Shown one piece after another: positions 1 to 34,728 of a DNA stretch of 34,728 bases. Under the pieces are notes generated by a model. That model was not told the DNA's origin and ran no database searches. It worked only from the letters and a program-made list of their open reading frames with translations. Both the position numbers and the translations under genes were made by a program. The stretch's first letter is position 1, and each line of letters begins with the position of its first letter. Where the stretch lies: assembly GCA_030747785.1 (NCBI GenBank), contig JASLKC010000025.1:1-34728 (forward strand), in the 5' to 3' direction. Origin of the DNA: Candidatus Poseidoniaceae archaeon. GTDB taxonomy: Archaea > Thermoplasmatota > Poseidoniia > Poseidoniales > Poseidoniaceae.

Positions 1-10
1 GGGGGGAATT

Positions 11-358
11 ATGTACGCGTGGCTGATGAATTTGTTTTCCAAAATGTTTGGCAATACTGCTAAAATAAATATGGAGAAAGATAGAGATGGAAATTATTCA
101 TCGGGAAAAAACTGGGTCGGTCCAGAGGGTACTGAGAGTGGTCCGAGTGTCACTGAAAATTGGTACTTGTCATACGATGGTCCAGCGCCTATAGTGGAGG
201 GCATCTATGAGGAAAATTACGGTGTAGACAGAGGAGATGGTGCCATTCCAATTGATTTCTATATCAAAAAATGGGGATTTCCAAACGGATTTGGGAAAAC
301 TGATTATGAGAAAGAAATAGCAACGAATAACAAAATTTTGGCCGAAAGTGGAGAATAA
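11..358 (+). CDS. Hypothetical protein, possibly 5'-truncated by the window edge
   Basis: I do not recognise this protein. From the ATG at 11 it has 115 residues. No in-frame stop lies between base 2 and the ATG, so the true start may be outside the window. The N-terminus is mildly hydrophobic (M-Y-A-W-L-M-N-L-F). The rest is polar and rich in Gly, Asp, Glu, Asn and Tyr, with no cysteines and no clear membrane helix. The C-terminal half contains IPIDFYIKKWGFPNGF. This stretch looks more AT-rich than the housekeeping genes downstream. It could be a small accessory or recently acquired gene. Coding status rests only on an open frame of reasonable length. Confidence 0.45.
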   Translation: MYAWLMNLFSKMFGNTAKINMEKDRDGNYSSGKNWVGPEGTESGPSVTENWYLSYDGPAPIVEGIYEENYGVDRGDGAIPIDFYIKKWGFPNGFGKTDYEKEIATNNKILAESGE

Positions 359-412
359 AGAGGGCACATTAGAACCCCTTTGCATTTTATTTTCCGATAC
401 TAAGGGGATTCA

Positions 413-604
413 GTGGGTCGATACAGACGCTACCCTCTGAATCTATCCGAAAACGATTACGTAATCGAATTGTTCTTACAATCCATTCTGTTGGATGAAA
501 TTATGTGGGATTTATGTTACGGTTTGTTTCTATTATTGGCGATAATTATCGCTATTAGAAAGGGATGGATAAAATCTGCTTTGGAAATACTGTGGTGGGG
601 ATAA
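413..604 (+). CDS. Small single-pass membrane protein, unknown
   Basis: Unknown small protein of 63 residues from a GTG at 413. An internal ATG in the same frame, just before the hydrophobic stretch, would give a shorter product. The only recognisable feature is one strong hydrophobic segment near residues 30-48 (LCYGLFLLLAIIIAIRKGW), followed by a basic Arg-Lys-Gly-Trp-Ile-Lys stop-transfer-like end. That suggests a single membrane helix. It lies 54 bases after the first ORF and 57 bases before the lipoprotein gene, on the same strand. The reading frame could be a chance ORF in AT-rich DNA, so confidence is low. Confidence 0.3.
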   Translation: MGRYRRYPLNLSENDYVIELFLQSILLDEIMWDLCYGLFLLLAIIIAIRKGWIKSALEILWWG

Positions 605-661
605 CAACGCTAGCGTCTGTATGTTAGAAGCATTCATTAGATTAACTTTCATAGATATGTT

Positions 662-2305
662 GTGAACAAGGTAATTTACGCTTATTTATTTTCAATAATG
701 TTCGTATTGCCAGGTTGTTTTGGTACTGGAGACGGTGCAGATGGAGGCATTAGCGAAATCTTCGGGTGTATGGATAGTGATGCAATCAACTTCAATCCTG
801 AAGCAAATAGTGATGATTCTTCCTGTGAATATCTCATCATCCCATCTGCAAATCTAACTGCAACTATCCATTTCGATGAAGAGTTTGGTAGGATTGCACC
901 AATTCATGGTGTCAATAATGGACCATTGGTTAGAACTGCCTGGGAAATAGAGGATTGCCAAACGATTTGGTATGGTTCTAATTATACCGAAGAATACAAT
1001 GAAATGCAAATTCCATCTTCTCGTACCCATGGTGAAGGTCCAGGGGATATGAACCGCATATGGGTGCATGCTGACGATAATGGAGTGCCGATTTATGAGG
1101 GATATGACCCTCTTAATCTTTCAAATTATGATTTTTCTATAACCGATCAGAGAGTTCAAGCTACGATGGCAACCACTCATACTAGCGTATACTGGCGAAT
1201 GGGTTATCCTAAAGCATATCCAGCCTACGAAGATTGTTCTGATTGGCGTAGCCCACCCGATAATATCACAGTCTTTGCACAAGCAGCAGTCCAAGTATTG
1301 AAGCATTATCGAGAGGGTTGGAATGATGGCTTTTATTTTGATAGTTTTGATGTAGTCGAAGTTTGGAATGAACCATATTTATCTGATTGGTGGAGCGGTA
1401 CTGCAGATGAATATTATGACCTCTATCATGCGGTAAATTCAGCAGTGACCAGTGAATTTGGTGATGATATTGATGTTGTCGCTGCGATTTCATTGGGAGA
1501 TGGAGTTGATGGGTTTTCAGGCAGGTTTTTGGAATTAGCTCAACAAAACAATGAATCAATAGACGCTATTTATGCCCATTTATACAGGGTAAATCCTTCC
1601 CAAACAACCTATTTTTTCACTCATGAAACTGAATCCATCGGGGTATTTTTGGCACAGTATGGTTATTCAGAAAACACCCCTGTTTACATTACTGAATGGA
1701 ATCGAAATATTCCAGTCTATGCTCAAAGCCCTGCCAGTCAAGCCTATTTGACCAGCGTATTAACAATCTACAATGATCTATGGGAAGGAAATGAAGGAAA
1801 TTCAACCTATGAAGTAAGTACGCTGAGGATGGCACATTTCTTCGCAGCGAGAAGCTTCTTTTGGGAGGAAAATGGACGAATCAAACCACCTGGCATCACT
1901 TGGAGTGTTTACGGTGAAATGATTGCTAATACCCCTATCAGGTTACAAAATGAAGGTGGTTTTCCTTCAAATTCTATTGATTCAAATGAGTTTAATATTC
2001 TGGCTGGCAAATCTGAAAATGGTTCACAAATAAACATATTACTTTCTCGATACGTTGATGAGAATGCAAGTCAGCCCAACGAATTCAGTGCATTTACAGA
2101 TACTGTCAATCTATCAGTAGATGGTCTGAGTACCTCCTGCGTCTACACTTGGCAACATTGGGGAATGGTTGACAACAATTCAGAGCCATGGCAATTAATC
2201 GCAGAAGGTGAATTTACTGGAAACACTTTCGAGTTATCAAACTTTGAAATGAATCAACGTTCTTTCCATTTCATACAACTGGATTCGCCCTCTTCTTGCC
2301 AATGA
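662..2305 (+). CDS. Secreted lipoprotein, GH39-like clan GH-A glycoside hydrolase
   Basis: Predicted extracytoplasmic, lipid-anchored glycosidase of 547 residues with a GTG start. The N-terminus is a lipoprotein signal: a hydrophobic segment followed by the lipobox LPGC with Cys19. A short cysteine-bounded motif follows (C36 to C55, GCMDSDAINFNPEAN), of a kind common in secreted proteins of marine Bacteroidetes and Group II archaea. The rest looks like a (beta/alpha)8 barrel of clan GH-A. The acid/base candidate is Glu237 in VVEVWNEPYLSDWW. The nucleophile candidate is Glu345 in VYITEWNRN, about 108 residues later, the right spacing for GH39/GH5-type retaining enzymes. A beta-rich C-terminal region follows (about 430-547). 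Substrate cannot be read from the sequence; xylan-, mannan- or glycosaminoglycan-like sugars are possible. It converges with the surface-protein gene at 2337-6254. Confidence 0.75.
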   Translation: MNKVIYAYLFSIMFVLPGCFGTGDGADGGISEIFGCMDSDAINFNPEANSDDSSCEYLIIPSANLTATIHFDEEFGRIAPIHGVNNGPLVRTAWEIEDCQTIWYGSNYTEEYNEMQIPSSRTHGEGPGDMNRIWVHADDNGVPIYEGYDPLNLSNYDFSITDQRVQATMATTHTSVYWRMGYPKAYPAYEDCSDWRSPPDNITVFAQAAVQVLKHYREGWNDGFYFDSFDVVEVWNEPYLSDWWSGTADEYYDLYHAVNSAVTSEFGDDIDVVAAISLGDGVDGFSGRFLELAQQNNESIDAIYAHLYRVNPSQTTYFFTHETESIGVFLAQYGYSENTPVYITEWNRNIPVYAQSPASQAYLTSVLTIYNDLWEGNEGNSTYEVSTLRMAHFFAARSFFWEENGRIKPPGITWSVYGEMIANTPIRLQNEGGFPSNSIDSNEFNILAGKSENGSQINILLSRYVDENASQPNEFSAFTDTVNLSVDGLSTSCVYTWQHWGMVDNNSEPWQLIAEGEFTGNTFELSNFEMNQRSFHFIQLDSPSSCQ

Positions 2306-2340
2306 AGTACTTCAGGCACCGTGATTTCAGTTGAAATCAC
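2304..2340. terminator. Bidirectional hairpin between convergent genes
   Basis: Between the stop of the GH39-like gene and the stop of the convergent surface-protein gene lies a perfect inverted repeat. The arms GTGATTTCA and TGAAATCAC (2321-2340) are separated by two bases and can form an 8-9 bp stem. A second palindrome, GAAGTACTTC, sits at 2304-2313. The longer hairpin overlaps the minus-strand stop codon. It is placed to separate the two transcripts, but it lacks the oligo-T tract usual for archaeal termination, so its role as a terminator is inferred. Confidence 0.45.
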
Positions 2341-5300
2341 TGTAATTTCCACTCGCCCGATACAGCGTCATAGAACATCACAGAGCCATCGGCTTGTCGA
2401 GCCCAATGCACTCCCGCTTCATCGACCCATTGTTCGGCCTTTGTTTCAGCAGCTGCCATCTCATGAAGTGATTCGGCTGGCATGGCCTCTTGGAAGAACG
2501 CTATGTTGTCGTCTTCCAGATGGTCAATCGCAGTTTTTGATTTAGAGCGCATGAAGAACATAGCAACCCCGCATGCACCGATTACGAATGTCAGTACCCA
2601 GATTAACCATGTGAGGTCCTTAGCATCCTCAGCTCTCCACATCGTAGGGTCATTCGGGAAGTAATCTTCACCATCAGGAACTCCATCTTCATCGGTGTCC
2701 TTGGTTGCATCAGGATCGTTTGGGAATGCGTCTAATTCATCGGCAACACCGTCGGAATCGCTGTCTTTCTGATCGAGTGCACAGCCATCGGAGTCCACGA
2801 AAGAGCCCTCAGCAGAGGAAGGACAGATATCCAGATGATCTTTCACACCATCGGAATCTCCGTCCCGCTGATCCGGTGAACAACCGTAGATGTCTGTGGG
2901 CGACCCCAGAAGGCTGCCAGGGCACAGGTCTGATGCATCATCGCGACCATCGCCGTCACTGTCAAGTTGAGACTCCGCACATCCGAAAGTACTCACAAAT
3001 ACTCCTGTATCCGTTCCAGGGCAAGCATCGATCTCATCGTTGACGCCATCGCCGTCACTGTCCACCTGATATCCACCACAGCCGTTCTCATCGACCTGTG
3101 TGTTTGAATCCGTTAGAGCACAATCGTCTACATCATCCATGACTCCATCACCATCGCTATCGCGTTGTGCTGCAGAACAACCACTGGCATCGACACTATC
3201 GTCCTCTAAGGTGTTGGGGCAGGCATCGAGTGAATCATTGATACCGTCCTCATCGCTGTCCTTCTCAACATCGGCACATCCAGTGCCATCGACATCATCG
3301 CCAGGAGTTGTGGTCGGACATAAATCGCGACTGTCATCAATTCCATCGCCATCGGTGTCTCTCTGTCCGGCTGAACATCCTTGGTTGTCGGCAACCATGC
3401 TTGGAGGGGTATTCGGACAGGTATCCCAAGAGTTGTTCACTCCGTCCATATCATCGTCGATTTGATTCTCAGCGCAGCCTTGTGAATTGACGCTCTGGCC
3501 AGGCGTAGTTGCCGGACAAAGGTCGTCATCATCCATGACACCGTCACCATCGCTATCCTCTTGCGAAGCCGAGCAGCCATTCTCATCGACGACTTCTCCT
3601 GGTGGGGTGTTCGGGCAGAGGTCTCCAGAATTACCGTTGGCATCATCTCCATAGCCGTCATTATCGCTATCAGCCCATTGAGTTGGGTCATCTGGGAAAA
3701 TATCAGCATCGGTTCCCGAAGGATTGTCTCCGTAACCATCGCCGTCTCTATCTGCCCATTGGGTTGAATCAAGAGGGAATGCGTCGGGGTTGGTCCCCTG
3801 CTGGTTGTCTCCGTAACCATCACCATCACTGTCAGCCCACTGGGTTGGGTCGGTCGGGAATATATCGGGATCATCGCCCTGCTGGTTATCTCCCCATCCA
3901 TCTCCGTCCTGATCGGACCATTGGGTGCCGTCATTAGGGAATGCGTCAGGGTCGTTACCGCTGGTGTTGTCACCATATCCGTCACCATCGGCATCGGACC
4001 ATTGAGTTGAGTCTGCAGGGAATGCATCTCCATTGTTCCCCCAACTGTTGTCTCCATATCCATCGCCATCAGAATCATACCATTGGCTCGGATCAAGTGG
4101 ATACATATCGCCTTGAGTTCCGTTGGAATTATCACCATAGCCGTCACCATCGGTATCCTTCCACTGAGTGGAATCGAATGGGAACTCGTCTGGATTTACA
4201 CCGGTCTGGTTGTCGCCGAATCCATCTCCATCCAGATCAGACCACTGGGTAGGGTCATTGGGAAATACATCAGCGTTGGTTCCATTCGGGTTATCACCAT
4301 AGCCATCGCCATCGGAATCGTACCATTGTGAGGGGTCGTTTGGAAAGGCATCGACATCATCCATGAATCCATCGCCATCGCTATCGCGCTGACTTGCAGA
4401 ACATCCATCCATATCTACCGAAGCACCAGCAACGGTATTGGGGCAGAGATCATCTTCATTCGCCACTCCATCATTGTCATTATCATAAGTCAGATTGAAG
4501 CAGTAGGTATCTGAATCAATCTGGCTTCCAGAGAGATAGAGAATCGTTTCAGCACAGTACAATCCACTCTGTGAAGGTGTATTGTAATGGAATGTTTGAC
4601 CGGTATGAGTCGAAGAGGTTGCGGTGAAGTTTGTGAGGTTCGAGGTCATGGAGATGGTCCCATTATTGAATAAACTCACCGTGGTCTGATAGCTGTAAGA
4701 AGCCCCAGAACTCAAACTCGACATACTCACGTCCACGGAATTAGTGGTAGCGTTCACATCAGCGGTGGCCCCAGTGATTAGAATCGATGGAATTGGGGGT
4801 AGGTATGAGGCAGTATGAACTCCGATAAAGGTGCTATTCGAGTCCATCAACAGGGTTGTCAGAACATACTCGTTTGTCGTCGATGGTCCCGTCATACTCA
4901 ATGTATTCGAATAGGATGTCCCACTTGCAGTGAAGTTATTCCAGCCATAATCAACTGTGGTATTAGTCACATTATCATTGTAATACCAAAACATGGAATA
5001 ACTCTGACCTGAGGTGAGGTTTGAGGCTTGATAAGAGGCTGAGCTACCACTGCTCATATTGGCTTCGAGCATTTCGTAGTACAACATTTCCATATCATAG
5101 GCAACAAAACTTCCATTCACCTCTATGAAGACAAATATGCCGTATATCCCTTCAATATCATCGCTCTGGAACGTCACATTATCCCACATAGAACTACTAT
5201 TGGCTACCCAATAGAATGAGCTCGAGTAATTACTCCCAGTCTGATTAAGTGGAAATTCATAAACGGTGTAATTTATCGAATAATTCACTCCTATGGTCAG

Positions 5301-6254
5301 CCCTGTGAAGTAATTGTCTGAACTATCCTTACCATTCATCGATACACTCACCGCCGGCGATGGTAGTTGATTTGGGTTGGCGAGTGTTACCTGCATGGTG
5401 TAATTACCCGAACCAGAATTTGCAATAATACCGAAGTACACCATGACACCACCGCCAGAAATATTTGTCCCATTAGTGGTAACAGAACTGGAACCAGTGG
5501 TAACATCAAAATCATCATCGATATAATATGTCCAGCCGGCATCTATCAGCACCAAACTGAAATTACCCCCTGAAGGGTAGGTGAGATTCACCCAGAGTTC
5601 ATCTCCGGATGGTATGGTCATGTTGTACAGGTCGGCGGTATCAGTGACCGAATCGATGTAACCATTGTAGGTCGCGCTGCTTGAAGTAAGTGTGAGAGCA
5701 GTTGCCTGTTGGCTACTCGCATCCCCTCCGGATCCAGCATCATTCTGACTTACTGGAGTCGAGAATGTGATGTTGAGCGAGTATTGACCATAGCCCGTAT
5801 ATGCTACGACATAGATGTAAACACTAGTTCCACCGGCTGAGAGGTTTGTTCCCCCAGTGCTAACAATCTCTGGATTGCTGAATTCACTAACATCATAGGC
5901 GAATGTGACTGCTGAGTCAACCAGATACAGATCGAAATCCTCGGTATTCGGGAATGACATTTCTACGGTGAGAATATCTCCACTCGGAATGTAGACCTCG
6001 AATAGGTCCTCGGGGTCTGTTGTATCATCTACCCATCCGATGTATGAACCATTGTTCTGTGACAGCGATACCGAAGTACCAGAGGTATTTCCTGCATCGC
6101 CACCAGAACCTCCATCGTTCTGAGTATTATTGGTCGCCTGGAACACGACTTGGTCCTCGCCCAGCGTAGAGGAGGCTTCAATTCCAAGACCACTGAATGA
6201 TGAGATTATCAAGAGGAGGCTGACTGCAATCCCTTTCGCTACGATGTCGGACAT
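2337..6254 (-). CDS. Giant membrane-anchored surface protein: PPC domains plus calcium-binding TSP3 repeats
   Basis: 1305-residue predicted cell-surface protein. Residues 1-28 are a Sec-type signal peptide. Two bacterial pre-peptidase C-terminal (PPC) beta-sandwich domains follow (about 45-165 and 171-292), each opening with ND(G/A)GSGGDA. Beta-rich Ser/Thr/Asn-rich modules with many N-x-S/T sequons run to about 585. Residues 590-1206 are acidic thrombospondin type-3 units of the form DxDGDGxxD. They are of two kinds: eight exact 27-residue units ending in (P/S/G)(T/S)QW, and about ten 33-34-residue units with paired cysteines (CPNT...GC). A membrane helix follows (about 1214-1235), then a 70-residue cytoplasmic tail ending in a WW-like motif (HWARQADGSVMFYD...W). 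Dozens of Ca2+ sites are expected, making a rigid stalk in seawater. Function is probably adhesion or presentation of surface enzymes. No catalytic domain was seen. Confidence 0.88.
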   Translation of the reverse strand: MSDIVAKGIAVSLLLIISSFSGLGIEASSTLGEDQVVFQATNNTQNDGGSGGDAGNTSGTSVSLSQNNGSYIGWVDDTTDPEDLFEVYIPSGDILTVEMSFPNTEDFDLYLVDSAVTFAYDVSEFSNPEIVSTGGTNLSAGGTSVYIYVVAYTGYGQYSLNITFSTPVSQNDAGSGGDASSQQATALTLTSSSATYNGYIDSVTDTADLYNMTIPSGDELWVNLTYPSGGNFSLVLIDAGWTYYIDDDFDVTTGSSSVTTNGTNISGGGVMVYFGIIANSGSGNYTMQVTLANPNQLPSPAVSVSMNGKDSSDNYFTGLTIGVNYSINYTVYEFPLNQTGSNYSSSFYWVANSSSMWDNVTFQSDDIEGIYGIFVFIEVNGSFVAYDMEMLYYEMLEANMSSGSSASYQASNLTSGQSYSMFWYYNDNVTNTTVDYGWNNFTASGTSYSNTLSMTGPSTTNEYVLTTLLMDSNSTFIGVHTASYLPPIPSILITGATADVNATTNSVDVSMSSLSSGASYSYQTTVSLFNNGTISMTSNLTNFTATSSTHTGQTFHYNTPSQSGLYCAETILYLSGSQIDSDTYCFNLTYDNDNDGVANEDDLCPNTVAGASVDMDGCSASQRDSDGDGFMDDVDAFPNDPSQWYDSDGDGYGDNPNGTNADVFPNDPTQWSDLDGDGFGDNQTGVNPDEFPFDSTQWKDTDGDGYGDNSNGTQGDMYPLDPSQWYDSDGDGYGDNSWGNNGDAFPADSTQWSDADGDGYGDNTSGNDPDAFPNDGTQWSDQDGDGWGDNQQGDDPDIFPTDPTQWADSDGDGYGDNQQGTNPDAFPLDSTQWADRDGDGYGDNPSGTDADIFPDDPTQWADSDNDGYGDDANGNSGDLCPNTPPGEVVDENGCSASQEDSDGDGVMDDDDLCPATTPGQSVNSQGCAENQIDDDMDGVNNSWDTCPNTPPSMVADNQGCSAGQRDTDGDGIDDSRDLCPTTTPGDDVDGTGCADVEKDSDEDGINDSLDACPNTLEDDSVDASGCSAAQRDSDGDGVMDDVDDCALTDSNTQVDENGCGGYQVDSDGDGVNDEIDACPGTDTGVFVSTFGCAESQLDSDGDGRDDASDLCPGSLLGSPTDIYGCSPDQRDGDSDGVKDHLDICPSSAEGSFVDSDGCALDQKDSDSDGVADELDAFPNDPDATKDTDEDGVPDGEDYFPNDPTMWRAEDAKDLTWLIWVLTFVIGACGVAMFFMRSKSKTAIDHLEDDNIAFFQEAMPAESLHEMAAAETKAEQWVDEAGVHWARQADGSVMFYDAVSGEWKLQ
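2637..3674 (-). repeat. Cysteine-type TSP3 repeat block
   Basis: About nine further units of 33-34 residues follow the 27-residue array. Each has the order DxDGDGxxDxxDxCPxT...GC(S/A)xxQ. The two cysteines per unit (CP and GC) probably form one disulfide each, a layout known from bacterial OmpA-linked TSP3 proteins. One more unit of this type lies upstream at about 4400-4490, so the 27-residue array appears inserted into, or expanded within, an older cysteine-type array. The block ends just before the membrane helix. Confidence 0.8.
3675..4322 (-). repeat. Eight tandem 81-bp (27-residue) TSP3 units
   Basis: Eight consecutive in-frame 81-bp units encode 27-residue repeats of the pattern xDxDGDGYGDN-(x)7-D-x-(F/Y)P-x-D-x-(T/S)QW, with no change in length. 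The acidic turn DxDGDGxGD matches the Ca2+-binding core of thrombospondin type-3 repeats. The central variable part carries most differences and the ends are almost fixed, as expected from unit duplication followed by drift. A shorter related unit precedes the array at about 4325-4395. Confidence 0.9.
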
Positions 6255-6376
6255 AGTCGGCCTATGTCGGTTTGACTCATGAAACCACTGCCTGCAATTC
6301 AGCCGCCTCAGGCGTGTTTACTTTTACTCTGGGTGAGGAAAGGATTGACATTGGATGAAGTGATGCAGAACTTTCT

Positions 6377-7357
6377 ATGGAAGACAAGAGGACCACATGG
6401 GTCAACAAACCGAAAGCCTGGTCGGTAAGCCGCAGAACATTGATGGAACAATGTCCAAGAGCATGGGCATTGAAGTATGGATTCGCTCGAAGAAATACTA
6501 GAACATTCAATCGAATCCTAACCGAGGTATCCGATTGGTCTTCACCTTGGAGATTGATGCTCAGGGCCCTGCGAGGTGTAATCATCGAGAGGCTTGAACT
6601 GGCATCCACGGGCAAGAACTGGTCTGAAAAAGACCTCGCATCCCGTATCAGATTTCGAATAATTGGCAGTCTTGAAAGACAGCGAGGAACAACACGCATA
6701 ATCGAAAAGAGAATTGGAGTGAGTAGCCGATTGAAGATGAAGGTCGGGAAGCAAGAAATCGCCCGTTTAGTGGAAATCGCTTGTCATAGATTCAATGCCG
6801 TAATGGCTTGCGAACCTATCTCTTCGATACTCGAAGGAAAAATCACCGATTGGTTCATTGCAGACAGATTAGAGAAAACTTCTCTCGATCGATACAAATT
6901 GCATGTTGCACCTGATATCGCATGGAGAAAGGGGCGCCGATGGCACTTGCTGAGACTAGCGATGCAAGGTGGGAAAAAACCCGGTCCCGAAAAGGTTCTT
7001 GAGAGCATGTCAATGGTATTGTGGGCATTATCTAATTCAGGAATGCCTGTGCTTGCCGAGAGATATGAAGTCTCTAGCCTCACATGGAATAGAGGAAGTT
7101 GGCGAAAATGGTCGATGACTGCAAATGATGAACAGGTCAAGGCGGCAACTGAATTGATCAAATTGGATATGAAAGCGATGTGTGACCTTCACTATCGCTT
7201 GGGTCCAAGCTGTGACCTATCGCAAATGCCCTTAGCAACTAATAGTAGGAATTGCACTAATTGCGGACACATCGATACTTGCCCAGGGGGAGAGGACCTG
7301 CATCGAGCACGCCTTGAGCAGGCGGCCTTGGAAATGGCAAAGGCTACCAAGTCATAA
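6377..7357 (+). CDS. RecB/Cas4-like PD-(D/E)XK-fold protein with Fe-S staple and degenerate active site
   Basis: 326 residues. The N-terminal SRRTLMEQCPRAWALKYG resembles the start of the nuclease module of AddB, Cas4 and related RecB-family proteins. Cysteines sit at 26, 293, 296 and 302, giving C-Xn-C-X2-C-X5-C, the spacing of the 4Fe-4S iron staple that joins the two ends of that module. The segment around 175-200 (VAPDIAWRKGRRWHLLRLAM) aligns by eye with the usual G-x-x-D-x(10-14)-(D/E)-x-K strand pair. Asp180 is kept, but the position of (D/E)-Y-K reads R193-L-A195. The protein is therefore probably a non-cleaving DNA-binding or structural derivative. There is no helicase neighbour. It diverges from the surface-protein gene. 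The ATG at 6377 has no clear Shine-Dalgarno sequence. The family assignment is by motif only. Confidence 0.6.
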   Translation: MEDKRTTWVNKPKAWSVSRRTLMEQCPRAWALKYGFARRNTRTFNRILTEVSDWSSPWRLMLRALRGVIIERLELASTGKNWSEKDLASRIRFRIIGSLERQRGTTRIIEKRIGVSSRLKMKVGKQEIARLVEIACHRFNAVMACEPISSILEGKITDWFIADRLEKTSLDRYKLHVAPDIAWRKGRRWHLLRLAMQGGKKPGPEKVLESMSMVLWALSNSGMPVLAERYEVSSLTWNRGSWRKWSMTANDEQVKAATELIKLDMKAMCDLHYRLGPSCDLSQMPLATNSRNCTNCGHIDTCPGGEDLHRARLEQAALEMAKATKS

Positions 7358-7397
7358 TGCCGGACAAAATTATGTGCAAATAACAGATAGTCACCTT

Positions 7398-7409
7398 CAA
7401 TAAATATGG
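7398..7409 (+). promoter_or_regulatory. Candidate TATA box for the scramblase-like gene
   Basis: CAATAAATATGG is centred about 22-24 bases before the ATG at 7425. No Shine-Dalgarno sequence lies between, so a leaderless or nearly leaderless transcript is likely. This is based on archaeal promoter spacing only. Confidence 0.4.
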
Positions 7410-7424
7410 CTCACTAGCACCGAT

Positions 7425-8042
7425 ATGAATCCCCAATTACAGAATATCTTAGGGCAAGATTCCATTATTGTGCAGCAATCTATGGAAGCCATTAGCATCG
7501 CTTTCGGAATCGACAAAGCAAACAAATACGATATCTTTGCCGCTAATGGTCAAAAAATAGGTACTGCAGAAGAAGTAAGTGGCGGTGCTGGCGGATTCAT
7601 TGTCCGCCAGTTTCTCAAGAATTCACGAGCCTGTACTGTACAGTTTTTCGATACGCAAGGTCAGGTAATTGGACAAGCCAAAAAACCATTTAGATTCTTT
7701 TTCTCTGAAATGGCTGCAATCGGTGATAACACCGAAGTCGGCAATGTACGTCGCCGGAATTTATTTCTCCGTAACTACACAATATCAGTAGGAGGAATTG
7801 AGCAATTCGATATCCAAAGTAGTCTTTTCCAATGGAAGAGGTTCAAGTTTGATGTCACTCGAAACGGTGTTGTTGTTGCTACAATCGCAAAGAAGTTTGA
7901 GGGCTTCATGAAAATGGCTTTCACCCAAGCGGATAATTTCTCGATTCAATTCCACGACAAGAATCTCACTTTGGAAGAACGCTATACACTATTTATGACT
8001 CTATTTCTCATCGACTTTGATGTATTTGAGCAAAAAAAGTGA
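7425..8042 (+). CDS. Scramblase-like / LURP-one-related (LOR) family protein
   Basis: 205 residues resembling the phospholipid scramblase / LURP-one-related beta-barrel family. The N-terminus has a Q-x-x-E segment (IIVQQSMEAISIAFGI). This is followed by repeated strands of the family pattern: Y-D-I-F-A-A-N-G-Q-K-I-G, then R-Q-F-L-K-N-S-R, then F-D-T-Q-G-Q-V-I-G, then the K-K-P-F-R-F-F-F type strand. The second half repeats the theme (NLFLRNYTISV...FDVTRNGVVVATIAKKFEGF...NFSIQFHD). The fold is a 12-stranded barrel around a central hydrophobic helix. Archaeal and bacterial members have no settled function; lipid or membrane binding is proposed from eukaryotic scramblases. There is no signal peptide. 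It converges with the tpiA gene, 21 bases apart, in an AT-rich junction. Confidence 0.7.
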   Translation: MNPQLQNILGQDSIIVQQSMEAISIAFGIDKANKYDIFAANGQKIGTAEEVSGGAGGFIVRQFLKNSRACTVQFFDTQGQVIGQAKKPFRFFFSEMAAIGDNTEVGNVRRRNLFLRNYTISVGGIEQFDIQSSLFQWKRFKFDVTRNGVVVATIAKKFEGFMKMAFTQADNFSIQFHDKNLTLEERYTLFMTLFLIDFDVFEQKK

Positions 8043-8063
8043 GCCGAGTGATTTAATCTATAT

Positions 8064-8723
8064 TTAGAGTAATCTAACTAAATCCGCGAGTACTGCTGCT
8101 GGGTCATTTGCTTTGGTTACGCCACTTGCGAGTAGTACACCTTCAGCTCCGAGTTCAATCGCTTTAGCAACATCAGCACCATTTTTCACTCCAGCCCCAC
8201 AGAGAATGCGGACATCTGGATTGACCTCCTTAACTACAGCAACAGTATCAGTGACTATTGAAGGGTCAGCAGTTGTAACAGAAATATCTCCCCCGATTAA
8301 TTCTGGAGGTTCTACTGCGATGAATGTTGGACCAAGGGCTGCTAATGCTCTAGCCTCATCGACATTTGCTGCGCATGCACAGATGGGGAATCCCTCGGGA
8401 AGCATTGCCATTAGGTCTCGAACGTGGTCGATTGAAACTTTGTGCTCAGCGTGATTGATTATTGTTCCAACTGCACCTCTTTCAATAGCGGTTTGCGGCT
8501 CTAACCATCCGGTATGCGATCCTTGGCCAACCGGGTCAAGGTGTTGGGACCAGACCTCTAATCCATCTACAGATGCAACTGCTCCAAGGTCGAAAGCGCT
8601 GGCTACAGCAACCATTCTTGCAGATGTTTCAGTTGCGGCCATATGGGCCGCAAGACTCTCTGCTGCATGTCCTAATGCGGTCGTGTAAGTCTTGAAATTC
8701 ACGACTACTAGTGGCGCTGCCAT
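8064..8723 (-). CDS. tpiA: Triosephosphate isomerase (archaeal type)
   Basis: Interconverts dihydroxyacetone phosphate and glyceraldehyde 3-phosphate in glycolysis and gluconeogenesis. I choose the ATG at 8723, giving 219 residues and the family N-terminus MAAPLVVVNFKTY; a longer frame upstream only adds unrelated sequence. Catalytic residues are visible: Asn and Lys in NFK, His in IINHAEH, and the general base Glu in IAVEPPELIGG. The phosphate-binding loops CGAGVKNG and GVLLASGV are also present. The short length is typical of archaeal tetrameric enzymes, about 30 residues shorter than bacterial ones. It starts 40 bases after the nucleotidyltransferase gene on the same strand and is probably co-transcribed with it. 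Confidence 0.95.
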   Translation of the reverse strand: MAAPLVVVNFKTYTTALGHAAESLAAHMAATETSARMVAVASAFDLGAVASVDGLEVWSQHLDPVGQGSHTGWLEPQTAIERGAVGTIINHAEHKVSIDHVRDLMAMLPEGFPICACAANVDEARALAALGPTFIAVEPPELIGGDISVTTADPSIVTDTVAVVKEVNPDVRILCGAGVKNGADVAKAIELGAEGVLLASGVTKANDPAAVLADLVRLL

Positions 8724-8763
8724 GTATTGGGCCACTATGTGGACACATTTGATGCCTACGGCA

Positions 8764-9735
8764 TCAGAAAGTTCCACCGGTCTGGATGTGGCCGGCTGGA
8801 ACTGAGGCACCATGGTCGATCACCACATCGTGAAGTTGAGCACCTTCACCAATGATGGCTCCTTCACCAACTAAGCAGCCCTCGATAACCGCACCATTTG
8901 CAATGTGAGCGCCTTGGAGTAGAGTGGAATCTATGACTTCGCCATCGATTGTACAACCGGCTTGGACCATTGAAAATGCAGCCTTGGCAGAGCCCGTTTC
9001 GACCCAGGAATTTCCTTGGATTGTTCCGCTTGAGAATCTTCCCTCTGCAATACAGGTACGCACTCCATCACTCCAGGAGTTTGGCGTACCTGCGTCGATG
9101 AAATATCCTTGGAATGGGAATCCACTCAATCTTCCCTCTTCTGCAAGACGAGGAAATACATCTCTTTCCAAACTGTGCCGTCCTTGAGGCATGACATCAA
9201 AAACGTCGTCTTCAAGGATGTATGAACCTGCGTTAATCAGATTTGAAAATACTTCCTCAGGCTTTGGTTTTTCCTTGAATTGGGTAACCATCGAATCATC
9301 ATCAAGACCGACGATGCCGAATCTTGTCGGGTCCTCCACTTCCCATAATGCAAGAGTGCCTGTCACTCCTTTGGAGTCGTGCTGTGCAAGCATTGGCTCT
9401 AAGTTCAGGGATGAGACAATATCTCCATTGAAACAAGCGAAGCGTCCAGAAATTATGTCCCTACAATTACCGAGGGCACCGCCAGTACCGAGTGGCTCAT
9501 CTTCTGGAACAATTCTGACATCGAAGTCGACATCTGCATCGCGGAAGTATTGTTCAATCACGTCGACCTTGTAGCCTCCAGCCACTACTACTTCGTCAAC
9601 TAAATCTGCAGGAACGCCCTCCACAACACGCTCTAGCAAAGTACGGTCGAGCATTGGTAGGAGTGGCTTCGGGATGGTATTGGTCCACGGTCGTAACCTC
9701 GAACCTATGCCACCAGCGAGAACGACTACCTGCAT
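8764..9735 (-). CDS. Sugar-1-phosphate nucleotidyltransferase with left-handed beta-helix
   Basis: Transfers a nucleotide from NTP to a sugar 1-phosphate to make an activated sugar (NDP-glucose, NDP-mannose or similar) for glycosylation or polysaccharide synthesis. The start at 9735 gives the family N-terminus MQVVVLAGGIGSRLRPWT, 323 residues. The signature G-G-x-G-x-R-L-x-P and the PKPLLPML motif bind NTP. Other family elements are EDEPLGTGGAL, CFNGDIVSS and NAGSYILEDDV. Residues about 245-323 hold hexapeptide repeats (DGEVIDSTLLQGAHIANGAV) that form a left-handed beta-helix. That is the layout of archaeal mannose-1-phosphate guanylyltransferase-like or glucose-1-phosphate thymidylyltransferase-like enzymes. 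Exact sugar and base cannot be assigned. The frame extends upstream to 9804, but that extension does not look like the family. Confidence 0.88.
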   Translation of the reverse strand: MQVVVLAGGIGSRLRPWTNTIPKPLLPMLDRTLLERVVEGVPADLVDEVVVAGGYKVDVIEQYFRDADVDFDVRIVPEDEPLGTGGALGNCRDIISGRFACFNGDIVSSLNLEPMLAQHDSKGVTGTLALWEVEDPTRFGIVGLDDDSMVTQFKEKPKPEEVFSNLINAGSYILEDDVFDVMPQGRHSLERDVFPRLAEEGRLSGFPFQGYFIDAGTPNSWSDGVRTCIAEGRFSSGTIQGNSWVETGSAKAAFSMVQAGCTIDGEVIDSTLLQGAHIANGAVIEGCLVGEGAIIGEGAQLHDVVIDHGASVPAGHIQTGGTF

Positions 9736-9804
9736 GGATACTGCCACCTGCAGATGGCACTTGAACCCAACCCTCAGCCGTCGTGGCTTAATCGCATCAT
9801 TCAA

Positions 9805-9833
9805 GGAGGTCCCTCCGGTGGGCAGAACCGGAG
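9805..9833 (+). promoter_or_regulatory. Leader hairpin masking the sucC Shine-Dalgarno
   Basis: CTCCGGT (9813-9819) and ACCGGAG (9827-9833) are perfectly complementary with a 7-base loop. The 3' arm contains GGAG, placed 6 bases before the sucC ATG. The same CTCC can instead pair with an upstream GGAG at 9805-9808. The two pairings exclude each other, as in a translational switch. Whether the upstream GGAG is transcribed is unknown. Confidence 0.35.
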
Positions 9834-9839
9834 AGGAAC

Positions 9840-11048
9840 ATGAATATCCACGAATATCAAGGAAAGGCGCTGTTCAAAGCGAACGGCGTATCCGTCCTAG
9901 AGGGAATACACTGCACCGATGTAGCAGGAGCCCTTGCAGCATATGACAGCCTTGGAAGTAAAGTTGTAGCTGTTAAGTCGCAAATACATGCTGGCGGTCG
10001 TGGAAAGGGTAACCTATACCATCCAGAGACTAGGGAATTGGTCATGGAAGGTGGAGTGAAAATCGCCTTCTCCAGAGAGGAAGTTGAGGAGTATTCAAGC
10101 AATATTCTCGGTAATATGCTAGTTACAATTCAGTCGGGTGAAGAAGGGAAATTAGTCAACAATATCTACATTGAATCCGGATGCGATATCGCTCACGAAT
10201 ACTATCTTGCACTACTTGTGGACCGTGAAAATAAGTCTGTTCTTATCATGGCTTCGACCGAGGGTGGAATGGATATCGAGCATGTTGCTGAACACACACC
10301 TGAAAAAATTCACAAGATCAACATCGATCCAAACTCCGGACTTCTCGGATTCCAAAAGCGTGACCTTGGTATGGCTTTGGGACTATCGGGAGCATCTCTC
10401 AAATCATTTTTCAAGATGCTTGGAAAACTGTACGACCTATTCATCTCCAATGATTGTGCTATGGTTGAAGTCAACCCCTTGGTACGAACCAATGCGGATG
10501 AAATAATTGCATTAGATGCAAAAGTCGGTTTTGATGAGAATGCTGAATTCCGTCACCGTGATTGGGACGACCTTCGAGACCTCTCCGAGGAAGAAGATGT
10601 CGAGACTAGGGCTAAGGAAACTGGACTTTCATATGTCAAACTCGACGGAAATATCGGGTGTTTGGTAAATGGTGCAGGACTGGCAATGGCAACAATGGAC
10701 GTCATCAAATTATACGGTGGAGAGCCGGCAAATTTCCTTGATGTCGGTGGCGGTGCTGACGAAGAACAAGTCAAGACTGCTTTCTCTATTATTCTTGAAG
10801 ACCCAAATGTGAAAGGGATCTTAGTCAACATCTTTGGTGGAATTATGCGTTGCGATATTATCGCAAGAGGAGTCATCGCTGCCACAAAGGCTCTGAGCCT
10901 AGATGTGCCCTTAGTAGTGCGTTTAGCCGGAACAAATGTCGATGAAGGCAAGGCTATTCTCGCAGAATCTGGACTCAATATTCATCCTGCTGACGATTTA
11001 GCAGAAGGCGCACAGAAGATTGTTGCATTAATTGGTGGAGGTGCTTGA
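9840..11048 (+). CDS. sucC: Succinyl-CoA synthetase (ADP/GDP-forming) beta subunit
   Basis: The beta subunit binds the nucleotide and, with SucD, converts succinyl-CoA to succinate with formation of ATP or GTP in the citric acid cycle. It has 402 residues and starts with the canonical [12 protein letters not shown]. The ATP-grasp domain covers about residues 1-240 ([17 protein letters not shown], then MVEVNPLV with Asp/Asn Mg2+ ligands). The C-terminal ligase domain contains [21 protein letters not shown] and the subunit-contact region. GGAG lies 6 bases before the ATG. sucD follows after a single base. The frame and key motifs are intact. It diverges from the sugar nucleotidyltransferase gene. 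Confidence 0.97.
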
Positions 11049-11049
11049 A

Positions 11050-11973
11050 ATGGCAATTTGGATTCAAGAAGATGCAAAGGTACTCGTTCAGGGAATTACC
11101 GGAAAGCAAGGTATGTTCCATGCTGGTAAGATGGTCGAATATGGCACCAACCTAGTTGGTGGAGTTACCCCCGGAAAGGGTGGCCAAACTGTCGAACTAG
11201 AGGGAGGAAATTACCCTGTATTCAATAGCATGGTCGGTGCAATTACTGAAACCGATGCAGATGCAACAGTGATCTATGTGCCACCTCCATTTGCTGGTGA
11301 AGCAATTATCGAAGCAGCAAATGCATTCCACACCGTGAAAGGTGAGGGAGTAATTGTGTGCATTACTGAAGGTATTCCTACACTTGACATGGTCAAGGCT
11401 ACAGCATATGTGGCAAACCGACCCGGTGTACGCCTGATTGGACCAAATTGCCCAGGTATCATTACACCAGGAGAAAACGGTGGAGCCAAACTCGGCATTA
11501 TGCCTGGACATATTCACGCAAAGGGAAGAATCGGAATTGTTTCCAAATCTGGAACACTCACATATGAGGCAGTTGCTCAAACTATGAGTATCGATGAAGG
11601 TCAATCGACCTGCATTGGTATTGGTGGCGACCCTGTAAATGGTACTGGATTCATCGAGTGCCTATCCGCCTTCCAAAACGATCCTCAAACAGAAGCCATT
11701 GTCATGATCGGCGAAATCGGCGGAAATGCTGAACAAGAAGCCGCAGAATGGGCTACTGCAAATTGCACTAAGCCGATTGTTGGATTCGTAGCAGGAGCTA
11801 CCGCACCACCTGGAAAGAGGATGGGCCATGCTGGCGCCATCATCTCTGGTGGAAAGGGTACTGCTGAGGAAAAGTTCGCTGCTTTTGAAGCCGCAGGTAT
11901 CGCATGTGCACGCGACCCAAGTGAACTAGGTCAAGTATTGCTTACAAGCCTCAAGGCTGCAGGTCTACGCTGA
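11050..11973 (+). CDS. sucD: Succinyl-CoA synthetase alpha subunit
   Basis: The alpha subunit binds CoA and carries the phosphorylated histidine of succinyl-CoA synthetase. The start at 11050 gives [21 protein letters not shown], 307 residues. The CoA-binding Rossmann domain includes GITGKQG and [28 protein letters not shown] marks the domain junction. The active-site loop [20 protein letters not shown] carries the phospho-histidine. A strong site GGAGGTG (11037-11043) lies inside the end of sucC, so translation is coupled, with one base between stop and start. The stop is 3 bases from the convergent zinc-ribbon gene. Confidence 0.97.
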
Positions 11974-11976
11974 GAT

Positions 11977-13239
11977 TCAATTCGGCGGACTGCGCTTTGG
12001 GCCACCAGGTGGGCCACGTTTTGGGCCGCCAGGAGGGCCGCCTCGCTTTGGAGGACCGCCGCCACTTGGACCGGGAGGGCCGCCTCGCTTTGGAGGGCCT
12101 CCGCCACTTGGACCAGATGGACCACCTCGCTTTGGAGGACCGCCACGACTTGGACCGGGTGGACCGCCGCGACTTGGACCGGGTGGACCACCTCGCTTTG
12201 GAGGACCACCACCAGATGGACCTGGAGCATCCTCGTCCTCGAACATCGCACCGCAATGGGGACAAGTGTTGTCGGATTCTTTGACAAGGCCTTCACAGAC
12301 TTCGCAAGCAAACATCTCTTCATCGGATTCTGGTTCAGCCTTGGGTGTAGCAATACCTGGTCCGATTACCTTCTCGATAGAACCATCCTTTGAACGGAAA
12401 AGGCTGATCTCAACTACGGCATCCATTCCTTTGAGGGCAATCTCTGTAGAGATTGCATGTTCGAAAGCCGAGGACAAATCCCCGGGGGTATCGAGTACTC
12501 GACCGTCATCAACATATGTGACATTGACATTAAGGAGTCCACCTTCTAATTTGATCTGAGGTGTTTCAACTGCAACTCCACGCTTGCGAGCAACACGACG
12601 AACAGCAACCTCTGACATTCTGCGGTAGAGTGCTTCGTTTCCAGCATCTCCCTTACCTCCACCAATAGTGCTCTCAAGGAAATCTGCCGCACTGTTATCA
12701 GCACCACCCCCTCTTAGATGGGATGGTAATTCTCCACCGATTGAACTGAGCACATTTGCGGCGGATTCCTGATTCATCTGTAACCATTGGCTACGACGCT
12801 CATTCTTCACCTGGCGTTCTGCTTCAGCAATACGGTTGACCATTGCATCGGTTGGAGATAATGATGGATTCTGGGAAACTGAAATTCCACCTGGTGTGAA
12901 TGGGCCTTCGCCCTGTAAAGGAGGCATTCCTTGTTGAAGTTCTGGATTTGGAGGCATCTGGCCCGGTTGCATGCCTTGAGCGATTTGTCCCATTAGGTCT
13001 GGCATCATCCCAGGAGGCATTCCTACGCCGCCCATGTTCTGGGCATTTTGCTGGATTACAGCCTCGCCAGAAACCACTCCGAAATTGCGTCCACCAGCGA
13101 CCTGTTGGCCGGATAGCCCGACATTGCCAACACCGGGAATTGCGCCTGCTCGACTAAGTTCTTGACGAGAACCACATTCAGGACAGAATATGCTGTCATC
13201 TGGAATTACTTCAATGCAAGAGCCGCACTGCATACCCAT
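11977..13239 (-). CDS. Double zinc-ribbon protein with Gly/Pro/Lys/Arg repeat tail
   Basis: Unknown function, 420 residues (starting at 13233 would remove two). An N-terminal zinc ribbon has Cys5, Cys8, Cys19 and Cys22 (CGSC...CPECGS). Next comes a Met/Pro/Gln/Gly-rich linker (about 30-130). A mixed alpha/beta region follows (about 180-295), with RRMSEVAVRRVARKRGV and a beta segment LLNVNVTYVDDGRVLD. A second zinc ribbon (ACEVCEG...CPHCGAMF) is followed by a tail of about 80 residues built from GGPPKRGGPPGPS units. The basic, disordered RGG-like tail resembles RNA-binding or condensate-forming tails; this is an inference from composition. It diverges from the hpnE operon. An inverted repeat lies directly upstream of the start. 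Confidence 0.8.
   Translation of the reverse strand: MGMQCGSCIEVIPDDSIFCPECGSRQELSRAGAIPGVGNVGLSGQQVAGGRNFGVVSGEAVIQQNAQNMGGVGMPPGMMPDLMGQIAQGMQPGQMPPNPELQQGMPPLQGEGPFTPGGISVSQNPSLSPTDAMVNRIAEAERQVKNERRSQWLQMNQESAANVLSSIGGELPSHLRGGGADNSAADFLESTIGGGKGDAGNEALYRRMSEVAVRRVARKRGVAVETPQIKLEGGLLNVNVTYVDDGRVLDTPGDLSSAFEHAISTEIALKGMDAVVEISLFRSKDGSIEKVIGPGIATPKAEPESDEEMFACEVCEGLVKESDNTCPHCGAMFEDEDAPGPSGGGPPKRGGPPGPSRGGPPGPSRGGPPKRGGPSGPSGGGPPKRGGPPGPSGGGPPKRGGPPGGPKRGPPGGPKRSPPN
11980..12225 (-). repeat. GC-rich tandem repeat coding for a GGPPKRGGPPGPS tail
   Basis: Imperfect units of about 27-42 bp repeat the words cctcgctttgga and ccacttggacc on the plus strand. They stay in frame with the zinc-ribbon gene, encoding GPS(G/R)GGPPKRGGPP units. 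Local GC is far above the rest of the window. Array length is likely to vary between strains through slippage. Confidence 0.8.
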
Positions 13240-13254
13240 CCCCTCGTAGAGGGG
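13240..13254. promoter_or_regulatory. Inverted repeat in the divergent promoter region
   Basis: CCCCTC-GTA-GAGGGG is a perfect inverted repeat with 6-bp arms directly before the start codon of the zinc-ribbon gene. A TATA-like TTTATTGG (minus strand, about 13267-13274) lies about 20 bases further upstream. The repeat could be an operator or a short mRNA hairpin at the 5' end. Confidence 0.35.
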
Positions 13255-13349
13255 CTGGGTTGATTCCCAATAAAGCCTTGTGACGCTGAGAGCGTATTAT
13301 CTGTCCACTTCAGGAGAAGGTTCATCCACACCGAGCCAGACCATTGACC

Positions 13350-14711
13350 ATGCGAGGGCGCACCATTGCGGTCATCGGCGGAGGCCTCGCAGGAATTACT
13401 TCTGCCATTGCATTGGCTGATGCTGAGTGCAAGGTCACCTTGTTTGAAGCAAGAGGGCACCTTGGAGGTAGAGTTGGTAGTGTCAAACATCCACGTCTCG
13501 GTATCGAAGTGGACAACTGCCAGCATGCTGCATTCCGAGTATATGATCGCTTTTTCCAATTGATCGGAAGAGCCGGTGCACAGAATATTGTGAAGATACA
13601 ACCCAAAACCAACCTGATGTTTGCATCACCTCAGAAAAAGAACTTCGCTGCACTTGCTACTGGAAAGATGGCACCACCTAACCATATGGTAAGATCAATG
13701 CTGAAATTTCCATTCCTGGGCCTATTGGACAAACTCAAGATGCGCGCAGTCGTGAAGGCCCTGAGTAAATTCGATGATGAAAGTCAATGGGAACTCGATG
13801 ATATTAATTTCAGAACTTGGCTTGAATCCAAGGGGCAAACAAAACGTGCAATAAACCGTTTTTTCGGTTTCTTTACGATGGCTGCACTAAATATCGATAT
13901 TGATGAAGCAAGTGCTGCACAAGGGATTATGTTACTCCGCCACGGATTATTTGGCGCCGCTGATGCCTTTGATGTTGTAGCATTTACCAACCATCTCGGA
14001 GCTGCAATGGAAGGTGCATTCTCTGACGCACTTGAAAATGCGGGCGTTGAGGTCAAACTCAACAACTCGGTGAAGTCGCTCGATGAACTTACAGAATTCG
14101 ATGCGATTGTTGTCGCACTTCCACCCCATTTAGCGGCCCAAATAACTGGAATGAAAAATGAACTTGAATATCGTGCATTGATTGGCATTCACGCGTTCTA
14201 TAGGGGAAATAGGTTGCCAAAAGATTTCAGTTTTGCCACAATGGTAGATGAACCCTTAATCCAGATGATTTTCAACCGTGATAACGAGATAGATAACCAA
14301 GTTGAGGAAGGTGTGCAATGGATCACAGTACCGGTATCTGCCGCTGACCCACATCTAAAAACAAGTGATGAAGAGATGTTATCAGAATTAGATCGGGTTC
14401 TCGATTCACTTTGGCCAGACGGTAAGGATGTAGAGCGTATCGACCACTTGATTGTAAAGACTCCAAAAGCAACCTTTGCACCCACTCCTGGAAGTGCTGC
14501 TCACAGGCCTAAGGTCGATGCATTAGGAGAAAATATCGCCCTTGCCGGCTCACATACAATGACTGGATGGCCATCTACTATGGAGGGTGCAGTACGTTCA
14601 GGATTAACTGCAGCCGCACACATTCTTGGACGAGATTATTCTCATGACCAACCTTGGGAGGGTTGGCCCAGTAGCCCGAAAAGAGGCGAAGAAGGCTGGA
14701 GGGTTTGGTGA
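13350..14711 (+). CDS. hpnE: Squalene-associated FAD-dependent desaturase / hydroxysqualene dehydroxylase
   Basis: In bacteria HpnE performs the last step of the three-enzyme squalene route, reducing hydroxysqualene to squalene. The ATG at 13350 gives 453 residues. The N-terminus is an FAD-binding Rossmann motif (TIAVIGGGLAGITSAIAL, then LFEARGHLGGRVGS). The segment GIEVDNCQHAAFRVYDRF matches the HpnE type, where CrtI carotene desaturases differ. The C-terminal FAD motif is LAGSHTMTGWPSTMEGAVRSG. The middle part has the ALNIDIDEASAAQG helix typical of the amine-oxidase-like desaturase group. A carotenoid desaturase role cannot be excluded by sequence alone, but overlap with hpnC by one base (TGATG) and the following hpnD strongly favour squalene. 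It is the first gene of a likely four-gene operon. Confidence 0.87.
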   Translation: MRGRTIAVIGGGLAGITSAIALADAECKVTLFEARGHLGGRVGSVKHPRLGIEVDNCQHAAFRVYDRFFQLIGRAGAQNIVKIQPKTNLMFASPQKKNFAALATGKMAPPNHMVRSMLKFPFLGLLDKLKMRAVVKALSKFDDESQWELDDINFRTWLESKGQTKRAINRFFGFFTMAALNIDIDEASAAQGIMLLRHGLFGAADAFDVVAFTNHLGAAMEGAFSDALENAGVEVKLNNSVKSLDELTEFDAIVVALPPHLAAQITGMKNELEYRALIGIHAFYRGNRLPKDFSFATMVDEPLIQMIFNRDNEIDNQVEEGVQWITVPVSAADPHLKTSDEEMLSELDRVLDSLWPDGKDVERIDHLIVKTPKATFAPTPGSAAHRPKVDALGENIALAGSHTMTGWPSTMEGAVRSGLTAAAHILGRDYSHDQPWEGWPSSPKRGEEGWRVW

Positions 14712-15667
14712 TGGCTGAAAAGTTTGATTGGGGCGAGCATTCACTCGAACCTGTTTTCCTTGCCGGCTGGGATACCAAGCAAGACAACGAATCTGCACAG
14801 GCGTACTGCTCGCTAATTGCGCGTTCTCATTATGAGAATTTCATCATCTCAAATAAGTTCACACCGGCTCAAATAAGACAACACATCGAGAATGTCTACG
14901 CATTTTGTCGCTATGGAGATGACCTCGGTGATGAGGCACCTTTCCCTGAAGAGGGGAGATTGATATTGCTAGATGCATGGGAGGATGACCTTGCAGAAGC
15001 TGCAAAAAACGACTGGTCTGGAAATCCAAGGCATCCAATTTTGCGTGCCATTCAAATCACAAGTAGGGAGTTTTCTATTCCACATGAGCCATATTGGAAA
15101 TTGATTCAAGCATTCAAGATGGACCAAACAAAGAAACGATATTCCGATTGGTCTGAACTCGAGAACTACTGTATCCACTCTGCAGATCCTGTCGGCCATC
15201 TCTTCCTCTACGTCTATGGGCATGATGATGAGAATATGCGAAATATCTCAAATGCCACATGTACGGCGTTACAACTCGCTAACCATTGGCAAGATATTTC
15301 TAGAGATTGGGAACAAGGCCGTTCATACATACCCCAAACTACTCTTGACAAATACGACATTTCATGGGAGCAGTACTCTAAGTGTGTAGCCACTGACTCA
15401 TGGCGTTCGATGTTGAAGTTTGAAGTTGAAAGAGCACAGAAACTCTTTGATGAAGGCAAGGAATTATGGGGGCTGGTAAACCCTCATCTTGCAGTTGATT
15501 TGATGATGTTCACCAAGGGTGGTGAAGCCGTCTTAGAAAGCATCAGAAAGCAACACTACGACACATGGACTAAGCGTCCAAGAGTCTCCAAACTCAAGCA
15601 GATGCTTCTATTTTTCAAGGCCAAGAGGGCTTGGCGTAAAGCAGGTCGTTACGCCCGTAGGGCGTGA
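14711..15667 (+). CDS. hpnC: Squalene synthase-like HpnC (hydroxysqualene synthase)
   Basis: HpnC converts presqualene diphosphate to hydroxysqualene. It has 318 residues; the ATG at 14711 overlaps the hpnE stop by one base. The all-alpha trans-isoprenyl diphosphate synthase fold is indicated by two acidic motifs. The first is Y68-G-D-D-L-G-D-E75. The second is QDISRDWEQGRSYIP starting at Gln194, with Asp195 and Asp199. The N-terminal block AYCSLIARSHYENFII and the FCRYGDDLGDE form are those of HpnC, where CrtB phytoene synthases usually show DxxxD with a different flank. The product would act on the HpnD intermediate made by the next gene. About 30 bases separate it from hpnD. Confidence 0.87.
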   Translation: MAEKFDWGEHSLEPVFLAGWDTKQDNESAQAYCSLIARSHYENFIISNKFTPAQIRQHIENVYAFCRYGDDLGDEAPFPEEGRLILLDAWEDDLAEAAKNDWSGNPRHPILRAIQITSREFSIPHEPYWKLIQAFKMDQTKKRYSDWSELENYCIHSADPVGHLFLYVYGHDDENMRNISNATCTALQLANHWQDISRDWEQGRSYIPQTTLDKYDISWEQYSKCVATDSWRSMLKFEVERAQKLFDEGKELWGLVNPHLAVDLMMFTKGGEAVLESIRKQHYDTWTKRPRVSKLKQMLLFFKAKRAWRKAGRYARRA

Positions 15668-15696
15668 AACACAAATTACCCTCATACTCATAACTG

Positions 15697-17022
15697 ATGA
15701 GTGGCCAAGATATTACGAGCGACATGCTGGAACGCCGAAAACCACTCGATTTGCTCTTCCCTCTGGAGGGCGGAGCATCAAGGCAGGTAGACGAGGATTC
15801 CAACACACAAGTTACTGCTCTAGACCGATTTCGTGCTGCGGTCAACCTGACTAAAGATGCGGTAAAGGCGGTTAGCCTAACTGCAATGGAAGCACTACGT
15901 GAAGGTGCTGCTCTAATCGGAATAGTTGGCGAGCAAAATGAACTCATCGACCCATTCGTCCACCTCGATGCGCCGATCTGGGCTCGTGACCCACCGATTG
16001 AATTAATGCGCCTTGCCTATGCTTACTGTGAAGAATTAACTATGCGAGAAGCTGGAAACTTCTACCACTCATTCAAGTATTTACCAGACGAGCAAAGGCA
16101 AGCAATGTGCGCAGTCTATGCATTCTGCCGACGTGCAGATGACATTGCTGATGGCGACTGGCAAGACCACTTCCCTGGTTCGCAAGGAGAAATGGACCCA
16201 GAGGCTGTAGCATACCGAGAGAAACTCGAGAGCCTACAGAACAAGGATACAATCCTCCAAGAAGATATGTATTTGCAGAAGATTACCCAACTCTTCTTCT
16301 TCCGTAAGAAACTCTCAACCTGCTACACTGAAGTTAGTAGCACTGACCCGGTATTCCTAGCGCTAAAGGACACTGTGACCCGATATGGAATCCCACGTTC
16401 AGTTTTCGATGACCTGATTACCGGCATGGAAGAGGATCTGTACAATAACAGATATCGAACCTTTGACGAACTCTACCTCTACTGCTACCGTGTAGCATCG
16501 GTCGTCGGTCTAATGTGCATTGAAATCTACGGATACGATGACCCTCGTGCTCAGAAATACGCAGAGTCATGGGGCATATTCATGCAGTTGACAAATGTCC
16601 TCAGAGATATTGGAGAAGATATCCAAAGAGACAGGGTATACCTCCCACTCGATGAACTTGAGTCCAACGGAATAGGTGAATCCGAACTTGGTGGAAATGT
16701 AGTTTTGAACACCACTTGGGAACCTTATGTTCACAACTATGCAAAGAGAGCTAGAACATATCTCGAAGAGGCTAAGAAACTCTTGCCACTCCTTCCTCGA
16801 CGCTCGCGCTACTCGCCTGCTGCAATGATTGCCTTCTACGACAAGATTCTGCGACAAATTGAGAGGCAACAGGGTGATGTTTTCACCAAGAGAGTGAAGT
16901 TGAACAAGTTGCAAAAGTTGTCTCTTGCAGCAGCTGTCTATCTTCGACACAGATTCCTTCCGGGATTCCTTAACCCATTGTGGACTGGATTCAGTAAACT
17001 CGGAATCTTACCAGATGTCTGA
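15697..17022 (+). CDS. hpnD: Presqualene diphosphate synthase HpnD with N-terminal extension
   Basis: HpnD condenses two farnesyl diphosphates to presqualene diphosphate, the first step of the HpnCDE route. The family core starts near residue 108 (CEELTMREAGNFYHSFKYLP). It carries both Asp-rich motifs: DDIAD at 148-152 in FCRRADDIADGD, and RDIGED with Asp304 and Asp308 in LTNVLRDIGEDIQRDRVYLP. The whole protein is 441 residues, well above the usual 280-300, because of an N-terminal extension of about 105 residues with an amphipathic helix (about 45-75), and insertions between the motifs. The extension is in frame and starts with a normal ATG at 15697, so it is probably real. A CrtB-like phytoene synthase role is the main alternative. 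Confidence 0.87.
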   Translation: MSGQDITSDMLERRKPLDLLFPLEGGASRQVDEDSNTQVTALDRFRAAVNLTKDAVKAVSLTAMEALREGAALIGIVGEQNELIDPFVHLDAPIWARDPPIELMRLAYAYCEELTMREAGNFYHSFKYLPDEQRQAMCAVYAFCRRADDIADGDWQDHFPGSQGEMDPEAVAYREKLESLQNKDTILQEDMYLQKITQLFFFRKKLSTCYTEVSSTDPVFLALKDTVTRYGIPRSVFDDLITGMEEDLYNNRYRTFDELYLYCYRVASVVGLMCIEIYGYDDPRAQKYAESWGIFMQLTNVLRDIGEDIQRDRVYLPLDELESNGIGESELGGNVVLNTTWEPYVHNYAKRARTYLEEAKKLLPLLPRRSRYSPAAMIAFYDKILRQIERQQGDVFTKRVKLNKLQKLSLAAAVYLRHRFLPGFLNPLWTGFSKLGILPDV

Positions 17023-17039
17023 TTTTGACGGTGAGAGTA

Positions 17040-18545
17040 ATGGATGATGTCCATCCGTGTCGTGAGAATATCATTCTAGCAATATCAGGATTTTTTCTCG
17101 TACTCCTAGAACCAATTATTCTCCTACTTGGAGGAGATGATATCGGCGGCGCTCTATGGCCGCATGCGATTAGGGCATTATCGTGGAGTTTCATATTGAG
17201 GGAATTACATCTGATGATCTTTGCAATTAGCATAGTAATTACCGGCCTAGTTATCCTGAAGCGTGATTGGAAAAATGATTGGAAAAGGCGAATCGTTTCA
17301 TTGTCGATTGGAGCGATAATAGGGCTCATTCTAATCTTCTTATTATTGGACATAGCCTACTTACGAGGGGCATTCATCCTTCTTCCAGCTGCATATGGAA
17401 TCCTTTTGCTGAATATGCTAATACTCAACTGGGGACTACCTTCTAACCCCGCGAATTGGGAGGACTCAAAGGTAGGACGTTCTATTCACATTCTTGGAAT
17501 TATATTCGCTGTATGGCTTATCGCACCAGGGCTTTCTGCAATGGCTGGACTATCGCCATCACCACCAGAATGGGATGGCGGGCTTGGACCACATGAGTTC
17601 ACTACAGAAATCTCAGCATATACCATGCCGGCTGAAGTTGAATCGATACGTGGTGAATACGAAGCAGACATTACATTCTCAGTTTATCTTACCATTCCAG
17701 ATGTTGATGGAGAAATGCCACTTGCAATCATCCTCCACGGTTTCGCAAATCCTCAATTCAGTACCTACGAAGATTGGGTTGCTCATCTCGCATCTAGGGG
17801 AATGGCAGTAGCTTTCATTCAATATCCATCAGATGTTCTACCCGAAGGACATGATACCTATGTTCTGCATGAGGAGGATGGAATGGCGAACCATCCATAC
17901 CACGTTCCAAGAGCAATCGCATTACAGGCTGGTCTTGACCACGCAGAAAGTCTACTTTCGGCTAATGTCGATACCTCTAATCTTCTAATCGGTGGCCATA
18001 GCCTCGGCGCTGGCTATGCACTGATGGTTATGGACTGGAGTTTGCAGAGAGGATGGGGGAATGAATCACTATTCCTCGACCTTGAGGCACCGTATGCACG
18101 GCCGGTACAGGAACATCTACAAATCGATACTTCACTAATTCCAGAGAATTTCATGGCTCACATTGTCATCAGCGAAGATGATATGAGCGTCAGCGATTGC
18201 TTTGGAGTGCATCACCAAGCACTTCTTGGAGAAAATGCACTCTTCATCGAATCTCCAAGTGATCGCCATGGATTCCCAAGATTGGTTTCTTCCCATTATC
18301 TCCAAGCGAGTGAGACCCACGACACTCTAGCAGATTGGGCATTCTACCGCAGAGTTGCTTCTCAAGCGGATTGGATGGTCACACAAAATGAAAATTCAAG
18401 ACTGGCATTACTCGATTCTGACGAATTCCGCTACATGGGTGAATGGTCAGATGGGACTCCCGTCAAAGAATTGGGAGTATGGGATGATGCCCTATCTAGC
18501 AACGAATTCGACTATTGCGAAGATTGGACTGGCGGTCCTGACTGA
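17040..18545 (+). CDS. Membrane-embedded alpha/beta hydrolase
   Basis: 501 residues. The first about 170 residues hold five predicted membrane helices (near 10-32, 50-72, 83-108, 109-127 and 145-167). A soluble alpha/beta-hydrolase domain follows, probably outside the cell. It shows the oxyanion segment LAIILHGFANPQ and the nucleophile elbow GGHSLGAG with Ser321. SPSDRHGFPR is a candidate for the acid/His region. It resembles chlorophyllase or PAF-acetylhydrolase-type esterases, but the substrate is unknown. I choose ATG 17040 because GGTG lies 6 bases before it; a TTG at 17025 is possible. It follows hpnD by 17 bases, so it is probably in the same operon and may act on an isoprenoid or lipid ester. 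Its stop abuts the stop of the convergent gcdH gene. Confidence 0.78.
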   Translation: MDDVHPCRENIILAISGFFLVLLEPIILLLGGDDIGGALWPHAIRALSWSFILRELHLMIFAISIVITGLVILKRDWKNDWKRRIVSLSIGAIIGLILIFLLLDIAYLRGAFILLPAAYGILLLNMLILNWGLPSNPANWEDSKVGRSIHILGIIFAVWLIAPGLSAMAGLSPSPPEWDGGLGPHEFTTEISAYTMPAEVESIRGEYEADITFSVYLTIPDVDGEMPLAIILHGFANPQFSTYEDWVAHLASRGMAVAFIQYPSDVLPEGHDTYVLHEEDGMANHPYHVPRAIALQAGLDHAESLLSANVDTSNLLIGGHSLGAGYALMVMDWSLQRGWGNESLFLDLEAPYARPVQEHLQIDTSLIPENFMAHIVISEDDMSVSDCFGVHHQALLGENALFIESPSDRHGFPRLVSSHYLQASETHDTLADWAFYRRVASQADWMVTQNENSRLALLDSDEFRYMGEWSDGTPVKELGVWDDALSSNEFDYCEDWTGGPD

Positions 18546-19721
18546 TCACGAATTTCGTGTGAAAGCCTGGATACCTGTAATGTAGCGTCCGATAATCAAG
18601 TTGTGAATATCATGGGTTCCTTCGTAGGTCTTTACCGACTCTAAGTTTGCCATATGGCGCATTACAGGATACTCGTCTAGGATTCCATTTGCACCGTGTA
18701 TATCTCGTGCTTCACGGGCTATTTGCAGAGCGATGTCAACATTGTTCATCTTAGCAAGACTAATCTGTTCGTTGAACCAAGTCCCATCGTCCTTCTTCTT
18801 ACCTAAGTGGTATGCGAGAAGTTGTCCCTTGGTAATCTCACGAAGCATCCATGCCAACTTGTTCTGTACCAATTGGTAACTAGCGATTGGCTCACCAAAT
18901 TGGATGCGAGAGAGAGCATAGGTCTTGGCGGAATGGAAACATGCCATAGCTGCACCAAGTGCACCCCAACTAATTCCAAAGCGTGCATTGTTTAAACACG
19001 AAAATGGACCCCGCAAGCCCTTGACGTCGGGAAGCATTCGGTCCTTTGGAATCTTACAGTCTTGGAATACGAGTTCGCTGGTTACACTCGCTTTGAGAGA
19101 GTGCTTGCCCTTCATCTCTGGAGCGCTGAATCCTTCATCACCTTTCTCGATGATGAATCCCTTGATGACGCCATCTAATTTTGCCCAAACGACTGCAACA
19201 TCTGCGATTGTTCCATTGGTAATCCACATCTTTGCACCATTTAGGAGGTAATGATCTCCTTTGTCTTCGGCCTTGGTAATCATATCACCTGGATTGGAGC
19301 CATAATCTGGCTCGGTCAATCCAAAGCAACCTACCCATTCACCGCTAGCCATTTTGGGAAGATATTTTTCCTTCTGCTCCTCACTACCGAAATCCCAAAT
19401 TGGGTACATAGCAAGTGAGCCTTGAACACTAGCAAAGGAACGTAATCCTGAGTCGCCGCGCTCGAGTTCTTGACAGATTAACCCGTATGCTACATAGGAT
19501 AGTCCTGGGCAGCCATAGCCTTTCAGTGGCGCACCCAATACTCCCATTTCTCCAAGGGCAACACGCCATTCATCTGGGAATACTCCCTCTGCACAAGCGT
19601 GCTCAATTTTTGGAAGAACTTCTTCATCGACCCAATCGCGCACCATGTCACGAATCATTACTTCCTCTTCTGTAAGGAGTGATTCGATATCGTAGAAGTC
19701 GAGTCCTTCAAAGGGCTCCAT
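18546..19721 (-). CDS. gcdH: Glutaryl-CoA dehydrogenase (acyl-CoA dehydrogenase family)
   Basis: FAD enzyme that oxidises and decarboxylates glutaryl-CoA to crotonyl-CoA in lysine and tryptophan breakdown, passing electrons to ETF. 391 residues, the usual length. Family marks include RSFASVQGSLAMYPI, CFGLTEPDYGSNPGDM (FAD/substrate loop), MWITNGTIADVAVVWAK, NNARFGISWGALGAA and the catalytic base Glu367 in VKTYEGTHDIHNLIIGR. These resemble the glutaryl-CoA branch more than short- or medium-chain dehydrogenases, though a related acyl-CoA substrate is possible. GGAG lies 7 bases before the ATG. It starts 43 bases after the propeller-like membrane protein on the same strand. EtfB and EtfA, the likely electron acceptor, are encoded 3 kb away. 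Confidence 0.9.
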   Translation of the reverse strand: MEPFEGLDFYDIESLLTEEEVMIRDMVRDWVDEEVLPKIEHACAEGVFPDEWRVALGEMGVLGAPLKGYGCPGLSYVAYGLICQELERGDSGLRSFASVQGSLAMYPIWDFGSEEQKEKYLPKMASGEWVGCFGLTEPDYGSNPGDMITKAEDKGDHYLLNGAKMWITNGTIADVAVVWAKLDGVIKGFIIEKGDEGFSAPEMKGKHSLKASVTSELVFQDCKIPKDRMLPDVKGLRGPFSCLNNARFGISWGALGAAMACFHSAKTYALSRIQFGEPIASYQLVQNKLAWMLREITKGQLLAYHLGKKKDDGTWFNEQISLAKMNNVDIALQIAREARDIHGANGILDEYPVMRHMANLESVKTYEGTHDIHNLIIGRYITGIQAFTRNS

Positions 19722-19764
19722 GTTACTACTCCGTGTGAAAGTGCCTCATGAAGGTTGGTACGCC

Positions 19765-20937
19765 TTACTTGGATTTCTTTGGGGCCTTTCCACGCAATTC
19801 GAGATACTTTCTCTGCAACCATGGCGAGTTCCAATAAATTAGACCTAGGAAAACTCCTGGTACACAAATAATCACTACAATTCCAATTGCTAATACAATA
19901 ATTGTGTCTTCTTCCTCTTCAACTTCAGGAGCGAACGATACAATCCGTCCATCACTGGTAACAACATACCCATTTCCTTTGGAATTCTCCCATGCGACCG
20001 CTACAGAGTCTGCTGCGAGCATAGGGTCTTGCTGTAATGCATCTGAATTGTTGAACATCAAGAATGCCTCGCCACTATCCTGTTCAACACGGATTAGTCC
20101 AAGTGGTGCGAGATGAACGAGTGTTGTGCCATCAGCCCCACGATCATCCCTGACAGTATCGCCTTCAATCTCGTTGAATGAAGTCATCATACCAAGAGTA
20201 GTATCACCTGGAGTAATGATGTTTAGGTTGATTTCGACTGTGTTTTTCCCACTTGCATACCCAGTGCACACATTCATCGAACCATCGTCGCAAGAAACTC
20301 CAATCCATGTGTAGTGAGGCTTGCCTATCCAATTGAATGAATCATCTCCACCAATTACGCCAATTCCATTACTAACGCTTGCAATAAGACAGATGTTCTG
20401 GCTTCGATGACAAGCGATATCGGTGATTCTTCCTTCTTCCCCAGTAGGGATTTCAGTAAATCCTTCACCGCTACTATATGACCAAACTTTGCCGCTATAA
20501 CTGGCAAGGTATGCCTTATCTCCACCTGCTCTCCAAACTACTGCTTCAATGTCCTCTCCTGCTAATACAGAACTTTCATTGACGGATTCTATCGAATAGG
20601 ATTCTGCAACATAGCGGCGGAACTCCCCCGCATCTCCAGCGAGTAGTGCAGTGTTTCCAGAAGGATGCCATGCAGCATCATTCACATCTTGTTGCCCTGT
20701 TTCTAGTTGGACATCAAATTGTTCCTGGTCAGCCTCTACGGCCTTGATCAGATGTGCGTAACCCTCGGCTCCGAACAGAATAACAACCTCGCCATCTGGA
20801 GATACTGCGCCGCCATCGATTCCGATATCGTATTCGGCGAGATGGCGCTCAATCACTATGTCTACAGTAGCATCAGGCTCTGCCATTACAGATGGCAATA
20901 GCATGATGAGAACCAAAGCAATGGCAACTCGGCGCAT
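19765..20937 (-). CDS. Secreted, C-terminally anchored beta-propeller-like protein
   Basis: 390 residues from the ATG at 20937, which begins a clear signal peptide (MRRVAIALVLIMLLPSVMA). A frame extension to 20982 would put basic residues before it and is less likely. Residues about 25-340 contain repeated blade-like segments such as GGAVSPDGEVVILFG, DAAWHPSGNTALLAGDAG and AVVWRAGGDKAYLASYSGKVW, the pattern of WD40/YVTN-type beta-propellers. A Cys pair (CHRSQNICLIAS) is present. A Glu-rich stretch precedes a membrane helix (IIVLAIGIVVIICVPGVFLG), and the short tail is basic (LRGKAPKKSK), so the propeller faces outside. The role is unknown; surface binding or scaffolding is plausible. A TATA-like CCTTTTTGG lies about 26 bases before the start, and the transcript may be leaderless. 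Confidence 0.75.
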   Translation of the reverse strand: MRRVAIALVLIMLLPSVMAEPDATVDIVIERHLAEYDIGIDGGAVSPDGEVVILFGAEGYAHLIKAVEADQEQFDVQLETGQQDVNDAAWHPSGNTALLAGDAGEFRRYVAESYSIESVNESSVLAGEDIEAVVWRAGGDKAYLASYSGKVWSYSSGEGFTEIPTGEEGRITDIACHRSQNICLIASVSNGIGVIGGDDSFNWIGKPHYTWIGVSCDDGSMNVCTGYASGKNTVEINLNIITPGDTTLGMMTSFNEIEGDTVRDDRGADGTTLVHLAPLGLIRVEQDSGEAFLMFNNSDALQQDPMLAADSVAVAWENSKGNGYVVTSDGRIVSFAPEVEEEEDTIIVLAIGIVVIICVPGVFLGLIYWNSPWLQRKYLELRGKAPKKSK

Positions 20938-21029
20938 GTTCCGGCGACGGTAAGTGAGCCAAAAAGGCCGTGGTCTGACCAACTGCTTTGACCCTAGGCC
21001 TTATTGAGGTAATCGAGGTGGCAAGTGAT

Positions 21030-21560
21030 ATGGAGCGTTTTGAGGTAAAGAGAGGTTTGACAAAGGCTATGGGTGGCAATGCAGGACTTGCTAAGTTAGC
21101 AACCCAATATTTTGACGATGTCGTAGTAGATGGTAGCGGTGTATTCACTGCATCATTCGCAATACTTACCCATGTTAAGGGAGAATACTCCGAAGATGGT
21201 AAACTCGTAGTCGACGTAACCCAGATGAAAGGCGAAGACCTCTCAGAATTCCTTGGAGGAGATGGCGGACGAGAAGCAGCTATGGAATCTCGCAAGCGTT
21301 GGTCTGGATTTCTCGATGAAGCAACAGGTTACAATTCCAAACAACGAGGTGACAAGGCAAAGGAGGGTGCAAAGAAGATCTCCAAGTCGAAGTCTGCAAT
21401 CTCTATGGCTCGAAAATTTATGGAGGTCAGTTCAAATGTTAGCGACGAAAAGAAGCAAACTGCTGAAGACTTAATTCGTCAAATCGAAGAGAAACTAGAG
21501 GAAGGAAATGGCACTCGTGCGCTTTCTCTATCCGAGAAGTTGAACAAGTTGTTCGGTTGA
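21030..21560 (+). CDS. DUF5611-like archaeal protein with basic helical C-terminal extension
   Basis: 176 residues from ATG 21030, which has GAGGTGG eight bases upstream. The N-terminal 110 residues (MERFEVKRGLTKAM... to RRWSGFLDEATGYNSKQR-type end) resemble DUF5611, an archaeal domain known mainly from Thermoplasmata-related lineages, which ends in the pattern FL(E/D)EATGYxxKxR. The remaining about 65 residues are Lys/Glu-rich and predicted helical (KAKEGAKKISKSKSAISMAR, then EDLIRQIEEKLEEG), perhaps a coiled coil. The function of the family is not known. The stop is 10 bases before the tyrS ATG, so translation is probably coupled; a link to translation is possible but unproven. The family call is from memory of the motif. 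Confidence 0.65.
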   Translation: MERFEVKRGLTKAMGGNAGLAKLATQYFDDVVVDGSGVFTASFAILTHVKGEYSEDGKLVVDVTQMKGEDLSEFLGGDGGREAAMESRKRWSGFLDEATGYNSKQRGDKAKEGAKKISKSKSAISMARKFMEVSSNVSDEKKQTAEDLIRQIEEKLEEGNGTRALSLSEKLNKLFG

Positions 21561-21570
21561 GGTGAGCATA

Positions 21571-22695
21571 ATGGAAGACCTCGTGTCGCGCTGCGCCCGA
21601 GTCGCCGAACTCGATGAGGAACAACTACGTCGGCTTCGTCTGATGATAGATGATGTCGACGAAGCCGTCGGTATTGACCACATTGTGAACTGTATCGCAG
21701 ATGGTACTTCTGCCGGTGGCGATGGCGTCATTCGTTGCTATGTTGGATTCGAGCCTTCCGGAAAAGCACACATCGGTTGGAAGGTGATTTCCTTGCAAAT
21801 GCGTCGAATGCTCGATGCAGATGCCAATGTCTTGATCTTCCTAGCAGATTGGCATGCATGGGTAAATGACAAATTCGAGGGAGTCATGGACGATATTCAG
21901 GTTACTGCTCGCTATATGGAAGAAACTTTCAGAGCACTTCTAGGCAATCCTCCAGAGGGAGATGGGCCTGGACAATTGCGCTTCCTTTGGGCATCCAGCA
22001 TCATGGATTCTGGCGATTACTGGGCGAGAGTTCTACGTTGTTCCAAGAATATGAGCCTCGCAAGAGTTCGCAGAACATTCTCAATCATGGGACGTGATGA
22101 GGAATCTTCCGATGGAGATTTATCACGCTTCTTCTATCCTGCCCTACAAGCTGCTGATATTTTTGAAATGGATATAGACGTGGCAATTGGAGGCATGGAC
22201 CAGCGAAAAGCGCACATGTATATGCGCGATGTAGCAGACCGGTGGGGATGGTACAAAGCAACCTGTTTGCACACTCCGATCATCTCGGGTCTAAAGTCGA
22301 GTGGCGCTCGTATGGAGTCCTTTGACCACAAGATGAGTAAGTCTGACCCAAATGGTGCTATTCTCCTTCACGATGATGACAATAAATTGGCTAAGAAAAT
22401 GAAGAAAGCATTTCTTGACCCAGAGCAACCTGATTCGCCAGTTTACGAATTAATTCAACATATCATTCTCCCCGAATTTGGTGAGGTAGTCGTTACTCCT
22501 AAGCCTGAATTTGGAGAACCTTCGACATGGACCGATCTCGACTCATTCAAGGCCGCAGTTGCCGATGGAACGCTTCATCCATTCGATGCGAAAATGGGTG
22601 TTGCAGCAGGAATTTCCCGTGGACTCGCTGTAGTTTCAGAACATTTTGAAGCAGCCCCAGAAACTCTTGACAGTGTTAATGAACTCACTAAGTGA
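21571..22695 (+). CDS. tyrS: Tyrosyl-tRNA synthetase (archaeal/eukaryotic type)
   Basis: Charges tRNA-Tyr with tyrosine. Class I aminoacyl-tRNA synthetase of 374 residues. The first signature is HIGW in YVGFEPSGKAHIGWK (HIGH box), followed by LADWHAWVNDKFEG. The second signature is KMSKS in DHKMSKSDPNGAI. The tyrosine-binding segment IFEMDIDVAIGGMDQRKAHM is intact. The YVGFEPSGKAHIG form and the absence of an S4 domain fit the archaeal/eukaryotic type. The ATG at 21571 follows GGTG by six bases; a GTG at 21562 lies within that site. Downstream, 67 bases separate it from etfB. Confidence 0.94.
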   Translation: MEDLVSRCARVAELDEEQLRRLRLMIDDVDEAVGIDHIVNCIADGTSAGGDGVIRCYVGFEPSGKAHIGWKVISLQMRRMLDADANVLIFLADWHAWVNDKFEGVMDDIQVTARYMEETFRALLGNPPEGDGPGQLRFLWASSIMDSGDYWARVLRCSKNMSLARVRRTFSIMGRDEESSDGDLSRFFYPALQAADIFEMDIDVAIGGMDQRKAHMYMRDVADRWGWYKATCLHTPIISGLKSSGARMESFDHKMSKSDPNGAILLHDDDNKLAKKMKKAFLDPEQPDSPVYELIQHIILPEFGEVVVTPKPEFGEPSTWTDLDSFKAAVADGTLHPFDAKMGVAAGISRGLAVVSEHFEAAPETLDSVNELTK

Positions 22696-22762
22696 GCGTG
22701 AGAAGGTTCTTCAACGGACTTCAGGTCGGCAAATTCAACCCCTAGGGGTTGGAGTGAATCAT

Positions 22763-23506
22763 ATGCCAAATATCGTGGTACTTGTCAAGCGAGTTCCTGA
22801 CACCAATGCACGCATTGTAGTGAATGGAGATAGAGTGGACCTTTCTGCTGTCAAGTGGGTAATTAGCCCATACGACGAATTCGCAATCGAAACTGCACTA
22901 CAACACAAAGAGGCTGCTGGTGGCAGTGTTACTGCTCTAACCCTTGGCCCCGCAGCAGCAGATAAAGTTCTCAAAGATGCCAAGGCAATCGGCGTTGACG
23001 AAATTACCCGAGTCTGGGATGACTCATGGGGTGAACTTGATTCCAATGGAATTCAATCTGCACTTGCTGATGCTATCGGACAAATCGGTGGCGAAGTGGT
23101 GTACTGTGGCAAAACCGCAGCTGATACTGGCGCTGGCTCAACAGGACCAGGAATTGCAGAACGCCTAGGATGGGCCTCGGTATCCAATGTCAGTGATGTA
23201 GCATTTGATGGTGGCATTATTGCTACCGCTCCTGCAGAAGGCGGCGCAGCCAAGGTTGCTGTCTCTGGAAATGCAGTCATCACTTGCGACAAAGGAAGCA
23301 TCAAGGTTCGCAAGCCCAATGTCAAAGGAATCATGATGGCAAAGAGAGCGCAAGTCAATGTCATCTCAGCAGCAGTTCCTGCTGCTAGTGTTACCGTAGT
23401 ATCTCAATCTCCACCTCCAGCAAAACCCGCCGGCAAGAAATACGAGGGTGGAGATAGTGCGGCAGAAGTCGCAAGTTTGCTTCGTGATGAAGCCAATGTA
23501 ATCTGA
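22763..23506 (+). CDS. etfB: Electron transfer flavoprotein beta subunit
   Basis: With EtfA it takes electrons from acyl-CoA dehydrogenases and passes them to the quinone pool through ETF-quinone oxidoreductase. 247 residues from the ATG at 22763 (MPNIVVLVKRVPDTNARIVV), with GGAGTG six bases upstream; an open frame reaches back into tyrS but does not match the family. Visible motifs are INPYDEFAIE-type (WVISPYDEFAIETAL), the nucleotide-binding region VVYCGKTAADTGAGSTGPGIAERLGW and the recognition-loop end KPNVKGIMMAKR. Glutaryl-CoA dehydrogenase, encoded about 3 kb upstream on the other strand, is a likely electron donor. Confidence 0.94.
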   Translation: MPNIVVLVKRVPDTNARIVVNGDRVDLSAVKWVISPYDEFAIETALQHKEAAGGSVTALTLGPAAADKVLKDAKAIGVDEITRVWDDSWGELDSNGIQSALADAIGQIGGEVVYCGKTAADTGAGSTGPGIAERLGWASVSNVSDVAFDGGIIATAPAEGGAAKVAVSGNAVITCDKGSIKVRKPNVKGIMMAKRAQVNVISAAVPAASVTVVSQSPPPAKPAGKKYEGGDSAAEVASLLRDEANVI

Positions 23507-23515
23507 GGTGAAGAA

Positions 23516-24442
23516 ATGAGTGAAAGTATCATCATAGCAGAAACAAGCAAGGGCGCTGTAGCACCTGTTACCGCAGAATTAGTTAGCGCTGCAATCGCAA
23601 TGGGCACCACGCCTACAATCATTGTTCCATGTACGGATTCATCCATCGCTGATAACGCTGGATTCGAAGGTGCAGGGCGCACCATCGCTGTCAAGGGAGG
23701 ATGTTTCGAGAATTACGACGCCTCGTCTTGGGCAGCAGCAATCGATGCTGCAGCACCAGCGGGAACTCTACTCGCAGCAGCAACACCTCAGTCCAAGGAT
23801 CTCCTTGCACGCGTAGCTGCACGACGTGGCCTCGCAGTCGTACAAGATGTCGTCGCAATCAATGGCTCTAACCTAACTAGCCCAATCTATTCTGGTAAAG
23901 CAATGCAAACCGTCGCTCTTTCTGGAGATGCTGCTGTTAGTGTTCGTGCAAACATCTTCCCCGCTGCTAACGCATCAGGAGCAGATGTAAGCGTCGTCGA
24001 CCAATCTGGAGATGTTGCAACTGCAGTTCAGGAAATCATCGCTCGTGCAAGTGCACGTCTCGATGTGGCTGAAGCTAATATCATCATCAGCGGAGGCCGT
24101 GGAATGGGTAGCCCTGACAACTTCTCTCACCTCGAGCGCATTGCTGATGTTCTCGGTGCAGCAGTAGGAGCATCTCGTGCGGCTGTCGATACTTGGGATG
24201 ATATTCCTCACAGCATGCAAGTCGGACAGACTGGTAAGACAGTCAATCCCAATCTCTACATCGCAGTGGGAATTTCTGGAGCAATTCAGCACCTTGCAGG
24301 GATGCGTTCCAGCAAATACATTGTCGCTATCAACAAGGATGCTGATGCACCGATTTTCGCCCATGCTGATTATGGAATCGTAGCAACGTGGGAAGAAACA
24401 CTACCTGTGCTAGAATCCGCATTGAGCGCAATGATGGCTTGA
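23516..24442 (+). CDS. etfA: Electron transfer flavoprotein alpha subunit
   Basis: FAD-binding partner of EtfB, 308 residues. GAGGTG, just after the etfB stop, lies five bases before the ATG at 23516, so the two are translated as a unit. The C-terminal FAD domain is complete: ISGGRGMGSPDNFSHL, AAVGASRAAVD, QVGQTGKTVNPNLYIAVGIS, GAIQHLAGM and the end VATWEETLPVLESAL. The N-terminal domain is Ala/Ser-rich and more divergent. Codon use and context look native. Confidence 0.94.
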   Translation: MSESIIIAETSKGAVAPVTAELVSAAIAMGTTPTIIVPCTDSSIADNAGFEGAGRTIAVKGGCFENYDASSWAAAIDAAAPAGTLLAAATPQSKDLLARVAARRGLAVVQDVVAINGSNLTSPIYSGKAMQTVALSGDAAVSVRANIFPAANASGADVSVVDQSGDVATAVQEIIARASARLDVAEANIIISGGRGMGSPDNFSHLERIADVLGAAVGASRAAVDTWDDIPHSMQVGQTGKTVNPNLYIAVGISGAIQHLAGMRSSKYIVAINKDADAPIFAHADYGIVATWEETLPVLESALSAMMA

Positions 24443-24479
24443 ACAGAATTTTCAAGTAATCAACCGGTTATGGCATGAC

Positions 24480-25661
24480 ATGGCAAACATGGATGGCGTC
24501 CAAGCATACATTCCGCTCTCAGTTGCGAGTATCAAACAAAAATTACTCGATGACTCGATGACTGACCCCAACAATTACACTGGAATCTCTCAAATCAGTG
24601 AAATGATTGAGGCTTTGTGGCACCACAGGCTGCACGGATGCCAAAAATCACTCTCCAGCGCATATGAATTACTCAGTCCATCACTTAGCAGTGAAAAACT
24701 GGAAATGGGAAAGACTACTGAATTCCTATCGGTTTTTGAAGAGGTACTAAAAGACGGAAATTGGGAAGAGATTACCGAAAAGGAAATCGATGCTGCACTC
24801 GAGGGAGAAGATGTCTTTCCAATTAGTCTCGATGTCAGATTCGATGAATTCTCCACAATGCGTTTGTTCAAACTTGGAGTATTGACTTTTGAGAATGAAC
24901 GCAAAACAGGTTTCCTTGGTTTCAAGAAAGAGACTGTCGAGGTTGATGCATGGGACAAAGTTCTACAAATTATTTCATTCAAAGATAGTTCATGGTTCAA
25001 TTCAGAGGGAAAAAAGAAGCACGACCCTGGTGAACAAGGTATGGGGCTGCATCTACGCATGTTCAATAATATCCCGAAATTAGATCTTGAGGTTATTTTC
25101 CCCAATACTACGCCAAATATGAGGAATGTCGACAAACTCAAAATTGCTGCTCCACTGATTGGTGGAATAGTTACTCTTGGAATGAAGTTCGGACCAGTAC
25201 TCTTTGGAGCCGGCTCTGGTGAAACTAGCCTTTCACTCTTAGGTGGTATTCTATCAGCGCTTGGAACATATATTTTGAAGTCGTATTTGGGCTACCGTAA
25301 GACAAAGGAAAAATATCTTTCACAAGTTTCAAAGGATCTATATTTCAAGGGCCAGGCAAATGATGAAGCCGTTTTGAACATGGTGGTTGGCCTTGGTGAA
25401 GATCAAGAGGTAAAGGAAGCACTTCTCGCCTACACCTTTTTGCACAATAATCCAAATCAAACAGAAGAAGAATTAGATGATGCAATTGAATCGTGGCTTG
25501 GAAACCATGGAGTAATTGTTGACTTTGAAGTCGATGATGCAGTTGGCAAACTCGAGGAGTTAGGGCTTTTGTCTAAGGACGGAGACAAATTAAGCGTCTC
25601 TGACATCCCCACAACCCTAACTAAATTAGATGAAATTTGGGACAATCTATACGATTACTGA
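24480..25661 (+). CDS. DUF3754 (TMEM143-like) membrane protein
   Basis: 393 residues. The central region matches what I know of the DUF3754 family (human TMEM143 and cyanobacterial/plant relatives): a soluble N-terminal part with LFKLGVLTFENERKTGFLGF, the conserved FNNIPKLDLEVIFPNT, then MRNVDKLKIAAPLIGGIVTL. Two hydrophobic helices follow (about 220-243 and 250-270), and a conserved block LYFKGQANDEAVLNMVVG with EVKEALLAYTFL. The C-terminal 60 residues resemble a small winged-helix-like end. Biochemical function is unknown. The gene starts 37 bases after etfA and may share its transcript. Its TGA stop abuts the TAA stop of the convergent hydrolase gene with no base between. Confidence 0.8.
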   Translation: MANMDGVQAYIPLSVASIKQKLLDDSMTDPNNYTGISQISEMIEALWHHRLHGCQKSLSSAYELLSPSLSSEKLEMGKTTEFLSVFEEVLKDGNWEEITEKEIDAALEGEDVFPISLDVRFDEFSTMRLFKLGVLTFENERKTGFLGFKKETVEVDAWDKVLQIISFKDSSWFNSEGKKKHDPGEQGMGLHLRMFNNIPKLDLEVIFPNTTPNMRNVDKLKIAAPLIGGIVTLGMKFGPVLFGAGSGETSLSLLGGILSALGTYILKSYLGYRKTKEKYLSQVSKDLYFKGQANDEAVLNMVVGLGEDQEVKEALLAYTFLHNNPNQTEEELDDAIESWLGNHGVIVDFEVDDAVGKLEELGLLSKDGDKLSVSDIPTTLTKLDEIWDNLYDY

Positions 25662-26390
25662 TTACATCCAGGCTCCTCTGCCTCGATGCCCATCATTGAG
25701 AAAGGGATTGTTGGCTTTCTCTTCTCCAATCGTTGTGAGGGGGCCGTGTCCAGGATGGACTACTGTAGCATCATCCAATGGCCACAATCTCTCTCGAATC
25801 ATTCGCAATAGCAAATCGAGATCACCGCCGGAGTGCGGAAGGTCTGTTCGGCCAATTGAGCCTTGGAATAGGGTGTCTCCTACGAATAGATGGTCGGGCC
25901 CATCTTCTATCTGGAGGCGCAAACAACATCCTCCAAGGGTGTGACCAGGAGTATGGATTATCTCGAAGTCCATACCGGCGAAAGTGTGGACGTCACCATG
26001 CTCCCAATGATGTTCAGCTACTGCGGGTTCTGGCAGATTGAATCCCCAACGCTCACCGGATAATTTGGCTAGTGATTGCAAATATGTGTCATCATCATGC
26101 ATCCACCATTCAAGGCCATAGTGTTCTTTGAGATATGGAATGTGTCCGCTATGGTCAAAGTGCGCATGGGTGTTGATTAGTGCTACTACCTTTCTCTGTC
26201 CAGCAAAAGAGCCAATCATCGCATCGGGATTTCCTATCCCCTCATCGAGCCAAGCGATGATGCGGTCACTATCGCCACCGCCATCGATTACCACCGTTTC
26301 TCCTGTTTCGGGATGTGTCACAATCGAGCAGCGTTGCTGCAATGCAGTGACAAAGAAATGTGCAATACACGGTGAGGCTACCATATTCAT
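25662..26390 (-). CDS. Metallo-beta-lactamase-fold hydrolase (glyoxalase II-like)
   Basis: 242 residues. The di-metal signature is intact: THAHFDH with His75, His77, Asp79 and His80. Later ligands are in IIHTPGHTLGG, LFVGDTLFQGSIGRTD and VVHPGHGPLTTIGEEK, and the C-terminal NPFL ending is typical of YcbL/hydroxyacylglutathione-hydrolase-like enzymes. Likely reaction: thioester hydrolysis, with an unknown carrier thiol in this organism. The ATG overlaps the upstream gene stop (ATGA), so expression is coupled to the PKD-containing protein. A second in-frame Met two residues later is possible. Confidence 0.9.
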   Translation of the reverse strand: MNMVASPCIAHFFVTALQQRCSIVTHPETGETVVIDGGGDSDRIIAWLDEGIGNPDAMIGSFAGQRKVVALINTHAHFDHSGHIPYLKEHYGLEWWMHDDDTYLQSLAKLSGERWGFNLPEPAVAEHHWEHGDVHTFAGMDFEIIHTPGHTLGGCCLRLQIEDGPDHLFVGDTLFQGSIGRTDLPHSGGDLDLLLRMIRERLWPLDDATVVHPGHGPLTTIGEEKANNPFLNDGHRGRGAWM

Positions 26391-27850
26391 TCGACCCTGA
26401 CATCGAGACTATCCGACGACCAGCGGCCGTCGCTATCCCTTATGCGTAGTTCGAACCGGTGGCTTCCCCGCATCAACTTGACTCTTAATCGGTCTGCCGT
26501 GCCAATCTCACGACCGGTTCCATCTATCCATGACCATTGGACAATTCTCTCTTGAGGATCATCGGTTCCACTTCCATCCAATAATACCACCACAGTACCA
26601 TCTTCATCAGCAGTTACTTGCTGGTCACCACCAGCATCACAAGATGGAGCAATAATCTCCTCTGCATCTAGGGAAAGAGAAAGCATGAGGTCGTCTTCGT
26701 CCTCATCTGATTCGATGGATTCAACTTCTTCTTCTAGAGCCGATAAGAGATCGCTGCCAACCATTGACTGTGCAGCTTCAATCCCTGCAATATCCTCGAT
26801 GGATTGAGTGTCGCCATACAATTCGCTCGCATCGATTTCTATTGTTGGTGCATCTCCCCAATCATCCAAAGTGGTCTCTTCTTCGATAACAGATACCGGT
26901 GTTGCATTCGAATCGATTTGGACCACGGGTTCAGCATCTGTGTAGTCATTTTGATCGCTACCTGCGATGAGAACGGAAGTGCCATCACTATTGCACGATA
27001 CCTGCTCGACCATTCCTTGAGTCTCTACAGACCACTCGATACCGGTTGAAGAAATTCTGTGAAGATGAAACCAACTGCCTGCTAGACAATGATTACCTCG
27101 ATCAATAACTGTATGAGTAGGATGGGATAATTCTGCTACTAATTCTCCCTCAAACATCACTCCACCCATATCTAAGCCCATCCAAGGCCCATCGATTGCA
27201 ATCACTCTATGTTTGACATCAAAGCGTTTCTCAAGTATTTCATCATCCCAAATTTCGACTTCAAGAGCCTCTTCTTCACCTGGGACTAATCCATGTCCTT
27301 CTCTTGCGACAACAAGGCGGGATGAATGCCAACCAATCGCCGTAATCCTCTCACCTACTTCTCCTCTATTTGGACGAGTCCAAAGTCTGTGTCCATCGAG
27401 TGAGTAGGTGATTACTGAACCTGATTCTGTTGAAAGTGCAATTGTTTTTGATACTGCTACATGAAGAACACTTTCTGCATCGAGCGCAAGTATTGAACCA
27501 TCTGTATTCACTATATGCGCCCTGCCTAAGCCATCGATGATTACTCGATCATAGATTCCATCAACCCCGGTCTCAAGGGGTATTCCCCAGACTTCTTCTG
27601 CTCCGCGATAGCAATGCAATCCCTCGCTGCATCCGACCAGAAGGTCGCCATTGGAAAGTTCGCACATCGAGGTAATTGGTGAGAGTGATTTTGTTTCTCC
27701 ATCGATGTGAAGCGTACCATTTCTCTCTCCAAAAGCAATTGACATTCCTGAACTAACCGCACTAGCAGTAGAGGTGAGTGTGTACCTAGAAAGGACCGGT
27801 ACAGTGAGCGCCATACATGTCGCTGGGAACTTCTGGTTCAAGAGACCCAT
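26387..27850 (-). CDS. Cytoplasmic propeller-like protein with C-terminal PKD-like domain
   Basis: 487 residues from ATG 27850, or 475 from Met13 at 27814. Residues about 35-320 contain short repeated strands with G-D and W motifs (SNGDLLVGCSEGLHCYRG, AVSKTIALSTESGSVITYS, HSSRLVVAREGHGLV), consistent with a beta-propeller. A very acidic linker (about 325-400) follows. Residues 402-487 look like a PKD/Ig-like domain (AGGDQQVTADEDGTVVVLLD, then WSWIDGTGREIG and RFELRIRDSDGRWS). No signal peptide or membrane helix is visible, which is unusual because PKD domains normally occur on exported proteins. Its ATG lies 13 bases inside the end of the ThiI-like gene and its stop overlaps the hydrolase start. 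Function unknown. Confidence 0.72.
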   Translation of the reverse strand: MGLLNQKFPATCMALTVPVLSRYTLTSTASAVSSGMSIAFGERNGTLHIDGETKSLSPITSMCELSNGDLLVGCSEGLHCYRGAEEVWGIPLETGVDGIYDRVIIDGLGRAHIVNTDGSILALDAESVLHVAVSKTIALSTESGSVITYSLDGHRLWTRPNRGEVGERITAIGWHSSRLVVAREGHGLVPGEEEALEVEIWDDEILEKRFDVKHRVIAIDGPWMGLDMGGVMFEGELVAELSHPTHTVIDRGNHCLAGSWFHLHRISSTGIEWSVETQGMVEQVSCNSDGTSVLIAGSDQNDYTDAEPVVQIDSNATPVSVIEEETTLDDWGDAPTIEIDASELYGDTQSIEDIAGIEAAQSMVGSDLLSALEEEVESIESDEDEDDLMLSLSLDAEEIIAPSCDAGGDQQVTADEDGTVVVLLDGSGTDDPQERIVQWSWIDGTGREIGTADRLRVKLMRGSHRFELRIRDSDGRWSSDSLDVRVE

Positions 27851-28764
27851 GCCTTGATGTCTGGCGTTGGAGGATTATTTGCTGGTTCGAGTATGTGCAA
27901 CATCAAAGACGCCTTCTCAGCTTCCGTCCAACCGCAAAGTGGTTCCAATGAAGATAGTGGTACCGTTTTCACATCGCTTTCACGTCGATGAATCAATCCT
28001 TCACCTTCTTCAACAGTGAGACCAACTACGCCCCAAGGGTGCCTCTTCCTTTTACCACCCGTTGGAGTTCTCTCCTTAGAACGGCGACCCAAAAATGGAT
28101 CCCATCGCTTGAGTATAGCGATTTTTTCTTCATCGCATCCATCGACAGGAATCAATCTTGAACCTCTACGCATTATCAGGAATGCTGAAATTAATGAATC
28201 ATCATCGATAATCCTGCATAGAACATCACCTTGTACACCAGGTGGCAATCCTCCTGCTCCAGTGATTCTTTCATCCATCAACCAGACTCTATCGGGTTCC
28301 ATGACCAGTCGTACCCACATATCTGGATTGGTCAAGTCTACACTGAGATGGCCATCTTGACGCCACATTGCTGCTCCGATTTCACTGCAATACTCCTGAC
28401 TTGACCATTGGCCCTTTGCTCCTAATCTCCGAGCGCGTACTCCGAATGTACGGTCAACTCCTGCTGAAGCATCTCTTTCGAGAATTGCAGAGGCCACTAC
28501 TTCAGGGTCGAGAGTATCGGAGATTACCTCGGCAGGGTCTAGGGCAACTATTCCCAAAATATGGCACAATAGGTCTTCAGCCTCACTTGGCTCCGCACTA
28601 CTGGTAACTACTTCCATAGTTTTGATTCGGTCGCGAATGATAGGAATCTGATTCTCGATGGCGAGCGTTTCCAAATTACGATCGAGAGCCCGTTGAAATT
28701 GACGGCGGACGACTCGGCTCTTGAGTCCGAGTTCGCCATGGCGAAGTATCCAGGCACGTTGCAA
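27838..28764 (-). CDS. ThiI-like THUMP protein with degenerate PP-loop
   Basis: ThiI makes 4-thiouridine at tRNA position 8 using an N-terminal ferredoxin-like domain, a THUMP RNA-binding domain and a PP-loop ATPase. Here the first two are recognisable (ILRHGELGLKSRVVRRQFQR at the N-terminus; THUMP up to MWVRLVMEPDRVWL). GLPPGVQGDVL matches the ThiI linker GLPxGxxGxVL. The PP-loop SGGxDS is replaced by IIDDDS (about 28195-28212). The ATPase domain is shortened, and VPLSSLEPLCGWTEAEK corresponds to the later PxLRPLxGxxKEE region. Catalysis is therefore unlikely; tRNA binding may remain. I choose the TTG at 28764, six bases after GAGGTG; GTG at 28773 or ATG at 28839 (inside purF) are alternatives. 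Confidence 0.78.
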   Translation of the reverse strand: MQRAWILRHGELGLKSRVVRRQFQRALDRNLETLAIENQIPIIRDRIKTMEVVTSSAEPSEAEDLLCHILGIVALDPAEVISDTLDPEVVASAILERDASAGVDRTFGVRARRLGAKGQWSSQEYCSEIGAAMWRQDGHLSVDLTNPDMWVRLVMEPDRVWLMDERITGAGGLPPGVQGDVLCRIIDDDSLISAFLIMRRGSRLIPVDGCDEEKIAILKRWDPFLGRRSKERTPTGGKRKRHPWGVVGLTVEEGEGLIHRRESDVKTVPLSSLEPLCGWTEAEKASLMLHILEPANNPPTPDIKAWVS

Positions 28765-28774
28765 CCGCTTCACC

Positions 28775-30304
28775 TCAGATGTCGTTATGCAACTCAATTG
28801 TCTCTTCAGGTGAACTTGAAGCGATTTTAGCAGCATCATTTCTTGCAGCTTCTAATCCATCAAGGTAGGATTGGCTGACATCACCGGTAACATACTCGCC
28901 ACTGAAACAAGATGTATCCCATTCTTGGTCACCATTCAAACTAGTTACCTCGATGAGATCATCCAATGATTGGTAGAATAGGCGATCTGCGCCAATGACA
29001 TCACCAATCTCGTCGATGGTCTTGTCATTTGCAATGAATTCGGTAACAGCAGGCATGTCTATTCCATACACATTTGGATATCGAACTGGAGGTGCAGCAC
29101 TTGCGAAGTAAACCTTGTTTGCACCTACCTCTCGAGCCATTTCAACAATCTGTGCTGAGGTAGTACCACGCACAATGGAATCATCGACCAGTAGAACGTT
29201 CTTGCCAGCAAATTCACGTGGAATGGCGTTGAGTTTTCGGCGTACACTCTCACGTCGCATAGTTTGCCCTGGCATGATGAAAGTACGACCGATATATCGA
29301 TTCTTCACGAATCCTTCACGGTATTCTACATCCAAGGTATTAGCCATCTGCAATGCTGCATATCTGCCAGAATCAGGTACTGGAATAACGGCATCAATAT
29401 CGTGGTCCGGCATTGCTTCAAGTATGCGTTGTGCAAGCCTTTCTCCCTGATTTAGACGAGCCTGATATACCGAAATACCATCGATAATCGAATCCGGTCG
29501 AGCAAAGTAAACATGTTCGAAGATACATGGCGAGTGGAGTATTTCTTTCGCACATTGGCGGGAGAAGAGTTGGCCGGAAGAAGTGATGAACACTGCTTCT
29601 CCTGGTGCAACGTCTCGTTCTACTTCGAAACCTAATGCATGAATTGCTACTGATTCACTTGCTACAATCCATTCCTTTTCGCCCTCGACTACTCTCGAAC
29701 CAAAAATCAGTGGCCTGATTCCATTGGGATCACGGAATGCTAAGACTCCATATCCAGAAATCAATGAAACGCAAGCATAACCTCCAGTTATCTGTTCATG
29801 TACAGCGCCTACAGCATCAAAGATACTGTTGATGTCAACATGACTTGCTCCATCGATTTGGACATTAGGTGAACGTGTGTGCAACTCCATTGCCAATAGA
29901 TTGAGCAATAATTCTGAATCCGAGGTGGTATTTACATGACGGCGGTGTTTTGCAGTCAGCAAATGACGAATCTCTTCGGCATTGGTTAAATTTCCATTGT
30001 GGGCCAATGAAATTCCAAATGGGTAATTGACGTAGAAGGGTTGAGCTTCTGCTGCAGAGGAAGAACCCGCTGTTGGATAGCGTACATGGCCGATTCCAAC
30101 CGAGCCGAGCAAGTTTCTCATATGGCGCTTGTGAAAGACATCCTTTACCAAACCATTCGACTTACGCAAGTGGTATTTACCATTATTTTCCGTCATCATT
30201 CCAGCAGCATCTTGGCCGCGATGTTGGAGAACGGTAAGGGCATCATACAGTAATTGGTTGATGTGCTGACCACGTCGCCCGACGAGACCGATAATGCCAC
30301 ACAT
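28775..30304 (-). CDS. purF: Amidophosphoribosyltransferase
   Basis: Catalyses the first step of purine synthesis, PRPP plus glutamine to phosphoribosylamine. The start at 30304 leaves Cys2 as the glutamine nucleophile after Met removal ([12 protein letters not shown]). 509 residues. The N-terminal Ntn glutaminase domain contains [23 protein letters not shown] and LAHNGNLTN. The C-terminal phosphoribosyltransferase domain has [12 protein letters not shown] and the PRPP loop [15 protein letters not shown]. The short C-terminal extension after [12 protein letters not shown] is acidic. It follows eL37 by 69 bases, which contain a GNRA-tetraloop hairpin. The ThiI-like gene begins at its end. Confidence 0.96.
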
Positions 30305-30333
30305 TTGTCTCGCCCAGTTGAATCGACTCGCTG

Positions 30334-30347
30334 GGGCTTTACAGCCC
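30334..30347 (-). promoter_or_regulatory. GNRA-tetraloop hairpin in the eL37-purF gap
   Basis: On the minus strand GGGCT-GTAA-AGCCC forms a perfect 5-bp stem closed by GUAA, a stable GNRA tetraloop. It lies about 30 bases before the purF start. No T-tract follows, so it is not an obvious terminator; it may be a processing or regulatory element. Confidence 0.35.
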
Positions 30348-30373
30348 TTTCTCATCAATCAATGATGAAAACT

Positions 30374-30547
30374 TCAGGGTCGGTGGGTCTTCTTAGCCCA
30401 ACCGAAGGAACGAATACGTGCAGTAGCGCCGTATCCACAAGATGCGCAGACGCTCTTCTGCTTGTGATATGCGTTGCGTCCACAGCGGCGGCAACGTAGG
30501 TGCGTCGTCTTCTGACGCTTACCCATGGATGGAGTGCCCTTAGACAT
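30374..30547 (-). CDS. rpl37e: Large ribosomal subunit protein eL37
   Basis: 57-residue zinc-ribbon protein of the archaeal/eukaryotic large subunit. The N-terminus [21 protein letters not shown] and the zinc ligands Cys19, Cys22, Cys34 and Cys37 (CRRCG...CASCGYG) are canonical, and the C-terminus [11 protein letters not shown] fits the family. The ATG at 30547 has GGTG upstream (GGTGATATCATG). A TATA-like box lies about 38 bases before the start. It is the first gene before purF. Confidence 0.96.
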
Positions 30548-30580
30548 GATATCACCTGACGGCTGGGCCACCGACCCTCC

Positions 30581-30590
30581 CTTTATGAAT
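30581..30590 (-). promoter_or_regulatory. Candidate TATA box for eL37-purF
   Basis: ATTCATAAAG on the minus strand is centred about 38 bases before the eL37 ATG. This would place transcription start about 12 bases before the ATG, leaving the GGTG site in a short leader. Confidence 0.45.
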
Positions 30591-30608
30591 TCAACGGAAG
30601 GAGTACTT

Positions 30609-31064
30609 TCACTCCTCTTCTTCAAACAAGACCATTTTTGAGCGCCCTGTAATCGCTGCAAATGTAGTTCCAATGGCAAGTAATGCCGCCAATAGCATAG
30701 CGGCACCACTGACTAGCAGGTGGACAATATTGGAGAGAACTTGTGACCTCATTCCGCTATTTGCTTCCAGTAGTAAATCATCGTTTGAAATCAGTGCCCA
30801 AGTGATGATTACACCAACTGCGATAGCGAGGAACATTCCAACAAATGGTGCGAGGGGCCTGTGTCGACTATCGGCGTAAAAGAATAAGTTGCCCATCAAC
30901 AATAATCCCATTACAACATAACTGGTTAGAAGAGCATTACCAAATCTCTTGAAATCCTCATCAACGAATCCTCCACCCATCGATACATCGATTGCCACTA
31001 GAACTAGTATTGGTAACATAGCAGCCATTACCAATAGCTTCCAGGAGGCTTTGCCTTCGTTCAT
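30609..31064 (-). CDS. Four-helix membrane protein, unknown
   Basis: 151 residues from the ATG at 31064, with four hydrophobic segments: near 9-26 ([20 protein letters not shown]), 45-63 ([18 protein letters not shown]), 73-91 ([19 protein letters not shown]) and 112-135 ([21 protein letters not shown]). The C-terminus is acidic (LFEEEE). No family recognised. The ATG overlaps the stop of the upstream membrane-protein gene by one base (TGATG), and GGAGGTGAGGAG precedes it, so the pair is translated together and probably forms a complex. Confidence 0.75.
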
Positions 31065-31843
31065 CACTCCTCACCTCCGATATGGGATTTAGCGATGGCC
31101 ACAACATGTTTGACTTCCTCGTCTGTAGGAGCATCAGTTGTAGGTGGAGTTGGTAGATTACTCTCATATGACCAGATCACTATTGCAAATGTTGCAATCG
31201 AAGCACCGACTCCAGCCAATGTTCCAAAGATATCAGCGGCAGCTAACCACAAGTGTCCACGGAATTCTTCTGCACTGGTATTAGATCCATCGAAGAACAT
31301 TGCAGTTAGTGCAATACCAGCCATTACTACCGATAATCCAGCAAGATTCAGAGATTCGCTCAAACGCTCTGAGCCAAATCCAACAAGTGCCAAAGACGCT
31401 AGAGCGCACAATGAGGTTGAGAACATTAGGAAGGTTGGCCAGAATACTATCCAATAGGGGTTGACATCTCCTCTCCAAATTGGAGTGAAACTACCCCAGT
31501 GCATCATTGCCATCAAAACTATTGCAACTACGGTTGCGATAGAACCTGACCATCGAGCACTTGAATCAAGGCGCCCTACAGGTACATTTCCTCCAAATAC
31601 CATTCCATAGAGACCATATGCCATTAGGGCTGATGGTCCTAAGATGGAGAGCAATAGATGCCCTCCTGCTGTCGAGTCAGAACTTGGAACAGTCCAAGGA
31701 GATACCATCACCAAAATTAGAGCGAATAATGCGAGGACTAAACCTGATTTTCGATTTGAATCTCTGAGATAACCATACAACCCAATAGGTATGAGCATTA
31801 GTGGAATCCAGAACCAGAAAGCGGCCGCCCACATCTCATCCAT
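31064..31843 (-). CDS. Multi-pass membrane protein, unknown, partner of the next gene
   Basis: 259 residues with about seven hydrophobic segments: FWFWIPLMLIPIGLYGYL, GLVLALFALILVMVSP, LLLSILGPSALMAYGLYGMVF, SIATVVAIVLMAMMHW, IVFWPTFLMFSTSLCALASLAL, LSVVMAGIALTAMFF and GTLAGVGASIATFAIVIWS. The soluble C-terminal tail is Pro/Thr-rich and ends IAKSHIGGEE. Scattered His and Trp residues (MMHWGSF, NPYWIVFWP, FRGHLW) do not form a motif I recognise. It is the first gene of a coupled pair. A TATA box lies 26 bases before the ATG with no Shine-Dalgarno sequence, so it is probably leaderless. Respiratory-chain accessory or transport roles are only guesses. Confidence 0.75.
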   Translation of the reverse strand: MDEMWAAAFWFWIPLMLIPIGLYGYLRDSNRKSGLVLALFALILVMVSPWTVPSSDSTAGGHLLLSILGPSALMAYGLYGMVFGGNVPVGRLDSSARWSGSIATVVAIVLMAMMHWGSFTPIWRGDVNPYWIVFWPTFLMFSTSLCALASLALVGFGSERLSESLNLAGLSVVMAGIALTAMFFDGSNTSAEEFRGHLWLAAADIFGTLAGVGASIATFAIVIWSYESNLPTPPTTDAPTDEEVKHVVAIAKSHIGGEE

Positions 31844-31864
31844 AACAACGCATCCGAACGCTCT

Positions 31865-31872
31865 GATTTATC
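31865..31872 (-). promoter_or_regulatory. TATA box for the membrane-protein pair
   Basis: GATAAATC on the minus strand is centred 26 bases before the ATG at 31843, the standard archaeal distance to a transcription start. The message would begin at the start codon (leaderless), in keeping with the absence of a ribosome binding site. Confidence 0.55.
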
Positions 31873-31881
31873 AATACCACC

Positions 31882-31891
31882 GCAATATTGC
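31882..31891. promoter_or_regulatory. Perfect palindrome between divergent promoters
   Basis: GCAATATTGC is a 10-bp perfect palindrome about 40-48 bases before the membrane-pair start and about 43 bases upstream of the eL42 TATA-like box. It could be a regulator site, but a palindrome of this length can occur by chance. A second small repeat, CCCC-TAC-GGGG, lies at 31910-31920. Confidence 0.25.
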
Positions 31892-31934
31892 CCCGCAGTT
31901 GTACGATTTCCCCTACGGGGGTAACCCGACACCA

Positions 31935-31942
31935 CTAAATAG
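31935..31942 (+). promoter_or_regulatory. Candidate TATA box for the eL42 operon
   Basis: CTAAATAG lies about 40 bases before the eL42 ATG. Transcription start would fall near 31964, leaving a leader of about 14 bases that contains AAGGTGAG, the ribosome binding site. Confidence 0.5.
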
Positions 31943-31977
31943 AGGCCCCAAGTGGGCCGAATGCTCAAGGTGAGACC

Positions 31978-32262
31978 ATGGTCAAAATGCCACGTCAGGT
32001 CAAGCGATACAGTCCCAGTGCTGGTAAGCACACTATGCATACTGTGGAGCGCGTAAAGAAGCGCCGAGCAAGTGAGCTAAAGTGGGGACAGCGCCGTTTC
32101 CGTCGTGTTATGGCGGGTTACCGTGGTTTCCCTCGTCCTAAGCCCGATGGCCGTGAAAAGCCGACCAAGAGGGTCAACATCCTATTCCGTTGCACCGAGA
32201 CTGGCAAAGCGCACTACGCTCCATGCCAGCGTGCTAAGAAATTCGAGCTCGTCGACAACTGA
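31978..32262 (+). CDS. rpl44e: Large ribosomal subunit protein eL42 (L44e), zinc cysteines mostly lost
   Basis: 94 residues. The family core MPRQVKRY...GKHT and QRRFRRVMAGYRGFPRPKPDGREKPTKR is unmistakable. eL42 normally carries C-x2-C near residue 12 and C-x2-C near residue 72. Here the first pair reads S12-P-S-A15 and the second C72-T-E-T75, so only one of four ligands remains (a further Cys83 is not at a family position). Zinc binding is probably lost, a zinc-free form of a ribosomal protein. GGTG lies five bases before the ATG. It is the first gene of the cluster eL42, eS27, aIF2-alpha, Nop10, PAC2. Confidence 0.95.
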   Translation: MVKMPRQVKRYSPSAGKHTMHTVERVKKRRASELKWGQRRFRRVMAGYRGFPRPKPDGREKPTKRVNILFRCTETGKAHYAPCQRAKKFELVDN

Positions 32263-32272
32263 GGTGAATATA

Positions 32273-32443
32273 ATGCCAAGCAATTTCCTAAAGGTATCCT
32301 GTCGAGACTGCTCTAACGAGTGTGTCATCTTTTCCCGTGCAACCACAATGATCTCCTGCGGAGTCTGTGGTGCAACCCTGACTAACCCAGCCGGTGGCAA
32401 GGCAGCCCTGGTAGGATGCAACGTCATCGAGACCCTTGAGTGA
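32273..32443 (+). CDS. rps27e: Small ribosomal subunit protein eS27
   Basis: 56-residue zinc-ribbon ribosomal protein. Zinc ligands Cys10, Cys13, Cys29 and Cys32 are intact (CRDC...CGVC), followed by the family ending ATLTNPAGGKAALVGC. GAGGTG, which begins at the eL42 stop, lies six bases before the ATG, so it is coupled to eL42. A frame running back to 32105 overlaps eL42 and is not part of the protein. Confidence 0.95.
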   Translation: MPSNFLKVSCRDCSNECVIFSRATTMISCGVCGATLTNPAGGKAALVGCNVIETLE

Positions 32444-32461
32444 ATGGAGGCCTAGACCTCC

Positions 32462-33253
32462 ATGGCAAAAGATCTCATCGAAGGCGGACCTTCTGAAGGC
32501 GAGTTAGTCGTCTGTTCTGTTAAAGAAGTCAAACAGAATGGTGCGTACGTAATTCTCGATGAGTACGAGTCCATTGAAGGATTCATTTTCATCGGTGAAA
32601 TCGCAAGTGGCTGGGTCAAGAATATTCGTGGATTTGTTCGTGAAGGACAGCGCCTAATCTGTAAGGTCATGCGAACCCGTCGTGACGGGCGAACACTCGA
32701 ACTTTCGCTCAAGAGCGTAAGTGAGGAGCGTAAGCGTGACCGCCTTCAGCAATGGAAGAATGAAGAGCGTGCAAAACAACTCATCAAGGTTCTAGGAGAA
32801 AAGGTCGGTTGGTCTGACGAAGAGCGCGTTGATACCCAAGAGGAATTAGCCGCAACATTCGTCACCCTTTACGGCGCATTTGAGGAAGCAGCAACAGCGC
32901 CTGAATCGATTACTGAGTCGGGCTTTGAAGGCGACTGGATCAAAGACTTCATCGAGATTGCAATAGAGAATATCATTCCTCCATTTGTCGAAATCCGAGG
33001 CAGATTCACACTTACAGTGAATGGCTCTGACGGAATAGAGGCCATCAAGGCAGCCCTCATTGCTGCAGAAGGTCACTCTGACGACGAAGCTGAAATCGAG
33101 GTTGCCTGCTACTATGATGGTGCACCTTCTTATCGAATAGAACTCAGAGCACCTGACTTCAAGTCTGGAGAAGATATCTGGGAGAAAGCAACCAAGGCTT
33201 GTATCGATACTGTCTTGGCCGCTGGTGGTTCTGCCGAGGCTGTGAGGGAGTGA
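32462..33253 (+). CDS. eif2a: Translation initiation factor aIF2 subunit alpha
   Basis: Subunit of the archaeal initiation factor 2 trimer that brings initiator tRNA to the small subunit; it can also bind mRNA 5' ends. 263 residues. The N-terminal S1/OB domain (about 12-83) is clear: GELVVCSVKEVKQNGAYVIL, GFIFIGEIASGWVKNIRGF and RDGRTLELSLKSV. The helical domain (KRDRLQQWKNEERAKQLI) and the C-terminal alpha/beta domain (VEIRGRFTLTVNGSDGIEAI) that contacts the gamma subunit follow. It lies 18 bases after eS27 and one base before nop10. Confidence 0.96.
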   Translation: MAKDLIEGGPSEGELVVCSVKEVKQNGAYVILDEYESIEGFIFIGEIASGWVKNIRGFVREGQRLICKVMRTRRDGRTLELSLKSVSEERKRDRLQQWKNEERAKQLIKVLGEKVGWSDEERVDTQEELAATFVTLYGAFEEAATAPESITESGFEGDWIKDFIEIAIENIIPPFVEIRGRFTLTVNGSDGIEAIKAALIAAEGHSDDEAEIEVACYYDGAPSYRIELRAPDFKSGEDIWEKATKACIDTVLAAGGSAEAVRE

Positions 33254-33254
33254 C

Positions 33255-33467
33255 ATGGCTCGCCAGCTGATGCAAGAATGCCGAGACTGTGGAACATACT
33301 GTCTATCTCTGAAATGCCCTAAGTGTGGCGGTGTTGCAACCGCTGCTGCTCCAATGAAGTGGTCTCCTGAGGATAAGCGAGCACATCTGCGCCGACAAAT
33401 CGAAGGTGTAGAAAAGCAAGGCTGGTCTGAGAGCCTTCCAACCCTCTCGTCTTCTGAAGAAGAGTGA
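33255..33467 (+). CDS. nop10: H/ACA RNP protein Nop10
   Basis: Small protein of the H/ACA guide-RNA pseudouridylation complex, which also contains Cbf5, Gar1 and L7Ae. 70 residues. The zinc ribbon Cys9, Cys12, Cys21 and Cys24 (CRDCGTYCLSLKCPKCGG) is intact, and the P-A-P-x-K/x-SPEDK motif appears as AAAPMKWSPEDKRAHLRR, which contacts Cbf5. The acidic end SSSEEE is slightly longer than usual. Its stop overlaps the next start by four bases (GTGA). Confidence 0.94.
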   Translation: MARQLMQECRDCGTYCLSLKCPKCGGVATAAAPMKWSPEDKRAHLRRQIEGVEKQGWSESLPTLSSSEEE

Positions 33468-34273
33468 ACAAGAGCGCTCGCCAACCTCCTAGGAAGGCGA
33501 ATCATTATACCGCGTCGCGAGACGCTTTGGAATTCATGAGCGTGTTAATCGACTGGATGGTCGAGGCAAAGACCGAGCAAGGTTTGCTATTGGTCGCTAT
33601 GCCGGGCATTGGAGATGTCGGGAAACTCGCCATAGATGCGGTCAATACCGAATTGGATGCTGAACCTATTGCACGTCTTATTCACCCAGCCTTACCTCCA
33701 TTGGCCAAACTCGATGAGAATGGGCTCCTCGCTCCTCCTCACATCCTGCTGTCAAGAATCGATATCGATGGCAAGGAAGTTTTCACCCTAACCGGAGATG
33801 CTCAACCGATGACTCCTGTGGGTCAGCATGAGATGGCAGCATGTGTTCTCGATCTTTTCAAGGGAGGAGAAGTTCTCGTTCTCGCAGGGTATAGCAGTGC
33901 TCCTGAACGCAAGGAAGTATTCACAATATGCAGTTCAGCATCACATCGTATAGAACTTGAAGGCCGTGGAGTTGACGTGCGAAGAGACGAGCCAAAGTCA
34001 GGTGTAATCGGCATGGCAGCCCTGATTACCGCCATGGGTCCAGTCAAGGATGTCGCATCCTCCTGTACCATTGCAACAACAGTTGGCAATAGTGCCGACC
34101 CAGTAGCTGCACAACTCCTACTCGAGACCGTGAGAAAATGGTGGAGCCTACCTCTGCCGGTTCCAATCGATGCAACAACGAGGCTTGCTGACAAACTCAA
34201 AGAATTGCATCCGCACCAAGCCCAAGATCATCTCACTGAACTTAGTGAAAGTGAGAACTCAATTTACATGTGA
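33464..34273 (+). CDS. PAC2 family protein (proteasome assembly chaperone-like)
   Basis: 269 residues from GTG 33464, overlapping the nop10 stop; an ATG at 33536 would give a shorter form closer to the family start. PAC2 family marks are LLLVAMPGIGDVGKLAID, HPALPPLAKLDENG, the strand pattern EVLVLAGYSSAP and the later GVIGMAALITAMG. Archaeal relatives commonly follow nop10, and are thought to assist 20S proteasome assembly by analogy with eukaryotic PAC2, although this is not firmly shown in archaea. No membrane helices. The stop is three bases from the convergent ubiquitin-like gene. Confidence 0.85.
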   Translation: MNKSARQPPRKANHYTASRDALEFMSVLIDWMVEAKTEQGLLLVAMPGIGDVGKLAIDAVNTELDAEPIARLIHPALPPLAKLDENGLLAPPHILLSRIDIDGKEVFTLTGDAQPMTPVGQHEMAACVLDLFKGGEVLVLAGYSSAPERKEVFTICSSASHRIELEGRGVDVRRDEPKSGVIGMAALITAMGPVKDVASSCTIATTVGNSADPVAAQLLLETVRKWWSLPLPVPIDATTRLADKLKELHPHQAQDHLTELSESENSIYM

Positions 34274-34276
34274 GGC

Positions 34277-34477
34277 TTATCCGCCAGAACTGACGACTAT
34301 CAGTTCAAAGTTCACATCGCCATTCAGCACAGTAGTATGTGGAAGAATCTTTTCTTCATGGCTAACAAGAACTGTTGAGGGATGAATTCCAGCCTTATCG
34401 AGGGCTTGTCTAATCGTTGAGCCAGCCTCTAGTTCGAGCACCACGTCGTGCCCATGACCCTTCAGTGCGACCTTCAT
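34277..34477 (-). CDS. ThiS/MoaD-like ubiquitin-fold protein (SAMP/Urm1-like)
   Basis: 66 residues from ATG 34477, ending in Ser-Ser-Gly-Gly. The beta-grasp pattern of ThiS, MoaD and archaeal SAMP proteins is visible: VALKGHGHDVVLELEAGSTI, then RQALDKAGI, then NGDVNFELIVVSSGG. The C-terminal Gly-Gly can be adenylated by an E1-like enzyme and serve in sulfur transfer (tRNA thiolation, molybdopterin or thiamine) or protein conjugation. There is no ribosome binding site at a useful distance, and a TATA-like TCATAAG sits about 26 bases upstream, so a leaderless message is likely. A GTG at 34480 is the only other near start. Confidence 0.85.
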   Translation of the reverse strand: MKVALKGHGHDVVLELEAGSTIRQALDKAGIHPSTVLVSHEEKILPHTTVLNGDVNFELIVVSSGG

Positions 34478-34487
34478 CACCCCATGC

Positions 34488-34501
34488 GAGTGACATCACT
34501 C
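34488..34501. promoter_or_regulatory. Inverted repeat at the ubiquitin-like gene promoter
   Basis: GAGTGA-CA-TCACTC is a perfect inverted repeat with 6-bp arms. If the ubiquitin-like gene is leaderless, the repeat covers about -11 to -24 of its promoter, between the TATA-like box and the start, a usual place for archaeal repressor binding. Confidence 0.4.
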
Positions 34502-34507
34502 TTATGA
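34498..34507. promoter_or_regulatory. Candidate shared TATA element for tRNA-Ser and the ubiquitin-like gene
   Basis: CTCTTATGAC on the plus strand lies about 32 bases before the tRNA. Its complement GTCATAAGAG lies about 26 bases before the ubiquitin-like ATG. One element may serve both directions. Confidence 0.4.
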
Positions 34508-34533
34508 CGGTCTTGTAGGTGGGCGGAATACAA

Positions 34534-34616
34534 GCCGAGATCGCATAGCCTGGTATTGCGGTGGATTCGAAATCCACTGTCCCCTGGACGCGGGAGTTCA
34601 AATCCCCCTCTCGGCG
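34534..34616 (+). tRNA. tRNA-Ser (anticodon CGA)
   Basis: Folded by hand: acceptor stem GCCGAGA / TCTCGGC, discriminator G73. D-stem GCA/TGC with loop TAGCCTGGTAT. Anticodon stem GTGGA/TCCAC, loop TTCGAAA, anticodon CGA, reading UCG. A long type II variable arm (GTCC-CCT-GGAC) identifies serine together with G73. T-arm GGGAG-TTCAAAT-CCCCC has one A-C mismatch. No intron. CCA is not encoded; CTCA follows. The remaining about 110 bases to the window end show no gene. Confidence 0.93.
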
Positions 34617-34728
34617 CTCACTGAGTAATGAGGTACTGCGAAGCATACAACAGGTGAGTAAACTGTCAACTTTCAGAAATTCGGAAATCTCTAACTTTAG
34701 GCACTATAATTGCGACTTTATTGATCTT

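Follow-up and report, generated by a model that had tools for sequence, protein, structure and literature searches.

Surface ocean waters are rich in archaea of Marine Group II, which are uncultured, so that their lipids are difficult to study directly. The genome of one of them, a Candidatus Poseidoniaceae archaeon, holds three adjacent genes of families that are otherwise bacterial. The question raised by this locus is whether the genes amount to a working squalene pathway in an archaeon and, if so, how the pathway came to be there. The stretch analysed, termed the window, is 34,728 nucleotides long and is contig C25 of a MAG of 1.83 Mb (59 contigs, 86% complete). Comparisons of sequence and gene order make it quite probable that the locus encodes a working three-enzyme squalene route, in which HpnC and HpnE are exchangeable for a different protein (denoted X), and that the route is an old import from bacteria followed by later displacement by X.

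Genes of the locus

Three adjoining open reading frames occupy positions 13350-17022 of the forward strand in the order HpnE-HpnC-HpnD, with the same-strand adjacency of an HpnCDE operon. The ATG of HpnE at 13350 is preceded by an in-frame TTG at 13344, the ATG of HpnC overlaps the HpnE stop codon (TGATG), and 29 bases separate HpnC from the ATG of HpnD. The open reading frames, NCBIfam profiles, and trees agree with the earlier note in assigning the genes to the HpnCDE families. The features of the locus are as follows.

9840..11973, + strand: sucC and sucD (succinyl-CoA synthetase), upstream genes whose conservation marks the locus
11977..13239, − strand: zinc-ribbon protein with a Pro/Gly-rich tail, a conserved neighbour in many relatives
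13350..14711, + strand: HpnE, predicted FAD-dependent hydroxysqualene dehydroxylase of the amine-oxidase fold family (NCBIfam TIGR03467, trees)
14711..15667, + strand: HpnC, predicted hydroxysqualene synthase, whose place is taken by protein X in most relatives (TIGR03464, 4hd1, tree)
15697..17022, + strand: predicted presqualene diphosphate synthase of the HpnD lineage, 441 aa (best NCBIfam family, tree, model)
15697..16040, + strand: N-terminal extension of HpnD, conserved in the order (58/58 Poseidoniales HpnD)
18546..19721, − strand: acyl-CoA dehydrogenase, a conserved downstream neighbour in family f1

HpnE scores 289.6 bits against its NCBIfam model TIGR03467 (cut-off 283.05). It carries GxGxxG at the N-terminus and, at the C-terminus, the SxxEGAxRSG stretch; the earlier note had described an HpnE-type FAD motif at its end. 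The archaeal HpnE proteins group in a single clade next to bacterial HpnE and away from CrtI and CrtN.

The two synthases retain the Asp-rich motifs previously ascribed to them, DDLGD and QDISRD in HpnC and DDIAD and RDIGED in HpnD. HpnC reaches 285.5 bits against TIGR03464 (cut-off 250.45) and is matched by the solved Alicyclobacillus HpnC 4hd1 with E=7.6e-67. A 97-row tree covering the squalene/phytoene synthase family places archaeal HpnC as one clade (support 100) inside bacterial HpnC, nearest to Chloroflexota and Alicyclobacillus. On this sequence evidence, HpnC would make hydroxysqualene from presqualene diphosphate (PSPP).

HpnD, which would make PSPP from farnesyl diphosphate, is the least typical of the three. 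Its best NCBIfam family is HpnD, at 240.4 bits under a cut-off of 278.6, and this shortfall counts against the main reading; the one acidobacterial HpnD checked falls likewise under the cut-off, at 239.6 bits. Poseidoniales HpnD forms one clade (support 97) that is sister to a Poseidoniales paralogue, T. The two together join HpnD of Chloroflexota and Alicyclobacillus with support 82, within a wider HpnC/HpnD group with support 96. An AlphaFold model (mean pLDDT 80.8, residues 1-72 mostly <50) resembles head-to-head synthases of the CrtM type, with a TM of 0.91 by target length. The N-terminal extension reaches ~85 residues beyond most bacterial HpnD and bears a conserved P[FA]..W stretch in all 58 Poseidoniales sequences. 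Like the E-C-D gene order and the presence of X at the same place in relatives, it is an observation that goes beyond the earlier note.

Squalene-hopene cyclase is common beside bacterial HpnCDE, yet it is not needed for squalene. The earlier note saw none in the window, and PF13243 was found neither in the window's genome (86% complete) nor in 40 relatives; no squalene-using enzyme was found.

Distribution of HpnC and protein X

HpnD is present in nearly all of 116 Poseidoniales genomes, true HpnC in 12, and HpnE in 20. The locus whose gene order the earlier note proposed to seek in other Marine Group II genomes recurs at the syntenic place, but with HpnC in few of them. At the loci read in 20 relatives that lack HpnC, its place is filled by protein X, of ~340 residues, among the same types of neighbours: sucC, sucD, the zinc-ribbon gene, HpnD, and acyl-CoA dehydrogenase. 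A search of the order with these 20 X sequences found X in 99/116 genomes and in 0/12 of those with HpnC (Fisher p=9e-13), presence being decided by profile cut-offs in incomplete MAGs. The p-values here and below are descriptive, as the genomes are phylogenetically related and their independence is overstated. Five genomes have neither X nor HpnC. Three of these are contig ends next to HpnD, and the other two give no match whatsoever to the HpnC model, so the locus seems to be missing there.

HpnE is lost with X. It is retained in 12/12 genomes with HpnC vs 8/99 with X; in those eight, HpnE may serve otherwise or X may need it. Genus g12 has the order HpnE-X-HpnD, and its HpnE nests among HpnC-bearing lineages in the HpnE tree, which indicates that X took the position of HpnC there while HpnE stayed. 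The window's own genus has HpnE-HpnC in two genomes and X in three, and the well-supported branches of the HpnD tree cannot be explained with fewer than seven changes of state.

Protein X falls on the squalene-synthase side of the 97-row tree (support 99), on a long separate branch. Eukaryotic squalene synthase (Sqs) aligns with it almost end to end, and the motifs SRSF, DT[IV]AD, and K[IVL]xR are present in 20/20 sequences, the last of which presumably aligns with the NADPH-linked loop of the human enzyme. Against the Sqs profile X scores at most 87 bits (cut-off 286.75), and its identity to human Sqs is about 25-32% in local alignments. Its nearest kin are proteins of Acidobacteriaceae (about 40-48% identical) and of Burkholderiales, and archaeal X is a clade of its own. 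Other families of the same class carry a more ordinary Sqs-like protein instead. The window's genome has no Sqs-type protein at E<=1e-8, and no X was found in viral contigs. Some Burkholderiales chromids, seen without a family-wide search centred on that group, carry HpnE as well as X, with X apart from HpnD.

The exclusion of X and HpnC extends to a second phylum. Among 150 Acidobacteriaceae genomes, HpnC is present in 133, X in 7, and both in 0 (p=7e-8), in a stricter test that leaves out two weak X matches (111-113 bits), one of which groups with Sqs. Three Acidobacteriaceae have X and hpnD side by side in a stretch that also contains an HpnJ-like gene and HpnA or HpnG but, over the 10-11 kb read, no HpnE. 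Squalene is the precursor of hopanoids, and the acidobacterial X-HpnD pair therefore stands in a setting that requires squalene.

Proposed pathway and history

In the proposed scheme, HpnD would couple two farnesyl diphosphates into PSPP, HpnC would convert PSPP to hydroxysqualene, and HpnE would reduce hydroxysqualene to squalene with FAD. Protein X, probably using NADPH, would accomplish the conversion of PSPP to squalene by itself, leaving HpnE unnecessary. HpnD would thus be the fixed core in Poseidoniales, with a second half that can be swapped, either HpnC and HpnE or X. The balance leans toward HpnD and X forming a two-enzyme squalene route, in effect a split prokaryotic squalene synthase, in most Marine Group II and some Acidobacteria, with X repeatedly replacing HpnC, HpnE lost later, and HpnD staying throughout. 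The simplest fate of the squalene would be as a neutral membrane lipid or the precursor of one.

The operon probably came from bacteria into an early ancestor of Poseidoniales; X would later have supplanted HpnC at its position in many lineages, most of which then lost HpnE. The earlier note considered transfer from bacteria likely. The bacterial affinity of the families is in keeping with this, but nothing marks a special acquisition by this genome: HpnD is nearly order-wide, a distribution that rules out a single recent transfer into it, and HpnC fits ancestral descent, since vertical descent in the order with monophyly in f1 is not rejected (AU p=0.223). Within Poseidoniales the genes appear to be old and not recent arrivals.

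The direction of replacement could also be the reverse, although this seems unlikely: Poseidoniales would have started out with X, and the HpnE-HpnC pair would be a newcomer, swapped in repeatedly by more recent transfer within the order. X is far commoner (99 vs 12 genomes), and in the rooted HpnC tree family f2 lies inside f1 with support 93/86, which hints at transfer between the families. However, the trees of HpnC and HpnE show much the same branching as that of HpnD, with HpnC agreeing largely with HpnD within f1, and the nearest bacteria are the same for HpnC and HpnD. It is the X tree that does not follow the hosts, since genus g5 of f1 groups with f2, and X genomes of g12 retain an HpnE nested among HpnC lineages. 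These points argue for HpnC as the earlier occupant.

Whether X needs HpnD at all is a separate matter. X might accomplish the whole of squalene synthesis as a single enzyme, with HpnD in X genomes serving to make something else, for instance a C40 head-to-head lipid. This was the first reading of the acidobacterial FdfT, a protein considered below (PMC5462960), and it agrees with the position of X in the tree, with its two Asp-rich motifs, and with four acidobacterial X around which the 10-11 kb read shows no HpnD. Were X a full synthase, HpnD would be unnecessary as well, so the steady pairing of X with HpnD, in 20 Poseidoniales loci and three Acidobacteria, argues against it and leaves it rather improbable. 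The two-enzyme route of HpnD and X is preferred here.

It is very doubtful that the three genes instead make a C30 or C40 carotenoid of the CrtB/CrtI or CrtM/CrtN type. The superfamilies are the same, and HpnD, under its own cut-off, scores 187.6 bits with the phytoene synthase model. Carotenoid-desaturase models, in contrast, give HpnE at most 121.5 bits against cut-offs of at least 238, and CrtB and CrtM rows branch away from the HpnD lineage. The trees place HpnC and HpnE with their bacterial families and HpnD in its own lineage, and none of the three in CrtB/CrtI, so the phylogenies called for in the earlier note uphold its assignment. The window's genome also has no rhodopsin match and no further member of the squalene/phytoene synthase family, and a CrtB/CrtI carotenoid operon is ruled out by profiles and trees.

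Bacterial contamination or a chimaeric assembly, which the otherwise bacterial families and a MAG in 59 contigs might bring to mind, has a negligible chance of being right and is ruled out by synteny and named Poseidoniales assemblies: >20 Poseidoniales assemblies, each deposited separately, share the arrangement on contigs of up to 360 kb, HpnC from >20 further assemblies of the order is 55-76% identical to that of the window vs at most 45% for bacterial HpnC, and the flanks, described as archaeal in the earlier note, are conserved in the order. Comparison with named genomes confirms that the host belongs to Candidatus Poseidoniales.

Comparison with known systems

A near-universal synthase of the presqualene type would place squalene or a close relative in the basic make-up of Marine Group II. 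For annotation, the swap carries a warning that a genome missing hpnC and hpnE need not be missing squalene, which bears on the use of squalene and hopanoids as biomarkers.

The bacterial HpnC-HpnD-HpnE squalene pathway was established by Pan et al. 2015, as described in PMC5462960 and PMC6439483. The open-access literature searched contained no account of HpnCDE in Marine Group II, and an earlier report may exist outside it. The locus resembles the bacterial system in its three adjoining homologues, its intact motifs, and trees that fall within or beside the bacterial families. It differs in its archaeal host, its E-C-D order (C-D-E in the bacterial loci fetched), its extended HpnD, a squalene-hopene cyclase that was not found, and the replacement of HpnC and HpnE by X in most Poseidoniales relatives.

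The closest precedent for X comes from four Acidobacteria reported in 2017 to lack hpnE, or hpnC and hpnE, yet to have hpnD and a Burkholderia-type fdfT; direct conversion of PSPP to squalene by FdfT was offered there as one possibility (PMC5462960). The Caballeronia proteins found here are likely the FdfT of that study. As in those Acidobacteria, X is akin to acidobacterial and Burkholderiales/Caballeronia proteins and accompanies HpnD where HpnC is absent. The archaeal case differs in its host, in an X with a clade of its own, and in its scale, with 99 genomes and exact in-place replacement where the paper had about four to five genomes. The prior idea of a shortcut came from four genomes, to which the exclusion in two phyla and the in-place swap in archaea are added here. 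The exclusion of X and HpnC is a strong and cheaply tested prediction for the activity proposed in 2017, for which no later assay was found in the open-access literature searched.

In the alga Botryococcus braunii, SSL-1 makes PSPP and SSL-2 converts PSPP to squalene, so split squalene synthesis is chemically possible (PMC4823828). HpnD and X would, by analogy, likewise divide the PSPP step and the squalene step between two proteins; the lineages differ, however, and SSL-1 is a relative of algal squalene synthase, whereas the PSPP step here would belong to HpnD. Sqs/FDFT1 itself has the SRSF, DTxxD, and K[IV]xR motifs in common with X and lies on the same side of the tree, but X sits on a long separate branch, scores far under the Sqs cut-off, and is paired with HpnD.

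HpnD and the gene that follows it

Two features of the window lie at and directly after HpnD, the presqualene diphosphate synthase homologue.

15697-16040 (+), HpnD N-terminal extension, conserved throughout Poseidoniales
17025-18545, 506-aa protein, encoded next after HpnD

No known domain was found in the extension. The 506-aa protein contains N-terminal hydrophobic segments, matches the alpha/beta-hydrolases weakly, and retains 43-58% identity across three genomes of the window's genus.

Related synthases in Poseidoniales and beyond

Many Poseidoniales carry, at a separate locus, a second HpnD-derived paralogue, denoted T (loci L154-L162 and L169-L171), which is sister to the HpnD clade and was not found in the window's genome. 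T is possibly a phytoene synthase or another head-to-head synthase.

A sister family of the same class contains one squalene-synthase-like protein of a more ordinary type (L140-L144), scoring 150-160 bits against TIGR01559. On Burkholderiales chromids, a relative of X, the squalene-synthase-like protein of most Poseidoniales, stands alone, away from HpnD (L175, L179-L182); some of these records also carry HpnE.

A CrtB-like homologue

A rare fourth homologue (L163, L164, L165) was also observed. Because it clusters with Pantoea CrtB, the few genomes encoding it may have a conventional carotenoid route.
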